Part shown: positions 1-64,000 of the stretch, in pieces
How positions within the stretch are numbered: position 1 is the first letter of the stretch
How the letters are laid out: every line of letters begins with the position of its first letter
NCBI GenBank assembly: GCA_944325155.1
Contig: CALUYY010000002.1
Span: 62,001 to 126,000, forward strand
Source: Candidatus Gastranaerophilales bacterium
GTDB taxonomy: Bacteria > Cyanobacteriota > Vampirovibrionia > Gastranaerophilales > Gastranaerophilaceae
DNA: 64,000 nucleotides
Reading direction: 5' to 3'
The notes under the pieces: generated by a model
Seen by the model: the letters and a program-made list of their open reading frames with translations, nothing else
Told to the model about the DNA's origin: nothing
The model's database searches: none
Program-made: the position numbers and the translations under genes

Positions 1-2569
1 TCAAGCCGATTTTGTGGCAGAATTTAACCGAATTGGGGTCTCCGCCGTGTTCGCCGCAAATGCCTCTTTTTAAGTTCGGTCTGACGGGCAGCGCTTTTGA
101 AAGTGCAATTTCCATTAACTGTCCGACACCTTTTGTATCCAGGGTTTCAAACGGGTTTGAAGGCAAAATTTTATCTTCAACATATTTTGCAAGGAATTTG
201 CCTTCGGCATCATCTCTTGAATATCCGAATGTCATCTGCGTTAAATCGTTTGTTCCGAATGAGAAGAATTCCGCATATTTTGCAACTTCATCTGCCGTGA
301 GCGCGGCACGGGGAATTTCAATCATCGTACCGAACATATATTCAACACATACGCCCTTTTCGTCCATAACTTCTTTTGCAACTTTTTCAAGAAGCTCTCT
401 GTCAATTTTTAATTCATTAACATGGGATATTAAAGGAATCATAACTTCGGGTTTAACTTCAAGCCCCTCTTTTTTAAGATCGCAAGCCGCTTCAAAAATT
501 GCTCTTACCTGCATTTCGTTAATTTCGGGGAACATAAGCCCTAATCTGCAGCCTCTTAAGCCCATCATCGGGTTTGATTCCGATAATTCTTCAACCGTAT
601 GCAATAAAGCTTCTTTTTCGCTTGCATCTTTTCCCAGTGCCTTAAGTGCGGCAACTTCCGCTATTAATGTTTCTTTATCGGGTAAAAATTCATGGAGCGG
701 GGGGTCAAGAAGTCTTATTGTCATGGGATACCCGTTTAAGGCTTTAAACATATCTTTAAAGTCTTGATATTGCATTGGAAGAAGTTTTGATAAAGCTTCC
801 TTTCTTGCTTCTTTTGTGCCTGCAATAATCATTTTTTGAACCCACGGGAGCCTTGAAGGATCCATAAACATATGTTCAGTTCTGCATAAACCGACGCCTT
901 TTGCGCCTAATTTAAGAGCGTTTTGAACATCTAAAGGTGTGTCTGCATTTGCTCTTACGGTTAAAGTTTTAAATTCATCAACCCATTTAAATAAGGTTTC
1001 AAAATTTTCATCCATAGTAGCACTCATTGTTTTGACTTCGCCCGCCATAACTTCGCCGGTTCCGCCGTCAAGCGAAATAATATCGTTTTCATGGTAAATT
1101 GTGCCGTCTGCGGCGGTAAGCGTTTTATTTGCAAGGTCGATTTTTAAATCTTCACATCCCGAAACACAGGGTTTGCCCATGCCTTTTGCAACAACGGCAG
1201 CATGGCTTGTCATACCGCCTCTTAAAGTTAAAACGCCTTGAGAAGCAATCATACCGTGGATGTCATCCGGGCAGGTTTCAATTCTGACCAGAATAACTTT
1301 TTCGCCCGCTTCGCCTCTTTTTGCCGCTTCATCGGTATCAAAAACGATTTTACCTATTGCGGCACCCGGAGATGCATTTAAACCCTGAGCGATTTTATGA
1401 GCTTCTTTTTTTGCTTTGGGGTCGAATGAAGGAAGAAGTAATTGATATAATTGATATGCATCAACGAGTTCAACCGCTCTTTCTCTTGTGATAATTCCTT
1501 CATTTGCCATCTCAACCGCAATTCTGACGGCAGCTGCCGCGGTTCTTTTGCCGTTTCTTGTTTGAAGGATGTATAATTTGCCTTTTTCAATCGTAAATTC
1601 CATATCCTGAACATCTTTATAATGTTTTTCAAGGTTTTTTGCGATTTCTACGTATTGTTTGTATAATTCGGGCATTTCATTTTCAAGCTCCGATATCGGT
1701 TTCGGGGTTCTTATTCCCGCAACGACATCTTCGCCCTGTGCGTTTGTTAAATATTCGCCGTAAAATTTGTTTTCGCCCGTTGCGGGGTTTCTTGTAAAGG
1801 ATACGCCTGTTGCACAGTCATTTCCCATATTCCCGAATACCATGGTTTGAACGTTAACCGCCGTTCCGTAGTTGTGGTCAATTTTGTTTAAGTTTCTGTA
1901 TGCAACGGCTCTGGGGATATTCCAGCTTCTGAATACCGCCTCGATTGCTTCCTGCAATTGAATATAAGGGTCTTGCGGAAATTCTTTTCCCGTTTCTTTT
2001 TTAATTATTTCTTTATATACGGGAATTAAAGATTTTAAGCCTTCGGCCGAAACTTCAGCATCCGTTTTGACGCCTTCTTTTTCTTTAACTTTATCAAGTT
2101 CTTCTTCAAATTTATTTCTTTCAATGTCCCAGGCAACCGAGCCGAACATTGTTAAAAATCTTCTGTAACTGTCATAACAAAATCTTTCATTGTTTGTAAG
2201 ATTTATCATCCCTTGAAGTGTGTCATCGTTAAGCCCGAGGTTTAAAATCGTTTCCATCATGCCGGGCATTGATAATCTTGCTCCGGATCTGACCGATACC
2301 AACAAGGGGTTTTCGCTGCAGCCGAATTTTTTGCCCGCCTGGTTTTCAACATCTTTTAACAATTCTTTAACTTCATTCATTAAGCCCTCGGGCATTTTGT
2401 TTCCGTTATTGATATATTCCATGCAGGTTTCCGTTGTAATCGTAAGCCCGGGGGGCACGGGAAGTCCCGCATTTGTCATTTCCGCAAGGTTTGCGCCTTT
2501 ACCGCCCAAAAGTTCACGCATATCTGCGTTTCCTTCTCTAAAAAGCCAAACTCTTTTGTTGTTTGTCAT
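1..2569 (-). CDS. ppdK: Pyruvate, phosphate dikinase (3' end cut off by window edge)
   Basis: Interconverts pyruvate + ATP + Pi and PEP + AMP + PPi in the cytosol, linking glycolysis and gluconeogenesis. About 856 codons are visible; family members run to about 875-880, so roughly the last 20 residues lie outside. The N-terminal ATP-binding half opens with GGKGANLAEM. The phosphohistidine domain carries GGMTSHAAVVAKG with His456, matching the catalytic His455 of the clostridial enzyme. The C-terminal PEP/pyruvate barrel contains GICGEHGG with the catalytic Cys at about 838. The start ATG is preceded by an AGGAGA Shine-Dalgarno. Transcribed divergently from the ATP-grasp gene across a 187-base spacer. 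Identification is secure; the preferred direction in vivo cannot be read from sequence. Confidence 0.97.
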   Translation of the reverse strand, partial: MTNNKRVWLFREGNADMRELLGGKGANLAEMTNAGLPVPPGLTITTETCMEYINNGNKMPEGLMNEVKELLKDVENQAGKKFGCSENPLLVSVRSGARLSMPGMMETILNLGLNDDTLQGMINLTNNERFCYDSYRRFLTMFGSVAWDIERNKFEEELDKVKEKEGVKTDAEVSAEGLKSLIPVYKEIIKKETGKEFPQDPYIQLQEAIEAVFRSWNIPRAVAYRNLNKIDHNYGTAVNVQTMVFGNMGNDCATGVSFTRNPATGENKFYGEYLTNAQGEDVVAGIRTPKPISELENEMPELYKQYVEIAKNLEKHYKDVQDMEFTIEKGKLYILQTRNGKRTAAAAVRIAVEMANEGIITRERAVELVDAYQLYQLLLPSFDPKAKKEAHKIAQGLNASPGAAIGKIVFDTDEAAKRGEAGEKVILVRIETCPDDIHGMIASQGVLTLRGGMTSHAAVVAKGMGKPCVSGCEDLKIDLANKTLTAADGTIYHENDIISLDGGTGEVMAGEVKTMSATMDENFETLFKWVDEFKTLTVRANADTPLDVQNALKLGAKGVGLCRTEHMFMDPSRLPWVQKMIIAGTKEARKEALSKLLPMQYQDFKDMFKALNGYPMTIRLLDPPLHEFLPDKETLIAEVAALKALGKDASEKEALLHTVEELSESNPMMGLRGCRLGLMFPEINEMQVRAIFEAACDLKKEGLEVKPEVMIPLISHVNELKIDRELLEKVAKEVMDEKGVCVEYMFGTMIEIPRAALTADEVAKYAEFFSFGTNDLTQMTFGYSRDDAEGKFLAKYVEDKILPSNPFETLDTKGVGQLMEIALSKALPVRPNLKRGICGEHGGDPNSVKFCHKIGL

Positions 2570-2756
2570 CTGTTTCTCCTTATCACTTCTGCTTTTTGGT
2601 TTAGTCATCCCGACAACACTTTTAAAATTCTTTTAAAAAAGATAAAAGTTATGTCAATTCTATCAAAAAAAATGACCGCATTCAAGGTTTCAATAATATC
2701 TTTATTTTTGATTTTTTATTATAATTTTTTTATTAACAGAATTGAGGCGGTTTTAT

Positions 2757-3914
2757 ATGAGTATGTTTATTTTGGATAATCCTTTTATATCTGATTTTCT
2801 TTTTTCAACGGTAAATAATAATTCTTATCCCGTTTTATCCAACCCTCTCGTTGACGGCAGGGTTACAAACCCCGTTAAATCGGATATTGCAAAAGAATTA
2901 TTGAATAAAATCAAAAACCCGAAAATTTATACAAATTCAGAAAATTCAATAAACTGGATTTTATCAAATTTAAACGATACAAACCTTCCTTCATATATTT
3001 CCTTATTTAAAGACAAGGTTAAATTCAGAGAGCTTTTAAAAGAAATATATCCCGATTTTTTCTATAAAAAATTTTCATACGATGAATTATCTTCTTTAAA
3101 TAAAGACGATTTTAAATATCCTTTTGTAATAAAACCCTCCGTAGGTTTTTTAAGTTTCGGCGTTTATACGGTTTATGAAAAAGATGAATTTGAAGGTGTT
3201 ATCTCTAAAATAAAATCCGATATGGAAAAAGTTAAGCAAACTTTCCCCAAAGAAGTTCTGAATTCGGATAACTTTATAATCGAAGAATTTATAAAAGGCG
3301 AAGAATATGCAATTGACGCATATTATGACGACAATTCAAACCCCGTTATATTAAATATCTTTAAACATCCTTTTTATGATAAATATGACGTTTCCGACAG
3401 AATGTATATTACAAGCCCTTCAATAATAAAAGAAAATTTTGAATTATTTAACGATTTATTGATTAAAATCGGAAAAATTACAAATCTTAAAAATTTTCCG
3501 ATGCATTTGGAGCTTAGGAAAGATAATTCAAAAGTTATTCCGATTGAAGTTAATCCTTTGAGATTTGCGGGCTGGTGCACGACCGATTTGGCGTATTATG
3601 CGTACGGAATTAATATTTATGAATATTACATGAATAATAAAACGCCTAATTGGGATGAAATTTATTTTCAAAATAAAGATTTTATTTATGCTTTTGTTAT
3701 GGGCGAAGTTCCCCTTGATATAACTAAAAATGATATAATATCATTTGATATTGAATCATTTAAAAAAGATACAAATGCTCAAATTTTAAATGCAAGAGAA
3801 TTTGATTATAAAACAAAACCGATGTTTTGCGTTTTATTTATTAAGGCAGACGATTATGAATCAATAAAACATATTTTAAAAACGGATATTAAAAAATATA
3901 TTAAGCTGAAATAA
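2757..3914 (+). CDS. ATP-grasp domain carboxylate-amine ligase-like protein
   Basis: A 385-residue ATP-grasp protein. Seen: the nucleotide-binding lobe with YPFVIKPSVGFLSFGVY (about residues 118-134), the acidic strand FIIEEFIKGEEYAIDAYYDD (about 175-195), and a metal-binding end IPIEVNPLRFAG (about 260-272). Family members join a carboxylate to an amine or thiol through an acyl-phosphate. The substrate cannot be inferred here. An in-frame TTG exists 15 bases upstream, but the ATG is preferred because GAGGCGG sits 6 bases before it. The downstream TPR-TonB gene follows after 4 bases, so they are probably co-transcribed. Alternatives are a peptide ligase or an amino-acid ligase of the carB/purK-like superfamily. 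Confidence 0.8.
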   Translation: MSMFILDNPFISDFLFSTVNNNSYPVLSNPLVDGRVTNPVKSDIAKELLNKIKNPKIYTNSENSINWILSNLNDTNLPSYISLFKDKVKFRELLKEIYPDFFYKKFSYDELSSLNKDDFKYPFVIKPSVGFLSFGVYTVYEKDEFEGVISKIKSDMEKVKQTFPKEVLNSDNFIIEEFIKGEEYAIDAYYDDNSNPVILNIFKHPFYDKYDVSDRMYITSPSIIKENFELFNDLLIKIGKITNLKNFPMHLELRKDNSKVIPIEVNPLRFAGWCTTDLAYYAYGINIYEYYMNNKTPNWDEIYFQNKDFIYAFVMGEVPLDITKNDIISFDIESFKKDTNAQILNAREFDYKTKPMFCVLFIKADDYESIKHILKTDIKKYIKLK

Positions 3915-3918
3915 AAAG

Positions 3919-5139
3919 ATGAATTTTAAAAAAGAATTTGATATAGATAAAGATTTTTTTACCGAGCAGCCTGCTGTTCACTTAAAAAGAAAACTTGCAC
4001 TCAAAGTTTTTCTTTTTGTTTTAATTGTAACGCTTATTATTCTTTGTTATTTTGCTTTTTCTTCAAGTTTTAACACAAGGTTCGGCTCCGCAAACGTTAA
4101 CGGCGAACAGGTCAGTTTGAAAGATGCAAATAATTTCTTTTTTGATGCCATAAGTTATTATGAAGACGGAAATTATGAAAAAGCTCTTGAATATTTTAAT
4201 AAGCAGATTCAGATCGTTGACGATCCGGATTCATATTGCTACATCGGAAAAATTTATCTTGAACAAAATGATGAGGCTCTTGCCATTGAATATTTTAAAA
4301 ATGCCCTTAAATTTAAACCCGATATGTTTGAAGCGAACTATGAACTCGGGAAAATTTATTATTCCCTGAATGATTTTAAAAATGCTTCAAAATATTTAAC
4401 TCTTGCAAGCACCCAAAGGCTTGATAATGTTGAAGTTTTAACTTTAACCGCAGAATCTTACAGGCAATCCGGGCGTGCTGATGATGCGATTAAATTGTTT
4501 GAGCAGATTTTGGCGCTTGAGCCGACAAGCACGTTTGCAAACATAAAAATCGGTGAAATTTATTTTCAAAGGCTTCAGTATAAAAAAGCAAGCGGTTATT
4601 TTGAGGAAGCGCTTTTTATCTCGTTTGACGAAAATACGGCACTTATGCTTGCAAAGTGTTATTTTGAGCTCGGAAGTTTAGAAGAAGCAATATCAATTGC
4701 GGATGAAATTTTAGCTTTGAATAAAGATAATAAACAGGCGCAATCTTTAAAAAGAGCGGCTGAATATAAGATGGGTTTATCCAAAAAAGACCGTGAACAA
4801 AAAGAAAATAAAACCGAAGACGTTGATAATAACCTTCAACAAATGCCGCCTGATCCTAATATCGTTAATGCATATATTAAAGATATTGAAATGTCCATTA
4901 AATTAAATTGGACTCCGCCCGTCGGGTCAAACTTAAAAAAAGCAACGGTTAAATTTACCGTAAATAAAGATGGCGAGCTTGTTTCGAATGTTATTTATTT
5001 ATCAAGCGGTTTAATAGAATTTGATAAATCCGTTTTGGATGCAATTGAAATGTCAAAGCCTTATCCGCCGCTGCCTGAAAGTCTTGGGCGTGATACTTTG
5101 GATATTTTATTTACGTTCGATTATAACGTTAATCCCTAA
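3919..5139 (+). CDS. Membrane-anchored TPR protein with C-terminal TonB domain
   Basis: 406 residues in three parts. A short cytoplasmic N-terminus with one membrane segment (about residues 26-47) is followed by a run of about six tetratricopeptide repeats (about 70-285, with repeated A..YF..AL and EANYELGKIYY patterns). A linker leads to a C-terminal TonB-like domain (about 325-402, containing IKLNWTPP and the VKFTVNKDGELV strand, ending YPPLPESL). TonB C-terminal domains contact outer-membrane proteins, so the topology suggests a periplasmic scaffold spanning from inner membrane toward the outer membrane. No ExbB/ExbD genes are nearby, so energy coupling is uncertain. It sits 4 bases after the ATP-grasp gene. 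Confidence 0.8.
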   Translation: MNFKKEFDIDKDFFTEQPAVHLKRKLALKVFLFVLIVTLIILCYFAFSSSFNTRFGSANVNGEQVSLKDANNFFFDAISYYEDGNYEKALEYFNKQIQIVDDPDSYCYIGKIYLEQNDEALAIEYFKNALKFKPDMFEANYELGKIYYSLNDFKNASKYLTLASTQRLDNVEVLTLTAESYRQSGRADDAIKLFEQILALEPTSTFANIKIGEIYFQRLQYKKASGYFEEALFISFDENTALMLAKCYFELGSLEEAISIADEILALNKDNKQAQSLKRAAEYKMGLSKKDREQKENKTEDVDNNLQQMPPDPNIVNAYIKDIEMSIKLNWTPPVGSNLKKATVKFTVNKDGELVSNVIYLSSGLIEFDKSVLDAIEMSKPYPPLPESLGRDTLDILFTFDYNVNP

Positions 5140-5218
5140 ACTACCCGATTGGGTTATATATTTTTATCTGTAATTATTGTTTTATATTTTTGTGGATGCT
5201 TATACGAGGCAATGAAAA

Positions 5219-5890
5219 TTGAATAACAACAATAATGAAATTACGGTTTCTCTGGTTGAAGATTGTCTTTTGACCAGAATTTCGCTTAAACATTCTCTTT
5301 CCTGTATTAAAGGAATTAAGATTTTAAGCGATTTTGATAACGCAAAAGACTGCATTAATTCCCTGGAGAAAAATCCCGTTAACATTATTTTGATGGATTT
5401 GGATTTAATCGGCATGAACGGAATTGAGGCAACAACTTTAATCAAGAAAAAATTCCCCGATATTAAAATTATAATTTTAACCCTTCATAATACAAAAGAT
5501 ATGTTTACCGCTTGCATGTTCTCGGGTGCAAGCGGTTTTGTCGTTAAAAACGTTCAATCGGACAAGCTTGTTCAGATTATAAGAAGCGTATATTTCGGCG
5601 CCTATTGGTTTGACCCTCTCTTTTTTACTGCGCATAAAGAAGTTTTCCCCAAGCCCGATTCTTTTGATTTAAGACACCTTTACGATAAAAAGGTTTCATA
5701 TGACCTTACGGTAAGAGAGCTTGAAGTTTTAAAACTTGTTGTTGAAGGAAAAACTAACACCGAAATTGCAAAAGAGATGATTGTAAGCACAAATACCGCT
5801 AAGGCGCATGTTGGAAATATTTTAAATAAAATGCATGTTTCAGACCGTGTTCAGGCTGCGGTTAAGGCGGTTAAAGCAAATATTATATAA
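5219..5890 (+). CDS. NarL/FixJ-family two-component response regulator
   Basis: 223 residues. The receiver domain (about 8-125) has the acidic pair E14/D15, phospho-acceptor Asp60 in IILMDLDLIGMNG, and Lys near 110 in GFVVKNV. A linker leads to a LuxR-type helix-turn-helix (about 155-220: LTVRELEVLKLVVEGKTNTE, then AKAHVGNILNKM). Expected to bind DNA when phosphorylated. No histidine kinase is adjacent, so it is an orphan regulator here. The start is TTG, with GAGG 9 bases upstream; the only nearby ATG is out of frame and stops at once. It lies 80 bases after the TPR-TonB gene, probably with its own promoter. Confidence 0.92.
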   Translation: MNNNNNEITVSLVEDCLLTRISLKHSLSCIKGIKILSDFDNAKDCINSLEKNPVNIILMDLDLIGMNGIEATTLIKKKFPDIKIIILTLHNTKDMFTACMFSGASGFVVKNVQSDKLVQIIRSVYFGAYWFDPLFFTAHKEVFPKPDSFDLRHLYDKKVSYDLTVRELEVLKLVVEGKTNTEIAKEMIVSTNTAKAHVGNILNKMHVSDRVQAAVKAVKANII

Positions 5891-5916
5891 TATTATTCTT
5901 TTAATTTAATTCGTTT

Positions 5917-5928
5917 TATAATATTTTT
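5917..5928 (+). promoter_or_regulatory. -10 box six bases before uvrA ATG (predicted leaderless start)
   Basis: TATAAT followed by six bases and then the uvrA ATG, with no Shine-Dalgarno between. Transcription starting 7 bases after the box would begin on the start codon. No convincing -35 is seen. One of seven such arrangements in this window. Confidence 0.55.
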
Positions 5929-8775
5929 ATGAACGATAAAATTGTTATAAAAGGTGCAAGGCAGCACAATTTAAAAGATATTTCGCTTGAGCTTCCCAAA
6001 GACAAGCTTATTGTCTTTACGGGTGTTTCGGGTTCGGGCAAAAGCTCTCTTGCTTTTGATACGATTTTTGCGGAAGGTCAAAGAAGATATGTTGAAAGTT
6101 TATCAACATATGCAAGACAATTTCTCGGACAGATGGATAAACCCGATGTCGATTCAATTGACGGATTGTCGCCCGCTATTTCAATTGACCAGAAATCAAC
6201 AACAAATAACCCCAGATCAACAGTCGGCACCATTACTGAAATCTATGATTATTTAAGGCTTTTATACGCAAGAGCCGGTATTGCGCATTGTCCCGAGTGC
6301 GGAAAAGAAATAATGCCCCAGACGATTGATGAAATTGTATCAAAAATAACATCATTACCCGAAGGAACAAAAATTCAAATAATTTCTCCCGTTATAAGAG
6401 GCAAAAAGGGGGAATATCAAAATGTTTTTTCGGCCCTGAAACAGGAAGGGTTCGTAAGGGTCAGAGCGGACGGCGTTATATATAATCTTGATGAAGATGA
6501 TATAGTTTTGGAAAAAAATAAAAAGCATAATATTGATGTTGTAATAGACAGAATTATCGTAAAACCCTCAAGCCATTCAAGAATATTTGACAGTGTGCAA
6601 ACAGCCCTTATGAGATCCGAAGGGCTTGTTGCCGTTGATATTATAGGGGGCGAAGAAAAACTCTATTCCGAAAAATTAAACTGCCCCGATTGTAATTTAA
6701 GTTTTGAAGAATTGTCCCCCAGAATGTTCAGTTTTAATGCACCATACGGCGCCTGCAAGGTTTGTAACGGCCTCGGGGCTCATTATGAGGTTGTGCATGA
6801 GCTTGTTGTTCCGGATGAAACAAAATCAATAAATGAAGGCGCAATATATCCCTGGCATAAAACGGGAAATAAATATTATCTTGATGTATTAAATTCCGTC
6901 TGCGAACACTACGGCATTGACCCGGATAAGCCTTTTAAATCTCTTTCTCCCGCTCAAAAAGGAATAATATTATACGGAAATGACAACGAAATAATTAAAA
7001 TGCGCTATCCCGATTTCGGAACCAAAACAATAAGGACTCATTATCACCCTTATATTGGCGTTATTCCTTATATGATGAAAAAATTTGAGCAATCGGATTC
7101 GGAATTAATAAGGGCGGAAATTCAAAAGTATATGGGTGAAATTGAATGTAAATCATGTCATGGTGCAAGGTTAAATCCTTTTGTTTTATCCGTTACGGTA
7201 AACAATAAAAACATTGATGAATTCTGTTCAATGTCAATATCTGATGCTTATCAATTTATAGAAGATTTATATCTTTGTCTTGATGATTTCAAATTAAATA
7301 TTGTAAGACAGGTTCTCGATGAAATCAGAGCAAGATTAAAATTTTTGCTTGATGTGGGGCTGTCTTATCTTACTTTAAAAAGAAAAGCTTCAACTCTCTC
7401 GGGCGGCGAATCACAGAGAATTCGTCTTGCAACTCAAATAGGAAGCGGATTATCAGGCGTTTTATACGTTCTTGACGAACCTTCAATCGGGCTTCATCAA
7501 AAAGATAACGATATGCTTATAAAAACTCTTATTAAATTAAGAAACTTAGGCAACACCTTAATTGTCGTCGAACACGATGAAGATACGATAAGAAATGCCG
7601 ATTATATAGTTGATATCGGTCCCAAGGCTGGAACGTCCGGCGGAAATATTATTGCAAAAGGCTCGATTAAAGATATAGTATCAACAAAAGAATCAATTAC
7701 CGGAAGATATTTATCGGGTGTTGACGAAATTAAGCTTCCCGATGATACAAGACTGGGTAACGGCAATTTTTTGGAAATCAAAGATGCATATTTGAATAAT
7801 TTAAAACATATTGATGTCAATATTCCTCTCGGGAAAATTGTTGCCGTTACGGGTGTTTCGGGGTCCGGAAAATCAACACTCGTTAATGATATTTTATATG
7901 AATATGCGCTTCACAAATTAAGGGGAAACCGCCCGAAACCAATCGGGGTAGGCGAGATTAAGGGTTTTGAAAATATAGATAAGGTTGTTATGGTCGATCA
8001 ATCTCCGATAGGAAGAACGCCAAGGTCAAATCCCGCAACATATACGGAACTTTTTAACCACATAAGAGATTTATTTGCGCAGACAAACGAAGCAAAAGTA
8101 AGAGGATACAAACAGGGGCGTTTCAGTTTTAACGTTAAAGGCGGAAGATGTGAAAAATGTAAAGGCGACGGCGTTTTAAAAATTGAGATGAACTTTTTAT
8201 CCGATGTTTACGTTAAATGCGATGTTTGCAAAGGAAAAAGATATAACTCGGAAACCCTCGAAGTTAAATATAAAGGAAAAAGCATATCCGATGTTCTTGA
8301 TATGACGGTGGAAGAAGCGCTTGAATTTTTTAAAAATATACCGAAGATTAAATCACGCCTTCAAACTTTATATGATGTCGGGCTTGATTATATAAAACTC
8401 GGACAAAGCGCAACAACACTATCCGGCGGTGAAGCGCAGAGAATTAAGCTTGCGCTTGAATTAAATAAAAGAGCAACGGGAAAAACATTATACATAATGG
8501 ATGAACCCTCTGTCGGGCTTCATTGGTACGATGTTGATAAACTTGTTAAAATTCTGCAAAAACTTGCGGATTCCGGAAACAGTATTTTAATTATTGAACA
8601 TAATCTTGATATTATTAAATGTGCCGATTATATAATTGATCTTGGCCCCGATGGCGGTGATTTCGGCGGTCAGGTCGTTGCAAAAGGAAGTTTAAAACAA
8701 ATTATAAAATCAAAAAATTCATATACGGCAAAATTTTTGGATGAATATTTAACAAGAGATAAAATTACCGTCTAG
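5929..8775 (+). CDS. uvrA: Excinuclease ABC subunit A (UvrA)
   Basis: 948 residues, full length. DNA-damage recognition ATPase of nucleotide excision repair, working with UvrB and UvrC. Two ABC ATPase modules are visible: Walker A GVSGSGKSS at about 32-40, signature LSGGESQRIRLATQIGSG near 490, then a second Walker A GVSGSGKST at about 642 and signature LSGGEAQRIKLALEL near 830. Zinc-binding cysteine pairs occur in HCPECGKE and CEKCKGDG...CDVCKG. The partner uvrC lies about 50 kb away in this window and uvrB is not seen. The ATG has no Shine-Dalgarno and a -10 box directly upstream, suggesting a leaderless message. Stop codon is TAG. Confidence 0.98.
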   Translation: MNDKIVIKGARQHNLKDISLELPKDKLIVFTGVSGSGKSSLAFDTIFAEGQRRYVESLSTYARQFLGQMDKPDVDSIDGLSPAISIDQKSTTNNPRSTVGTITEIYDYLRLLYARAGIAHCPECGKEIMPQTIDEIVSKITSLPEGTKIQIISPVIRGKKGEYQNVFSALKQEGFVRVRADGVIYNLDEDDIVLEKNKKHNIDVVIDRIIVKPSSHSRIFDSVQTALMRSEGLVAVDIIGGEEKLYSEKLNCPDCNLSFEELSPRMFSFNAPYGACKVCNGLGAHYEVVHELVVPDETKSINEGAIYPWHKTGNKYYLDVLNSVCEHYGIDPDKPFKSLSPAQKGIILYGNDNEIIKMRYPDFGTKTIRTHYHPYIGVIPYMMKKFEQSDSELIRAEIQKYMGEIECKSCHGARLNPFVLSVTVNNKNIDEFCSMSISDAYQFIEDLYLCLDDFKLNIVRQVLDEIRARLKFLLDVGLSYLTLKRKASTLSGGESQRIRLATQIGSGLSGVLYVLDEPSIGLHQKDNDMLIKTLIKLRNLGNTLIVVEHDEDTIRNADYIVDIGPKAGTSGGNIIAKGSIKDIVSTKESITGRYLSGVDEIKLPDDTRLGNGNFLEIKDAYLNNLKHIDVNIPLGKIVAVTGVSGSGKSTLVNDILYEYALHKLRGNRPKPIGVGEIKGFENIDKVVMVDQSPIGRTPRSNPATYTELFNHIRDLFAQTNEAKVRGYKQGRFSFNVKGGRCEKCKGDGVLKIEMNFLSDVYVKCDVCKGKRYNSETLEVKYKGKSISDVLDMTVEEALEFFKNIPKIKSRLQTLYDVGLDYIKLGQSATTLSGGEAQRIKLALELNKRATGKTLYIMDEPSVGLHWYDVDKLVKILQKLADSGNSILIIEHNLDIIKCADYIIDLGPDGGDFGGQVVAKGSLKQIIKSKNSYTAKFLDEYLTRDKITV

Positions 8776-8846
8776 GTTTTATTTTTGTCGGATTTAAAAT
8801 TTTATAATTTTCTTTATGCTTCTTTTGTAAAAGAAAGGAGCATATT

Positions 8847-9134
8847 ATGTCAGATAAAATTTATGATGCAATTTATAAAATTGCAAAACAAACGGAATCC
8901 GATGTCATTATAATCTGGACAGGACATCTTAAAATTCAGGGGCTTTTATTGGATTGCGAAGATTCAAAATGTTTAAATGATATTATTACCCTTCAGGATG
9001 TTACCGTTAAATGCCACAAACATCATAAAGAAAATGAAAATGAAGAAAATCAGGGCAAACATTTTAAATGGATTAATATCCCCTCATGTAAAATTGATGC
9101 ATTTACTTTTAAATGCTGCAGTTTGGATGATTAG
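8847..9134 (+). CDS. Hypothetical 95-residue Cys/His-containing protein
   Basis: Not recognised. A small soluble protein beginning MSDKIYDAIYKIAKQ, with five cysteines (two in a CCSLDD tail) and a His-rich stretch KCHKHHKENENE in the middle. The first half has alternating hydrophobic residues (DVIIIWTGHLKIQGLLLDC) that look like a small beta barrel. Metal binding is possible but inferred only from composition. Translation is well supported: AAAGGAG lies 7 bases before the ATG, and a clear terminator follows the stop codon. It stands alone between uvrA and trhP. Confidence 0.75.
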   Translation: MSDKIYDAIYKIAKQTESDVIIIWTGHLKIQGLLLDCEDSKCLNDIITLQDVTVKCHKHHKENENEENQGKHFKWINIPSCKIDAFTFKCCSLDD

Positions 9135-9145
9135 CCATATTATAG

Positions 9146-9180
9146 AGGCGGTAATTTTACCGCCTTAAAATTTATTTTTT
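9146..9180 (+). terminator. Rho-independent terminator
   Basis: Perfect inverted repeat AGGCGGTAA/TTACCGCCT followed by a T-rich tract, 12 bases after the stop codon of the 95-residue gene. The T tract runs straight into the predicted trhP promoter. Confidence 0.85.
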
Positions 9181-9195
9181 TGTTATTATTTAGTT
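9181..9195 (+). promoter_or_regulatory. Extended -10 six bases before trhP ATG (predicted leaderless start)
   Basis: TGT then TATTAT then six bases, then ATG. No Shine-Dalgarno is present, and the preceding terminator separates this gene from its upstream neighbour, so a promoter here is needed. Confidence 0.55.
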
Positions 9196-10446
9196 ATGAC
9201 CGAATTACTTTTACCCGCAGGAAGTGTTGAAAAAATGCGCTATGCTTTTCAATATGGCGCAGATGCGGTTTATTTGGGCCTTGTTGATTTTTCGCTCAGG
9301 ACCATGCGCAAAGGTGAAATTATAACAACGGATAACCTTAAAAGCGCAATCGATGAAGCAAGAAGCATAAATAAAAAAGTTTATTTAACACTGAATATTT
9401 TTGCATATGATGATGATATAAAAAAATTGTATTCATATATTGATATTATCCGTGAAGCCGGCCCCCATGCGGTTATTGTCAGTGATTTCGGCATTTTTAA
9501 TATCGTTAAAAAAGAATTAAAAAATGTTGATATTCATATCTCAACCCAAACCAATATTCTTAATTCCGAAGCCGTTAAATTCTGGCATGATATGGGGGCA
9601 TCAAGAGTTATTCTTGCAAGAGAATTATCGTTTAAACAAATTGAGAACATAAGAAAAAATGTTCAAGATATCGAAATTGAAATGTTTATCCACGGTGCTC
9701 AATGCATGAGCTATTCCGGACGCTGTCTTTTATCCGACTATATGACGGGATACGAAAGAAAGGCAAACCAAGGCGGATGTGCGCAGCCTTGCAGGTGGTC
9801 TTATAAACTTTTGGAAGAAACAAGACCTAATGAATATTTTGAAATTATACAGGATGATAAAGGCTCTCATATTTTATCGACAAAAGATTTGTGCCTTGTT
9901 AAATATTTAAAACGGCTGACAGATATAGGAATTGATTCTTTTAAAATTGAAGGAAGAACAAAGAGCCTTTATTATGTGAGCGCTGCCGCAAAAGTATACA
10001 GAATGGTTATGGATAATAAAATTTCCGTTGATGAAGCGTACAATGAACTTTTAAAAATCGGAAACAGAGGCTATACAACGGGCTTTTTCTTGGGACATAA
10101 CGATTCAAATTCATACAGCTACGATATTTCAAAAGGTCTTGCGGGGGCCGATTTTTTGGGTATTATTCAAAATAAAACCGATACGGGCTATGAAATTTTA
10201 ATGAAAAATAAAATATATTTAAATGATACCGTTGAAATTATTACTCCGAATTATCAATCGAAAGTAAAAGTTATAAATATAATTACAAAAAAAGAAGATA
10301 CTACGGTTGCAAACACAAACGATACCGTTATTATGGAATTTTTATCCGATAATCCGGATTGGGAAAAAGAATATAATTATGCTCTTATAAGAACGACCGG
10401 AATTAAAAACGAAATTTTAAATAAGGAAAAAACTTTATGCGAATAA
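9196..10446 (+). CDS. trhP: Peptidase U32 family tRNA uridine-34 hydroxylase (TrhP-like)
   Basis: 416 residues. The U32 signature is present as EMFIHGAQCMSYSGRCLLS (about 163-181). Cys170, Cys177, Cys195 and a Cys near 235 fit the iron-sulphur ligand pattern of the TrhP/RlhA group. TrhP (formerly YegQ) hydroxylates U34 of tRNAs using prephenate, as a step toward 5-methoxyuridine or carboxymethoxyuridine. The older label 'collagenase-like protease' applies to the same family. The next gene, a YqeG phosphatase, overlaps its end by 10 bases, so the two are translationally coupled. The TrhP subgroup is favoured over RlhA by length and by the QGGCAQPCRW motif, but this is not proven. Confidence 0.88.
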   Translation: MTELLLPAGSVEKMRYAFQYGADAVYLGLVDFSLRTMRKGEIITTDNLKSAIDEARSINKKVYLTLNIFAYDDDIKKLYSYIDIIREAGPHAVIVSDFGIFNIVKKELKNVDIHISTQTNILNSEAVKFWHDMGASRVILARELSFKQIENIRKNVQDIEIEMFIHGAQCMSYSGRCLLSDYMTGYERKANQGGCAQPCRWSYKLLEETRPNEYFEIIQDDKGSHILSTKDLCLVKYLKRLTDIGIDSFKIEGRTKSLYYVSAAAKVYRMVMDNKISVDEAYNELLKIGNRGYTTGFFLGHNDSNSYSYDISKGLAGADFLGIIQNKTDTGYEILMKNKIYLNDTVEIITPNYQSKVKVINIITKKEDTTVANTNDTVIMEFLSDNPDWEKEYNYALIRTTGIKNEILNKEKTLCE

Positions 10447-10916
10447 AACCCGACTATATACTTGAAAGCATTTATGATATAGATAAAAATGAGCTTAAAT
10501 CAAAAGGAATAAAGGGAATTTTCTTTGATTTGGATTCAACCGTTATGCAGTCTAAAACCGGTAAATTTACAAAAAAAACACTTGATTTTCTTGAAGATTT
10601 AAAACAAGATTTTAAAGTTGCGATAATTTCAAATAACCATAAAAAAGGCTACATTGATAAAGTGCAAAAAATTTCCCCCGTTAAAGTATACGGAAATGCA
10701 AGAAAACCCGATGTTAAAGTTTTAAAAATCGCATGTTTTGAAATGGGGCTTGAAATTAAAGAAGTTGTAATGGTCGGCGACCGCCCGTTAACCGATATTT
10801 TGGCAGGTAAAAAAATCGGAATGAAAACAATTCTTGTTGATTCAATTTCAAAAGACGAGGAAGGAATTTTAACAAGATTTGTCAGATTTTTAGAAAGACT
10901 TTCCATAAAAAAATAA
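10437..10916 (+). CDS. YqeG-family HAD-IIIA phosphatase
   Basis: 159 residues. HAD motif I is IFFDLDSTVMQSK (about 25-37, nucleophile Asp in DLDST), motif II VAIISNN (about 62-68), motif III Lys in ARKPDVKVL (about 88-96), motif IV VMVGDRPLTDI (about 112-122). This is the complete catalytic set of the YqeG/Gep4 family; some relatives are phosphatidylglycerophosphate phosphatases, others remain unassigned. It overlaps the 3' end of trhP by 10 bases. A phospholipid role is possible but is family knowledge, not visible here. Confidence 0.88.
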   Translation: MRIKPDYILESIYDIDKNELKSKGIKGIFFDLDSTVMQSKTGKFTKKTLDFLEDLKQDFKVAIISNNHKKGYIDKVQKISPVKVYGNARKPDVKVLKIACFEMGLEIKEVVMVGDRPLTDILAGKKIGMKTILVDSISKDEEGILTRFVRFLERLSIKK

Positions 10917-11003
10917 AAATTTATAAATTTTGGTAAAAATATCCGCATACCCCTTTATCTTTGTAATAATGCTCATTTTCCACCGTTTTTCCGTATATTC
11001 TTT

Positions 11004-11103
11004 TGTAAAGAATTGTAACAATTTTTTAATATATTAATTTTATAAATAATATATATTTTTTATATATTTGTAGTAGAAAAAAATAATGGTGGATTTTTAA
11101 ACA
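11004..11103 (+). promoter_or_regulatory. Upstream region shared with the paralogous gene downstream
   Basis: About 100 bases before the ATG closely match the region before the second coiled-coil gene. Shared parts include TGTAAAGAATTGTAACA (11004-11020), a TATATATTTGTAGT block just before the 5' leader, and a GGTGG-type ribosome site. This marks a promoter plus leader duplicated with the gene. Confidence 0.6.
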
Positions 11104-12723
11104 ATGTCAATGTCTGTTAACACAAATTACAACCAGGAGATTAAAGCGGTAGAAGATACGGCTTCAACTCCCGTTGTTCAAAATCCCCCTGTTGAAGATG
11201 AAACTGTATTTGGTACGGATACAACGCTTGAAACATCCAATGTTGATGAATTTGTTTCAACAACAAAAACCGAGGCAGCTTCAATGCCCGTGGAAACAAC
11301 TTCCTCTCCTTCGGAGGAATCGGTTCCGGTTGAAGAAGGCGCCAAAGTTGATAATTCTGCCGAAATGGAAAGAATTAAATCCGAAATAGATACGCAGACA
11401 ACGGAAAAAACAAGCTTGGATAAAAAAATTGAAGAAAACAACGCTTTGATTGAAACCGTGGCTCAGGAATTGGGTGAGGCCAATATTCAGGTTACCACGG
11501 CTAAACAAAATTATGAAAAAGCATTGGTTGATTATGCGGCAGCGCAAGCCGAATTAGCGGAACTTCAAAATTCAAATTTTATCTCTAAGTTTTTAAATTC
11601 AGGTAAAATAAAAGAACTTGAATCAAAAGTTCAAAGCTTAAAAGAAAAAGCTGATAAAGCCGAAATATTATATGAAAAAGCCGTTGAAAACCAGCAGGAA
11701 AAAAATGAAGAACTAACGGCTCTAAGAGAAGAAAAAGCTCAATTGACATCTGAAAGCGAAGAACTTTCGGGTAAAATCGATGAACTTAACGGTCAATATG
11801 ATGAACTTGCAAACGAACAGACCGATGCCAATGCCGAAGCAGTCGATGAAAATGCCGAAACCGATGGCGATAATAACTCTGTTGCGGCCGGTACAGATAC
11901 AACCGATACTGCAGATGTCGGGAAAAAGAATGAAACTGATAATCAGGTAAATAAAGGTTCCGGTACCGAAACCGATCCTGCCGCTTCATCAGGCTTAAGC
12001 GATGATTACCTGGACAATCTTCAAAACAGTGCCGAACAATCAAAAAATGATTTTGAAAACCGAGCAACAACAAAAGACTACGAACATTTTAACAACAGAA
12101 ATGAAGCGGCGGCTCAAATTTACCGTGATTTCGGTATTTTTATGAGCGAAGAAGAAATTTCAACAATCGGCTTAACGGCTCTTGGTATACCGAATCGTGC
12201 GGGAAAAATTATTGAATCAAGGATTTATTCTTCCGCATTTTCAAAATCCGCTTCAATGGCAGCCGCAGACGGCGCCACAAGTAAAGAACACAGTGAAGCG
12301 CAAGCCGCATTTACCGAAGTTTGTCTTGATCTTTCGGATGTTATAAACGGTTCCGATGTCGAATTTTATAATATAACCGATGAGTCAAATTATGAACTTG
12401 CAATGAACCTTCTTGAAAGAATTTCAAGCGGCGAATATATTAAAACAAGCACTCTTGAACAGCAAACTTCAATTGTTAAAAATATCCAGGTTTCATCATC
12501 AACCGAACCTGCTTATGAGGCAAACGATACCAAATACGAAGAATTTTCGGAAGCCATACTTGATGAATTAAAAAATCCTTTTGATGTTCAGCTTTCCGAT
12601 GAAGAATATGAGGCAATCGAAAGAGAATATGATGCGCTTGCGGTTCGGGATATGGAATCTGCATATAATTTCTTAATTGATCAGGCAAATAAATATAATA
12701 TAGATGAAGCAATAGCAGCTTAA
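11104..12723 (+). CDS. Acidic coiled-coil protein, paralogue A
   Basis: Not recognised as a named family. 539 residues, strongly acidic. It has a low-complexity Ser/Thr/Glu/Val-rich N-terminus, a long predicted coiled coil (about 85-245, heptad-like runs such as ELESKVQSLKEKADKAE), a Gly/Asp/Thr linker, and a conserved C-terminal domain (about 300-539). The C-terminal domain matches the next gene: VEFYNITDESNYEL...LERISSGEYI against VEFLSLTDKSNFEN...VERLNDGEYI, and both end with an AY..LI..A.K..I...AA pattern. No signal peptide or membrane segment is seen. Its own terminator follows. It looks like a structural or scaffold protein; this is inference from shape only. Confidence 0.85.
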   Translation: MSMSVNTNYNQEIKAVEDTASTPVVQNPPVEDETVFGTDTTLETSNVDEFVSTTKTEAASMPVETTSSPSEESVPVEEGAKVDNSAEMERIKSEIDTQTTEKTSLDKKIEENNALIETVAQELGEANIQVTTAKQNYEKALVDYAAAQAELAELQNSNFISKFLNSGKIKELESKVQSLKEKADKAEILYEKAVENQQEKNEELTALREEKAQLTSESEELSGKIDELNGQYDELANEQTDANAEAVDENAETDGDNNSVAAGTDTTDTADVGKKNETDNQVNKGSGTETDPAASSGLSDDYLDNLQNSAEQSKNDFENRATTKDYEHFNNRNEAAAQIYRDFGIFMSEEEISTIGLTALGIPNRAGKIIESRIYSSAFSKSASMAAADGATSKEHSEAQAAFTEVCLDLSDVINGSDVEFYNITDESNYELAMNLLERISSGEYIKTSTLEQQTSIVKNIQVSSSTEPAYEANDTKYEEFSEAILDELKNPFDVQLSDEEYEAIEREYDALAVRDMESAYNFLIDQANKYNIDEAIAA

Positions 12724-12745
12724 TTTTAATATAATAATATATTAG

Positions 12746-12772
12746 ATGCCGCCAAACTGGCGGCATTTTTTT
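12746..12772 (+). terminator. Rho-independent terminator
   Basis: ATGCCGCC/GGCGGCAT stem with a five-base loop and a run of T's, 23 bases after the stop of paralogue A. Confidence 0.9.
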
Positions 12773-12830
12773 AATTGTAAATTTTATTTTCCCGATACAA
12801 CTACTGTTTCAGACATTTTGTAAAAATTAT

Positions 12831-12930
12831 TGTAAAGAATTGTAACAAATTTACTATATATTGAAATTATGTAATTTATATATACTTTATATATTTGTAG
12901 TTACAAAAAAGTAGTGGTAGGCAAACAAAA
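12831..12930 (+). promoter_or_regulatory. Upstream region shared with paralogue A
   Basis: Matches the region before paralogue A: the 17-mer TGTAAAGAATTGTAACA at 12831-12847 is identical to 11004-11020, and TATATATTTGTAGT recurs before the leader. GGTAGG precedes the ATG. A related 17-base near-palindrome occurs before the gene at 25914. Confidence 0.6.
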
Positions 12931-14631
12931 ATGTCAGCAGAATTAAATTTAAATGTTTTATCTTCCGCTCAGGCTTATTCAGCCGCAGCAGGTTCTGCTC
13001 TTGGCGCTTCGCAAGAACTCGTTGAACAAACGAACGGCCAGGAAGGCGGCAACTTGTTCGCTGATGCAAGCTCCGAACAATCCGGTGCAAGCCAGGCTAC
13101 ATCAACTGCAGCTGATATTGAAGCAAGAGGTGCTGAAGCTTCTGCGGATAAATCGGAAAATGAAGCTCAACAAAGTGAATCGGAATCGGTAATTGATAAA
13201 ATCTTTAATGCATTAAACGGTGTTAAAGATGCATTATTGGGTGTTAATACCGAACTTAGCTCAACTCGTGCGGCAATTGAACAAAATCAAACCAATAAAA
13301 ACACAATCGATGAACAAATCGGTGCATTGGGTGAAGATGATTCCGATGAGGCACAAGCGCAAAAAGCTGCACTTCAACAGCAGTCGGAGGCTATTCAGGC
13401 TGAAATCAACGAACAAAATCAGGTAAAAGAACAGCTTGAAGAAGAACAAGGCACCCTTGAAGCTGAAGAAGGACAATTAACAACTCAAAAAACAAATGAA
13501 GAAAATAATTTAGCAAATCTTCAGGCGCAAGGCGCTGAAATTGACGGTGAAATCGCAGAAATCCAAACTGAAGGCGAATCGCAAACATCTGCTAACCAGG
13601 GCGGCGAACAAGACGCAAACCAAACCGAAACCGAAGCTCAGCAGGCATTAGCCCAAGCGCAATCAAACCCCGAAGAAGGCGCTGAAGTTGCTCCTGCTGC
13701 CGATCAGGCTCACGGCGAAACGGTTGAACAATCCGTTCCCATAGAAACTCCTGCCGAAGTTCCCGCAGCTCCCGCTGAACAGGAACCGGTTAACCTTTCA
13801 CAAACGGTTCAAAATATGGAACAGACTGCACCCCAAGCTCCCGTTGAACAAGCACCGGTTGTTGAACAAGCTCCCGTAGAAAACACAGCGACTGAAGACA
13901 AAACTTCAAATAATCCTTTCAGGAATGATGATAATTCAATTGAAGCCGTAAAAGAAAGAATTGAAAATAATGAAGTAACGGACGGTTTAATGGCCGATGT
14001 TATTATTAAAGATTACTTTATGGGAGAAATGCTTGAAATTGCTTCCGATGAAATCATCGGTTTAAAAGCCGAAGATGCCATTGAAAGAGCATCCGAATCA
14101 TTCCAGGCTAAAACTTATTCAAACACCGTATACTCTCAGGAAGTTTCCGAAAACACGGACACCGCTTCATTTGATGAAAACCAGGAAGCTATTTCAAACT
14201 TAAATACTGCTTATAACGAAGCTTCAGATAAAGTTAACGCTCCCGGTGTTGAATTCTTAAGCTTAACTGATAAATCAAATTTTGAAAATGTTTCTAAAGT
14301 TGTTGAAAGATTAAATGACGGCGAATATATCTTAACAAGAGAAATAGATAAAACTACCCAAACCGCTGAATCAATTCAGGTTTCGGCAGTTGAAACAAAA
14401 AACACCGAAGATGAAGCAAGTAAAGTTAAAGGGGCTGATTTATTAAAACAATTAAAGGGTGAAATAATTGAAGACGCCGAAGCTCCCGAAGATGAAAACG
14501 ATGATATTCTGACCCAAAAAGAATATGATGAAATGGAAAACTTCTTCTATGATAACGAAGATACCACAAAAGCTTATGAACAAATGATAGAAGATGCAAA
14601 AAAATTCGGAATCTATGCAACCGCAGCATAA
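12931..14631 (+). CDS. Acidic Gln/Ala/Glu-rich coiled-coil protein, paralogue B
   Basis: 566 residues, not recognised. A coiled coil spans about residues 85-220 and is very rich in Gln, Glu and Ala (EEEQGTLEAEEGQLTTQ). A Pro/Ala/Val/Glu-rich linker follows (about 245-330, repeated APVEQAPVVEQAPVE). The C-terminal domain (about 340-566) is homologous to that of paralogue A. No signal peptide or transmembrane segment. Upstream DNA is duplicated along with the gene, so the pair came from a tandem duplication that kept its regulation. The coiled coils have diverged much more than the C-terminal domains. The strong terminator and clean ribosome site suggest high expression, which is inference. Confidence 0.85.
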   Translation: MSAELNLNVLSSAQAYSAAAGSALGASQELVEQTNGQEGGNLFADASSEQSGASQATSTAADIEARGAEASADKSENEAQQSESESVIDKIFNALNGVKDALLGVNTELSSTRAAIEQNQTNKNTIDEQIGALGEDDSDEAQAQKAALQQQSEAIQAEINEQNQVKEQLEEEQGTLEAEEGQLTTQKTNEENNLANLQAQGAEIDGEIAEIQTEGESQTSANQGGEQDANQTETEAQQALAQAQSNPEEGAEVAPAADQAHGETVEQSVPIETPAEVPAAPAEQEPVNLSQTVQNMEQTAPQAPVEQAPVVEQAPVENTATEDKTSNNPFRNDDNSIEAVKERIENNEVTDGLMADVIIKDYFMGEMLEIASDEIIGLKAEDAIERASESFQAKTYSNTVYSQEVSENTDTASFDENQEAISNLNTAYNEASDKVNAPGVEFLSLTDKSNFENVSKVVERLNDGEYILTREIDKTTQTAESIQVSAVETKNTEDEASKVKGADLLKQLKGEIIEDAEAPEDENDDILTQKEYDEMENFFYDNEDTTKAYEQMIEDAKKFGIYATAA

Positions 14632-14660
14632 TTAAGAACCAAATCGGTTATTATATATAC

Positions 14661-14691
14661 AATAACAGCCCCTGACGAAGGGGCTGTTATT
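14661..14691 (+). terminator. Rho-independent terminator
   Basis: Perfect 12-base stem AATAACAGCCCC/GGGGCTGTTATT with a 7-base loop, followed by T-rich sequence, 30 bases after paralogue B. Confidence 0.92.
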
Positions 14692-14779
14692 GTTAATAAT
14701 TCTTTATAATTTTTTATTTTTTTGAAAATTTTTTTATTGTTTTGTTTTTATCTTTTTGAATCAAAAAGGATAAAGTTTA

Positions 14780-16468
14780 ATGCAAATTTCTTCTCTAAAT
14801 AATATTTTTTCCAAACAAATATCGTTAAATAATAATTTTTCAAGCCCCGTTTCATTTAGGGGCTCACCCGTGGCAGATACTTTTGAATCATCATTAAAAA
14901 AAGATGAACTTGCCTCAATAGAAAAAAATTTAAGAGCCTTTGAAAAAAGATGCGGTGAACTTAAACGGTTAACCGAAGAAAAATACGGGATATATACACA
15001 GGCGCATAGCGCTTGTATTGCCGCAATTGATAAAATGTCTGGGATAAGAAGAGGTGTAATTTCCGTAACTTCTGATGAAGAAGCTTTGGCAAAAGATGAT
15101 TTATCAAAAAAAAGTTCCGCTTGCGATAGAGCAAGGACTGTATATAACAAGACACAAAGAGAATACAAAGACGCTCTTAGAAAGCTTGACGGCTTAAGAC
15201 TATATTTTGAACAATATAAAAAAGACCCTTCTTTTGCTTTTATTTTTAATCCCGATTTATCGGAAACCGAAAAAAGAGCGCTTGCGCCCAAAAAACAGGT
15301 TTATCCCCTGAGAAAACTCGCAGATATTTTAGGGCTTGATGAGAAAATTGTTATGGCCTGGTATAAATCGGGGCTTATTGAAACGCTCAAAATGGGTGAT
15401 TCTCTGACAGATACGTTTGTTCCTCTGCAATCAAAAGCAAATAAGCCTTTCTTTGATGAAATTCAATCCAAAGACAGAAATTTTACCGGTGCCGAAAAAT
15501 TAATGATTGAATATAATATCCCGGAAGGCTTATTTAAAAGGTATGTCGAATCGGGAAAAATTAAAGGATACGGTTTTGAAGGGAATCTGCCGATTGGTGT
15601 CGGCGCCCTTTCGCTTCTCGTTGATTTAAATGATGAAACGACTCTTAATGCTTTAAATGACCACGGTAAACTATATCCAAAGCCGTCAATTTATCAGTCC
15701 GACCGGTCGGGTGTTCCCGCTTTTGAACTTCAAAAACTCGGATTCGGACCGGTAAGAAATATTAAAGAATTAATAAATAAGGGCTATCTTGAAGGAAATA
15801 TTCAAAAAATAGATACAAAATCCGGTCCAAAAACAAGAACAACCGTTAATCTTTATTCAACAAGAGCGCAAGACATCCTTTCCGCCCTTAGAAGCTCAAA
15901 CCCCGACATTATGGAATACGGCGATTTTGCAAAAGCTTTGGGGCTGACCCAAAGTGCGCTTCAAGAGGCGCTGTTAAATGATGAGGCGCAAATAATCCCT
16001 GAATATTTATTTGCCGATGATTATTCAAAAAGATTTTTTGACCTTAAAAATCCGATAAATAAAGATTTTATCGACAGAGCTTTATTTGAAGCAAAATTGA
16101 AAGAAGAATTAAAACTTAAAAATAAAAGAGAAAAACTTGAAGGATATGCAAAATTTCAGTCTTTAAAAATGGCTCTTGCCTGGAATTTCTGCCCTAAAAC
16201 AAGACAAATTGCATCCGATTTGGCTTCAGGCGATAATTATCTTTGCAGACTTCTTGCAAAAGAAGACGAAGGTGAAGAAGAATTAACGACAAAAGAAAAA
16301 ATAAAAGTTAATTCATTCAGAAAAAGAATGTGGCAGGAAGCGGGCACGGATGAACTTAAAAGCGCAATTAAAAAAGCGGGCGAAATTATAGAATTATATT
16401 CAAATGGCGATTTTGACTCAATTCCGAATGATGCACTTGATTTAATAAAACAATATGAAGGCGCTTAA
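14780..16468 (+). CDS. Unknown 562-residue protein with SSPVSFRG motif and helix-turn-helix-like modules
   Basis: Not recognised. Residues 21-28 read SSPVSFRG, almost the same as SSPLSFKG in the protein encoded at 54692. A helical, probably coiled-coil region follows (about 40-145). The rest holds several modules resembling helix-turn-helix units: PLRKLADILGLDEKIVMAWY (about 176-195), EKLMIEYNIPEGLFKRYVES, and YGDFAKALGLTQSALQEALL. These look like degenerate DNA-binding or excisionase-type repeats, but DNA binding is not shown. AAAAGGA lies 9 bases before the ATG. It has its own promoter region after the preceding terminator, and a bidirectional terminator separates it from carB. Confidence 0.75.
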   Translation: MQISSLNNIFSKQISLNNNFSSPVSFRGSPVADTFESSLKKDELASIEKNLRAFEKRCGELKRLTEEKYGIYTQAHSACIAAIDKMSGIRRGVISVTSDEEALAKDDLSKKSSACDRARTVYNKTQREYKDALRKLDGLRLYFEQYKKDPSFAFIFNPDLSETEKRALAPKKQVYPLRKLADILGLDEKIVMAWYKSGLIETLKMGDSLTDTFVPLQSKANKPFFDEIQSKDRNFTGAEKLMIEYNIPEGLFKRYVESGKIKGYGFEGNLPIGVGALSLLVDLNDETTLNALNDHGKLYPKPSIYQSDRSGVPAFELQKLGFGPVRNIKELINKGYLEGNIQKIDTKSGPKTRTTVNLYSTRAQDILSALRSSNPDIMEYGDFAKALGLTQSALQEALLNDEAQIIPEYLFADDYSKRFFDLKNPINKDFIDRALFEAKLKEELKLKNKREKLEGYAKFQSLKMALAWNFCPKTRQIASDLASGDNYLCRLLAKEDEGEEELTTKEKIKVNSFRKRMWQEAGTDELKSAIKKAGEIIELYSNGDFDSIPNDALDLIKQYEGA

Positions 16469-16488
16469 AAATTTATAAGCGCCTTTTT
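16458..16488. terminator. Bidirectional terminator between the 562-aa gene and carB
   Basis: Perfect 10-base stem AAGGCGCTTA/TAAGCGCCTT, with T's on one side and A's on the other. It overlaps the last codons of the + strand gene and closes the pyr operon from the other side. Confidence 0.88.
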
Positions 16489-16493
16489 AATAT

Positions 16494-19400
16494 TTATTTT
16501 TTTAAAAGAAAATCAAAAAAATGCTTTTTTCTGTAATTTGTAATTGTATCCGTTGTAAGCCTTGTTTTCTTGTCATAGGTTTTAACGGCGCTTAAGTATG
16601 CTCTTGCCGTATCTATGCTTGTAAAGCACGGGATACAATACATCTCTGCTATTGTTCTTATCCTGAAACCTGATGTTTGAGAGTTTTTGCCCAGTGTCGG
16701 AGTATTTAAGACAAAACTTAACCTTCCTTCTTTCATACGTTTTTGCAGTTTATCAAGCATAAATTTTTCAATCATTTTAGACGGTATTCCGTTTTTTTCC
16801 AAAAATTTATGCGTTCCCCAGGTTGCCATTATAAAATATCCCTGATTAAACATTTTTCTTACGATTTTAAGTGCGGGTTTTTTATAATGATCGTTTAATG
16901 AAACAAGAACCCTTTGTTTTCTTTGACCGAATTTATATCCGCCTGCTATAAATGCCTTTAAAAGCGCTTTTTTATAATTTGTATCAACCCCTAAAACTTC
17001 GCCCGTTGATTTCATCTCGGGAGCAAGCGCAGGGTCAATTCTGTTTAATTTTTGGAAACTGAACACGGGCATTTTAACGCATACAAGGTTTGATTTTTTG
17101 TATAATCCCGTGCCGAATCCGTGAGATTTAATACTTTTGCCGAGTATTACGTTAACCGCAATTTTTGCCATCGGAATTCCGGTTACTTTTGACATAATGG
17201 GAACCGTTCTTGAGGCTCTGGGGTTAACTTCAATTACATATACAACATCATCTTTAATAATGAATTGTATATTCATTAACCCTATAATATTTGTCTTTTT
17301 AGCTATTTGTTTTGCATAATGAACAAGAGTATTTTCCTGTTTTTTTGTAATATTTTGGCTCGGGTATATGCTCATTGAATCTCCCGAATGCACTCCCGCA
17401 CGTTCAATATGTTCGCAAATCCCGGGGATTAAAACGTCTTTACCGTCTGAAATTGCGTCAAGTTCAACTTCCTGTCCTTCAATATATTGATCGATTAAAA
17501 CGGGGTGCTCCGATGAAAATTTAAATGCTTCGTTAATGTAGGTTAAAAGTTCTTCATCGTTATATACAACCTGCATCCCCCTGCCGCCTATAACATAAGA
17601 AGGTCTGACCAAAACGGGATATCCCAGCTCTTTTGTAGCATCAAGCGCTTCTTGGGAGCTTCTTACCCCCTTTCCTTTAGGCTGCGGGATTTTTAAATCT
17701 CTTAAAAGTTTTTCAAAAACTTTTCTGTCCTCAACGGCATTTATATTCTCTAAGCTCGTGCCTAAAATTTTAACCCCTCTTTCATTTAATTTTGAAGCAA
17801 GGTTAATTGCCGTCTGTCCGCCGAACTGAACCATAACGCCCAAAGGTTTTTCTTTTTTTATAACGTTCATAACGTTTTCTATATTCATCGGTTCAAAATA
17901 TAATCTGTCCGCTATGTCAAAGTCGGTTGAAAGCGTTTCGGGGTTTGAATTTATCATTATCGATTCATAATTATTTTCAGCTATTGCCCAGGATGCATGA
18001 ACCGAACAATAATCAAATTCAATACCCTGCCCTATTCTAATCGGCCCGGAGCCTAAAACCACTATATTTCCTTTTTTCTTTTTATTTTTATCTTCCTGTC
18101 TTTTTTTGATTTTTTCAAGTTCGCATTCTTCGTTGTATGTTGAATAAAAATAAGGCGTCATTGCCGCAAATTCTGCGGCACAGGTGTCAACTATTCTAAA
18201 AGACGCTTCAACATTAAATTTTTCAAACTCTTTTTCTTCAATTCCGGTTATTTTTGAAATTTCCGAATCTAAAAACCCTTCTTCTTTTGCTTTTATATAT
18301 AATTCTTTATCCAGGGGTTTTTCTTTCAGCTGATTTCCAAAATCAATTATTTCTTTTATTTTTGATATAAACCAGAAATCTATTTTTGTAATATCCGATA
18401 TTTTTTTCGGGTCAACACCTCTTTTTAGGGCTTCCGATACTCTGAAAATTCTTCTGTCATCCTGAATTGATAAACTTTCAATTAATTCATCCAATCCGGA
18501 TTGTTCAAACTCTTCTCTTTGGGTAAGGCCGGTATATTTTTCTTCCAATGAAGTAATCGCTTTTTTAAATGCACTGTTAAATGTTCTTCCGATTGCCATA
18601 ATTTCGCCCGTGGCTTTCATTTTTGTGCCTAAAATTCTGTCTCCGTGCGCAAATTTATCAAAAGGCCATTTGGGGATTTTAATTACGACATAATCAAGGC
18701 TCGGTTCAAATGCCGCTACCGTTTTTTTGGTAATTGCGTTTTGAATTTCATGGAGCTTATATCCTATTGCAATTTTTGTCGTTACTTTTGCAATCGGATA
18801 CCCCGTTGCTTTGCTTGCAAGAGCCGATGAGCGGGAAACTCTCGGGTTAACTTCAATTACGTAATATTGGTTTGATTTTGTATCAAGTGCAAATTGAACG
18901 TTGCACCCGCCTTCGATTTTTAAGGCTCTTATAATTTTTATGGCAGATGTTCTTAACATTTGATATTCGTTGTTTGTTAATGTCTGGCTCGGCGCAACAA
19001 CGTATGAATCACCGGTATGAATTCCGATAGGGTCAATATTTTCCATATTGCAAACGGTTATACACGTGTCGTTTGAATCTCTCATGACTTCATATTCGAC
19101 TTCTTTAAACCCTGCTATGCTTTTTTCAACCAAAATCTGGTTAATGGGAGATTGCTGCAGCCCCGTTGTTACATATTGGTCATATTCTTCTTCATTTTTT
19201 GCAATTCCGCCCCCTGAACCCCCGAGGGTGAATGCGGGGCGTATAATAATCGGGAACCCTATTCTCTCCGCAAACTTTTTGGCATCTTCATAACTTGATA
19301 CAATTTCGGATTCCGGAACGGGTTCATTAATTTCATTCATTAAATTTTTAAATAATTCTCTGTCTTCCGCTTTGTTTATGGAATCAATATTTGTCCCGAG

Positions 19401-19745
19401 AAGTCTTAACTTATATTTTTCCAAAATTCCTTTTTTATGCAGTTCCATTGCAAGGTTTAACCCCGTTTGACCGCCCAGCGATGCTATTAAACCGTCGGGA
19501 CGTTCTTTTTGGATGATATCTTCAAGCATATCAACATCTAAGGGTTCAATATAGACTTTATCGGCTACATGTTCATCCGTCATAATTGTTGCGGGGTTTG
19601 AATTTACAAGGACAATTTTTATCCCTTCTTCTTTCAGTGCTCTGCATGCCTGCACTCCCGCATAATCAAACTCTGCCGCCTGCCCTATGACAATCGGACC
19701 GGAGCCTATTACCATAACTTTTTTAAGTCTGTTATCTTTTCCCAT
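16494..19745 (-). CDS. carB: Carbamoyl-phosphate synthase large subunit
   Basis: 1083 residues, full length. Makes carbamoyl phosphate from bicarbonate, two ATP and ammonia channelled from CarA; feeds pyrimidine and arginine synthesis. Two homologous ATP-grasp halves are visible. The first opens [21 protein letters not shown] and the second (about 565) [20 protein letters not shown]. The C-terminal MGS-like allosteric domain (about 940-1083) holds the usual UMP/ornithine site region. Last gene of the operon, 12 bases after carA, with AGGAC before the ATG. A longer than usual Lys-rich insert ([13 protein letters not shown]) precedes the second half. Confidence 0.98.
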   Translation of the reverse strand: [1083 protein letters not shown]

Positions 19746-19757
19746 TTTATTTTGTCC

Positions 19758-20882
19758 TTATCCTACATTTACCATATCATCCGCTTTTCTTACCGGATTT
19801 GTCTGATATTCTTTCATTAATTCAATCCAATCATCAAAAATAATGCTTGCATCCTCGGGCCCCGGTTTTGCTTCGGGGTGGAATTGAACCGCATAAATTT
19901 TTAATCTCGGAGCGTCAAACCCTTCAAGTGTATCATCATCAAGGTTTTTATACGTCGGATTCATAATTCCCGATAAGCTGTTTATATCAACCGCATACCC
20001 GTGGTTTTGCGAAGTCAGCATAACTTTTTGCGTTTGAAGGTTTATAACTGGGTGGTTTCCGCCTCTGTGTCCGTATTTTAATTTATAGGTTTTGGCACCG
20101 AGCGCAATTGATAATAATTGATACCCGAGGCAAATTCCGAAAACGGGAATTTTTCCTATCAATTCTTCAATCGTTTTTAATTCCGTAATGCAATCCTGAG
20201 GGTCTCCGGGGCCGTTTGATAAAAACAAATTTTTATGTCCGTTTGATAAAATAACATCGGAGCTTACGTTTGCGGGATATACGGTAACTCTGCACCCTCT
20301 TTTTGCAAGAGAATTTATAATCCCCGATTTTGTACCGTAATCAATCAGGGCTAAATCTATATTTCCTTCGGGGTTTACCACATAACTTTCTTTTGCGGAT
20401 ACATCCAAAACAACGTCTTTATTCATTTTGTATACGCATATGGCTGCAATTCTTCGGGTTATGTCATCATCGGTAAAAATTGCATCCGTTGTTATCATAC
20501 ATTTCATAACCCCTTTTTCTCTTATTTTGATAACGAGGCTTCTTGTATCTATTCCCTCAATTCCTATAATTCCGTTATTTTTAAGATAATCGGAAAGATT
20601 TTGTTTTGATTTATAATGGGAATCATTTTTTGCATGGTTTTTAACAACAAACCCCAAACATCTTGGAATTGTTGATTCAAAATCTTCGTCGTTTATTCCG
20701 TAGTTTCCGATTTCAGGATATGTCATTGTGATAATTTGATTGGCATAGGAAGGGTCGGTTAAAATTTCCTGATACCCTGTCATAGAGGTGTTAAAAACAA
20801 TTTCGCCTATTTTTGTTCCGAATGCGCCGAAATGTTCGCCTTTATATACGGTGCCGTCTTCTAATATTAATGTTGCAAGCAT
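19758..20882 (-). CDS. carA: Carbamoyl-phosphate synthase small (glutaminase) subunit
   Basis: 374 residues. Hydrolyses glutamine and passes ammonia to CarB. The N-terminal CPSase domain begins MLATLILEDGTVYKGEHFGA. The class-I amidotransferase domain has LSNGPGDPQD, the nucleophile elbow PVFGICLGYQLLSIALGAK with the catalytic Cys, and AVQFHPEAKPGPED with the His/Glu pair. Start overlaps the end of pyrF by 16 bases, so translation is coupled. Confidence 0.98.
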   Translation of the reverse strand: MLATLILEDGTVYKGEHFGAFGTKIGEIVFNTSMTGYQEILTDPSYANQIITMTYPEIGNYGINDEDFESTIPRCLGFVVKNHAKNDSHYKSKQNLSDYLKNNGIIGIEGIDTRSLVIKIREKGVMKCMITTDAIFTDDDITRRIAAICVYKMNKDVVLDVSAKESYVVNPEGNIDLALIDYGTKSGIINSLAKRGCRVTVYPANVSSDVILSNGHKNLFLSNGPGDPQDCITELKTIEELIGKIPVFGICLGYQLLSIALGAKTYKLKYGHRGGNHPVINLQTQKVMLTSQNHGYAVDINSLSGIMNPTYKNLDDDTLEGFDAPRLKIYAVQFHPEAKPGPEDASIIFDDWIELMKEYQTNPVRKADDMVNVG

Positions 20883-21610
20883 AATTCTTCCTCAATTTCT
20901 TTATAAATCATTTTCATTGCTTCAATTCTGTTTTGGGCTTTTGTAACCGCACGTCCCAAAACTATGTAATCCGCTCCTCTTTTAATGGCTTCAGAAGGTG
21001 TTGCAATTCTTTTTTGGTCGTCTTTTAAGCTCCACTTCGGGCGAATTCCGGGGCATAAAACCTTGAATTCTTTCCCGAGTTCTTTTTTTATGTTTTCAAC
21101 TTCAACGGCAGATGCCACAACGCCGTCAAGCCCCGCTTCTTTTGCCAGTTTTGCAAGCTCAAGTGCAAATTTTGAAACATCTTTATCTATTCCGAATTCA
21201 TTATTCATAACATCTTTTGAAATGCTTGTAAGCATTGTAACGCCTAAAATAACGGGCGGTTTTTTGTTTAATTCTTTTGCTTTATTGTCTGCACCTTCTC
21301 TTGCGGATTTCATCATCTCCAAACCGCCCGTACAGTGTATGTTAAAAAAGTTTGCACCCCTTAAAACTATGTTTTCGCTTGCCTTTTTAACGGTGTTCGG
21401 GATGTCGTGGAGTTTAACATCCAGAAAGAAATTTGCATTTTTGGATAAGATATAATTAACAATTTCTAAGCCGTATCCCATAAACAATTGCAGGCCGACT
21501 TTAAAAGTCCCCGTATAATCTTTCATTTCTTCAACGAGTTCTTTTGCTTCTTCAATCGTTTCGACATCCAATGCCAGAACTATTTTCTCTTTAATTTCTT
21601 CATTTATCAT
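20867..21610 (-). CDS. pyrF: Orotidine 5'-phosphate decarboxylase
   Basis: 247 residues. Final step to UMP: decarboxylates OMP. Catalytic Asp/Lys motif FLDVKLHDIPNTVKKA (about 78-93), and the phosphate-binding region VLCPGIRPKW and YIVLGRAVTKAQN near the C-terminus. The length and KLHDIPNT motif fit the subgroup fused or neighbouring to pyrimidine operons in diverse bacteria. ATGA overlap with pyrC. Confidence 0.97.
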   Translation of the reverse strand: MINEEIKEKIVLALDVETIEEAKELVEEMKDYTGTFKVGLQLFMGYGLEIVNYILSKNANFFLDVKLHDIPNTVKKASENIVLRGANFFNIHCTGGLEMMKSAREGADNKAKELNKKPPVILGVTMLTSISKDVMNNEFGIDKDVSKFALELAKLAKEAGLDGVVASAVEVENIKKELGKEFKVLCPGIRPKWSLKDDQKRIATPSEAIKRGADYIVLGRAVTKAQNRIEAMKMIYKEIEEELCLQH

Positions 21611-22596
21611 AATATTTTCCCTTTTAATTCCATACCCTGATAAGGCGTTATTTTACATTTTGAATTGAATTTTCTGCCGTCAACAACCCATTTTTCATCC
21701 AAATCAACCTCAATTTCTCTTTTCGGGTCTATGCTTAGAATTCTTCTCGGGGTATATGCCATTTTTTCAAGCGCCAAATCAAGCCCGAACGTTTGATAAG
21801 AAAGAGAAAATGCGGTCTCTAACCCCGTTATGCCGTTTGGAGCTTTGTTGTACGGTTTTAATTTTTCTTTTTCCGTGTGCGGCGCATGGTCGGTTGAAAT
21901 TACATCTATAACCCCGTTTTTGACCGCTTCGATTACTGCGGTTTTATCTTCAATCGTTCCTAAAGGCGGATTCATTTTAAATCTTCCCGTTTCATCAACG
22001 TTATCTTTTGTAAACGTAAAATAATGGGGCGCGGTTTCTGCGGTTAAGTTAAGTCCTTTTTGTTTTGCAAGTTTTATTAATTCTGTCGTTTCTTTTTTTG
22101 AAACGTGGCAGAAATGAAGCCTCGGGAAATTGCACTCTCCTTTTTTTGCCGCATTTGTTACTTCATCTAAAATTTCAATCTGCCATTTTGCTTCATTTGT
22201 TTCGTCTTCCAGATGCGACATAATAATTTCACCCGTTTTAAGCGCAGACACTAAAACACCTTTGTTTAAAACGGGCAGTCCGTCATTTGAAAAACCGATT
22301 GCACCCGCATTTTTCATTAATTTAAAATCAACGGTAATATCGCTGTTTAAATTTTTTGTAATTGCGCATACGGGATACAATTCAACATCAATTCCCGTTT
22401 CTTTTGCTTTATTTATCATATATTTTATGACATCTTCATTATCGCAAACGGGGTTTGTGTTCGGCATTGTGCAAACTGCCCCGAATCCGCCAAAATATGC
22501 GGATTTAAGCCCTGTTAAAATTGTTTCTTTTTCAATGAAGCCCGGGTCTCTGAAATGAACATGCATATCTATAAAAGAAGGAAGTTTTTTAATCAT
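21607..22596 (-). CDS. pyrC: Dihydroorotase
   Basis: 329 residues. Cyclises carbamoyl aspartate to dihydroorotate. Metal-binding motif DMHVHFRDPGF (about 9-19), which includes the HxH pair, and DVISTDHAPHTEKEK near 235 with the metal/catalytic Asp. Shorter than the roughly 420-residue class-I enzymes, so N- and C-terminal composite domains are reduced. The carboxylated Lys expected in some classes was not assigned. It overlaps pyrF and pyrB by 4 bases each. Confidence 0.95.
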   Translation of the reverse strand: MIKKLPSFIDMHVHFRDPGFIEKETILTGLKSAYFGGFGAVCTMPNTNPVCDNEDVIKYMINKAKETGIDVELYPVCAITKNLNSDITVDFKLMKNAGAIGFSNDGLPVLNKGVLVSALKTGEIIMSHLEDETNEAKWQIEILDEVTNAAKKGECNFPRLHFCHVSKKETTELIKLAKQKGLNLTAETAPHYFTFTKDNVDETGRFKMNPPLGTIEDKTAVIEAVKNGVIDVISTDHAPHTEKEKLKPYNKAPNGITGLETAFSLSYQTFGLDLALEKMAYTPRRILSIDPKREIEVDLDEKWVVDGRKFNSKCKITPYQGMELKGKIL

Positions 22597-23477
22597 ATTC
22601 TTCCCTCTTTAAAAATTTTATCCAATATCGCCATTCTTATGTAAACGCCGTTTTCAGCCTGATTTAGAATTGTTTTCCCTTGAGAAGAATCTATAACATC
22701 GGATGTTATTTCAACATCTCTGTTAACAGGCCCCGGGTGCATTAAAAGTGCGTTTTCCGGTAGATTTTCTTTTGAAATTCTGTAATTTTTAATATAATCA
22801 TCTTTTGATATTTCTTTTTCAAGCCTTTCTGTTTGAATTCTGAGGCACATAACAACATCCGCCCCCAAAAGTGCATTATTCAGATTTTTTTCATAATATA
22901 CACCTTCAATATTGTCTTGAAAATATTCCGGTGCCGAACAGACAACATCCGCCCCTTCTTTTTTTAACAGTGCGACATTTGATCTTGCAACCCTTGAATG
23001 TTTAATGTCGCCCACAATGACAACTTTTTTATTTTTAACCGAACCCAAATGTTCAATTATTGTAAAATAATCCAATAATGCCTGTGTCGGGTGCGAAGAC
23101 TTTCCTTCTCCCGCATTTATAAAGTGAACTGGTTTATAGAAATTTTTTTCTTTTAATTTTTCGATTAAATTTTCTTCCCTTGTTCTTATAATAAATGTAT
23201 TTATGCCTATTGCGCTCATGTTATTTATCGTATCAAACAGTTCTTCTCCTTTTGTAATTGAGGATTTTGCCGTGTCAAAAACATAAACGTTTGCTCCAAG
23301 GCGCTTTAGGGCGCATTCAAATGAAAATCTCGTCCTTGTCGAATTTTCAAAAAACATTAAAGCTGCATGACGGGTCGGATAATTTGCATATTTTCCCGTT
23401 TTAAAGCTTTTTGCCGCTTCAATAATGTTTTGTATTTCTTCTTTTGTCAGATTTTCGATTTTATCAAGATGTTTCAT
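22593..23477 (-). CDS. pyrB: Aspartate carbamoyltransferase catalytic subunit
   Basis: 294 residues. Joins carbamoyl phosphate and aspartate. Carbamoyl-phosphate site FFENSTRTRFSFECA (about 44-58), active-site HPTQALLDYFTI (about 127-138), and HPGPVNRDVEI near 245. No regulatory subunit gene pyrI is in the operon, so the enzyme is probably a simple trimer without the CTP-binding chain. It lies between pyrE (1-base gap) and pyrC (4-base overlap). Confidence 0.98.
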   Translation of the reverse strand: MKHLDKIENLTKEEIQNIIEAAKSFKTGKYANYPTRHAALMFFENSTRTRFSFECALKRLGANVYVFDTAKSSITKGEELFDTINNMSAIGINTFIIRTREENLIEKLKEKNFYKPVHFINAGEGKSSHPTQALLDYFTIIEHLGSVKNKKVVIVGDIKHSRVARSNVALLKKEGADVVCSAPEYFQDNIEGVYYEKNLNNALLGADVVMCLRIQTERLEKEISKDDYIKNYRISKENLPENALLMHPGPVNRDVEITSDVIDSSQGKTILNQAENGVYIRMAILDKIFKEGRI

Positions 23478-23478
23478 T

Positions 23479-24063
23479 TTATTTGCCTTTTCTGCTTCCC
23501 GGTTTTACGATTTCAATGCCCTGTCTGCATAAGGGGCAATTTTCGGGCTCATATACAACGGGGTCAATTTTCAATAATGAATTTATTTTTAATTTGTCAT
23601 CAAGTTTTCCTTGAGTTCTGTCCACTATACAGCCCACTCCTTTGATTTCAACTTCATATTCCTTAATTGCATCAATCGTTTCAAAAATTGTTCTTGCCGT
23701 TGTTATAACATCTTCAATAATAACTACTCTTTCACCTTTTTTTAAGGTATAACCCCTTCTTAATTGCATTACATCATCTTTTCTTTCAACAAAAAGATTT
23801 CTTTTTTTTGCCTGTTTTGCAACTTCATATCCGAAAATGACTGCTCCTATGGCTGGCGCTATAATTGTGTCATATTCAATACCGGCTAATTTTTCCGCAA
23901 GTTTTTTTCCTATTATTTCAACAATATCGGGGTATTGGTATAATTTTGCGCACTGAAAATAAGTGTCGCTGTGAAGCCCCGATGTCAGACAAAAATGCCC
24001 GTGTAATAAGCCGTCTGCTTTAATTAAAAGTTCTTTAACGTCAATATCGTTTAATGTGTTCAT
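23479..24063 (-). CDS. pyrE: Orotate phosphoribosyltransferase
   Basis: 194 residues. Makes OMP from orotate and PRPP. The PRPP motif VVIIEDVITTARTIFETI is at about 113-130, and the lysines of the flexible loop are seen in ERKDDVMQLRRGYTLKKGE. This is the short family type with a C-terminal CPLCRQG motif. It overlaps pyrD by 4 bases (ATGA). Confidence 0.97.
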   Translation of the reverse strand: MNTLNDIDVKELLIKADGLLHGHFCLTSGLHSDTYFQCAKLYQYPDIVEIIGKKLAEKLAGIEYDTIIAPAIGAVIFGYEVAKQAKKRNLFVERKDDVMQLRRGYTLKKGERVVIIEDVITTARTIFETIDAIKEYEVEIKGVGCIVDRTQGKLDDKLKINSLLKIDPVVYEPENCPLCRQGIEIVKPGSRKGK

Positions 24064-24977
24064 TCTCTTAACTTCCTTTTTAATTCTTCAATGTTATCAA
24101 TATTTAATTTATTCATTAATTTATCTAAATCATTTATGATTTTTTCGCAAACATCGGGGTGTGTAAAATTTTCCGTTCCGATTTGAACGCAGTCCGCACC
24201 GACGGATAAAAATTCCAAAACATCATTAATGTTTGAAATTCCGCCTATTCCGATTACGGGAATTTTAACAACCGATTTAATTCTTTTTACCATAGATAAT
24301 GCAACCGGTTTAATGCACCTTCCGGATAACCCCCCTTGAACAAGCGACTTTTTAAACGTTTTATCGGGTAAAATTTCAATTTTTACACCCAGACCTTTCA
24401 GCGTATTAATTGCGCTTATACAGTCTGCCCCCGCATTTTGGGCGGCAAGCGCCAGAGATTCAATGTCTGAAACATTGGGGGTTAATTTTATAATTAAAAA
24501 GCCTTTGTATTCTTTTCTTATTGATTCTGTCAGCTTTGAAAGGCTCCCGGGCATTGTTCCGAATTCAAGGCACCCTTGTTTGACGTTCGGACAGGAAACG
24601 TTGACTTCAATCGCTTTAATGCCGTTTTTATCCGCAATTTTTGCCGCTTCTATATAATCTTCAAAGGCTGAGCCCGCAAGATTCATAACAAAATTTATGT
24701 CTTTTTCTTTTAAGACGGGAAGTTTTTTTTCAATAAATTCTTTTACTCCGACATTTTCAAGCCCGATTCTGTTTATCATTCCGGCTGTTGTTTCAAAAAT
24801 TCTTTCCCCAGTGTTTCCTTTTTTGGGGTTTATTGAAATTGCTTTTGTTACGATTGCGCCCAATTTTGAAACATTAATAAAATCTTCAAATTCATCAGCA
24901 TATCCGAACGTGCCCGATGCGGTCATTATCGGATTTTTAAGTTCAAAAATTCCCAATTTCGTTTTCAGATTTGCCAT
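24060..24977 (-). CDS. pyrD: Dihydroorotate dehydrogenase, class 1B catalytic subunit
   Basis: 305 residues. FMN enzyme oxidising dihydroorotate to orotate, using NAD through PyrK. The catalytic Cys base lies in VNVSCPNVKQG (about 128-138), with FMN/phosphate loops VIGIGGISNINDVLEFLSVG and CVQIGTEN near the C-terminus. Class 1B is supported by the adjacent pyrK and by the Cys (class 2 uses Ser). It overlaps pyrK by 13 bases. Confidence 0.97.
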   Translation of the reverse strand: MANLKTKLGIFELKNPIMTASGTFGYADEFEDFINVSKLGAIVTKAISINPKKGNTGERIFETTAGMINRIGLENVGVKEFIEKKLPVLKEKDINFVMNLAGSAFEDYIEAAKIADKNGIKAIEVNVSCPNVKQGCLEFGTMPGSLSKLTESIRKEYKGFLIIKLTPNVSDIESLALAAQNAGADCISAINTLKGLGVKIEILPDKTFKKSLVQGGLSGRCIKPVALSMVKRIKSVVKIPVIGIGGISNINDVLEFLSVGADCVQIGTENFTHPDVCEKIINDLDKLMNKLNIDNIEELKRKLRE

Positions 24978-25687
24978 ATAACTTTATCCCCGTCAAAAAT
25001 CGGGCCGTCTTTGCAAACGGTTTTATTAACCGTTTGTCCGTTTTGTTTGTATTCAATAACACATCCTCTGCAGACACCGATTGAACAAGCCATTGTTTTT
25101 TCCATTGAAACTTCGGTTTTTACATTGTTTTTGATTCCGAATTCAGATACCAGTTTTAATACGATATTTGGTCCGCAGGAATAAATTATATCGGGTTTTA
25201 ATTCATTGTTCAGCTCTTCGATATAATCGACAACGCTTCCGCCGATTACCGTTTTATCCGACCCTTCTATAATTTCGTCTTTTTCCTTAAAGCCCGTTAT
25301 CAAAAAGTTTTTAATCCCTTTTTTATTTAATTCTTTTTTTAAAAATAACATCGGAGCAATTCCTATGCCTGCACCGATTAAAAGCGCCGTTTTTATTCTT
25401 TCGTAATTAAATGTATTTCCCATTGCGCCTATAAAATCGACCGTATCGTCTTTTTTCAGTGATTTTATATAATTTGTGCCTTCACCTTTTATTTTGTATA
25501 AAACGGTAATTTCACCGTTATTAAAATCCATAATGCTGAAAGGGCGCCTGAGCGTTTTATTTTCGCACAAAATCGAGATAAATTGTCCCCCGTATGCTTC
25601 TTTCATATCGGTTTTTAAGACGATTTTATACGTGTCTTTTGCAATTTTTTCGTTATATAAAACAATTCCCTTATGATTTTTTTTCAT
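24965..25687 (-). CDS. pyrK: Dihydroorotate dehydrogenase electron-transfer subunit
   Basis: 240 residues from the ATG. FAD/NAD-binding ferredoxin-reductase fold passing electrons from PyrD to NAD. The FAD motif is LRRPFSIMDF (about 46-55), the NAD-binding glycine loop LLIGAGIGIAPM (about 100-111), and the [2Fe-2S] ligands lie in MACSIGVCRGCVIEY plus a downstream VCKDG. An in-frame TTG 30 bases upstream would give a longer protein but lies inside the leader hairpin, so the ATG is preferred. First structural gene of the eight-gene pyr operon. Confidence 0.95.
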   Translation of the reverse strand: MKKNHKGIVLYNEKIAKDTYKIVLKTDMKEAYGGQFISILCENKTLRRPFSIMDFNNGEITVLYKIKGEGTNYIKSLKKDDTVDFIGAMGNTFNYERIKTALLIGAGIGIAPMLFLKKELNKKGIKNFLITGFKEKDEIIEGSDKTVIGGSVVDYIEELNNELKPDIIYSCGPNIVLKLVSEFGIKNNVKTEVSMEKTMACSIGVCRGCVIEYKQNGQTVNKTVCKDGPIFDGDKVIWQI

Positions 25688-25699
25688 CTTTTTCCCGTT

Positions 25700-25735
25700 A
25701 AAAAAAGAGAAAGACAATTTGAGCCTTTCTCTTTT
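25700..25735 (-). terminator. Possible attenuator hairpin in the pyr operon leader
   Basis: Perfect 11-base inverted repeat (25703-25713 with 25725-25735), 11-base loop, then T's on the transcribed strand, located before the pyrK ATG rather than after a gene. The stem is weak (only three G-C pairs). Its upstream arm overlaps the stop codon of a 12-codon leader ORF. Confidence 0.5.
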
Positions 25736-25772
25736 ATCTTATATTCTTTTCTTTATGTTTAAATTTGTTCAT
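25734..25772 (-). CDS. Putative 12-residue leader peptide of the pyr operon
   Basis: Small ORF MNKFKHKEKNIR preceded by GGGGAAG. It ends exactly at the 5' arm of the attenuator-like hairpin, so a ribosome finishing it would cover the stem. The arrangement resembles UTP-sensing attenuation of enterobacterial pyrBI. No sequence similarity is claimed, and coding is inferred only from position. Confidence 0.4.
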   Translation of the reverse strand: MNKFKHKEKNIR

Positions 25773-25791
25773 TAACTTCCCCAATGCCTTG

Positions 25792-25820
25792 ATTATACAT
25801 CCCGCAAAATTAAATTTAAA
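25792..25820 (-). promoter_or_regulatory. Putative pyr operon promoter
   Basis: TATAAT at 25792-25797, with a weak TTTAAA -35 at 25815-25820 and 17-base spacing, reading toward the leader peptide and pyrK. Predicted start lies about 15 bases before the leader ORF. Confidence 0.5.
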
Positions 25821-25826
25821 CCGCTA

Positions 25827-25843
25827 TGTAAACAATTGTTACA
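25827..25843. promoter_or_regulatory. Near-palindrome TGTAAACAATTGTTACA between pyr operon and next gene
   Basis: 17-base near-palindrome differing at two positions from the 17-mer found before both coiled-coil paralogues. It lies about 70 bases before the + strand gene and just upstream of the predicted pyr promoter, so it could act on either side. Confidence 0.4.
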
Positions 25844-25913
25844 AACACTCCTTAAAACCTAAAGTTCTGCACTAAACGGACGATATTTATAACATAAGGA
25901 GAATGGAGACAAA

Positions 25914-26393
25914 ATGAACATCAACGGTATCAATGCAAATAACAACTTAATTGATGTAAACAACGTCAACAAAGTTTCCGCTGATTTATTTGCAGCATTA
26001 AAGAAAAAATCCGTTGATTATTCAAAACAAGATTTAACAAGATTTACAAGAGCAACTTTAGGTGTTGATTTATACAGCCAGAAAACGGATATAAATGTTC
26101 AAAGACAAATCGCAATTACAAATTCGGGTGCTTTTCAAAATAATATGAACCTTCAATCCGTTCAGGCTCTCAACTCCTTCGCCGCTCAAAATTTATACGC
26201 TAACAGTGTTCAAAATGCGGTTGGCGGCAAAATGACAATCGCTCAAAACCCCGCTGAAATTGAATTTGTTTCAAGAACGGAAGATGTTTCAAATTTAATC
26301 AATGTTTTTGAAACGGATAAAGACAAAAAAGATTCTAACCCCTTTGCTTTTGATACATTCACCCCTGAAAGATCTCAAAAGCAGGAAGCATAA
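25914..26393 (+). CDS. Hypothetical 159-residue Asn/Gln-rich protein
   Basis: Not recognised. Soluble, rich in Asn, Gln, Val and Ala, beginning MNINGINANNNLIDVNNVN. It is probably largely helical in the middle (SVQALNSFAAQNLYANSVQNA), with a polar tail ending KQEA. No signal peptide or membrane span. Translation is well supported by AAGGAGAATGGAG before the ATG. The upstream region carries a 17-base near-palindrome similar to those of the coiled-coil paralogues, which hints at shared regulation. Divergent from the pyr operon. Confidence 0.75.
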   Translation: MNINGINANNNLIDVNNVNKVSADLFAALKKKSVDYSKQDLTRFTRATLGVDLYSQKTDINVQRQIAITNSGAFQNNMNLQSVQALNSFAAQNLYANSVQNAVGGKMTIAQNPAEIEFVSRTEDVSNLINVFETDKDKKDSNPFAFDTFTPERSQKQEA

Positions 26394-26433
26394 TATCTAC
26401 TCCATAACTCCTATTCTATCAAATTAAAAACTT

Positions 26434-26479
26434 ACCTTTTTTGAAGAACGCTACCTCTCTTTGAAAAAGGTCTTTTTTT
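26434..26479 (+). terminator. Probable terminator
   Basis: ACCTTTTT/AAAAAGGT stem with a 22-base loop, followed by CTTTTTTT, 40 bases after the stop codon. The long loop makes it only probable. Confidence 0.55.
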
Positions 26480-26490
26480 ATGTTTAAAGA

Positions 26491-26520
26491 TTGTTTTACC
26501 GCTTTAAAAAATGGTATAAT
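26491..26520 (+). promoter_or_regulatory. Promoter of the TM2-domain gene
   Basis: TTGTTT, 18-base spacer ending TGG, then TATAAT: a -35 plus extended -10. The interrupted TM2 gene begins 31 bases later. Confidence 0.6.
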
Positions 26521-26551
26521 TTCTTATTGGCTGAAATAAGGAATTAAAAAT

Positions 26552-26977
26552 ATGGACAAAATTGTTAAAATTGAAGGAGAAAAAGTTTTTATCGGCCGTG
26601 ATGACGGCGGGCTTTTGTAGGCGGATGTCAAAGACTGCAACTTTACTCCTTCCGTAAATGATTATGTTGAAATCTTCAGAAGTGAAAATTCAATCGTTAT
26701 ATCAAAAGCTCAAAATATGGCTGCCGAAATTAAAGATTCCGTTATGCAGGCTATTTATTCCGCTGACGGTAAAAAGCCCGTCAATAAAATTGCATACGCA
26801 GTTCTTGCGATATTTTTGGGTTCATTCGGCGTCCATAAGTTTTATTCGGGTAAAATTGCACTCGGCATTTTATACTTATTATTCTGCTGGTGCGCAATCC
26901 CGGGGATTATAGGTTTTATAGAAGGCATTTTTGCGCTCTTTAAACAGGCAGATGAAAACGGAAATATTATCGTATAA
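26552..26977 (+). pseudogene. TM2-domain membrane protein interrupted by an in-frame TAG
   Basis: The reading frame opens MDKIVKIEGEKVFIGRDDGGLL, meets TAG at 26618-26620 (codon 23), and continues in the same frame for 119 more codons. Those codons include ADVKDCNFTPSVNDYVEIF and a TM2 domain (two membrane segments around GSFGVHKFYSGKIALGILYL and CAIPGIIGFIEGIFALF). The first part, the continuation and the TM2 domain form one coherent protein, so the TAG replaces a sense codon, most simply CAG, GAG or AAG. Promoter and AAGGA ribosome site are intact. Other genes here stop at TAG (uvrA, mtnP, the HD gene), so general recoding is unlikely. Re-initiation at the internal ATG at 26717 could still give the TM2 part, though no Shine-Dalgarno precedes it. 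Confidence 0.75.
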
Positions 26978-26987
26978 ATTTTATTAA

Positions 26988-27011
26988 AAAACGCCCCTGT
27001 CGGGGCGTTTT
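26988..27011. terminator. Bidirectional terminator
   Basis: Perfect 10-base stem AAAACGCCCC/GGGGCGTTTT with a 4-base loop, between the convergent TM2 gene and the aminotransferase. Confidence 0.92.
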
Positions 27012-27031
27012 AATTTTATTTGTTTTTATTT

Positions 27032-28156
27032 TTAGACAAGTGCTTTTTCTTTTGCCTTTTTAACACATTCAATAACCGTTTTTGCAACCGTTTCCTGTTC
27101 TTCTTTCGTTATTTCCGCAAACATGGGCAGCGACAAAACAAGTTTGGTATTTTTTTCGGTTTTTGGCAGATATCCTTCTTTTAAACCTAAATACATATGG
27201 ACTTTTTGAAGGTGAAGAGGTATCGGATAATAAATCATAGCCCCTATGCCGTTTTCCTGAAGGAGTTTATGAACTTCATCTCTGTTTTGGATTTTAATTG
27301 TGTACTGGTGGTAAACACAGTATGTATTATCCAATTCTTTCGGTGTTTCAATATCTTCTGCGTTTTTAAAAAGTTCGTTATAGTATGCTGCGTGTTCTCT
27401 TCTCAATTTATTCCATTTGTCGATATAAGGGAGCTTAACTCTTAAAATTGCTGCCTGAATTTCATCAAGTCTTGAATTTACGCCGATTTCATCATGGTGA
27501 TATCTAATTGCGCCGCCATGGTTTCTAAGGGCAATAATTCTGTTTTTAAGGTTTTCATCGTTTGTAATTGCCAGACCTCCGTCTCCCATGGTTCCTAAAT
27601 TTTTGGTCGGATAGAAGCTGTAACATCCTATATCTCCGAAAGTACCCACTTTTTTGCCTTTGTATTCGGCGCCGATTGCCTGACAGCAGTCTTCAATAAC
27701 GTATAAATTATATTTTTTGGCAATTGCCGTAATTTTATCCATATCACAGGGTTGTCCGTACAGGTGAACGGGAAGAATTGCTTTTGTTTTTGACGTAATT
27801 TTTTCTTCAATTTTATCCGCATCCATATTAAACGTGTTTTCGTCAATGTCGACAAAAACCGGCGTTGCGCCTACTATTCCGATTGCTTCCGTTGTTGCAA
27901 CAAAGGTAAAAGCAACGGTTATAACTTCATCGCCTTTTCCGATATTTAACGCTCTTAATGCAAGATGAAGCGCATCCGTTCCGGAGTTAAGGCAAATTGC
28001 ATGGTTTACGCCTATATATTTTGCAATTTCTTCTTCAAATGCTTTATTATGTTTGCCTAAAATATACTGTCCCGAGCGCATAACTTCCAAAACTTCTTTT
28101 TCCGCTTCGTTTTGAATTGTTGCATACTGTCTTTTTGAATCAATGATAGGTATCAT
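27032..28156 (-). CDS. DegT/DnrJ/EryC1/StrS-family sugar aminotransferase
   Basis: 374 residues, PLP-dependent. Family members aminate keto-sugars during surface-polysaccharide or antibiotic sugar synthesis. Visible: the PLP phosphate region [16 protein letters not shown] (about 55-70), [19 protein letters not shown] (about 153-171) with the cofactor Asp, and the Schiff-base Lys in [17 protein letters not shown] (about 178-194). The LRNHGG...[12 protein letters not shown] stretch is typical of the family. AAGGGGG precedes the ATG. No sugar-nucleotide genes adjoin, so the substrate is open. Confidence 0.93.
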
Positions 28157-28236
28157 ATTTCCCCCTTCTTATATATCCATAATTTTATATAATACCACTT
28201 CAAGGGGTGTGCTTTTATATAATCTTTATTTTTATA

Positions 28237-28251
28237 TGATAAAATTTCTCT
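28237..28251 (+). promoter_or_regulatory. Extended -10 six bases before rluB ATG (predicted leaderless start)
   Basis: TGA then TAAAAT then six bases, then ATG; no Shine-Dalgarno. A TATAAT also lies further upstream at 28218-28223 and could be an alternative. Confidence 0.45.
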
Positions 28252-28992
28252 ATGAGAATTAATAAATATATTGCCCAATCGGGAATTACATCAAGAAGAA
28301 AAGCAGACGAGCTCGTATTATCGGGGCGTGTTAAAGTTAACGGTAAAATAGTTACTATGCTCGGGTTTGAGATTAGAACAAAAGATAAAGTTACCGTTGA
28401 TGATAAATTAATTAAAGCGGATAATTTTCTTTATTATAAATTTTATAAACCGACCGGCTGTATCACAACAAAAGATGATGAAAAAGGAAGAAAAACAATT
28501 TATGATTATCTGCCCGAGGAATTACATATTCTAAAACCGGTAGGAAGGCTTGATAAAGATTCATCCGGACTTTTGATTTTAACAAATGACGGCGATTTAA
28601 TTTATGAATTAACCCACCCTTCAATCAAGGTTTCAAAAGTTTATCATGTTAAAGTTGATTCAAAAATTAAATATGAAGAATTGGAAATTCTTGCAAAAGG
28701 AATAGAGCTTGAAAAGGGAAAAATCGCATACTGCGACAGTATGATACTTGAGCAAAATTCAAACTCAACTCTTCTTGAAATTACTCTTTATCAGGGCATT
28801 AACCGCCAGATAAGAAGAATGTTTGAATATTTGGGCCACAGAGTAATAAACCTTAAAAGAATTAGACATGCAACGCTTGATGTGGTAGGCTTAAAGCGGG
28901 GTCAATATAAACAATTGAAACCGAAGCAGATTAGAGAATTAAAAAGTTATATAGAAAAAATTAAGGAAAATAAAGATTATGTTGGACATTAA
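28252..28992 (+). CDS. rluB: RsuA/RluB-family rRNA pseudouridine synthase
   Basis: 246 residues. Converts a specific uridine of rRNA to pseudouridine. An N-terminal S4 RNA-binding domain (about 1-60: [21 protein letters not shown]) precedes the catalytic domain with [19 protein letters not shown] (about 101-119, catalytic Asp in RLD), the family fingerprint, plus [16 protein letters not shown]. RluB (23S U2605) is likelier than RsuA by length and neighbourhood, but RluE/F cannot be excluded. It overlaps serS by 14 bases, so the two are coupled. Confidence 0.9.
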
Positions 28993-30244
28993 AGTTATTC
29001 GTGAAAACCCTGAAAAAGTAAACGAACTTTTAAAAAGAAGAAACCCCGGACTTTCAATCGATAAAGTTTTGGAAATTGACGAACAAAGAAGAAAAGTTCA
29101 ATTTGAAGCTGACGAATTAAGACAAAAAAGAAAAAATATGTCCAATGAAATAGGCAAACTTAAAAAAGCGGGCGAAAATACCGATAAAATTCAAGCCGAA
29201 GTTAAGCTTATGGGCGATGAAATTAAAGCATTGGAAGAAAAACAAACGGAACTTGACACAAAACAAAAAGAATTTCTTTTAAATATTCCAAACACTCCTT
29301 TTGAAGATGTTCCGACAGGTGAAGACGATTCTCATAACCCCGTTATAAAAGTCTGGGGCGAGCCGACAAAAGCGGATTTTGAACTTAAACCCCACTGGGA
29401 TTTGGCGGAGGAGTTAAATCTTCTTGATTTTGAAAGAGGGGTAAAGCTTGCCCATACAAGATTTACTTTGTATCGCGGAAAAGGTGCAAAACTCGAGCGT
29501 GCAATAATTAACTTTTTTCTAGATACCCATACGACAGAGCACGGCTATGAAGAAATTTTTCCTCCCGTTTTGGTTAATTCAAACGCAATGACGGGAACGG
29601 GACAATTGCCCAAATTTAAAGAAGATATGTTTAAATGTGTGGATGAAGATTTATATTTGATTCCGACCGCTGAAGTTCCCGTTACAAACATCTATAACGG
29701 CGAAATTTTATCGGAAGACGAGCTTCCCAAATATATGACGGCATATACTCCTTGTTTCAGAAGAGAAGCGGGTTCTGCGGGAAAAGACACAAGAGGTTTA
29801 ATCAGGCAGCATCAGTTTAATAAAGTTGAGCTTGTTAAATTGACAACACCCGAAACTTCCGTTGAAGAACATGAAAAATTAACGAGAAACGCCGAAAGGG
29901 TATTAGAGTTACTGGGGCTTCCTTACAGAAGAGTAATTTTATGCACGGGCGATCTGGGCTTCAGCGCCAAAAAATGTTATGACCTTGAAGTTTGGCTTCC
30001 TTCATATAACGCCTATAAAGAAATTTCAAGCTGTTCAAATTTCGGCGATTTTCAGGCAAGAAGAGCAAATATTAAATATCGTTCAAAAACAACGGGAAAA
30101 GTTGAATATGTTCATACCCTGAACGGTTCGGGGCTTGCGGTCGGAAGAACGTGGGCTGCAATTGTCGAGAATTTCCAAACAAAAGACGGACATATAATAA
30201 TCCCCGAGGTTTTAAGAAAATATACGGGCTTTGATATTATCTGA
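28979..30244 (+). CDS. serS: Seryl-tRNA synthetase
   Basis: 421 residues, full length. Charges tRNA-Ser; class II synthetase. The N-terminal tRNA-binding coiled coil (about 30-105) is followed by the catalytic core with motif 2 [21 protein letters not shown] region (about 262-283) and motif 3 [18 protein letters not shown] (about 380-397). The start ATG lies inside the end of rluB. A strong terminator follows. A substrate tRNA-Ser gene occurs later in this window. Confidence 0.98.
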
Positions 30245-30257
30245 AAATTCTAAAAAT

Positions 30258-30296
30258 AAAAAGTTTCAGGCAAAAATAAAGCCTGAAACTTTTTTA
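30258..30296. terminator. Strong, probably bidirectional terminator
   Basis: Perfect 14-base stem AAAAAGTTTCAGGC/GCCTGAAACTTTTT with a 9-base loop, between convergent serS and yidD. Confidence 0.93.
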
Positions 30297-30321
30297 TAAA
30301 TAACTTTGCTAAACAGATACT

Positions 30322-30564
30322 TTAAGGCACGGGGTCATATCCGCCTTTATGATAAGGATGACACTTTAGAATTCTTTTTATGCTTAAAAAGCCGCCTTTA
30401 ATAACACCGTATTTTTTTATTGCCTCATACGCATATTTTGAGCAGGTCGGTGTAAAACGGCAGACGGGAGGTGTATATTTTGAAAAAAATCTGTATATTT
30501 TAATTAACGCTAAAAAGAATTTTTGAATAATATTTTCTTTTTTTATCGGGGCTAATTTGCCCAT
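30322..30564 (-). CDS. yidD: YidD membrane protein insertion efficiency factor
   Basis: 80 residues. Small amphipathic membrane-associated protein that assists YidC/Oxa1 insertion. The family signature [19 protein letters not shown], then [12 protein letters not shown], is complete, as is the N-terminal helix [19 protein letters not shown]. Unusually it is not beside rnpA/yidC here; instead it overlaps the end of a PurD-like gene by 13 bases. Confidence 0.96.
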
Positions 30565-31607
30565 ATTTTCCTTGCCTCTGCTATTTCTTTTTCTTCTTTT
30601 CCTTCAATTATAAGAAGGTCGACCGCTTTATTAAATGTTTTTGCGCTTGTTGAAATTATCCCGTCTTTTTCTCTTGCGCTTATTGAGTATAAATCATTTG
30701 ATTTTATTTTTTTAAAATTATCTGCCAGTGCTCCCGTTGCGCAATCAAAAAAGATTTTTTCAAATTTGTCTTCAACGGTATTTATTGCATTTTCAATATC
30801 GAGATTATCTATAAACGGTTTAAAATCAACAAGATAAATTTCATCTTTGTATATAACAAAACTTATTCCTAAAATTCCTTGATATTCAGCCCCCTCTTCC
30901 ATAAGAGCGTTTAATATATTCGGGATTATTTCATTTTTTATTTTTAATTTTATTTCTTCTTTTATAAATGAAACATTGTTTGTTGAAATATCATCAAAAT
31001 ATGAAACGGTTTCAAGTAAATTTAAAACATTAATTCCGTCGGTTAGAACATATATATTATATTCTTTGCCGAAAATAAAATCTTCAAAAATTATTTTTTT
31101 GTTTCCCGTCTGAAACAGTGTTTCAATTTGTTTTTTTGCTTTTGAATAAGTTTCTGCTATAAATGCGCCATGGTTTTCGTTTTCTTTGTCGGGTTTAATT
31201 ATAACGGGATAATTTGTTGTATTTAGGTATTCAATTGCCTGCTGCATTTTTTCAAAAATCGCAAATTTATTTGTTTGAATTTTATTTTTGTATGCGAATT
31301 TTTTACCCGTTGATTTATTTGTGCATATTTTTGCCGAATTTATATCGGGGCATAAAATGTTAAGGTTTGATTCACTGAAACTTTCATAAAAACCCCTGTC
31401 AAAACAAGAATAATCAACGACAATACTCAGTCCGATTTCGTTTGCAAGCGCAAATTCTTTTATTTCTTCAATGTTATTTAAATTTATATTGACAAAATTT
31501 GCATTTGTATCATTTGAAAAACCGAATACAATATTTTCTTTATTTTCCGCCAGAAGATTTGATAATTTCTTTGCGGCGTGGGATTTTCCGATTATTAAAA
31601 TCTGCAT
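30552..31607 (-). CDS. Divergent PurD-like ATP-grasp protein
   Basis: 351 residues, shaped like phosphoribosylamine-glycine ligase but degenerate. Retained: the N-terminal Rossmann start [15 protein letters not shown], the ATP-grasp strand [20 protein letters not shown] (about 132-151), and the lid region [20 protein letters not shown] (about 172-191). Lost: the usual NxRFGDPE metal/phosphate motif is replaced by [16 protein letters not shown], and the QDHKR stretch is absent. Either the substrate has changed or catalysis is impaired. The ATG lacks a Shine-Dalgarno and has an extended -10 directly upstream. It is probably co-transcribed with yidD. Confidence 0.75.
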
Positions 31608-31622
31608 TTAAAAATTATACCA
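31608..31622 (-). promoter_or_regulatory. Extended -10 six bases before the PurD-like ATG (predicted leaderless start)
   Basis: TGG then TATAAT (31614-31619), six bases, then ATG on the minus strand; no Shine-Dalgarno. Confidence 0.6.
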
Positions 31623-31628
31623 TAAAAT

Positions 31629-32372
31629 TTAGTCATAAACGGCTTTTTGTGCAAGTTCGCCATAAGGTATCGCAGAGCCGTCGGTTATTATAACCAGCAT
31701 TAAATCGCTTAATTCGCCCGCTTCGCCGCCGGTGTATATCGTATAGTCGTTTGAATCCGAGCTGTATGAAGAAGGATTAGGTTTTTTATCCCCGTTAACA
31801 TCAACCAAAATAACGCAAGGATCGACGTTTGAAGCAGCCTGCGCATTATCATCTTCTTGATTTAATGCACCCAATACTCCTTTTGAGCCGCAATTAAAAG
31901 ACCTTGTATTAAAGCCGTCGCTGCTTATATTTATATATTCATACGTTTCACCCGAATTATCGTCCATTGTCTCGGATTGTGTTTTTAATTCAATGTCTTC
32001 TATGCTCATTCCGCTGCCGTTATTATTTCCGTTACCCATTAAAAATTCAAAACGCATTCCGTCTTTTGTGTAAAATGCCTTTGAATTTTTTCTGTACGTT
32101 AAGCTGTCGGTTGATTTAACAACGCTCATCGACTGCTGCAGATATTCAAATAAATCATTATTTTCATTTGTCCTTAACGGAGTTTTTCTTCCCATTGCCA
32201 CATTCAGCGCAATTGATTCATTTAATGCTTTTATTGCTTTTTTCATGCCAAGTTTATATTGCGCCTCTTTATAGTTATGAATAACGGAAGGTATTGTTAA
32301 AATCGCAACAACTCCGATTACCGTCATGGTTAATAATGCTTCGGCAAGAGTAAACCCTTTTTTAATTTTCAT
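31629..32372 (-). CDS. Prepilin-like protein (type IV pilin/pseudopilin N-terminus)
   Basis: 247 residues. N-terminus MKIKKGFTLAEALLTMTVIGVVAILTIPSV is a textbook class III prepilin: a short basic leader, cleavage after Gly6, the N-methylated Phe+1, Glu+5, and a hydrophobic helix. The rest is a polar secreted domain with two cysteines, a Ser/Asp-rich loop and VDVNGDKKPNPSSY, a calcium-like Asp loop seen in some pseudopilins. It should be processed by a PilD-type peptidase, which is not in this window. GAGG precedes the ATG. The 114-residue gene lies just upstream on the same strand. Confidence 0.88.
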   Translation of the reverse strand: MKIKKGFTLAEALLTMTVIGVVAILTIPSVIHNYKEAQYKLGMKKAIKALNESIALNVAMGRKTPLRTNENNDLFEYLQQSMSVVKSTDSLTYRKNSKAFYTKDGMRFEFLMGNGNNNGSGMSIEDIELKTQSETMDDNSGETYEYINISSDGFNTRSFNCGSKGVLGALNQEDDNAQAASNVDPCVILVDVNGDKKPNPSSYSSDSNDYTIYTGGEAGELSDLMLVIITDGSAIPYGELAQKAVYD

Positions 32373-32394
32373 AATTTCTATCCTCTGTTAAATT

Positions 32395-32739
32395 TTATGA
32401 TTTTTCGTAATCGTCAACAAGAAGCCCTAAATTTTTTTTGCTTTTTTTCTTTAGGTTTTTATTTTCTTCTTTTTTCTTTTTTTCCTGTTCTTTTTTAATT
32501 TGGGCAATGTTTGCCGCATTTAAAATTGCAAGAGAATCCAATGACCCCTTTAATTGAGCGGACCTGTCAACAAATTCGCTTTTGTTTTGCTGTTGTTCTT
32601 CTTCCTCTTGGGCAAAATATTCCCCGCCCTGCCCCATTTTTTCATCACTCATGGCATTTGCCATTCCCGAGGCATCACCCGATTTGAAGTTAAATGCCCC
32701 GCCGATTCCAAAAAATCCTGCTGAACGATTATCGACCAT
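32395..32739 (-). CDS. Hypothetical 114-residue Lys/Glu/Gln-rich protein
   Basis: Not recognised. The N-terminus is Gly/Phe-rich (RSAGFFGIGGAFNFKSGDASG), the middle is Gln/Glu-rich, and the C-terminal half is highly charged and probably helical (KKEQEKKKKEENKNLKKKSKKN). No signal peptide. AAGGG precedes the ATG. It lies 22 bases before the prepilin gene in the same direction, so the two probably share a transcript; a link to pilus assembly is only positional. Confidence 0.65.
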   Translation of the reverse strand: MVDNRSAGFFGIGGAFNFKSGDASGMANAMSDEKMGQGGEYFAQEEEEQQQNKSEFVDRSAQLKGSLDSLAILNAANIAQIKKEQEKKKKEENKNLKKKSKKNLGLLVDDYEKS

Positions 32740-32872
32740 TATTGGTTTTTTCCCTTAATCCTCAATAATATTGTTGAAATTGTATCATTATTTTTCCCCG
32801 ATGGCAATTTTTACTTTCGGGGTTGTTTGTAAAAAACACAAAAAATATTTTTTTTGCACGTTATTATATATC

Positions 32873-32901
32873 TTGTAAACTTATATTTAGTATGTTATAA
32901 A
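32873..32901 (+). promoter_or_regulatory. Promoter of the decarboxylase-family gene
   Basis: TTGTAA, 17-base spacer ending TGT, then TATAAA, about 30 bases before the TTG start of the downstream gene. Confidence 0.55.
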
Positions 32902-32933
32902 TTTATTCGTTACTTTTTATAAAGGGTACATAA

Positions 32934-34379
32934 TTGGAAAGATTATCCGTTTCTTTTAAAAACAGCATTGAATTAAAGACTAACAATATATATGCGCCTT
33001 TGGTGGAAAGGCTTAATGAATATAAGAATTCTCCCTGTACGGGTTTTCATATCCCCGGTCATAACAGAGGGAATGCCGTTTTAAATTCTTTTAAAGAAGT
33101 AATAGGTTCTGATGCCCTTCTTGTCGATACAACGGATGAATTTGATAATTTGGGAACTCTCCACCCCGCATCGGGCACAATAAAAGAAGCTATGGATCTT
33201 GCTTCAAAATGTTATGACTCAAGAAGAACGTTTTTTATAACATCGGGTTCAACTATTTCAAACCTTGCGCTTGCATTCGGGGTTATCTGCCCCGAAGATG
33301 AAATTATTGTTGCAAGAAATTCCCATCGTTCGGTTTTAACCGGAACAATTCTGACGGGTTCAAAACCTTCATGGTTAATGCCGAAAAAGCTTAATGACTG
33401 GGCTATTTACGGTTCAATTTGCCCCGATGAATTGGAATTTAAATTAAAAAACAATAATAAAGTTAAATTTGTATGGGTTACAAATCCGACCTATGAAGGT
33501 GTTGTATCGGATATTAAAAAAATCGCCGATATATGTCATAAATATGATGTTCCTTTAATTGTAGATGAAGCTCACGGCTCACTGTGGAATTTCCACGATG
33601 AACTTCCCGTATCCGCTCTTAAATTGGGTGCCGATGCCGTTGTTCATTCTCTTCATAAAACGGGCGGTGCCATGACTCAAAGCTCCATGCTTCATATCGG
33701 TAAAAATTCCCGTCTTGATGAAACAAAAATCGAGCATGCTCTTAAACTGCTTCATACAACCAGTCCTTCGGTTCTTCTTCTTGCAAGTCTGGATGCCGCA
33801 AGGGCAAATTTAAGCTCAAAACAAGGGTATGAACTAATTCAAAACGCAATAAACAATGCAAGATTTTTCAGAACACAGGCTTCAAAAATTGACGGAGTAT
33901 CCGTTTTGGGTGAAAATTCGGATATCATAACCGACATTACGAAAATTTTCTTAAAGGTTAAGGGTTTAACGGGAAAAAGGCTTGAGTCGGTATTGGAATT
34001 GGATTTTAATATTGAAATTGAATCCGCATCGGATGAAGGCATTTTGATTTTATCAAATATCGGAAACACAAGAGCGGAATTTGAATATCTTCTTGCAGCA
34101 ATTACTAAAATTGCAAAAGAAGATTACCCCGATCTTTCACATCTAGAAGATGTAAAATTTATGCCGTTAACGGAGCCAAATGTTGTTATGACACCGAGAG
34201 AAGCTTATTTTTTCAAAAAAATAAAAGTTAAAAAAGAAGACTCAATCGGAAAAATTGCCGCAGAAGTCATAGCCTTATGCCCTCCGGGAATTTCCGTTTT
34301 ACTGCCGGGTGAAATCATCACAAAAGAACATCTTCCTTATTTAAGCGAATATTCTGAAATTGAAGTGGTTGATGAATAA
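32934..34379 (+). CDS. Orn/Lys/Arg decarboxylase-family PLP enzyme
   Basis: 481 residues, the short form of the family (compare Bacillus SpeA/YaaO). Seen: PLP-binding region FFITSGSTISNLALAFGV (about 99-116), the cofactor Asp in PLIVDEAHGS (about 207-216), the Schiff-base Lys in VVHSLHKTGGAMTQSSML (about 237-254), and a C-terminal domain containing CPPGISVLLPGE. Likely a decarboxylase of arginine, lysine or ornithine for polyamine synthesis; the exact substrate cannot be read. Translation starts at TTG with AAAGGG 7 bases upstream. It overlaps the small exported protein gene downstream. Confidence 0.88.
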   Translation: MERLSVSFKNSIELKTNNIYAPLVERLNEYKNSPCTGFHIPGHNRGNAVLNSFKEVIGSDALLVDTTDEFDNLGTLHPASGTIKEAMDLASKCYDSRRTFFITSGSTISNLALAFGVICPEDEIIVARNSHRSVLTGTILTGSKPSWLMPKKLNDWAIYGSICPDELEFKLKNNNKVKFVWVTNPTYEGVVSDIKKIADICHKYDVPLIVDEAHGSLWNFHDELPVSALKLGADAVVHSLHKTGGAMTQSSMLHIGKNSRLDETKIEHALKLLHTTSPSVLLLASLDAARANLSSKQGYELIQNAINNARFFRTQASKIDGVSVLGENSDIITDITKIFLKVKGLTGKRLESVLELDFNIEIESASDEGILILSNIGNTRAEFEYLLAAITKIAKEDYPDLSHLEDVKFMPLTEPNVVMTPREAYFFKKIKVKKEDSIGKIAAEVIALCPPGISVLLPGEIITKEHLPYLSEYSEIEVVDE

Positions 34380-34737
34380 GATAGTCTTATTAATTTTTAT
34401 TTTTTTATTTTCTTTTGTTCTTCCCGTTTTTTCAAAAGAAGATGATTTTATTAAAAACGATGAAATTTTATCGGGAAAAATTAAAGAAACCGTTGACAAT
34501 GAAGACAATCCAAATCCCGATATTGTTCCTTATACTAAAAAAGACGAATTTAAAATTTATCATTCAAAATTCAAGCGTGCCGAGCATAAAGGAAAATTAA
34601 GCCCTAAACTTGAACATATGAAAACAAAAATAAGAACCGAGCGCGGGCTTTTTAAAAGAAAGGAAGAATTCAGACAAAGAAAAAACAATGAGCTTGAACT
34701 TTTGCAGAGAGAATATGAAATTTTAGACTATAAATAA
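34372..34737 (+). CDS. Small exported hypothetical protein
   Basis: 121 residues, not recognised. A hydrophobic signal sequence MNKIVLLIFIFLFSFVLPVFSKED suggests export, with cleavage near residue 22. The mature part is charged, Lys/Glu/Arg-rich and probably helical (KLEHMKTKIRTERGLFKRKE). An earlier TTG in frame is possible, but the ATG overlapping the previous stop by 8 bases is preferred. Its function is unknown; its position between a decarboxylase and two prepilin genes says little. Confidence 0.65.
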   Translation: MNKIVLLIFIFLFSFVLPVFSKEDDFIKNDEILSGKIKETVDNEDNPNPDIVPYTKKDEFKIYHSKFKRAEHKGKLSPKLEHMKTKIRTERGLFKRKEEFRQRKNNELELLQREYEILDYK

Positions 34738-34739
34738 AA

Positions 34740-34768
34740 TTGCAAACGCTTAAAATGTATAATATAAT
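34740..34768 (+). promoter_or_regulatory. Promoter of first prepilin paralogue
   Basis: TTGCAA, 17-base spacer, TATAAT. The same -35, spacing and -10 recur before the second paralogue. Confidence 0.7.
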
Positions 34769-34799
34769 TTAAATATAGTATAGCGGAATAAATAAAAAT

Positions 34800-35624
34800 A
34801 TGAACAATAAATCAAGGGCTTTTACTTTAGCCGAATGCATGATTGTCATGCTTGTGGTGGGTGTTGCATTTGCAATTTTGACCCCGATTTTGTTTTTAAC
34901 CGCTCCGGATCAGGATCGTCTGAAGGCAAAAAAAGCTTATCATACACTTTTAACTTCCGTTTCAATTATGATTAATTCTCCTTCATATGCGCAGTCTGAA
35001 GGTTCGCTTAATATGTGCAGCTATTTGGATTCTGATATTTTATCGGAAGCCGAAATTAAAGACATGAGGGATGAATATTTTTGTTCAAATATGGCAGAAA
35101 TCGTAAATGCGGAATTTGCGGATTGCAGTCTTGATTTGGTAAATTCTGCCGTTGCAACCGAGAGCGGCAATGATGCATGCGCTGCAAATACTTCATTTGA
35201 ATTTTCTTCCTCATCTCCCCGTTCTTCCGTGTGTTTAAAAACCGAAGCGGGCACCGAGGAGGATACCGAACAATTTGTGTATACCGATTTAAGGGATAAA
35301 TTTGATACAATTTGCGAAAAATTCTATTCAAATGCCAATCAAAATCAAAACGTTGATGTTAAAACCGTATATAATTTTAAAACGCCGGATGGAATTTTAT
35401 GGGCAATTCAGCGTGCAAATTTCAGCCACAATGCAAAAATATCCCAATTTGATAAAATTACGGGCAAATCCGCATTTTATAACGTTATTTGTATAAATAC
35501 GGACTCAAATAAATCTGCCGAATTTACATACGGTGCCGGCGTTAATGCAGACGGCAACATCCTTTTGGGAACAAAGTTGTTTGAAGTTGTTGAAGATGAC
35601 GCCGATATATTGGAAGGCGAATAA
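34800..35624 (+). CDS. Prepilin-like protein, paralogue 1
   Basis: 274 residues. N-terminus MNNKSRAFTLAECMIVMLVVGVAFAILTPI has the prepilin pattern, with Ala instead of Gly before the cleavage site, Phe+1 and Glu+5. The secreted domain is cysteine-containing and shares its C-terminal half with the next gene: TPDGILWAIQRANFS...YNVICINTDSNKSAEFTYG. Probably a minor pilin or pseudopilin exposed on the surface. Promoter and gene arose by tandem duplication. No pilus motor genes are nearby. Confidence 0.85.
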   Translation: MNNKSRAFTLAECMIVMLVVGVAFAILTPILFLTAPDQDRLKAKKAYHTLLTSVSIMINSPSYAQSEGSLNMCSYLDSDILSEAEIKDMRDEYFCSNMAEIVNAEFADCSLDLVNSAVATESGNDACAANTSFEFSSSSPRSSVCLKTEAGTEEDTEQFVYTDLRDKFDTICEKFYSNANQNQNVDVKTVYNFKTPDGILWAIQRANFSHNAKISQFDKITGKSAFYNVICINTDSNKSAEFTYGAGVNADGNILLGTKLFEVVEDDADILEGE

Positions 35625-35642
35625 TTCCTTTTGTTTATAAAA

Positions 35643-35671
35643 TTGCAAACCCTTTTATTGTATATTATAAT
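35643..35671 (+). promoter_or_regulatory. Promoter of second prepilin paralogue
   Basis: TTGCAA, 17-base spacer, TATAAT, matching the promoter of the first paralogue; both follow the sequence AAAATTGCAAAC. Confidence 0.7.
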
Positions 35672-35699
35672 TGTTTCATAATTTTTATGGGGTTTAGAT

Positions 35700-36515
35700 A
35701 TGTTAAATAAAAAGTTTGGCGCTTTCACACTTGCGGAAATAATGATTGTATTTACCGTTATCGGCATTTTGACCGCAATTTTACTTCCTTCATTGTTTCA
35801 AAGTTCGCCGGATAAAGAAAAATTAAAAGTTAAAAAAGCCTTTAATACGATTTCAAGAGCCGTAGATAACCTTACAAATTCAGACGCATACGAGCTTACG
35901 GGCGGAATTTTGGATTCAACGTCATATATTTCGGATGTTGATGTTGACGGTGATGAAATTGACAATGTTGCGCTTGCAAGAAACTCTTATTTTTGTACAA
36001 ATTTGGCAGATATGTTAAATGTCAAAAACGTAAACTGTTCTCTTAATTTTGTAAATGATGAACTTGACGGTCTGGAGGGCTTAAAATGCACCGAAGAAGC
36101 CGACACTCCTTCTAACTCGTCAACTCCCGTTTGTATATATAACCCGGCTAATAATGAAACCGAAATAGAATCAACCGATATTGATTATGAAGATTTTCAA
36201 AATAATCTTGATATTGCCTGTCAAAACTATCAGGATACGGGAAAAAACAGAGATCCGGAAAACCATTATAACATTATAACCTCGGACGGGGTTGCATGGG
36301 GTATACAGCTTACCAATTTCAGCCAATCCCAAACCGTTCTTGTTAACGGCGTTACAACTCCTTTAAGCTACGGCGTTATTTGTTTTAATGTTGACGGCGG
36401 AAAATCTCCGGAACATACATACGGGCTTGCAATAAGAAGGGACGGCAAACTCCAGCTCGGAATGCGCCTTCAGGAAATTTTAGACGAAGATTATACCAAT
36501 GTGTTTAATGAATAA
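35700..36515 (+). CDS. Prepilin-like protein, paralogue 2
   Basis: 271 residues. Prepilin N-terminus MLNKKFGAFTLAEIMIVFTVIGILTAILLP, cleaved before Phe, with Glu+5. The acidic mature domain has paired cysteines and the C-terminal block TSDGVAWGIQLTNFS...YGVICFNVDGGKSPEHTYG, shared with paralogue 1. The 3' end overlaps a possible upstream start of the MTA phosphorylase frame, but that gene has a better internal ATG. Role as for paralogue 1: surface pilin or pseudopilin, inferred from the N-terminus. Confidence 0.86.
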   Translation: MLNKKFGAFTLAEIMIVFTVIGILTAILLPSLFQSSPDKEKLKVKKAFNTISRAVDNLTNSDAYELTGGILDSTSYISDVDVDGDEIDNVALARNSYFCTNLADMLNVKNVNCSLNFVNDELDGLEGLKCTEEADTPSNSSTPVCIYNPANNETEIESTDIDYEDFQNNLDIACQNYQDTGKNRDPENHYNIITSDGVAWGIQLTNFSQSQTVLVNGVTTPLSYGVICFNVDGGKSPEHTYGLAIRRDGKLQLGMRLQEILDEDYTNVFNE

Positions 36516-36555
36516 AATTAAAAATATTATTATATTTAAAAAAAGGGATAAAAGA

Positions 36556-37350
36556 ATGGATAATTATGCAACAATAGGAATATTCGGCGGGTCAGGGTTT
36601 TACAGCTTTTTAGAAAATGCAAAAGAAATTGTTGTCGAAACACCTTACGGAAAAACCAGCGATAAAATTGCAATCGGAACGGTTGCGGGAAAAAAAGTTG
36701 CTTTTATGGCAAGACATAACAGAGATCATTCAATTACCCCGCAGGATGTTAATTACAGAGCAAACATCTGGGCAATGAAAAGTATCGGATGTAAATATAT
36801 AATTTCTCCATGTGCCGCAGGAAGCCTTCAGGCTCATATTAAGCCCGGTGATATTGTTTTTTGCGACCAATTTGTTGACTGGACATTCGGCAGAAGAAAA
36901 GATACCTTTTTTGAAGGTCCGCTTGTAACTCATGTGAGCGCTGCCGAAACATATTGCCCCAAATTAAGAGAATTAGCGATTAATTCGGCTGAAAAATTAA
37001 ATCTTTCATATCATCCGACAGGCACGGTTGTTGTTATCAACGGTCCGAGATTTTCAACCAAAGCGGAGAGTAAGTTTTTTACTTCGCAAGGCTGGGGGGT
37101 AATTAATATGACGCAGTATCCTGAAAGTTATCTTGCAAAAGAAATGGAAATGTGCCCTTTGAATATTTCCCTTATAACCGATTATGATGCGGGTCTTGTA
37201 TCTGATACCGAGCCTGTGTCGCATGCGGCGGTTATTGAAGTTTTTAAATCAAATATTGAAAACCTGAAAAAATTATTAACTCAAATTATAACCGATTTTG
37301 AAGAATATGACTGCGCCTGCCATCATACTATAGAAAATTCAAGGGTGTAG
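36556..37350 (+). CDS. mtnP: S-methyl-5'-thioadenosine phosphorylase
   Basis: 264 residues from the ATG preceded by AAAAGGG. Purine nucleoside phosphorylase family 2: cleaves methylthioadenosine to adenine and methylthioribose-1-phosphate, salvaging the by-product of polyamine synthesis. Motifs: IFGGSGFYSF (phosphate loop), FMARHNRDHSITPQDVNYRANIW, CDQFVDWTFGR, VINGPRFSTKAES, and NMTQYPESYLAKEMEMC. The latter distinguishes the MTAP/MTIP group, but 6-oxopurine specificity is possible. A putative polyamine-forming decarboxylase lies 2 kb upstream. It sits 4 bases before the YggT gene. Confidence 0.9.
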   Translation: MDNYATIGIFGGSGFYSFLENAKEIVVETPYGKTSDKIAIGTVAGKKVAFMARHNRDHSITPQDVNYRANIWAMKSIGCKYIISPCAAGSLQAHIKPGDIVFCDQFVDWTFGRRKDTFFEGPLVTHVSAAETYCPKLRELAINSAEKLNLSYHPTGTVVVINGPRFSTKAESKFFTSQGWGVINMTQYPESYLAKEMEMCPLNISLITDYDAGLVSDTEPVSHAAVIEVFKSNIENLKKLLTQIITDFEEYDCACHHTIENSRV

Positions 37351-37354
37351 AACG

Positions 37355-37618
37355 ATGATTTCATATCTGGTTATAAAGCTTTATCAAATAATATCTCTGA
37401 TATTGCTATTAAGGATATTTCTCTCCTGGTTTCCTAATATCAGGTGGCATTCAGAGCCTTTTTATTCTTTGAAAAAATTCACGGATATTTTCTTTGAGCC
37501 CTTCAGAAGAATTATTCCGCCCGTCGGCATGCTTGACTTATCGCCGATTGTTGCGTTCTTTGTTCTTTCGCTTATATTTAAGCTTCTTTTGCATATTTTA
37601 GAGATTTTAGGGGTATAA
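37355..37618 (+). CDS. YggT-family membrane protein
   Basis: 87 residues, two hydrophobic segments (about 3-20 and 65-85) around a conserved amphipathic centre LRIFLSWFPNIRWHSEP...FFEPFRRIIPPVGMLDLSP. The latter is the YggT signature. Family members are linked to osmotic tolerance, cell division or photosystem/organelle biogenesis in cyanobacteria and plastids; no specific role can be given here. Follows mtnP directly and ends in a strong terminator. Confidence 0.92.
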   Translation: MISYLVIKLYQIISLILLLRIFLSWFPNIRWHSEPFYSLKKFTDIFFEPFRRIIPPVGMLDLSPIVAFFVLSLIFKLLLHILEILGV

Positions 37619-37649
37619 AAAACGCTTATGAATTTCATAAGCGTTTTTT
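37617..37649 (+). terminator. Strong terminator after the YggT gene
   Basis: Near-perfect inverted repeat AAAAAACGCTTATG.../CATAAGCGTTTTTT, adjacent to the stop codon. The 220 bases between it and the tRNA hold no gene I can support. Confidence 0.92.
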
Positions 37650-37869
37650 ATGATTTTTAATATTCCGTCAGTCCTTCAAATCCGCCGGGTTCTGATTTAA
37701 TATTGGTTTTTTACATTTATACATAATATTCTTTTTGATTTTTATAATATTTTGCTTGCATACGCTCTTTGTTTCTGTTAAATTTTATTTTGCCGAGGTA
37801 ATTATTTCTTGGCTTATATTTGGAACTTAACAAACACTTTGTTTTAAAGACAAATTTATAAATTAACTT

Positions 37870-37943
37870 GCCCCGGTAGCTCAGCTGGATAGAGCAACTG
37901 CCTTCTAAGCAGTAGGTCATGCGTTCGAATCGCATCCGGGGTA
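37870..37943 (+). tRNA. tRNA-Arg (anticodon TCT)
   Basis: 74-base cloverleaf: acceptor GCCCCGG/CCGGGGT (first pair G-U), D arm GCTCAGCTGGATAGAGC, anticodon arm ACTGC-CTTCTAA-GCAGT with TCT, T arm ATGCG-TTCGAAT-CGCAT, discriminator A. CCA is not encoded. It is followed at once by a 148-base tandem repeat. Confidence 0.96.
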
Positions 37944-38295
37944 TTTTTTATTGTTTTTTATTTTGATTTCACTATTTTTTATCCTGACCCCGGGCGATTC
38001 AACCGCTGTTATCTTCGATAACCTCCATATAAAAACTTGCCCGTTGGGGCAACTTTTTAAACGGAGTCCTTGTTCGAATCGTCCTTTGGTATTTTTTATT
38101 GTTTTTTATTTTGATTTCACTATTTTTTATCCTGACCCCGGGCGATTCAACCGCTGTTATCTTCGATAACCTCCATATAAAAACTTGCCCGTTGGGGCAA
38201 CTTTTTAAACGGAGTCCTTGTTCGAATCGTCCTTTGGTATTTTTTATTGTTTTTTATTTTGATTTCACTATTTTTTATCCTGACCCCGGGCGATT
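37941..38295 (+). repeat. 2.4 tandem copies of a 148-base unit next to tRNA-Arg
   Basis: The block beginning GTATTTTTTATTG recurs at 37941, 38089 and 38237, and the two full 148-base units look identical. Each unit ends with GTTCGAATCG...GGTATTTTTTATTG, echoing the T loop and 3' end of the adjacent tRNA-Arg (GTTCGAATCGCATCCGGGGTATTTT). Each unit also has a TTGCCC/GGGGCAA hairpin. Open frames of about 70 codons in the unit are repeat artefacts. This fills most of the 395-base gene-free stretch before the DUF362 gene. Confidence 0.9.
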
Positions 38296-38338
38296 GCGGT
38301 AGAGAAATACTTTTAAAAGGCAAATAATTTTTAATATC

Positions 38339-39682
38339 CTATTTCACCTTAACCAGTTTATAATCTTTCGTGCCGACGTTTAATTTTTCGGCGTAATCAA
38401 TCGTTAATGTTCCTTTTTTATCTTCAATTCTTTTTATAAGCGTGTCTTTGCCAGAATCATTTGAATTATAAACTAAATCAACACATGCCCTGTCAAGCGC
38501 AACGGGGTCAACGGACGATAAAACGCCTATATCTTTCATCTTTGGCGGGGTCGGGTGATTGTTGCAATCACAATCAATTGATAAATTGTTCATAACATTA
38601 ATATAAACAAGGTTGTTTTTCATATAATCGACAACGGACTTATCCGCATCCGCCATAGACTGCAAAAACTTTTCCTGTTTGCAGGTCCACATATTAAGTG
38701 CATTTCCGCCCCCGTGGATATATCCTTTGCCGTTTGCAGAGGCTATTCCTATTGATAAATTTTTCAATGCTCCGCCGAATCCTGCCATCTGGTGCCCTTT
38801 AAAATGGGACAACACAAGCATTGAATCATAATTTTTTAAATGGCTTCCGACATAATTAACCTTAATTTGAACTCCCCCTTCAACGGGAAGCATAATTTCT
38901 CCTTCTTCATCCATAATGTCCGTTTTTGCAATGCTTGTAAAACCGTGTTCGGCCAAAACTTCTTTATGTTTTCTTGTTGTGTTTCTTCTTCCCTGATATG
39001 CCGTGTTACATTCTACTATTGTTCCGTTTAAATATTTAACCAACGGTGCAACAAATTCCGCCTTTAAAAAGTTGTTTCCGCCGGGTTCACCTGAATGCAA
39101 TTTGACCGCAACGTTTCCCGTAAGCTTTTTGCCCGTTATTTCATACATTTTAATTAAAATTTCCGGCGTTATTTCTTTTGAAAAATAAACAATCGCTTTT
39201 TCGGGGTGAATTTTTTTATAAATTTTTGCATACGCTTCATAAGGTGTCCTGCAGTCTTTTGTTAATTTTTCAAAGGGGCAAAGGTCTGTTTTATCTCTGT
39301 TTTGAATTTCATCCGTTAAGGTTTTATATTCATATTTAATGTTGTTTTTTTCTAAAATTTCGATTGCGGGTTTTGAAATAACATCCCCGTAAACAAATTC
39401 ACAATCAAAATGTGCATACAAATTTGCAGCCGCTCTTCCTATTATCCTGTCAAAAGCATAAGCACCTTTTAAATCTTTTTTATCTGTATAATTTAATAAA
39501 GGAGTTATGCCTTTTTCTTTAAATTCTTCAATTTTTCCGTTTTTATAGATAACAAGGGTCGAATTTTTTAATTTTTCAATCATTAAATTTTTATCCATAT
39601 TATTATCCTTATTTGCAAATGCGGGAGCAATAAAAAATGTGCACAATAAAACCGCAAGAAAAGAAAATATGATTTTTTTCAT
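38339..39682 (-). CDS. Exported DUF1893-DUF362 fusion protein
   Basis: 447 residues. A signal peptide (MKKIIFSFLAVLLCTFFIAPAFA) leads into a DUF1893-like domain (about 35-135: STLVIYKNGKIEEF, GRAAANLYAHFDCEFVYGDVIS). The DUF362 domain (about 165-420) contains VAVKLHSGEPGGNNFLK, LSHFKGHQMAGFGGALKNLSIG and a CDCNNHP...VLSSVDPVALDRACVD end. DUF362 proteins are often fused to ferredoxin-type clusters; none is obvious, though a Cys cluster (DCDC) is present. The function is unknown. AAGGATGGG precedes the ATG. It lies 18 bases downstream of pit on the same strand, so it probably shares the phosphate-transport transcript. Confidence 0.88.
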   Translation of the reverse strand: MKKIIFSFLAVLLCTFFIAPAFANKDNNMDKNLMIEKLKNSTLVIYKNGKIEEFKEKGITPLLNYTDKKDLKGAYAFDRIIGRAAANLYAHFDCEFVYGDVISKPAIEILEKNNIKYEYKTLTDEIQNRDKTDLCPFEKLTKDCRTPYEAYAKIYKKIHPEKAIVYFSKEITPEILIKMYEITGKKLTGNVAVKLHSGEPGGNNFLKAEFVAPLVKYLNGTIVECNTAYQGRRNTTRKHKEVLAEHGFTSIAKTDIMDEEGEIMLPVEGGVQIKVNYVGSHLKNYDSMLVLSHFKGHQMAGFGGALKNLSIGIASANGKGYIHGGGNALNMWTCKQEKFLQSMADADKSVVDYMKNNLVYINVMNNLSIDCDCNNHPTPPKMKDIGVLSSVDPVALDRACVDLVYNSNDSGKDTLIKRIEDKKGTLTIDYAEKLNVGTKDYKLVKVK

Positions 39683-39700
39683 AAACCCATCCTTAAATTA

Positions 39701-40717
39701 TTATACAATTTTATATATAACATAATAAATTATTGAAGCGATAATCATGCACGCAGGAATTGTTACAACCCAAGCCGTAACAATGTTTCCGACTATTCTC
39801 CATTTAACCGCATGTGCATGGAAGGTTGACCCTACGCCCATAATAGAGGTTGAAATAACATGAGTTGTGCTTAAAGGAATTCCAAAGTGCGAAGCAAGTA
39901 AAATCAATACCGCAGCCGATGTTTCAGCTGCAAACCCGTGAATCGGTTTTAATTTTATAATTTTATGCCCCATTGTTTTAATTATTTTCCAGCCGCCGTT
40001 CATTGTCCCTGCCGCCATTGTAAGCGCACAGACAATAATAACGTATACGGGAATTTCAAAATCGCCCGATGCGCCTTTATGTAAAACTCCGCCCGCTAAA
40101 AGCGCCAAGGTTATTATCCCCATTGTTTTTTGTGCATCGTTTGAGCCGTGGCTTAATGCCATTAAGCCGGATGAGATTAACTGTAATTTTCTGAATTCTT
40201 TGTTTACGGTTTTGGGCTTTTGTCTTAACAAAATGATAACCCATGCTATTATAAGCATTAAGCTGAATCCGACGCAAAAACCCAAAACGGGCGATGTAAA
40301 CATAGGTATAATAACTTTTTCAATCAATGTATCAAAATGAACAACGTCAATCCCCGCTTTTACAATTGCGGCGCCCAAAAGCCCGCCGATGAGCGCATGG
40401 GATGAGCTGGACGGAAGCCCGAGCCACCAAGTAAATAAATTCCATATAACGGCAGCCAAAAGTGCACAGAATATAACCGTTAAAGTTATCATATCGGCAT
40501 TAACTATTCCGGAGCCTATTGTTTTTGCAACGTGCGTTCCCGTGAGGGCGCCGACAAATTCAAGGCTTGCGCCGAATAAAACCGCCTGCTTCGGGGATAA
40601 AACTTTTGTTGAAACAACCGTTGCAATTGCGTTTGCGCAATCGTGAAATCCGTTTATAAATTCAAATATAAGTGCAATTATAACAACGGCTGCAAGAAGT
40701 AAAATTGTAATTGTCAA
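39701..40717 (-). CDS. pit: PiT-family inorganic phosphate transporter
   Basis: 338 residues, about ten membrane segments. A low-affinity phosphate (metal-phosphate) symporter of the inner membrane. Both PiT signature repeats are seen: GFHDCANAIATVVSTKVLSP (about 23-42) and SHGSNDAQKTMGIITLALL (about 190-208), plus GLPSSSSHALIGGLLGA and GIPLSTTHVISTSIMGVG. It is 15 bases downstream of the DUF47 gene, the usual Pit accessory pairing. Confidence 0.96.
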   Translation of the reverse strand: MTITILLLAAVVIIALIFEFINGFHDCANAIATVVSTKVLSPKQAVLFGASLEFVGALTGTHVAKTIGSGIVNADMITLTVIFCALLAAVIWNLFTWWLGLPSSSSHALIGGLLGAAIVKAGIDVVHFDTLIEKVIIPMFTSPVLGFCVGFSLMLIIAWVIILLRQKPKTVNKEFRKLQLISSGLMALSHGSNDAQKTMGIITLALLAGGVLHKGASGDFEIPVYVIIVCALTMAAGTMNGGWKIIKTMGHKIIKLKPIHGFAAETSAAVLILLASHFGIPLSTTHVISTSIMGVGSTFHAHAVKWRIVGNIVTAWVVTIPACMIIASIIYYVIYKIV

Positions 40718-40732
40718 AACGTTTATCCCCCG

Positions 40733-41374
40733 TTAATTCTGTTTTAATACAACGTTTAAGATTGTGTCCGTTACGTAAAAACAAGCGTCAAACGCATTTT
40801 CGATTTCTTTATACATATCTCTTAATTTTATGATATCAATTGCGTCATACTTGCCCGAAAACAAGTTAAACATCGCACTTCTGTGGATTTCATCGCCCCT
40901 TGATTCAATTTCTTTCATTTCTATGTTTAATTTTGTGAATTTTTCGGGGTCTGAAACCTTTTTAAATTCTTTCATCATTTCTTTTAATTTTTCCGTTGCC
41001 GATATTAATGTAAAAGCCTGTTCTTTCATCTCGTCTGTGTAAGAATTAATTCTGTACACTTCCAAATTTAAACAGGCTTTTATAATTTTTTTATTGATTT
41101 TATTTAATTGTGAGGCAATAATTTGAATATCTTCTCTCTCTAAGGGCGTTATAAAACTTTTGTTTAATTGTTTCAGCGTTGCCCTGTATGTTACTTTCCC
41201 TTTTTTCTTATTCTTCAGGGCCTGTTCTTTTAATTCGTCCGTCAGTGAATCATGGATTATTTGATTATATAACTTTGCGGAATCCAAACAAATGTCTGCG
41301 CCGTCTTGAAAATATGCAAAAAATAATTTATCCTCGGGCGGCATAATGTATGACATTAAGTTAAATCCGGGCAT
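40733..41374 (-). CDS. DUF47 (PhoU-like) Pit accessory protein
   Basis: 213 residues, all-helical PhoU-like fold. Characteristic stretches are EREDIQIIASQLNKINKKI (about 78-96) and EIESRGDEIHRSAMFNLFSG (about 150-169), followed by IDIIKLRDMYKEIENAFDAC. DUF47 proteins are encoded next to Pit transporters and are thought to regulate them. GGAGG lies 8 bases before the ATG. First gene of the apparent DUF47-pit-DUF362 operon. Confidence 0.94.
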   Translation of the reverse strand: MPGFNLMSYIMPPEDKLFFAYFQDGADICLDSAKLYNQIIHDSLTDELKEQALKNKKKGKVTYRATLKQLNKSFITPLEREDIQIIASQLNKINKKIIKACLNLEVYRINSYTDEMKEQAFTLISATEKLKEMMKEFKKVSDPEKFTKLNIEMKEIESRGDEIHRSAMFNLFSGKYDAIDIIKLRDMYKEIENAFDACFYVTDTILNVVLKQN

Positions 41375-41551
41375 TTTTCATTCCTCCAATTTTATTCCAT
41401 TTTGAATTTTATCATAAACTCTCCCTGTTTTTCTTTTAATGTTAATTAAATCTTTACACCTTGTATAAATTTTAAAAATTCAACCTTTTATTTTACGGAA
41501 ATTTTATTAAAAGTATGTTAAAATTAATGTCTATACGTTTTTTAAAAATTA

Positions 41552-42793
41552 ATGAAAAATTCTCCGCTAAAATTAATTATTTTCTTGTTTTTAATTTTTC
41601 TCTCAAATGCTCCTTCAAATTCGATAGAAGCCGAGAGTTCAATTCCTTCTGAAAAAAATGAATTTAAAATTATAAAAAAAGAAAGTTTAATCGATAAAGA
41701 TAAACTTTTAAAATTCGGTGAAGTTTTAAAAGATGAAGTTGTTACGCTTGATGAAACAATTGACGGCGACAGTATTGAAGGTGTTGAATATTTTGACGGG
41801 GACGATTTGGATTTTAAGCTTTTTGCCGAAAAAACTTTTGCCGATAAAAAGGCAATTAAGTTTGAACGGGGATTTGTGAATGAAATTTCCGGCGAACTCA
41901 GGTTCCAGGGTGTTGCAAGCTTTGATGATGTCGGCTCCGCCAGCCGTTCAACGACTTATCCTTTTGATATCAATGCCGTCATACAGTCTAATTTTGGTGA
42001 AAATAAATACCGTTTTTTTACCGAATATGCTTTTACCAGAGATGTTTCCGATTTAAGCAATGAATTTTTCGGCAGGTTTTCAAATTTATATGTTGAAAGA
42101 TATATTAATAAAAACAATAAAATAAGAATCGGTGTTTCAAGATCACCTATCGGGCTTGAAGGCTCAATGAGCTCTTTTGCGCTTCCTTTTGCAAACCGTG
42201 CGCAAATTTCAAGACATTTTGGCGATGCAATTTCAACCGGCGTTTCTTTAATCGGTCATAAAAATGCTTTTGAATATAATCTTGGAGGATACACCTCAAC
42301 AAGATTTGCCCAAGGATTTAAAGACGGTGCGGAATTTATCGGAAGAATAGGTTATTCGCCTTTTTATAATCAGGAAGGAAGCTATTTCAGGGATTTAACT
42401 TTTTATATGGGCGCCGATGTCGGGCACAGGCACGATACATACGGCGTATACAGCGCCGCTATGATATACGAATATAAAAAATTTATTATGAATTTTGAAT
42501 ATGCTTATGCGGACGGTTCAAACGGCGACTTTTTTGACCCGAGAAAAAGACAGGGCTTTTTTGTAACCGCAGGGTGGAATTTTACTCCGAAATTGCAGTT
42601 ATTATTAAGATATGATTATTTTGATCAGGATACATCCCTTCATAATGCAATAAACCATGAATATTCAATCGGGCTTAATTATTTCATCTTTAAGCAAAGG
42701 CTTAAATTTGCACTCAATTATGTTCTTGCGGATAACAGGCTGACGGGCAAAACCTCAAACGGAATTTATTTTTTGACGCAGTTTTTTATATAA
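41552..42793 (+). CDS. Outer-membrane beta-barrel (porin-like) protein
   Basis: 413 residues. A signal peptide (MKNSPLKLIIFLFLIFLSNAPSNS), an acidic N-terminal stretch, then alternating strands with aromatic girdles typical of a barrel: FTEYAFTRD, LYVERYINKNNKIRIGVSRS, FIMNFEYAYADGS, LLLRYDYFDQD, and a final strand ending YFLTQFFI. The aromatic C-terminal end is the usual BAM recognition signal. Substrate unknown. It is divergent from the phosphate-transport operon, so a phosphate-selective role is possible but unproven. No clear Shine-Dalgarno. Confidence 0.8.
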   Translation: MKNSPLKLIIFLFLIFLSNAPSNSIEAESSIPSEKNEFKIIKKESLIDKDKLLKFGEVLKDEVVTLDETIDGDSIEGVEYFDGDDLDFKLFAEKTFADKKAIKFERGFVNEISGELRFQGVASFDDVGSASRSTTYPFDINAVIQSNFGENKYRFFTEYAFTRDVSDLSNEFFGRFSNLYVERYINKNNKIRIGVSRSPIGLEGSMSSFALPFANRAQISRHFGDAISTGVSLIGHKNAFEYNLGGYTSTRFAQGFKDGAEFIGRIGYSPFYNQEGSYFRDLTFYMGADVGHRHDTYGVYSAAMIYEYKKFIMNFEYAYADGSNGDFFDPRKRQGFFVTAGWNFTPKLQLLLRYDYFDQDTSLHNAINHEYSIGLNYFIFKQRLKFALNYVLADNRLTGKTSNGIYFLTQFFI

Positions 42794-42808
42794 AAACGGT
42801 TTAATTTG

Positions 42809-42823
42809 TGGTATTATAAGAAT
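42809..42823 (+). promoter_or_regulatory. Extended -10 six bases before the HD gene ATG (predicted leaderless start)
   Basis: TGG then TATTAT, six bases, then ATG; no Shine-Dalgarno. It starts only 16 bases after the barrel gene's stop. Confidence 0.5.
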
Positions 42824-43630
42824 ATGAAATCAGCAAAAGAAGTTTATATTGAATCAAAAATTACGGAACGATTAAATAAATTCCCCACCTGCCAAAAGCT
42901 TGCAAAAATGCTTTTTGAGGATGCCGAATTACAGGAAATGCAAGATTATGCAAACAATGTCTCAATTAAGCGCCTCGGGTATAATGACCATGGTCCCGTT
43001 CATATGCGCCAGGTTGCGGGAAATGCAATTAAAATGCTTAATATTCTTCATGATTTCGGGATTAAAACATCGCTTGAAAAAGAAGAAATAGGCACTTTTG
43101 AAGACAGCATGTGTGCTCTTGTGCTGGCGGGAATGACGCATGATTTGGGAATGATGATAGGAAGACAAGACCATGAACAAATGTCTGTTACGCTTGCAAT
43201 TCCTATTATTGATAAAACTTTGAATAATTTATTTCCCGATGATCTTCACAGAAGAGTAACGATTAAATCTTTAACGATTGAATCAATCATCGGTCATATG
43301 TCCACAAGGAAAATCCATTCGCTTGAAGCGGGCATTTTGCTTGTGGCGGACGGGTGCGATATGACAAAAGGAAGGGCAAGAATTCCTCTTGTTATTCACA
43401 ATGCTCCGAAAGCGGGCGATATTCATATTTATTCCGCAAATGCAATTACAAGGGTAGGAATTCACCATGGCGGCGAAAAGCCGGTTAGAATTGATGTCGA
43501 GATGTCATCAGAAGTCGGGCTTTTTCAAATTGAAGAAGTGTTGTTAACAAAAGTTAATTCAAGCACCGCAAAAAAATATATTGAACTTTATGCGGCAGTT
43601 ACGGGCCAGGAACCCAGGCAATATTTGTAG
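42824..43630 (+). CDS. HD-domain phosphohydrolase
   Basis: 268 residues. Metal-dependent HD fold: first His in NDHGPVHMRQVAGNA (about 54-68), the HD doublet in LAGMTHDLGMMIGRQDHEQ (about 104-122), and further His in SIIGHMSTRKIHSLEAGILLVADGCD, with a final Asp. Likely hydrolyses a nucleotide or other phosphate ester; the substrate is not evident. An in-frame TTG 18 bases upstream is less likely than the ATG. It ends in TAG, and phage-like debris begins in the same frame directly after the stop. Confidence 0.85.
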   Translation: MKSAKEVYIESKITERLNKFPTCQKLAKMLFEDAELQEMQDYANNVSIKRLGYNDHGPVHMRQVAGNAIKMLNILHDFGIKTSLEKEEIGTFEDSMCALVLAGMTHDLGMMIGRQDHEQMSVTLAIPIIDKTLNNLFPDDLHRRVTIKSLTIESIIGHMSTRKIHSLEAGILLVADGCDMTKGRARIPLVIHNAPKAGDIHIYSANAITRVGIHHGGEKPVRIDVEMSSEVGLFQIEEVLLTKVNSSTAKKYIELYAAVTGQEPRQYL

Positions 43631-44400
43631 AAAGTTAGCAAAAAGAAAAATGAGTATTATAATAAATATAAAGCTGTCCTAAAACCGATAATCGATAAAT
43701 TAAACAGATTGCCAAAAGAACAAAAGCAGGGTTATTATGACAGTTTGAAGCCATTACAAAAAACAATACTTAATAAATATAAATTCTTGCATAAAGCCTA
43801 TTTGCGTGCAACAAACGAAGTAGAAGCAAGAGCTTCTGGGGATAAAGCTATTGAAAAGGTTAAATCATATGAACGGGGAATACACAGCGCAGGACTGGGA
43901 AGATTTAGACAACTTCATAGATTACGTGAAGAGTGGTCAATGGGAACAGGACCACGGGGTAGTTCTTCCGAGTACGGAAAAGAGATTTCAAAAAATGATG
44001 AAGGAATTAGAGGAAGAAGAGAAAGCTTCGAAGAATACGAAGAATTAGACCTTGACTTTAACCCGAATAAATCCAAATCGGCAAGAAATGTTAACATTGA
44101 CGATATAGACGAGATATTGCCGAAAATTAAACCCAAAGACAATATCATAGAAAGAACAATTCGTCCGATTTCATCAAGGCTGGAAGAAATAAGCCCGACA
44201 TTAAAACACGCCTTAAGAAGATTTGAATTTGACAGTATGGGTGCGGAAAATAAATCTGCCTCAATAATAAAACCCTTTATCGACAAAGTATCCAAAATGA
44301 ATAAGAAGGATTGGGCAAAATATGATCTTGCCCTAAAAAACGGATACAAAGATGTTGTTGATACGATTGCCGATAAAAAGTTGACTAAATGTCAAGTTTT
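43631..44400 (+). pseudogene. Phage-like polyvalent-protein fragments (mobile-element remnant)
   Basis: Right after the HD gene stop an open frame without a start codon reads KVSKKKNEYYNKYKAVLKPI and then ...RATNEVEARASGDKAIEK. From about 44040 the same frame resumes protein-like sequence: ISPTLKHALRRFEFD and KPFIDKVSKMNKKDWAKYDL. These resemble pieces of the very large polyvalent proteins of gut phages (family knowledge, from memory of motif style, not searched). Between them the frame is poor while another frame is protein-like, so the region looks frameshifted and truncated. It ends at the start of the tRNA-Leu repeat array. Best read as a decayed integrated element. Confidence 0.6.
43869..44048 (+). 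CDS. Small acidic ORF inside the phage-like remnant
   Basis: 59 residues, MNGEYTAQDWEDLDNFIDYV then an acidic helix ending KASKNTKN. AAAAGG lies 9 bases before the ATG. Its composition is far more protein-like than the overlapping frame, so it may be a genuine small phage gene or the frameshifted middle of a larger one. No function is assigned. Confidence 0.45.
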   Translation: MNGEYTAQDWEDLDNFIDYVKSGQWEQDHGVVLPSTEKRFQKMMKELEEEEKASKNTKN

Positions 44401-44467
44401 TCTGAGAGGAAAGAACCCTGCAAGGGTTCGTATGTCCATTTTTATTTTGGGGTTTATTTTCTAATGG

Positions 44468-44958
44468 TGGGCGAGAAGAAAGCGCAAGCCGGAGTGAAGG
44501 GCAGATTGATGAAATCTGCCCGTAACTGTCGATAAGCGACGTAGGATAATTGAGCCATGCGAGCGACTGCGTATGCAATAGCGAGCAAATGGCGAAATAC
44601 CCACAGGAGCAAAAAAGACCGTAAGATACGGTCTTTAAGAGAATGGGCGAGAAGAAAGCGCAAGCCGGAGTGAAGGGCAGATTGATGAAATCTGCCCGTA
44701 ACTGTCGATAAGCGACGTAGGATAATTGAGCCATGCGAGCGACTGCGTATGCAATAGCGAGCAAATGGCGAAATACCCACAGGAGCAAAAAAGACCGTAA
44801 GATACGGTCTTTAAGAGAATGGGCGAGAAGACTCTGCCGAATTAAAAAGCAACTAAATGTTGCTTTTTAATGAGAGGGCAAGTTTGATAAAACTTGCGTC
44901 CCGCGCGAGCAAAACAAAAAGACCGTAAGATACGGTCTTTAAGAGAATGGGCGAGAAG
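44468..44958 (-). repeat. Tandem copies of the tRNA-Leu 3' end plus terminator
   Basis: The 11-mer TGGGCGAGAAG, whose first ten bases complement the 3' end of tRNA-Leu, occurs at 44468, 44644, 44820 and, in the tRNA itself, 44948. The first two intervals are 176 bases and appear identical. The third is 128 bases with different inner sequence. All three end with the same GACCGTA/TACGGTC terminator hairpin. Each unit has an internal hairpin (GGCAGATT/AATCTGCC or GCAAGTTT/AAACTTGC). The units are visibly GC-richer than surrounding genes. This fills the gene-free stretch between the phage-like remnant and tRNA-Leu. Confidence 0.88.
44915..44940 (-). terminator. Terminator of tRNA-Leu
   Basis: AAAGACCGTA/TACGGTCTTT stem with a 3-base loop and T's on the minus strand, 8 bases after the tRNA end. 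Copies also lie at 44614-44636 and 44790-44812 within the repeat array. Confidence 0.85.
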
Positions 44959-45029
44959 GGACTCGAACCCTTACACATCGCTGCGCCAGATCCTAAATCT
45001 GGTGCGTCTACCAATTTCGCCACTCGCCC
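44948..45029 (-). tRNA. tRNA-Leu (anticodon TAG)
   Basis: 82-base class II tRNA: acceptor GGGCGAG/CTCGCCC, D arm TGGCGAAATTGGTAGACGCA, anticodon arm CCAGA-TTTAGGA-TCTGG with TAG, long variable arm, T arm AAGGG-TTCGAGT-CCCTT, discriminator A. Its 3' end is duplicated in the adjacent tandem array, consistent with use as an integration site. Confidence 0.95.
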
Positions 45030-45133
45030 GAAATTGCTTTTTATTTGATTATGAAATAATAATTTTTTTTAGTCAAGCGCCCCAAAACTTAAGTTTTATG
45101 CTATTATTTTCTTATTATTATAGTGAGGTATTA

Positions 45134-46441
45134 ATGAGGATTACGGTCATAGGCACCGGTTATGTCGGGCTTGTTGTCGGAGCTTGTTTGTCCGAGATGG
45201 GAAACGATGTAATTTGTGTTGATAACAATAAAGAAAAACTTGAACAGATTAAAAAAGGAATAATCCCCATATATGAACCGGGATTGGAAGAATTAATCAA
45301 AGTAAACGTTAATGAAAACAGATTAACTTTTACGGATAATCTTAAATATGCGGTTCAAAATTCTCTCGTATGCTATATAGCAGTCGGAACTCCTCAGGGT
45401 GAAGACGGCTCTGCCGATTTAAAATATGTTTATCAGGTGGCGGAAAGCATAGGTGAATCAATTAACGAATACAAAGTAATCGTTGATAAATCAACCGTGC
45501 CCGTTGGAACCGCTGATAAAGTAACGGAAATCATTAAATCAAAAACAAATATTGAATTTGATGTGGTATCAAACCCCGAATTTTTAAAACAGGGTGCCGC
45601 CGTTGATGATTTTCTCAAACCGGACAGAGTAATCATCGGTTCAAATTCCAAAAAAGCAACAGACATTATGCAGGAACTCTACGCTCCTTTTTTAAGAACG
45701 GGAAATCCCGTTATTGTTATGGATGTTAAATCCGCAGAAATGACCAAATATGCCGCAAATTCTTTTCTTGCGGTAAAAATTTCTTATGCAAACGAAATTG
45801 CAAATATTTGTGAAAAAGTAGGTGCCGATGCGGAGATGGTAAGAATCGGTATGTGCTCCGATAAAAGAATAGGAACACAATTTCTTTTCCCCGGTCTCGG
45901 TTACGGCGGAAGCTGTTTTCCTAAAGACGTTAAAGCATTAATTAAAACCGCAAAAGATTTTAATTGCGATTCAAGCCTTCTTGAATCGGCGGATATCGTA
46001 AACAAAAAACAAAGAATGCTTTTTGTGAATAAAATCTTAAATTATTACAATAACGATATTAAAGATAAAACTTTTGCAATCTGGGGTCTTGCTTTTAAAC
46101 CCAAAACAAACGATATGAGAGAAGCTCCTTCAATTACAATTATAAACGAACTTTTAAATAAAGGGGCTAAAATTAAAGCGTATGACCCCAAAGCATTTGA
46201 TCTTGCAAAGTTAATCTTCGGTGATAAAATCACATATTCAAAAAATGCATACGATGCTTTAATTGATTCAAATGCACTTTTATTGTTAACCGAATGGAAC
46301 GAATTTCGCCGTCCGGATTTTGACAGAATAAAATCATTATTAAAAACCCCCGTTATTTTTGACGGAAGAAACCAATACGATTCAAACCGTCTTAAAAACA
46401 AAGGGTTTAGTTATTTTTGTGTCGGGAAGAAATCTTTTTAA
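45134..46441 (+). CDS. ugd: UDP-glucose 6-dehydrogenase
   Basis: 435 residues from the ATG with TGAGG 5 bases upstream; an upstream extension of the frame runs through the tRNA and is not coding. Oxidises UDP-glucose to UDP-glucuronate with 2 NAD+, for capsule or surface sugars. N-terminal Rossmann motif ITVIGTGYVGLVVGACLSE, YIAVGTPQGEDGSADL, the conserved PVGTADKVTEII, and the catalytic Cys in GLGYGGSCFPKDVKAL (about 255-270), then a C-terminal Rossmann domain AIWGLAFKPKTNDMREAPS. The acetyltransferase gene begins right after its stop. Confidence 0.97.
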   Translation: MRITVIGTGYVGLVVGACLSEMGNDVICVDNNKEKLEQIKKGIIPIYEPGLEELIKVNVNENRLTFTDNLKYAVQNSLVCYIAVGTPQGEDGSADLKYVYQVAESIGESINEYKVIVDKSTVPVGTADKVTEIIKSKTNIEFDVVSNPEFLKQGAAVDDFLKPDRVIIGSNSKKATDIMQELYAPFLRTGNPVIVMDVKSAEMTKYAANSFLAVKISYANEIANICEKVGADAEMVRIGMCSDKRIGTQFLFPGLGYGGSCFPKDVKALIKTAKDFNCDSSLLESADIVNKKQRMLFVNKILNYYNNDIKDKTFAIWGLAFKPKTNDMREAPSITIINELLNKGAKIKAYDPKAFDLAKLIFGDKITYSKNAYDALIDSNALLLLTEWNEFRRPDFDRIKSLLKTPVIFDGRNQYDSNRLKNKGFSYFCVGKKSF

Positions 46442-46453
46442 ATGGAAGGGGTT

Positions 46454-47038
46454 ATGAGCGAAAAAGAAAAAATGCTGAAAGGACTTCTCTATCTTGCCGA
46501 TTTAGATGATGAACTTTTATCGGAGAGAAACCGTGCAAAAGATTTATGTTTTGAATTTAACAATTTAAAGCCGTCTGATGAAGAAAACAAGAAAATAATC
46601 ATCAAGAAGCTTTTCAAAAGTACAAAAGAAAATTTTCTTATCCAGCCTTATTTTTGGTGTGATTACGGGTATAATATCGAAATCGGCCGGAATTTTTTTG
46701 CAAACCACGGACTTGTAATTTTAGATTGCGCTCCCGTTAAATTCGGCGATAATGTCTTTATTGCGCCAAATTGCGGCTTTTATACGGCGGGACATCCGAT
46801 AGATAAAGAGGACAGAAGAAAATTTCTTGAATATGCAATGCCGATAAATGTCGGCGATGATGTTTGGGTCGGCGGAAATGTTTGTGTTATGCCGGGGGTA
46901 AATATCGGGAATAATGTTATAATAGGAGCAGGCTCCGTTGTTACAAAGGATATCCCTGATGATACCGTTGCATACGGAAACCCTTGCAGACCGATAAGAA
47001 AAATTACCCTTGAAGATAAGTTTAAGTATAAAAGATAA
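46454..47038 (+). CDS. Hexapeptide-repeat sugar O-acetyltransferase (maltose/galactoside type)
   Basis: 194 residues. Left-handed parallel beta-helix acetyltransferase of the LacA/Maa group, using acetyl-CoA. The N-terminal helical domain (EKMLKGLLYLADLDDELLSE) is typical of Maa; the repeat region includes NHGLVILDCAPVKFGDNVFI, the catalytic His in FYTAGHPID (about 107-115), and IGAGSVVTKDIPDDTVAYGNP at the end. An ATG directly after ugd is possible, but GGAAGGGG fits the ATG 12 bases later. It probably shares the ugd transcript; its sugar target is unknown. Confidence 0.92.
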   Translation: MSEKEKMLKGLLYLADLDDELLSERNRAKDLCFEFNNLKPSDEENKKIIIKKLFKSTKENFLIQPYFWCDYGYNIEIGRNFFANHGLVILDCAPVKFGDNVFIAPNCGFYTAGHPIDKEDRRKFLEYAMPINVGDDVWVGGNVCVMPGVNIGNNVIIGAGSVVTKDIPDDTVAYGNPCRPIRKITLEDKFKYKR

Positions 47039-47054
47039 TCGGAGTTTATATGGT

Positions 47055-47597
47055 ATGAAAAAAATTTTGGTTTTAACGGGAAGCCCGAGAAAAAACGGTA
47101 ATTCTGAGGCTCTTGCGGACGCTTTTATTGAAGGTGCGCAATCAAAAGGAAACAGTGTTTTTAAGTTTGAATGCGCAAATAAAAATATCCGTACATGTAT
47201 TGCATGTAATACCTGTTATTCAACAGGGAAAGCTTGTACATTAGATGATGATTTTAATGAACTTCCGCCTTATTTAAAAGAAGCGGATGTTGTTGTTTTT
47301 GCATGTCCTTTGTATTGGTTCACTTTTCCCGCTTCGATTAAACTTGTGATAGATAAATTTTATGCACTTTTAATAGGGAATGTCGACATTTCAAAAAAAG
47401 ACGCTTATCTTCTTGTCTGCGGGGAAGATATTAACATTAACGCCTTTGACGGCATAATTTTAACTTATAAACAGCTTGTAAATTATCTTGATTGGGAAGA
47501 TAAAGGACAAATTATCGTACCAAATGTCAGAAAAATCGGCGATATTAATACTTCAAGCGCAATAATTCAGGCAAAAGAAATGGGTGAAAACGTATAA
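47055..47597 (+). CDS. Flavodoxin-fold NAD(P)H-dependent oxidoreductase
   Basis: 180 residues. FMN-binding flavoprotein of the NADPH-dependent FMN reductase/iron-sulphur flavoprotein superfamily: the FMN phosphate loop LTGSPRKNGNSEALADAF (about 6-23), CIACNTCYSTGKACTLDDDF (about 45-64, a cysteine cluster that could hold an Fe-S centre or disulphide), and FACPLYWFTFPASIKLVIDK (about 79-98). The electron acceptor is unknown. Third gene after ugd; a strong terminator overlaps its stop codon. Confidence 0.88.
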   Translation: MKKILVLTGSPRKNGNSEALADAFIEGAQSKGNSVFKFECANKNIRTCIACNTCYSTGKACTLDDDFNELPPYLKEADVVVFACPLYWFTFPASIKLVIDKFYALLIGNVDISKKDAYLLVCGEDININAFDGIILTYKQLVNYLDWEDKGQIIVPNVRKIGDINTSSAIIQAKEMGENV

Positions 47598-47620
47598 AAC
47601 GGGGGATTATCCCCCGTTTT
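47596..47620. terminator. Bidirectional terminator between flavoprotein and ferritin genes
   Basis: Perfect 10-base stem AAAACGGGGG/CCCCCGTTTT with a 5-base loop; convergent genes on both sides. Confidence 0.94.
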
Positions 47621-47624
47621 CAAA

Positions 47625-48134
47625 TTAGCCTATAACCGGCTGAACAAAAGTTCTTGCCGCAAGTTCTTTATCAAGTGCATAAAGTGCGTGTTTGTCATCG
47701 CCTATCATTTTTAATTGCGCCAAAACTCCGCCGACGTTTGCTTCTTCTTCAACCTGTTCTTTTAAATACCAGTTTAGAAAAATTATTGCAGCTCTGTCTT
47801 TAACTTCTTCCGCAACGTCCATCAAAGCATTTATTCTGGAAGTTACATATTCTTCATGTTTTAATACATGTTCAAAAACTTTTAAGGGCGATTCCCAGTT
47901 TGTTTCGGGTTTTTCAATTGCTTCAAGTTCAATTTTTCCCCCGCGTTCCAATACATAATCAAACATGCCCATAGCGTGCGCATGTTCTTCTTGAACCTGC
48001 ACATCCATCCAGTTTACAAAACCGTTTAAATTTAAATTTGCAAAGTATGCTTTCATTGATAAATAAAGATATTCGGAATATAACTCTTTATTTATCTGGT
48101 CCAAAAAGGCTTTTTCCATTTTTTCGCTTATCAT
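47625..48134 (-). CDS. ftnA: Bacterial non-haem ferritin
   Basis: 169 residues. Iron-storage 24-mer subunit: oxidises Fe(II) and stores it as a mineral. Four-helix bundle with ferroxidase ligands: Glu in NKELYSEYLYLSMKAYF (about 15-31), the Glu/His pair in VQVQEEHAHAMGMFDYV (about 46-62), Glu near 94 and Gln/Glu in WYLKEQVEEEANVGG (about 122-136). The length is normal for FtnA-type ferritin. AGGA precedes the ATG; single-gene transcript. Confidence 0.95.
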   Translation of the reverse strand: MISEKMEKAFLDQINKELYSEYLYLSMKAYFANLNLNGFVNWMDVQVQEEHAHAMGMFDYVLERGGKIELEAIEKPETNWESPLKVFEHVLKHEEYVTSRINALMDVAEEVKDRAAIIFLNWYLKEQVEEEANVGGVLAQLKMIGDDKHALYALDKELAARTFVQPVIG

Positions 48135-48199
48135 AAAACTGTCCTTTCTAAAAACTGTTTTTATAAAGGTATTTTATAACAAAACGCAATAATTATAAA

Positions 48200-50098
48200 T
48201 TATTTTATTATATTCGCCCGTAAATTTTCCGCTTTGTACAGTCTTGCAAAAAAGCATGCCGTATGTTGAACCGAATCAACTCTTACAATCTGGTTAACGG
48301 AGCCGAATTTTATTGCATGAAGAGCTTTTTCGGGGTTTTTATGCCCGTAGTTATTAATTTCCGATATATATTGCTGCATATGCCCCAGTGCAGCAGTTTT
48401 ACAGGCAGATAAAATTTTATCGGCTTCGTTTTTATAATCAAGTTTGTTTGCAAGAAAATATGCAGCTAAAAGCCCTTCGCACCTTGCGCCGCTTAAGTGA
48501 TAATAATCTCCGTAATTATTTGCCCAGAAGCCGCCTTCATAGTCAATATACGGCGTTTCACCTTTTTTATACATCATTTCAATCATTGCTTTTGCATCAT
48601 TTAATACAAAATCAATATCTTCTTTTTCAATAAAACCTTTGCAATCCGCCCATTCATTAATTGCCTGCATAAGCCATGCGTCTGAAGGCAGTTTTGTGAA
48701 AAGTTCGCTGTAATATTTGGGTCTTTCAACAATTATCCACTGAACCGCTTTTTTACATTTTTGTATAACTTCTTTTTTTAATTCTTCGTTTTTGTCATAT
48801 CTGTTTGCAAAAAGCGCAAGCCCTAAAAGCGCTTCACCGGGGTAGAAGAAAGTAAAAGTATTTTTTCTTTGCTCAAACGTCATATTCAGTATCGGCTTGC
48901 CGCCGTTAAAGTTCGGGATTGTGTAATAATTTAAAAACTCTCCGTTATCCATAATTCTTGATAACAGGTGCCTTGTGTATGCTTCAATGTATCTGTCATA
49001 GTTTTTATCTTTGCAGATACTGTGGTTTAGCATTAATGCTATAAGCGCAAGCCCCGCCCCGCCCAGCTTTATTCTGCCTTCATCATTTACGTAGGCCGCT
49101 TCTCTTCCTTTGGTGTCTTTATGGAATTTTGTTGCTTTTTCAACTATGTAATCTATGCTTCGTTTTATAAAGCTTAGATATTCTTTGTCATTACTTATTT
49201 CATACGCTTCAATTAAAGATATAATTCCGCCGCAGTGTCTTAATTCATTGTAATATAAATCGGGCGGTCTTCTTTTCGGATGTTCCGGGTCAATATAGTT
49301 ATCGGGTACGGGGTTGTAGTGGTATAAAAATCTGTTATCTTCCCGCATATTGTCCGTAACCCATTTGTTTGACTTTTGCACCATATCATAAATGGTGTGA
49401 TAGCTGAATTCTTTATATAAAATATTTCCCCGATATAATGGATAAACATCCGTTTTATAGCTTACAAACGCTCTTGATTTAAAAAGAAAACACTTTATAT
49501 CTTCAAGATTTTTTAACATCTGGATTTTATCAAGCGCTTTTGTATCTTTATTTCCGATATTAAGTCTTGAAGCAAGTTTTGCAAGAATTGAATTTAAACC
49601 CGTTACTGCGGTAGTTGTGCAATCTGTCGGTGTCCATATAACGGAACTGTTGTTATATTGGATTTCTATTCCGGTTATTCCTGGTTCAAATCTGTTCTTA
49701 TCAAAACTGCCGCCCGAGTGAAGTTCTTTTATGTCGACTTCTTCTCTGTCATACGTCCATTCAAGAAGAATTCTTGTCTTATCGTGGTTTTTGATATCAA
49801 AATTTTTAAATGCAGGGTTTTGCCTTATTTTTTGTATTGTATAATTAACCGTTGCTTCAAAATCTTTTCTTTTTCTTATTCCGGTTTTAATTTTTTGAAT
49901 ATAAGGAGATAAAAGCGTGATATAAAAAAGCTGATTTTTTTCTTTAAAATCAACAATTTCATCCAATTCAAGACCGGATAATATGACGGGCTTTCCCGTA
50001 ATCAAAGACTCTCTTATTTTAAGCATTAAATCATAAATATCAGAAAAGTCTTTTTTATAATAACTTCTTTCTTTTTCGTTAGCTTCCGATAAATTCAT
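48200..50098 (-). CDS. Unknown 632-residue protein, alpha/alpha-toroid-like C-terminal half
   Basis: Not assigned to a named family. The N-terminal third (about 1-210) resembles AMMECR1-type sequence in style: SGLELDEIVDFKEKNQ, TLLSPYIQKIK, and TPTDCTTTAVTGLNSILAKLA. The C-terminal two thirds look like an alpha/alpha toroid of the kind found in six-hairpin glycosidases: repeated helical pairs, HCGGIISLIEAYE, TFFYPGEALLGLALFANRY, DAWLMQAINEWA, GGFWANNYGDYYHLSGARCEGLLAAY. Glycan processing is a guess from fold style. No signal peptide. The ATG is preferred over an upstream TTG; there is no Shine-Dalgarno and a promoter abuts the start codon. Confidence 0.7.
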   Translation of the reverse strand: MNLSEANEKERSYYKKDFSDIYDLMLKIRESLITGKPVILSGLELDEIVDFKEKNQLFYITLLSPYIQKIKTGIRKRKDFEATVNYTIQKIRQNPAFKNFDIKNHDKTRILLEWTYDREEVDIKELHSGGSFDKNRFEPGITGIEIQYNNSSVIWTPTDCTTTAVTGLNSILAKLASRLNIGNKDTKALDKIQMLKNLEDIKCFLFKSRAFVSYKTDVYPLYRGNILYKEFSYHTIYDMVQKSNKWVTDNMREDNRFLYHYNPVPDNYIDPEHPKRRPPDLYYNELRHCGGIISLIEAYEISNDKEYLSFIKRSIDYIVEKATKFHKDTKGREAAYVNDEGRIKLGGAGLALIALMLNHSICKDKNYDRYIEAYTRHLLSRIMDNGEFLNYYTIPNFNGGKPILNMTFEQRKNTFTFFYPGEALLGLALFANRYDKNEELKKEVIQKCKKAVQWIIVERPKYYSELFTKLPSDAWLMQAINEWADCKGFIEKEDIDFVLNDAKAMIEMMYKKGETPYIDYEGGFWANNYGDYYHLSGARCEGLLAAYFLANKLDYKNEADKILSACKTAALGHMQQYISEINNYGHKNPEKALHAIKFGSVNQIVRVDSVQHTACFFARLYKAENLRANIIK

Positions 50099-50134
50099 TG
50101 TTTGATTATAGCATATCTTACGCCAAAATGACAA
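50099..50134 (-). promoter_or_regulatory. Full promoter abutting the start codon (predicted leaderless mRNA)
   Basis: TTGTCA (50129-50134), 18-base spacer ending TGC, TATAAT (50105-50110), six bases, then ATG on the minus strand. The clearest of the leaderless arrangements, with -35, extended -10 and no Shine-Dalgarno. Confidence 0.7.
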
Positions 50135-50155
50135 ATTAACGTATTAAATTAAATC

Positions 50156-50228
50156 TGGAGCGTAGGGGATTCGAACCCCTGACCTCAACACTGCCAGTGT
50201 TGCGCGCTACCAACTGCGCCAACGCCCC
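50156..50228 (-). tRNA. tRNA-Ala (anticodon GGC)
   Basis: 73-base cloverleaf: acceptor GGGGCGT/ACGCTCC with the alanine identity wobble G3-U70, anticodon arm CAACA-CTGGCAG-TGTTG with GGC, T arm AGGGG-TTCGAAT-CCCCT, discriminator A. Confidence 0.97.
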
Positions 50229-50287
50229 ATGAAAGCTCTTTTTTTATTTTATAACAAAAATATTTTTTGTACGTTTTTATAAAAAAT

Positions 50288-51480
50288 ATGAAAATATCAA
50301 ACGCATATTGCCCTAATTATAATAATTTTCTTTATGCTCCAAGTAACCGTACTAATTTTGCGGGACTTACAAAACCTATGCAAAAACAGGTTTTTATTGA
50401 TCCTAAAGTTTATCAAAATTATTTTATTCCCTTCTCCGTTAATTCCGGTAAAAATATTGCGGGCGAATTGCCTGAAGAATTTATTGAAGCTTTTAAAAAA
50501 ACTTCTTCAACTGATGAAATAAAATTAAAAATCAATACTTTGCTAAATACTTTTCCGCTGCCGCAAATGTTTTATCCGAAGCGGAAATAAAAGGAAAAAG
50601 AATTGCAGGTAATTTTTGCGTCAAAGATTTTATGGATAAAGATACGGGCATTTTGCATACTCCGGGGCAGGCATATTATTTTTCTGAAGACTTTTACGGT
50701 GTAAATTCCCTCACCGATGAAGAAATAAAACCCTTTTTAAATTCCGCTTCAAAAATTCTTACCCGTGGGTTTAAAGAAACCGGCTTAATTTCCGATAAAG
50801 GAACAATAAATGTTTCATATTCCGGCTACGGTTCCTATGGAAATGTCTATAATATTGAATTTTTAGATAATAACGGCTCAAAAATTTTCCACGATAAAAC
50901 TCTTAAAGTATATAAAAATCCGGATATTGAAAAAGAAATGGCAAGGGAATTTGCAAAAAGAATTGTTGATTATTATAAAACCCTCTCTTTTGAAGAATAC
51001 TTAGCCCCTCTTATCAGACAGTATTATAACGATAAAATCCGCTCATATCCGGATTTGTCTTTTGATGAAGCAAAAAGCCTGTTTATTCAAAAATTTAGAA
51101 ATCTTTATAAAAAATATTATGATGAAGCAAAATCCGTTTCGGTTGATGAATTTGTGGAAAAATATTATACAATGGATAAATCAATTCCTTATCACGGTCT
51201 TTTTGCCGAAGCTAACCGTGCCATATTTTTAAAACACAAGTTTCCCGACATTAAAAATTCAAATTATGTTGAACCTTTTTTCTTTGATTTGAAAAACGGA
51301 TTTGCATTGTTTGAAACATCTGATACAGAGCTTTTGAAGCCGAAATTTGAACTTCCTCTTGATGAAGCCGGGCTTAAAAATCAAGACCTTCTTTTAAATG
51401 AGGACAATATCGTTTTTGACAGAGTGGTTGATTACGGCGGAATTGTACCCGTTGACGAATCAAAGATGTATTATCCCTGA
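50288..51480 (+). pseudogene. Frameshifted unknown gene with NFAG motif
   Basis: The first frame (MKISNAYCPNYNNF...TNFAGLTKPM) runs to a stop at 50590. The second frame is protein-like from about 50550, including SAAANVLSEAEIKGKRIAGN, and continues to 51480, ending DESKMYYP. The two join naturally if one T is restored in the TTTT run near 50550-50554, giving about 397 residues. The downstream part has GYGSYGNVYNIEF, a glycine-loop style like a kinase or pseudokinase nucleotide site, then a long helical region and DNIVFDRVVDYGG. No function assigned. A sequencing error, real decay or frameshifting are all possible; no canonical slippery heptamer is seen. Confidence 0.65.
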
Positions 51481-52388
51481 TGAGAATACATTACCACGTT
51501 TTTGGAATTGTCATTATCTTTTTTATCCGTAAAATTATCTTTTATTTTTGTTGCAAAATGTGCTGCCGCCGCAACACTTGCAGCTGCTGCGATATATGAA
51601 ATATATGCGATTTTATTTCCTTTTGATACTTTTTTTGCAATATCGGGAGATAACATCTGTTTTGCCCAGGCATTGCCTCTTATTGTTGCCATTCCTTCTT
51701 CGGCCAATACCGGAACCATTGATAAAAACGCAAGTTTGCCCGAGTTTTCTCTTACAAAGTTTTTGGCTTTTTGTGCGCCTGTAAGTTCTCCGTTTGCATT
51801 ATCCGACGGTTTTGAAGATTTTGTCAGCGCACAGAACAGTGCAAGTCCCGCTCCGATTACCATTGCGGGTCCTCTCATCCCTTGAACCGCTTTCCAGAAT
51901 TTTGAACTGTTTGCATTATATGCATGACCTATTTCATGGAATATTGCCGTCGGAAGCTTATCCATATTACATACTACTTCGTTTTTAAACATTCTTCCGC
52001 CGCCGACCATTTTTGTGCCGTTCAGTCCGCCGAAAAATGCATTCTTGCCTTTTGCCGTTGCATAAATCGGATTCAACATTTCTTTTAATTTATCGGGCAT
52101 TGTAGAAAAATCCAGACCTGCATTTTTAAAATCATTTAATTTTACGCCTTTTTGTGTTAAGCCGGTTGTATCCAGCACATTTTTAGCAGCCGTTTTTATA
52201 TTCTCTTTTTGAAAATTGTCCAATCCTTTTGCCGAATTTGTTAAACCTTTTATTGCTAATAATGACGGCGGAACGGCTGCCAGCGCAATGCCTTGTGAGG
52301 CGGCAATTGCCGCAAGTGAACCTTTAGCGTCGCTTTTTTTATTATTTTGTTCAATACCGGCGGTTTTAATCATTGAAATATTTTCCAT
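51471..52388 (-). CDS. Multi-pass membrane protein with HEIGH zinc-protease motif
   Basis: 305 residues from an ATG with AAGGAAG upstream. Seen: an N-terminal hydrophobic stretch (about 24-47), LPTAIFHEIGHAYNANSS with HEIGH at 151-155, a hydrophobic segment 173-188, VLAEEGMATIRGNAWA (about 228-242) whose glutamates could be the third zinc ligand of a gluzincin, and a final Ala-rich membrane span (about 260-280). The family is unknown to me, but the HEXXH plus downstream Glu in a helix fits a membrane metalloprotease. Converges on the frameshifted gene, overlapping it by 10 bases. Confidence 0.75.
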   Translation of the reverse strand: MENISMIKTAGIEQNNKKSDAKGSLAAIAASQGIALAAVPPSLLAIKGLTNSAKGLDNFQKENIKTAAKNVLDTTGLTQKGVKLNDFKNAGLDFSTMPDKLKEMLNPIYATAKGKNAFFGGLNGTKMVGGGRMFKNEVVCNMDKLPTAIFHEIGHAYNANSSKFWKAVQGMRGPAMVIGAGLALFCALTKSSKPSDNANGELTGAQKAKNFVRENSGKLAFLSMVPVLAEEGMATIRGNAWAKQMLSPDIAKKVSKGNKIAYISYIAAAASVAAAAHFATKIKDNFTDKKDNDNSKNVVMYSHQG

Positions 52389-52490
52389 ACAACAAACTTC
52401 CTTATTTTTAAACACACATATATAAATAAATAAAATTTTTCTTTGGAGAAAAATTGTCTTATATCATATTTTTTGTTTACAAAAATTAAT

Positions 52491-52519
52491 AAAAAAATAA
52501 GCGGATTTACCGCTTATTT
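52491..52519 (-). terminator. Terminator of tRNA-Ser
   Basis: Perfect 10-base stem AAATAAGCGG/CCGCTTATTT with a 5-base loop and a run of seven A's on the + strand (T's in transcript), just after the tRNA 3' end. Confidence 0.88.
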
Positions 52520-52525
52520 AAAATC

Positions 52526-52613
52526 AGGAGAAGAAGGGATTCGAACCCTTGGTACGTTATTCACGTACGACGGTTTTCAAGACCGCTCCGATCAACCACT
52601 CCGGCACTTCTCC
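52526..52613 (-). tRNA. tRNA-Ser (anticodon TGA)
   Basis: 88-base class II tRNA: acceptor GGAGAAG/CTTCTCC, anticodon arm CGGTC-TTGAAAA-(C)CG with TGA, long variable arm with stem GTACGTGAATAACGTAC, T arm AAGGG-TTCGAAT-CCCTT. The base after the acceptor is T, where G73 is usual for serine tRNAs. Confidence 0.94.
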
Positions 52614-52695
52614 GTTTATTAATTTGTCCGTTTCTAATTATTATAGAAAAAAACTTATTTGTAAAGCCGATTTTTTATTCTAAACCGTTTGAACT

Positions 52696-52727
52696 AAAAA
52701 GCGCTTTTATAATCAAAAGCGCTTTTT
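52696..52727 (-). terminator. Terminator of the OmpH-like gene
   Basis: Perfect 13-base stem AAAAAGCGCTTTT/AAAAGCGCTTTTT, 14 bases after the stop codon. Confidence 0.92.
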
Positions 52728-52740
52728 AGAGTACACTTTT

Positions 52741-53187
52741 TTATTTTACCGCCGTAAAGTTCAATTTTTTAAGGACTTTATCCGTTATATCAATGCCGCC
52801 GTAAAATACAACTCTTGAATCAAGAACGGTGTCAATTTTGTTTTCCATTGCAACCTGTTTAATTGCGTTATTGATGGCTGTATCAATTTCCGCTTCTTTT
52901 TTCTGTCTGTATTTTTCAAGAGCATCTTGTTTTTGTGCAAATGCTCTTGCGGTCTGGTCTTCAAAGTTTTTCTTTTGTACGGCCGAACTTAATTTTTTAA
53001 ATTCTTTTTCTTTATCCAGAAGATATCTTTGAAGCTCGTTGGTTTTATCTTCCAATTCGCTCATGGCATTTTTTGCTTTTGAATAATTTGTTATAAGCTG
53101 TCTGTAATTAACGCTTCCTACCGTTTGTGCAAAAACCGGTGTTGTAATTACCAATGCCAGCAATAAAGCAATAATTTTGTTTCTCAT
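52741..53187 (-). CDS. OmpH/Skp-family periplasmic chaperone
   Basis: 148 residues. Signal peptide MRNKIIALLLALVITTPVFAQ, cleaved after FAQ or FA, then a VGSVNYRQLI strand, a long helical arm (about 35-105: AMSELEDKTNELQRYLLDKEKEFKKL) and a C-terminal strand DTVLDSRVVFYGGIDITDKVL. The latter is the family fingerprint ending ...D[IL]T..VL..L. Skp trimers hold unfolded outer-membrane proteins, so a diderm envelope is implied. Two ATGs are possible; the inner one has GAGG at proper spacing. Confidence 0.92.
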   Translation of the reverse strand: MRNKIIALLLALVITTPVFAQTVGSVNYRQLITNYSKAKNAMSELEDKTNELQRYLLDKEKEFKKLSSAVQKKNFEDQTARAFAQKQDALEKYRQKKEAEIDTAINNAIKQVAMENKIDTVLDSRVVFYGGIDITDKVLKKLNFTAVK

Positions 53188-53323
53188 AATAAACATCCTC
53201 TACCATTTTAAGATTGTTTGATTATATCAAACATTTAATTTTTAGTAAATAGTACAATTCGGCTTGATGTTTTATTGTTTTTATGCTTAATTTTAGTAAT
53301 ATTTCTAAATTTTCGGAGTTAAA

Positions 53324-53953
53324 ATGTCAAGAAACTATACCCAAAGAAAACCTTCCGAATATAACCTGTTCAGAACCGTTTTTACCTGGCTTACCTGTAA
53401 TTTGGTATACGGGCTTTATTATACATTGTTTTGCAACCTTAAAGTTATAGGGCGTCAAAATGTTCCCAAAAAAGGATTTTTTATTGTTGCTTCAAACCAT
53501 GTAAGCGCAATTGACCCTTTTTTGGTAGTTTTTGCAATAAGAAGAATTGCTGCCTATATGGCTAAAAAAGAACTTTTTGAAACAAGAGCGGGAAGAATTT
53601 TTTTAAATCTTTTGGGTGCTTTTGCGGTAAACAGGGAAAAACTTGAAGTTTCAACAATAAAAACCGCAATTGCCATAAAGCAAACCAATTGGGTGCTCGG
53701 ATTATTTCCCCAGGGTACAAGAGAAATTGACGGTAATATGGAGCATATTTCGCGCGGTTTTGCAGCTATCGCCAAAATTACAAAATCCGATATATTACCG
53801 GTTAAAATAACGGGTGCAACAAAAGAAGAAAGAAAGCCGTTTAAAGGAAATATGAAAATAATAATCGGAAAACCGATACCGTATAACGATGATACACACA
53901 AAATGGTTGATTTATGGATAAAGCAAATGTCCGAATTGGACAAGGGAGAATAG
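53324..53953 (+). CDS. 1-acyl-glycerol-3-phosphate acyltransferase (PlsC family), copy 1
   Basis: 209 residues. Adds an acyl chain to lysophosphatidate or a related lysolipid at the inner membrane. Catalytic NHVSAIDPF (HX4D, about 53-61), AKKELFETRAGRIF, the phosphate-binding block LFPQGTREIDG (about 127-137), and ILPVKITGA. An N-terminal hydrophobic anchor is present. The next gene, 3 bases downstream, is a paralogue. Confidence 0.94.
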   Translation: MSRNYTQRKPSEYNLFRTVFTWLTCNLVYGLYYTLFCNLKVIGRQNVPKKGFFIVASNHVSAIDPFLVVFAIRRIAAYMAKKELFETRAGRIFLNLLGAFAVNREKLEVSTIKTAIAIKQTNWVLGLFPQGTREIDGNMEHISRGFAAIAKITKSDILPVKITGATKEERKPFKGNMKIIIGKPIPYNDDTHKMVDLWIKQMSELDKGE

Positions 53954-53956
53954 CTT

Positions 53957-54628
53957 ATGGCGCCGCAAAACGAACGCTACAAAAAATATGCAAGAAGATG
54001 TGCGGATGATTTTAACTTTTTAACAAGATTATACCAGCTGTATGCGCTAAGGGTCGTCTTTATACCTTTTGCTTCCCTGTTTTATAAATTTAAAATATCG
54101 GGAAACCGCTTTGCTTTAAAAAATACTCCATGCATTGTTGCTTCAAACCACATTTCATACTTTGACCCTTTTATTGTGCGCTGGGCTTCAAGAAGAAATC
54201 TTGCCTATATGGCAAAAAAAGAACTTTTTGACGCTTCAAATTACATCGCAAAAAATATATCCCGCCTCGGCGCTTTTCCCGTTAACAGAGAAAAACTTGA
54301 AGTTTCAACAATTAAAACCGTTAAGGAAGTTTTTAAAGCCAAATGGAATTTATGTATTTTTCCGCAGGGCGGAATAAGAAAAAATAAAAAAATAGAAAAC
54401 ATAAATAAAGGCTTTGTCGTTATTGCAAAAATGGTCAATGCCGATATTCTCCCCGTTGCAATTTCGGGTTTGGAAAAATATAACTGGAATATTTTTAAAA
54501 AAACCGTTGTTAACGTTGTTGTGGGTGATCCGATTAAAGCAACTTTGCCCGATGATGAAATAATCGAAAATTGGAGATGCCAGGTTGCCAAAATGTCGGG
54601 ATATGAATTAAGCGAAATCAATGAATAA
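53957..54628 (+). CDS. 1-acyl-glycerol-3-phosphate acyltransferase (PlsC family), copy 2
   Basis: 223 residues, paralogue of the preceding gene. NHISYFDPF (HX4D, about 62-70), YMAKKELFDASNYIAKN, VNREKLEVSTIKTVK (nearly the same as copy 1), and IFPQGGIRKNKK, where the usual FPEGTRS/FPQGTRE motif has Gly-Ile in place of Thr-Arg spacing. The altered motif and different middle suggest a different acyl acceptor. Starts 3 bases after copy 1 with GGAGA upstream, so the two are co-transcribed. Confidence 0.92.
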   Translation: MAPQNERYKKYARRCADDFNFLTRLYQLYALRVVFIPFASLFYKFKISGNRFALKNTPCIVASNHISYFDPFIVRWASRRNLAYMAKKELFDASNYIAKNISRLGAFPVNREKLEVSTIKTVKEVFKAKWNLCIFPQGGIRKNKKIENINKGFVVIAKMVNADILPVAISGLEKYNWNIFKKTVVNVVVGDPIKATLPDDEIIENWRCQVAKMSGYELSEINE

Positions 54629-54691
54629 AGTCGGCAAAAAAATTTTTTTATGATTGTTTAACAAATCGTACGTACAAAATAATCACATATT

Positions 54692-56248
54692 ATGCCGATA
54701 GTAACACCGCTTTTATCATATCTTCAAAATCCGGATAAAATTCTTCCCGTTGCGGCAATTGAGGTGCCGACTACTTTAGGAAGAACATATCAGGGCTATA
54801 AACGCGGCGGCAAAACCGAAGCAAGAGAAAGACTCTGCGAAGAGTCTCTCGGTGCGGTTATTTGGCTTTTCGGCGTTAAGGCGTTTAATAAAATCGGTGA
54901 TTTTTTCGGCGAAAAAGTTTTGGGGTTAAAGGAGTTATCCTGCGATGTGGGAAAAGATTCCCTGAGACGCCCTTTTGACAATGTTACGCATAAAAAAGGC
55001 TTAACCGCAGGGTTTAAGTTTACAAAAATTTTGGCTTCGGCGGTTCTCGGCACGCTTACAATGGGCATGGTTGTTCCGAAATTAAAAATGGCAATGACAA
55101 ACGCATTCAGAATGAAAGACGGTCTTGAGCCCATCCCCGATAAAAATTCCAAGGACGGAAAATTCCATAAAACCTGGGCTGATAATTTTGTCGGACTTTT
55201 TATTAAAAATGATTATCCCATTGGTAAAAAACAAAGCTTAAATCCGCAAATTCCGACCATTGATAAGTTTAAAAAAGATATTAATTTATCTTCCCCGCTT
55301 TCTTTTAAAGGTATGACGGATTTTATGCTCTATGCTTCACACAACCTGGAAAACAATACCGCTTGGCGCCTTTTATCAACCGATGTCGGAACTTTGGCGG
55401 GAAGGATAGCAAACTCAAGAAATAAAACCGAAGCAACCGAATATCTTGTAAGAGATTCAATTTCATCATGGTTTTATATTTTTGCCGCTCCCACTTTTGC
55501 TTCAATGGTAAGAAAACTTACAAAAACATCCGATATTAATCCTAAAGGAGCAGAACAAACAGCGATTCATTTAAAAAATATTTTGTTATCCGAAGGTAAA
55601 AATTCGGCAGATAATAATTTCTTCTCAAGCAAATTTTTATCAAAAGAAAAAGCCATGAAGCTAATAGATGGAATTACCTTTGATAAGGATGATACAATAA
55701 CGCTTGAAGAATTTAACAGACAAACAAAAGGTGCATTTAATAAAAAAGCTTCGCTTATGTCAAAATTGCAGCCGATGCTAAAGGATAAAAACGGAAATTA
55801 TTATTCGATTTTATCCAAAAAACAAGCCGTTGATATTATGTCTGATTCTTATACATCGGATCCCGAATTTTTGAAAAAAGCAATTTCATCCGCAACAAAC
55901 GGAAAATCCGATGATCCCATGGCATTTGTTTCAAGAGGAAAACTTGAATCAATAAGAGAAAGTTTTGACAATTTTGTTTATGCTCTTGAAAAATATGCAA
56001 AGAAAAAATCTCCTTCATCGGAAATTACACCTGAAATAATTGATAAATTTACCAAATATATAAACAGAAAAAATCTCATAATTCATCTTTCCGGCATGGC
56101 GTTTGCCGCATTCGGGCTTTCATATCTTATTCCGAAACTTCAATACTATATAACGGAAAAAACAACCGGCTCAAAACAGTTCCCGGGCACCATGGGCTAC
56201 GAAAACGAAACCGACAACAAGGCTATAAACAAAAATCCGATTAAATAA
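54692..56248 (+). CDS. Unknown 518-residue membrane-associated protein with SSPLSFKG motif
   Basis: Not recognised. It opens MPIVTPLLSYLQNPDKILPVAA, has hydrophobic segments near 53-64, 112-130 and 295-310, and a C-terminal membrane span (about 470-490: LSGMAFAAFGLSYLIPKLQYYI). Residues 200-207 read SSPLSFKG, matching SSPVSFRG at residues 21-28 of the protein at 14780. An EF-hand-like stretch FDKDDTITLEEFNRQ (about 330-344) suggests calcium binding, by inspection only. No clear Shine-Dalgarno. Standalone, upstream of another exported protein. Confidence 0.75.
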   Translation: MPIVTPLLSYLQNPDKILPVAAIEVPTTLGRTYQGYKRGGKTEARERLCEESLGAVIWLFGVKAFNKIGDFFGEKVLGLKELSCDVGKDSLRRPFDNVTHKKGLTAGFKFTKILASAVLGTLTMGMVVPKLKMAMTNAFRMKDGLEPIPDKNSKDGKFHKTWADNFVGLFIKNDYPIGKKQSLNPQIPTIDKFKKDINLSSPLSFKGMTDFMLYASHNLENNTAWRLLSTDVGTLAGRIANSRNKTEATEYLVRDSISSWFYIFAAPTFASMVRKLTKTSDINPKGAEQTAIHLKNILLSEGKNSADNNFFSSKFLSKEKAMKLIDGITFDKDDTITLEEFNRQTKGAFNKKASLMSKLQPMLKDKNGNYYSILSKKQAVDIMSDSYTSDPEFLKKAISSATNGKSDDPMAFVSRGKLESIRESFDNFVYALEKYAKKKSPSSEITPEIIDKFTKYINRKNLIIHLSGMAFAAFGLSYLIPKLQYYITEKTTGSKQFPGTMGYENETDNKAINKNPIK

Positions 56249-56277
56249 TCCTGAACTTAAAATAAACTCTATCTGTT

Positions 56278-57087
56278 ATGGGTTTTATTTTAAAGCTTTT
56301 AAATATATTTTTTTCGGTTTTTCTTATTAACCTTCCCGTTTTTGGTGCGACAATTTCCGGAAACGTTAGACAGGATGAAATTTTAAACAATAAAAATGTC
56401 GTTATTGATTCAATGACGGAAAAACCGGTTAAGGGCGCAGATATTTTTGTTCCGAATTATAATATTCAAACCAAAACCGATTCTCTCGGGCGTTTTGAAT
56501 TAAACGCCGATATTACTGATAAGGCAATTTTGCAAATTAAAAAAGAAGGTTACCGTCCTTTTTCAATAACAATTGATAAATCAATAAACGATAATCCTTT
56601 AAGATTGGGCATTCAAAAAACAAATTCATCGGATATTTATATTGATTCAAACGTTTATCATCTGGGCGATGACGTTTATTCTTCAAATTCCGCAAACTGT
56701 AATCAATTTAAAGTAAAACCCATAGGACCATTTTATTCAAAAATTATTTCAATACCTAAACCTGATATAAATAAGCAGGCGGTTATTGTCTTTGGCTCTG
56801 TTATCGGGCTTGATACCAAGCTTGCAAAAGAGCTTGGGCAAAATGCTATATTATCCGTTTATTCTTCGCCTTTGGAAATTATCTTTAACGGTCAAAAAAT
56901 AGGCGAACTTAACATGAACGGCGATAACCAGCAGATAATAATACCCAATATTTTGCTTAAACCAAAAAATGAACTGATTATACGAACGGGAAAAAATTTA
57001 TTCCAGCATAAATATATTGATTATGACGATATGGAATTTGCTAATTTAAGAATAGAATTTCAGGAGAAAATTTTTGCTAACAGGTAA
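56278..57087 (+). CDS. Exported protein with carboxypeptidase-regulatory-like domain
   Basis: 269 residues. Signal peptide MGFILKLLNIFFSVFLINLPVFGA. Residues about 40-105 look like a transthyretin-like CarboxypepD_reg domain: VIDSMTEKPVKGADIFVPNYNIQTKT, DSLGRFELNADI, LQIKKEGYRPFSITID. The C-terminal half contains beta-rich AVIVFGSVIGLDTKLAKELG and EIIFNGQKIGELNMNGDN, not recognised. Likely a surface or periplasmic carbohydrate- or envelope-associated protein. Converges with folP, overlapping its end by 11 bases. Confidence 0.75.
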   Translation: MGFILKLLNIFFSVFLINLPVFGATISGNVRQDEILNNKNVVIDSMTEKPVKGADIFVPNYNIQTKTDSLGRFELNADITDKAILQIKKEGYRPFSITIDKSINDNPLRLGIQKTNSSDIYIDSNVYHLGDDVYSSNSANCNQFKVKPIGPFYSKIISIPKPDINKQAVIVFGSVIGLDTKLAKELGQNAILSVYSSPLEIIFNGQKIGELNMNGDNQQIIIPNILLKPKNELIIRTGKNLFQHKYIDYDDMEFANLRIEFQEKIFANR

Positions 57088-58222
57088 GCTTTTTATAAAA
57101 TTCAATTGCCGTTTTCGTTTTTTTGACGTTATGAACTCTCAAAATATCAACATTATTTTGAATTAAATAAAAAGAGGCAAGCATTGTTATATTGTCAAAT
57201 TCTTCGTTGTTTTTATCATCGGATAAACTCTGCAAAAACCTTTTTCTTGAAACGCCCGCCAAATGTCTGACGTTTAATGAATTAAATTCCCTTATTCTTT
57301 TTAAAAGTTCAAAATTTTGTTCAATATTTTTTGCAAACCCAAAGCCCGTATCAATTATAATTCTTTTATTTTCAATTCCTTTTGAATTTAAGAATTCAAT
57401 TTTTTTATATAATTCATTATAAATTTCATCCGCCAAATTATCATATTTGCATAATTCATCCATATTTTCGGGCGTTCCTTTAGAATGCATTATAACAATT
57501 TCTTTATCATAATTTTTTATGACATTAATCATTTCTTTGTCATAATTAAGCCCCGATACGTCATTTATGATATCTGCGCCCGAATTAAGCATAATATCTG
57601 CCGTTTTATGATTTCTTGTATCAATCGATAAAATGTATCCCGATTTTTTTAATTCACCAACAACGGGCTTTAATCTTTTAATTTCATCTTCAACATCAAT
57701 TTTATTTGCATTCGGCCTTGTTGATTCCGCACCCAAATCAATAATATTTGCACCTTCAATAATTAAAGTTTCCGCTTTCTTTATTGCGGTATTTATATCT
57801 AAAATTCCGTCACGGGAAAAAGAATCTTCCGTTAAATTTAAAATTCCCATAATTTCCGGCTCATTTTTTTTATAATAAAGTTCGATTTCTTTATCGATTT
57901 CAAGTGCAATTTCTTTTAAATTAAACGGCTGATATGATAAACTTTTTGAAATTTCTTTTAATTGTTTAATTGTCCCCGATAAAATTAAATCGGAAACTTC
58001 TTTTTTATGCATTAATACATCTCTGTGAAGGCCCGCATCCGTTCCTTTGGACAGTGCCGTCTGCTTTATAATTGTAGCTGTGTAAGGGGGAAGGTTTTGA
58101 ATTTTTAATGTCATATAAGAATGCTTTTTTGAAGCTTCAATTACATAACTTTTATCAAAACCGATTAATTCAAGCTCATTTGAAATATTTTTATTATCAA
58201 TTCTTTTTACTATAAATTGCAT
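57077..58222 (-). CDS. folP: Dihydropteroate synthase
   Basis: 381 residues. Condenses p-aminobenzoate with 6-hydroxymethyl-dihydropterin diphosphate in folate synthesis; the sulphonamide target. A roughly 115-residue N-terminal extension precedes the TIM barrel, as in some clostridial and archaeal enzymes. Barrel motifs: IMGILNLTEDSFSRDG (about 125-140; usual form is NVTPDSFSDGG), IIDLGAESTRPNA (about 160-172), LSIDTRN, DIINDVSGL, IVIMHSKGTP, and ending LRVHNVKKTKTAI. The pterin site is largely intact despite changes. No other folate genes adjoin. The ATG has no Shine-Dalgarno and a -10-like TAAAAT six bases before it. Confidence 0.93.
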   Translation of the reverse strand: MQFIVKRIDNKNISNELELIGFDKSYVIEASKKHSYMTLKIQNLPPYTATIIKQTALSKGTDAGLHRDVLMHKKEVSDLILSGTIKQLKEISKSLSYQPFNLKEIALEIDKEIELYYKKNEPEIMGILNLTEDSFSRDGILDINTAIKKAETLIIEGANIIDLGAESTRPNANKIDVEDEIKRLKPVVGELKKSGYILSIDTRNHKTADIMLNSGADIINDVSGLNYDKEMINVIKNYDKEIVIMHSKGTPENMDELCKYDNLADEIYNELYKKIEFLNSKGIENKRIIIDTGFGFAKNIEQNFELLKRIREFNSLNVRHLAGVSRKRFLQSLSDDKNNEEFDNITMLASFYLIQNNVDILRVHNVKKTKTAIEFYKKLTC

Positions 58223-58277
58223 TTAATTATTTTACAGGTACAATAAAAAAATGCAAAGGCTTAACGGTTTTGCATTT
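58217..58277 (+). promoter_or_regulatory. Promoter and 5' hairpin of the bL25 gene, overlapping folP start
   Basis: TTGCAT (58217-58222), 16-base spacer, TACAAT (58239-58244). The predicted start near 58251 lies at a hairpin AAATGCAAA/TTTGCATTT (58249-58257 with 58269-58277). The -35 covers the folP start codon, and the opposing folP -10 (58229-58234) lies inside the spacer. Confidence 0.5.
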
Positions 58278-58308
58278 ACTAAAACATTAATTATCAGGAG
58301 AAATAAAA

Positions 58309-58593
58309 ATGTCAGAAGCAGTTATTGTTAAAATGGAAGCAAAAGACAGAATTGAAGGCAAAAACCCCCGTCAATTAAGAGCTATGGGTTTGCTTCCCGT
58401 TACCATTTACGGTAAAGACTTAAATTTAAATGTTACGGTTGACGCCCATGAATTTAAACTTGCTTACCAAAAAAATAAAGAAACACAGTTTGAATTTGAT
58501 TACGGTTCTAAAAAATATTTAACCGTTACTAAAAATGTTCAAGTTAATTATGCCAATTCGGAAATTCAAAGCGCAGAATTTGCACTGGCATAA
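58309..58593 (+). CDS. rplY: Ribosomal protein bL25 (short form)
   Basis: 94 residues. 5S rRNA-binding large-subunit protein: EAKDRIEGKNPRQLRAMGLLPVTIYGKDLN (about 10-39) is the bL25 N-terminal fingerprint, followed by the barrel ending TKNVQVNYANSEIQSAEFAL. Lacks the C-terminal CTC extension. CAGGAGA precedes the ATG. The 5' leader hairpin could affect mRNA stability or feedback control. Confidence 0.92.
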   Translation: MSEAVIVKMEAKDRIEGKNPRQLRAMGLLPVTIYGKDLNLNVTVDAHEFKLAYQKNKETQFEFDYGSKKYLTVTKNVQVNYANSEIQSAEFALA

Positions 58594-58628
58594 TAAAACC
58601 AACAACACAATTTCTTAAACGGCTATGC

Positions 58629-58913
58629 TTAATTGTTATCTTCTTCAAGTTTGGTAGAATAAAATTCGGCATAGCTGTTTAGCATGTTAATAAAATGGGA
58701 ATATCTTTCCATTCTTAACTTTAACCACCCGAGCATGGGGCTTGAACCCGTAACTTTAATTATTCTTGTCTGGGTGAAGCATTTTTTCTTTGAACTGTAC
58801 CCTTCTTCAAAAAACATCTGATATCTGCAGTTTAATTCGTCAATTAAACCTAACAACGTCTGAAGCCAGGCGTCTTGCAGTTCATCATTGTCTATTCGGT
58901 ATTCCAAATACAT
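58629..58913 (-). CDS. Hypothetical 94-residue protein
   Basis: Not recognised. Acidic, two probable amphipathic helices at the start and end (DELQDAWLQTLLGLIDELNCRY and RMERYSHFINMLNSYAEFY) around a beta hairpin (FTQTRIIKVTGSSPMLGWLKL). No signal peptide. AAGGAG lies 8 bases before the ATG. It converges on bL25 and is divergent from the DUF192 gene. Confidence 0.7.
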   Translation of the reverse strand: MYLEYRIDNDELQDAWLQTLLGLIDELNCRYQMFFEEGYSSKKKCFTQTRIIKVTGSSPMLGWLKLRMERYSHFINMLNSYAEFYSTKLEEDNN

Positions 58914-59014
58914 TTTTATTGCTCCTTGCCTTTAATTAAGGCTTTTTAAATAAATGGCAATTTAGTGTTTGATAGGGTATAATTTTTTAAAAAGTAATTA
59001 GATGGGTAATTAAA

Positions 59015-59359
59015 TTGTCTGATTCTAAATGTAAAATTATGTTAAGTAACGGGACTCTTGTTTTTGAGGCAAATGTTGCGGATTCTTTTTTAACTAAACT
59101 GACGGGTATTATGTTTAAACGTAACTTTCCTTACCGTGCCTTGTTATTCAGGGATTGTTTCTGGATACATTCCTTTTTTTGCCTTGTTAATTTTCATATC
59201 GTCTTTTTAGACAAAAACTTTAATGTTATAAGAACTTTTTATAATGTTTCACCGAATAAAATTCTTCCGCCCGTATTTAATTCAAAATATGTTATTGAAT
59301 TTTTTGATGAAAATATTAAATTTAGTATCGGAGAAAAGCTTATCGTGAGGGATTTATGA
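59015..59359 (+). CDS. DUF192-family protein
   Basis: 114 residues. Pattern VADSFLTKLTGIMFKRNFPYRALLFRDCFWIHSFFCLVNFHIVFLDKNFNVI follows the DUF192 consensus (V.D....GLMf......llF.....H.F.m...idvvFLD). Unlike many members it has no signal peptide and its IHTFFM is changed to IHSFFC. Function unknown. Starts at TTG with GATGGG 8 bases upstream. It overlaps uvrC by 4 bases (ATGA). Confidence 0.82.
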   Translation: MSDSKCKIMLSNGTLVFEANVADSFLTKLTGIMFKRNFPYRALLFRDCFWIHSFFCLVNFHIVFLDKNFNVIRTFYNVSPNKILPPVFNSKYVIEFFDENIKFSIGEKLIVRDL

Positions 59360-61032
59360 AAAAAAACATAAACCCCGATGTCTTAAAACAGGTTAAATTA
59401 ATGCCTAAACTCCCGGGGTCTTATCAATTTTATGATAAAGACGGAAAAGTTATATATGTAGGCAAAGCAAAAAATTTATTTAACCGTGTGAGAAGCTATT
59501 TTATCTCAAACGATTCAATCAAAGTTAACGTTATGGTCCCCAAAATCGCAAAGATTGAATGCATTGTGGTTGACAGTGAAATAGAAGCTTTAATTTTAGA
59601 ATCCGAATTAATAAAAAAATATAAACCGAGATACAATATTCTCCTTAAAGATGATAAGAAATTTCCTTATTTTTTAATTACAAATGAGCCGTATCCGAGA
59701 ATTACCGTTGTAAGGAAAGCAAACAAAAACCCTCTTAAAGGAAAATATTTCGGACCATATACCGATTCAAGGGCAATGTGGGCAACGTTGGATGTTATAC
59801 AAAAAATATTTCCCTTAAAAAAATGTAAAACTCCCAAATTTAAAACCCGCCCCTGCCTTTATTATGATATGGGGCAGTGTATGGCGCCTTGTCAAAAAAT
59901 GGTAACGCCCGATGAATATAAAAAAGTTATAAAAGATGTTGAGCTTTTTTTAACGGGAAAAAGAAGCGAGCTTTTAAAAGTTTTAAAAAAACAAATGCAA
60001 AAAGCATCCGATAATCTTGAATTTGAAAAAGCCGCAAATTTTAGAAACTCATATCTTGATATTGAAAAAACAATGGAAAAACAAAAGATAGTTTCCGAAA
60101 ATTCAAAAATCAACAATGATTATATAGGCGTTATAAAAAGCGACAACATATTTTGTGCCGCCGTTCTTGAAATAAGGGAAGGATGTTTAACGGGTAAAAA
60201 AGATTTTGATTTCAGGGGAATTTCAACGGGTGATATAACAGATTCAAAAGAAATCATTAAAGCGATTATGAGAGAATATTATTCTCTTATTCCGGATGAC
60301 AATATCCCGAAAAACATCATCGTATCCGAAATTCCCGACGAAAAAGAAATTTATGAAGGGTGGCTTTCAAAAAGAAAAAATTCAAACGTAAAAATAATAC
60401 GCCCGAAATCCGAAAAAGACGTCGAAATTTTATCAATGGCAAAGAAAAATGCCGTATATAACCTTGAACAGCAAAAATTAAAAACTTTATCGGATATCCA
60501 AAATGATTACAATGAAGTGGGCGCTTATATAAAAGAAAAATTAAACTTAAAAAAAATCCCGCATATTGTTGAATGTTACGATATATCCCACATCCAGGGC
60601 ACAAATACCGTGGCATCGGGTGTTGTTTTTGAAAACGGAATGCCAAAAAAAAGCTTATATAGAAAATATAAACTGAAAACAATCGAAAAAGGCGAAGTGA
60701 ACGATTTTAAATCAATGAATGAAATTCTTTTAAGGCGCTTTAAAAGAATAAAAGAGAAAAACGATTATACACCCGACCTTATTATAATTGACGGCGGCAA
60801 GGGTCAATTATCAAGTGCGTATGCCGCAATGAAAGAATTCGGTTTTGATATCGATATGGTGTCATTGGCAAAAAGGGAAGAAGAAGTCTTTTTGCCGAAT
60901 AAAAAAACATCTGTTATTTTTCCCCTGAATTCTCCTTCTCTTTATTTTTTCCAGAGAATAAGAGATGAAGCGCACCGTTTTGCAATAACTTTCCACAGGA
61001 ATTTAAGAAATAAAGATATGCTAAAATCTTAA
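59356..61032 (+). CDS. uvrC: Excinuclease ABC subunit C lacking the C-terminal HhH domain
   Basis: 558 residues. Makes both incisions in nucleotide excision repair. GIY-YIG nuclease (about 15-95: PGSYQFYDKDGKVIYVGKAKNLFNRVRSYF, with catalytic Glu in LESELIKKYKPRYN), the Cys-rich KCKTPKFKTRPCLYY...CMAPCQK region, UVR helices (about 205-240), and the RNase-H-like nuclease with ECYDISHIQGTNTVASG, LIIIDGGKGQLSSA and RDEAHRFAITFHR. The protein stops right after this last motif (NKDMLKS). The tandem helix-hairpin-helix domain that normally adds about 50-60 residues is absent, and none is seen in the next frames. Confidence 0.96.
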   Translation: MKKNINPDVLKQVKLMPKLPGSYQFYDKDGKVIYVGKAKNLFNRVRSYFISNDSIKVNVMVPKIAKIECIVVDSEIEALILESELIKKYKPRYNILLKDDKKFPYFLITNEPYPRITVVRKANKNPLKGKYFGPYTDSRAMWATLDVIQKIFPLKKCKTPKFKTRPCLYYDMGQCMAPCQKMVTPDEYKKVIKDVELFLTGKRSELLKVLKKQMQKASDNLEFEKAANFRNSYLDIEKTMEKQKIVSENSKINNDYIGVIKSDNIFCAAVLEIREGCLTGKKDFDFRGISTGDITDSKEIIKAIMREYYSLIPDDNIPKNIIVSEIPDEKEIYEGWLSKRKNSNVKIIRPKSEKDVEILSMAKKNAVYNLEQQKLKTLSDIQNDYNEVGAYIKEKLNLKKIPHIVECYDISHIQGTNTVASGVVFENGMPKKSLYRKYKLKTIEKGEVNDFKSMNEILLRRFKRIKEKNDYTPDLIIIDGGKGQLSSAYAAMKEFGFDIDMVSLAKREEEVFLPNKKTSVIFPLNSPSLYFFQRIRDEAHRFAITFHRNLRNKDMLKS

Positions 61033-61130
61033 AACTTAAACAAATGTAAACGATTTTTATTATTTTTTGTAAATATTTCTCCTTCAGTTGTTTTTTTAGG
61101 ACTGTCAAAAAAGTTCGAAACGGAGTATAT

Positions 61131-62135
61131 ATGCCCATAGTTAATTATTTTTCACCCGCAATCTCTCCCGCAACAATTTCTGCTGACGGTCAAAACTCTT
61201 CGGCTTTGACCCAAACAAAATCGGAAGGACAGGGCAAAAATTTTTTATTCGGTGCTCTGTCGGCAGCTGCACTGGGTGCTGCGGTAATCGGCGGTATCGC
61301 TTTTAATAAACATACTCAAGTCCAAAATATAATATCCGATTCTAAACTTATTCAAAAACAATCGAATGAAATTTTATCCGAAGCATCAACCGTTTTTGAA
61401 AAGGCAAAAGACCAGCTTGATGAAGTTACGGAGCTTTTTAAACGTGGTATGGACGGCGGTTTTAAAGATTTTAGCGATGAAGCAAGAAAAGTTTCCGTTC
61501 GATTTGAAGATGAACTTGATGCTGACGGCTTAATTGCGGGAAGAGTTATGAAAGAGTTTGATTCCGAATCAAATCTGGTTAGAAAATCGGTATTTGATGA
61601 ATTTGATTCTCCTTCTTCAATTATGATTAGAAATGCTTCAAGTGATGATTATATCATAAACGGCAGAGAATTAGACGTTTTTAAAGATTGCACCGTTGAT
61701 GATAAAGGTATCCATACTATCAAAAAATTATTTACTTTTGATAGCAGATATGATACTTTAGCGGGAAGCGACATATTATCAAGAGCTCAACTTGATGTAA
61801 AAATGGATAAAAAGATTTTTGATATAAATACATCCCCTTTTGTGTTTGACGGATTGCTCCCGGATGATTCCGTATCTATGGCTAAAAGAGCGTTTGTATA
61901 TAACAACAATCCTTTAAGGAGAAGTTATGATGTTTTTAGTGATTACGACGCCTTTAAACGCTCTGATTTGACCGAGTTGAAATCCGGCAGATTCCTCGTC
62001 GGTTCTTATTCAAACCGATTTACGTTTTTGCCCGATAATTCCTTTATATATTCCGATAAAAAGGGACAAATCGCCGTACGGGACGATAAAATCCGTTATT
62101 TTACAAAAATATTGCAAAGTGATGATAATAAGTAA
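61131..62135 (+). CDS. Unknown 334-residue protein with one membrane segment
   Basis: Not recognised. It starts MPIVNYFSPAISPATISADG, has one membrane span (about 38-60: FLFGALSAAALGAAVIGGIAF), a helical stretch (about 65-105), then a long beta-rich, Asp/Phe/Ser-rich domain with repeated short patterns (VFDEFDSPSS, FDSRYDTLAGSD, VYNNNPLRRSYDVFSDYDAF). Cytoplasmic or extracytoplasmic placement of the large domain is not clear. The MPIV start is shared with the 518-residue protein. A GGAG precedes the ATG. Confidence 0.7.
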   Translation: MPIVNYFSPAISPATISADGQNSSALTQTKSEGQGKNFLFGALSAAALGAAVIGGIAFNKHTQVQNIISDSKLIQKQSNEILSEASTVFEKAKDQLDEVTELFKRGMDGGFKDFSDEARKVSVRFEDELDADGLIAGRVMKEFDSESNLVRKSVFDEFDSPSSIMIRNASSDDYIINGRELDVFKDCTVDDKGIHTIKKLFTFDSRYDTLAGSDILSRAQLDVKMDKKIFDINTSPFVFDGLLPDDSVSMAKRAFVYNNNPLRRSYDVFSDYDAFKRSDLTELKSGRFLVGSYSNRFTFLPDNSFIYSDKKGQIAVRDDKIRYFTKILQSDDNK

Positions 62136-62180
62136 TTCTTATATTTTCTTTAAATTTCTTCTTCCCATTTGATTAATAAA

Positions 62181-62189
62181 TGTTATAAT
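62181..62189 (+). promoter_or_regulatory. Extended -10 of the BlaI-family regulator gene
   Basis: TGT followed by TATAAT, about 34 bases before the ATG, with AAGGAA between as ribosome site: a conventional leadered promoter. Confidence 0.5.
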
Positions 62190-62222
62190 GGTAGTAGTTA
62201 TTTTAACATAAGGAATATTTTC

Positions 62223-62591
62223 ATGAATTTCAGGCATGGTTCATTAGAAAGCATTATTTTAAACGCTCTTTGGGATTTGGAAGCTCAAGGCGTTTATAAA
62301 AATTCGGTTAAAGATGTTTTTGATTATATTTCATCAACCCAAACCGCAAAAAGAGCTTATACTACCGTTAAAACCGTTATGGACAGGCTTTTTGAAAAAG
62401 AAGTTTTATTAAGAATCAAGCAAGGCAAAAAATTTTATTACAGAACCGCATATTCAAACAACGACATAATTGCAAATTCGCTTAAAAAAATTGCCCTTCA
62501 GTATTGCGGAGGCAATATGAATAAATTAATCGAAGTTGCAATGTCCGTACAGAAACAAAATTTAGTCGAAACAAATGTTAATATGGGTTAA
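62223..62591 (+). CDS. BlaI/MecI/CopY-family transcriptional regulator
   Basis: 122 residues. Winged-helix repressor family: SLESIILNALWDLEAQGVYKNSVKDVFDYI then RAYTTVKTVMDRLFEKEVLLRIKQGKKFYYRTAYS, matching the recognition helix and wing of BlaI. Many members control beta-lactamase or copper genes through a BlaR protease, but none is present here, so the target is unknown. The C-terminal dimerisation helix is short. AAGGAA precedes the ATG. The next gene begins 3 bases after its stop. Confidence 0.85.
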   Translation: MNFRHGSLESIILNALWDLEAQGVYKNSVKDVFDYISSTQTAKRAYTTVKTVMDRLFEKEVLLRIKQGKKFYYRTAYSNNDIIANSLKKIALQYCGGNMNKLIEVAMSVQKQNLVETNVNMG

Positions 62592-62594
62592 GAT

Positions 62595-62972
62595 TTGTTG
62601 AATAATGCCGATAATATAATTGAAACACGAAGAAGAACGGCAAAATTAATTATTGATGTCGTTTTAAATAAAATTCATGTTTTGGAGGCTCTGAAAAATT
62701 TCCCCAAAAATTCCGATGATCCTTCCGTATTAGTTTGTTTTCACATTCTTGTTCACTATGAAGCAGATGAAGACATAAGAAAAAAAGACCCGCTCTACAA
62801 AGAAACACAGGATGAATTTCTGGTTGAAACCGCAGAGACTTTAATTAAAGGAGAACCGCTTCCTGTTAATATTATAAAAGAGTATAAAGATTATTACGAA
62901 TCTGACTTATTTTATAAAGTAAAAGATAATAAAAGCATACTGAAACGTCTCGGAAAATTTATCAACTTATGA
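62595..62972 (+). CDS. Hypothetical 125-residue protein
   Basis: Not recognised. Acidic, mostly helical, beginning MLNNADNIIETRRRTAKLIIDVVLNKIHV, with VLVCFHILVHYEADEDIRKKDPLYKE in the middle. No signal peptide or membrane span. Starts at TTG (two adjacent candidates) without a strong Shine-Dalgarno, 3 bases after the BlaI-family gene, and overlaps the TadE-like gene by 4 bases. The tight packing suggests one operon of regulator, this protein and a prepilin-like protein. Confidence 0.7.
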   Translation: MLNNADNIIETRRRTAKLIIDVVLNKIHVLEALKNFPKNSDDPSVLVCFHILVHYEADEDIRKKDPLYKETQDEFLVETAETLIKGEPLPVNIIKEYKDYYESDLFYKVKDNKSILKRLGKFINL

Positions 62973-63487
62973 AAAACGAATTGTCTGAAAGTAAAAATAA
63001 AATTTTTGCCCAGGGCTCAATTGAGTATATGGTTGTATTTTCTCTGCTTTTTATAACCTTTGTCTTTGTTCTTGATATTGCTCTTTTTTTCAGACAAATT
63101 TATCTTGTACAAACCGCTTCCGATGAAATTTTATCCAGGCTTGTTGTGGGGCATTTGTGCAGCGGCAGGCTTGTGGATAATGTACATGACGGCGATGATG
63201 AAGAAGATGTTGTTACACAGATTAATGATTTTACGGAAACAAAAGAAACAATAGAATATGTAATTAAAAGTTATTTTAGCTCCGATGTTGCTCTCGGTGT
63301 CGGCGAATCTTCAAATTACGGAATCAATTTCAGCACAAATGACGATAAATTTAATGTTGCGCTTTCATGCAGAAATTATGCAACCCCCGATGTTGTTTAT
63401 TTTTCATATAACTATAAGGGTCTCCTTTTATACAGAAACGGCAAAATCATTAATTCCAACCCCTCCTCCAACACCTCTTACTTTTAA
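62969..63487 (+). CDS. TadE-like / class III prepilin-like membrane protein
   Basis: 172 residues. N-terminus MKNELSESKNKIFAQGSIEYMVVFSLLFITFVFVLDIALFF: a charged leader, QGSIEY, then a hydrophobic helix. Glu a few residues after the Gly fits TadE/TadF and archaeal-type class III prepilins. The remaining domain is acidic, with a polar loop DNVHDGDDEEDV and two cysteines. Overlaps the upstream gene by 4 bases. No Tad ATPase or secretin is visible within the window. Confidence 0.72.
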   Translation: MKNELSESKNKIFAQGSIEYMVVFSLLFITFVFVLDIALFFRQIYLVQTASDEILSRLVVGHLCSGRLVDNVHDGDDEEDVVTQINDFTETKETIEYVIKSYFSSDVALGVGESSNYGINFSTNDDKFNVALSCRNYATPDVVYFSYNYKGLLLYRNGKIINSNPSSNTSYF

Positions 63488-63552
63488 TTCTTGCATGGTT
63501 TAATTTTCAATGATATTATTCTTTTTGTGCCGGATTGAAAAAAGGTAAAAAA

Positions 63553-64000
63553 GTGCAATCTGTTGATATCATAATACCCGTTTACAATGAAGAAGATACA
63601 ATCGAAAACATAATCGATGTTGTTGATAATGTTGATTTTTGCGGGTTAAAAAAGAATTTAATTATTGTTGACGATTGTTCAACCGATTCAACAAGAAGCA
63701 TTTTGAAAAAATACGAAGATAAATTTAAAATAATCTATAAAGATAAAAACGGCGGCAAGGGTTCCGCCGTATCTATCGGGTTTAAAAATGCAACATCCGA
63801 TATAGTTGTTATTCAGGACGCCGACCTTGAATATGACCCAAATGACTATGCCAAACTTATTAACCTTATAATTCAGGATGATGCCGATGCTGTCTACGGT
63901 TCAAGATTTAAAGGCGCACCTTTTAAAAACTTTATGTTTTTAAGTTATGTTGCAAACAGATTTTTAACTTCTCTTACCAATATTTTGTACGGTACAAAAT
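63553..64000 (+). CDS. Family-2 glycosyltransferase, dolichyl/polyprenyl-phosphate sugar synthase type (truncated by window end)
   Basis: About 149 codons visible. GT-A fold: VDIIIPVYNEEDTIENII (about 3-20), LIIVDDCSTDSTRSILKKY (about 38-56), KNGGKGSAVSIGF, IQDADLEYDPNDYAKL (DXD-like, about 93-108), and AVYGSRFKG. The motif set matches the polyprenol-phosphate mannose/glucose synthase branch. GTG start with AAAAGG upstream; a TTG 18 bases earlier is an alternative. The C-terminal part, which would show whether membrane helices are attached, lies beyond the window. Confidence 0.88.
   Translation, partial: MQSVDIIIPVYNEEDTIENIIDVVDNVDFCGLKKNLIIVDDCSTDSTRSILKKYEDKFKIIYKDKNGGKGSAVSIGFKNATSDIVVIQDADLEYDPNDYAKLINLIIQDDADAVYGSRFKGAPFKNFMFLSYVANRFLTSLTNILYGTK

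Follow-up and report, generated by a model that had tools for sequence, protein, structure and literature searches.

Pyrimidine attenuators of the Firmicutes are controlled by PyrR, with a terminator situated ahead of the pyr genes. In the pyrBI operon of Escherichia coli, as described in the accessible part of one source, the UTP signal is read by pausing on a leader with 49% U, and a trailing ribosome occludes the terminator hairpin (PMC10135430). Broader work on stop codons and intrinsic terminators, in the portion available, places the ribosome footprint at about 10 nt beyond the A site and reports that ribosomes repress intrinsic terminators lying a few bases after a stop codon, while more than 20 bp separate the leader gene from the terminator in amino-acid attenuators; the same portion argues that repression is much weaker for terminators in the first 100 bp, and that leaders secure coupling through pausing sites (PMC4824070). 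Reiterative transcription at the start site is also known for pyrimidine genes of E. coli, according to the accessible part of a further source (PMC6245113).

The window considered here (the whole stretch of DNA that was analysed, 64,000 nucleotides) carries on its minus strand a complete operon for UMP synthesis, in the order pyrK-pyrD-pyrE-pyrB-pyrC-pyrF-carA-carB. Its leader very probably houses a translation-coupled terminator under the control of a ribosome on a short leader ORF, a reading that draws on the sequence of this locus and its relatives. The parts are as follows:

25792 to 25820, minus strand: promoter-like sequence, TTTAAA (25820-25815), a 17-nt spacer and TATAAT (25797-25792), recognized from sequence.
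25776 to 25782, minus strand: GGGGAAG, a Shine-Dalgarno-like sequence, recognized from sequence.
25734 to 25772, minus strand: putative leader ORF with its ATG at 25772, 12 codons (MNKFKHKEKNIR) plus TAA (25736-25734).
25703 to 25735, minus strand: terminator-like hairpin with a perfect 11-bp stem, from sequence, folding and relatives.
25700 to 25706, minus strand: U tract of seven T, four of them closing the 3' arm and three beyond it.
24965 to 25687, minus strand: pyrK, dihydroorotate dehydrogenase electron transfer subunit, ATG start at 25687.
16494 to 24977, minus strand: remainder of the operon (pyrD, pyrE, pyrB, pyrC, pyrF, carA, carB), from NCBIfam matches.

The TATAAT, the GGGGAAG, the 12-codon ORF with its TAA, the 11-bp hairpin, the T run and pyrK had been pointed out in an earlier note on this DNA, and each was confirmed on the minus strand, down to the base. 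The overlap between leader stop and 5' arm that it described is also there, the TAA (25736-25734) and the hairpin, which begins at 25735, having two bases in common. The arms (AAAAGAGAAAG, 25735-25725, and CTTTCTCTTTT, 25713-25703) form a stem of 11 bp that folding extends to 13 bp through two inner pairs, and a 16S rRNA 3' end with CCTCC was found in the window's own genome (labelled G000 in the comparisons). Six of the genes (pyrD, pyrE, pyrB, pyrF, carA and carB) each score above an NCBIfam cut-off; the top NCBIfam match of the pyrK product reaches 161 bits, below the curated cut-off of 219, and the top matches of pyrC are dihydroorotases, also under the cut-off. A TTG at 25717, within the hairpin, is an alternative pyrK start that opens a 250-aa ORF and was the choice of the ORF finder; gene finders may place the pyrK start there, masking the leader. 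A near-palindrome (GTAACAATTGTTTAC, 25828-25842), present in some congeners too and a possible operator or promoter part, lies between the pyr promoter and the divergent gene at 25914.

The resemblance to pyrBI and its leader PyrL lies in the short leader ORF, in an intrinsic terminator immediately ahead of the first pyrimidine gene and in the lack of a regulatory protein, and would extend, by sequence and geometry, to the trailing ribosome that occludes the hairpin in E. coli (PMC10135430, accessible part). The anatomy differs in several respects. PyrL has 44 codons (E. coli K-12 record), and the Gastranaerophilales leader, with about 12, has about a quarter of that length; the PyrL stop lies 44 nt past the first base of the hairpin, through which the ORF reads, whereas here the ORF mostly ends at the hairpin and reads through it in 5 of 99 leaders. 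A pyrimidine-rich stretch precedes the hairpin in pyrL and is found in none of 86 Gastranaerophilales leaders, and purines make up 25% of the hairpin 5' arm in the former and a median of 92% in the latter (103 hairpins, unfiltered set). The first gene of the operon is pyrB in pyrBI and pyrK here; likeness was judged by reading both sequences. Since the pause tract is absent and the read-through ORF confined to so few leaders, we class the element as pyrBI-like in its working and keep it apart from the pyrBI family proper. The earlier note had seen in it the logic of UTP-sensing pyrBI attenuation: the part in which a ribosome positioned at the stop would block the hairpin stands, on geometry and on the accessible portion of the stop-codon work (PMC4824070), whereas the pyrimidine pause tract upstream is absent.

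Other known systems are alike in part. In the rph-pyrE attenuator of E. coli an ORF also ends ahead of a pyrimidine-gene terminator, although that ORF is a full gene with its stop 37 nt before the hairpin, and the Gastranaerophilales leader is a 12-codon ORF of its own that stops at the stem. The attenuators of the Firmicutes share the terminator before the pyr genes, but PyrR and a match to the PyrR-binding RNA were not detected here. The leader-peptide attenuators of trp and his share the combination of leader ORF and terminator, but they differ in their pathway-linked control codons and strong competing fold, neither of which is found here; unlike in amino-acid attenuators, with their spacing of more than 20 bp (PMC4824070, portion available), the stop lies at the hairpin. 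The logic is known from pyrBI; the short ORF, the stop at the hairpin and the lack of an upstream pause tract constitute, as far as the sequences indicate, a new anatomy.

Regions upstream of pyrK were drawn from family and order genomes plus named genomes, amounting to 111 distinct loci (142 scan rows with duplicates), and were scanned for hairpins that combine a purine-rich 5' arm with a T-rich tail no more than 260 nt upstream of pyrK. Of the 80 named records kept, the best ten share 57-68% identity in PyrK and are titled Candidatus Gastranaerophilales; those ranked lower bear the same title or others, e.g., uncultured bacterium, Cyanobacteria or Melainabacteria. The purine-armed hairpin was found in 96 of the 111 loci (Candidatus Gastranaerophilales and order relatives). 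As for the remaining 15, three sit on contigs with merely 66-202 nt upstream; in G166 with L181 the hairpin lies at 78 nt and falls below the T-count threshold; and in L158, L174 with G209, and L183 with G106 inserted sequence places it 270-386 nt upstream, and an ORF was recognized by eye. Eight loci, belonging to two further families of the order (f2 and f3), have pyrK without such a hairpin within 260 nt, and widening the scan and lowering its T threshold brought up no purine-armed hairpin of this kind in these eight genomes. Outside f2 and f3, the hairpin is present in 100 of the 100 loci with sufficient upstream sequence. In families f1, f6 and f7 it occurs in at least one genome of each of the 20 genera with pyrK that were checked, 18 of which also have a leader ORF under a strict rule (8-16 codons, stop at -13 to +12), the others having an ORF of 21 codons (g9) or seven (g55). 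The sole pyrK of family f4 (G037) lies 142 nt from a contig end, so this family is outside the judgement. The earlier note had named relatives lacking both ORF and hairpin as the finding that would speak against it; the idea survives in three families and 20 genera, and f2 and f3 (eight genomes) are without the element.

A close pyrK is lacking in 122 of 191 family genomes. In 15 of these, which are 92-99% complete, a pyrB match was found in 0 of 15 and a pyrD match was absent from 14, the exception being a match at 30% identity in G033. De novo pyrimidine synthesis seems to have been lost in much of the family, and the element is tied to the pyrimidine pathway, since these 15 genomes without a close pyrK are also without a pyrB match and, G033 aside, without one for pyrD.

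The leader arrangement is not due to chance. Counting ORFs of 6-25 codons that start with ATG and end at -13 to +12 of the hairpin, and comparing them with 100 rounds of dinucleotide shuffling of the upstream 106 nt, such an ORF is present in 89 of the 99 distinct leaders; the shuffles average 17.2 and reach 25 at most. When one of six Shine-Dalgarno 4-mers is also required the figures are 52 and 1.6 (maximum 5), the window's leader being counted in the former comparison only, because its GGGGAAG is outside the six 4-mers. The set of 99 omits exact duplicates, G166, G051, G049 and L181 (5' arm less than 79% purine) and L170 (upstream sequence too short); the 86-leader sets (ORF statistics, ribosome masking, promoter spacing, U fractions) and the pyrimidine-run set derive from these filtered 99. 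Ordinary terminators of the window's genome (83 listed, 464 kb) gave 0 of 83 with such an ORF and a Shine-Dalgarno sequence, a count that may miss some at locus edges. Scanning 197 hairpins in the same 464-kb sample returned five matches (four places, one of them on both strands) with an ORF ending there and a gene downstream, and a Shine-Dalgarno-like sequence, from a list widened with GGGG and GGAA, was present at the pyr leader only. Ten leaders fail the ATG rule: one has a GTG start and nine have an ATG frame, which stops within the hairpin in G072, G016, G076 and G168 and reads through it in G189, G118, G150, G157 and G063; this looser rule, admitting frames that end inside or run through the hairpin, stands without a shuffle control. 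In L091 and L093 (G189, G118) the leader ORF runs through the hairpin and ends just past the likely pyrK start, as in E. coli pyrL.

In the 86 ORFs, which the rule selects for a stop at the hairpin, the stop offset peaks at -1 (37 of 86); their length peaks at 12 codons (29 of 86), and TAA is the stop in 67. Pair differences at codon positions 1/2/3 are 3/3/19 in four leaders of the window's genus and 11/12/22 in genus g45; the excess at third positions is seen in two of six clusters and is weak or nil in the other four, and the true frame gives the top BLOSUM mean in all six. In 81 of 86 leaders, against 60.9 expected from shuffles, a TATAAT with at least five of six positions matching is found no further than 45 nt from the leader start, and the distance from this -10 box to the leader start codon peaks at 21-22 nt (36 of 81).

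The hairpin dominates the fold of the 96-nt leader (-16.3 kcal/mol, z = -2.45), a value reached by 6 of 200 shuffles; such fold statistics from a single genome are weak, and the decisive evidence is comparative. In an alignment that took 45 of 87 hairpins, both-side changes occur in six of the eight consensus stem pairs, so that pairing persists although the bases vary. The earlier note had been tempered by the weakness of the stem, a fair description that amounts to no objection, the hairpin energy being -15.2 kcal/mol in the window and a median of -13.2 over 86 leaders. The longest pyrimidine run in hairpin plus tail has a median of 15 in the 99 pyr leaders (selected for a purine-rich 5' arm), 66 of which reach 14, against a median of 6 in the 83 ordinary terminators of the window's genome, none of which does, and of 8 in 69 terminators of relatives, where 6 do. 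A 5' arm of at least 90% purine was found in 5 of the 83 terminators of this first control set, one of them being the pyr hairpin on the opposite strand, and in 16 of the 69 in relatives, of which one (L170) is an overlooked pyr leader. An oligopyrimidine 3' arm as a trait unique to pyr was rejected, since the second control set also has cases, though it is enriched at pyr. A covariance model of the hairpin (R1), run over 56 genomes, gave the pyr leaders as its 13 best places; it is not counted as evidence, because it was built from pyr leaders and also matches other terminator-like sites.

We propose that transcription starts just upstream of the leader ORF of about 12 codons and that, with no ribosome close behind, the nascent RNA would form the hairpin and the polymerase would halt at the U tract, leaving the operon off by default. 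A slowed polymerase would allow the first ribosome to get to the leader stop abutting the 5' arm, where its presence would prevent the hairpin and let the polymerase proceed into pyrK. A default-off operon turned on by slow polymerase is also what the arguments on the first 100 bp and on pausing would suggest (PMC4824070, portion available). With the stop codon in the A site and the footprint masked, 60 of 86 leaders retain a stem weaker than -3 kcal/mol (in the window 0.0 vs -15.2 kcal/mol unmasked); in the other 26 the stop lies further upstream and the masked residual stem is -3 kcal/mol or stronger, which counts against occlusion. A ribosome placed five codons before the stop leaves a stem of -8 kcal/mol or stronger in 86 of 86. 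Ahead of the hairpin the sequence has little structure of its own (median -3.6 kcal/mol); with no strong competing antiterminator in sight, direct occlusion would be the simplest mechanism, not trp-like switching.

The likeliest signal would be the supply of pyrimidine nucleotides: when UTP (and CTP) run low, the U-rich loop and the oligopyrimidine 3' arm would be synthesized slowly, and the ribosome would gain time. What the computations bear out is the set of parts, how they are conserved and spaced, and the disappearance of the stem beneath a footprint placed at the stop; translation of the leader ORF, termination at the hairpin and a UTP/CTP signal are inferred. With pyrimidine sensing included, a translation-coupled attenuator is a reading that we favour with moderate confidence. 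The sign of the UTP effect would hinge on the ribosome winning the race, because slow synthesis of the U tract itself favours termination. The U fraction from start codon to hairpin apex averages 0.27 over 86 leaders (0.17 in the window), and from apex to tail end 0.68 (0.61 in the window), and a pyrimidine run of at least eight before the hairpin was found in 0 of 86; the uridine demand therefore lies within the terminator (loop, 3' arm, tail). This demand could be the sensor, or else a common build of a terminator in an A+T-rich genome, and it is here that the case for pyrimidine sensing is weakest. A test for avoidance of pyrimidine runs ahead of the hairpin was negative (3.67 observed vs 3.83 shuffled), and reiterative transcription was considered and rejected, as no U run follows the -10 box in the window's leader or in most leaders, judged by eye. 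Tentatively, and with somewhat more doubt than belief, the element may be an independently evolved pyrimidine sensor of about 80 nt in which the terminator itself senses: a purine 5' arm and a pyrimidine 3' arm would tie completion of the hairpin to UTP and CTP, timed against a 12-codon ribosome run ending on the 5' arm. If so, a protein, a riboswitch fold and a separate pause site would all be dispensable.

The same ribosome-controlled terminator could instead respond to a signal other than UTP, namely the general speed of translation or transcription (growth rate, ppGpp or the rate of initiation at the leader), so that expression would be fixed or would follow growth. The geometry is equally compatible with such a signal, and the missing U-rich pause tract before the hairpin, with U at 0.27 before the apex, speaks in its favour. 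However, the element accompanies the pyrimidine operon, the pyrK-less genomes tested being without pathway genes; the full arrangement recurs at no other gene among the 197 hairpins; and the longest pyrimidine run of the hairpin region exceeds that of ordinary terminators, with a median of 15 vs 6 (8 in the relatives' controls). We consider a non-UTP signal unlikely, if still worth weighing against pyrimidine sensing.

In attenuation by an amino acid or an arrest peptide, the ribosome would stall at certain codons or on its nascent peptide, and the leader peptides do offer material for it: Lys makes up 24% of them, and the motifs KIEY or KFVYF are common to related leaders. Nevertheless, A- and U-rich codons can be expected to yield Lys, Asn, Ile, Tyr and Phe, the peptide sequence varies across genera, and the content of Gln (0.7%), Asp (1.5%) and Arg (5.2%) carries no signal for the amino acids that feed the pathway. 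A strong competing fold is absent, and the stop adjoins the terminator, vs more than 20 bp in amino-acid attenuators (PMC4824070, portion available). Attenuation by amino acids was rejected on codons (86 ORFs), fold and spacing, and amino-acid or arrest-peptide control as a whole is very improbable.

Action of PyrR, another RNA-binding protein or a riboswitch on the terminator has still less to commend it and is given little credence. The claim of the earlier note that pyrR is missing held on a wider search, with 0 of 20 genomes above the cut-off of one NCBIfam model (NF003545), against 4 of 14 control genomes. Rfam, the PyrR-binding RNA included, gave no gathering-level match in 15 kb, and at E up to 5 six matches only, all far under their gathering scores; moreover, apart from the hairpin, the leader offers only a short stretch with a weak fold. 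A weak phosphoribosyltransferase match in the window's genome (20 bits, cut-off 140) is conceivably a distant regulator. That the hairpin is a stability or translation element of the pyrK mRNA, or an antisense terminator, with the ORF incidental, is hardly credible: the 5' arm does start with A's, so that the reverse strand reads as a terminator too, but a U run of at least six stands at the stem end in 82 of 86 leaders, the start of pyrK itself lies beyond the hairpin, the ORF is far more frequent than chance allows and the spacing from promoter to ORF is sharply peaked.

If translation-coupled attenuation is indeed at work here, repressor-free repression through coupled transcription and translation would occur, in a smaller version, among the gut-dwelling relatives of cyanobacteria, a long way from the enterobacteria. 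It would predict tight transcription-translation coupling in Gastranaerophilales, a point open for most bacteria, and would provide a compact natural part in which sensor and switch are perhaps one hairpin. Among the matches listed in the literature, largely without subscription papers, no title or abstract opening deals with such an element in Gastranaerophilales or Melainabacteria, and the words "Cyanobacteria" and "pyrimidine" are both absent from the main text, in its accessible part, of a genome-wide survey of attenuators (PMC2965389).

Some loci show further peculiarities upstream of pyrK. The f3 loci L103-L107 and L110 (G046, G055, G056, G051, G042, G049) are without the attenuator there, and most of these six show by eye an AGTA-n-TTTACT-like palindrome just before a box resembling TATAGAAT, with three tandem copies in G051; this palindrome is possibly a regulator site replacing the attenuator. 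The f2 loci L108 and L109 (G035, G041) have a different hairpin 128-191 nt before pyrK, with a G-rich 5' arm and a C/T-rich 3' arm, which may end an upstream gene or be another attenuator. An insert of about 150-390 nt, partly repeat-like, lies between hairpin and pyrK in L158, L174, L183, L073 and L087. Finally, L172 (JAMPIJ010000010.1), titled Fusobacterium sp., bears a pyr leader of the Gastranaerophilales type, and its title is probably wrong.
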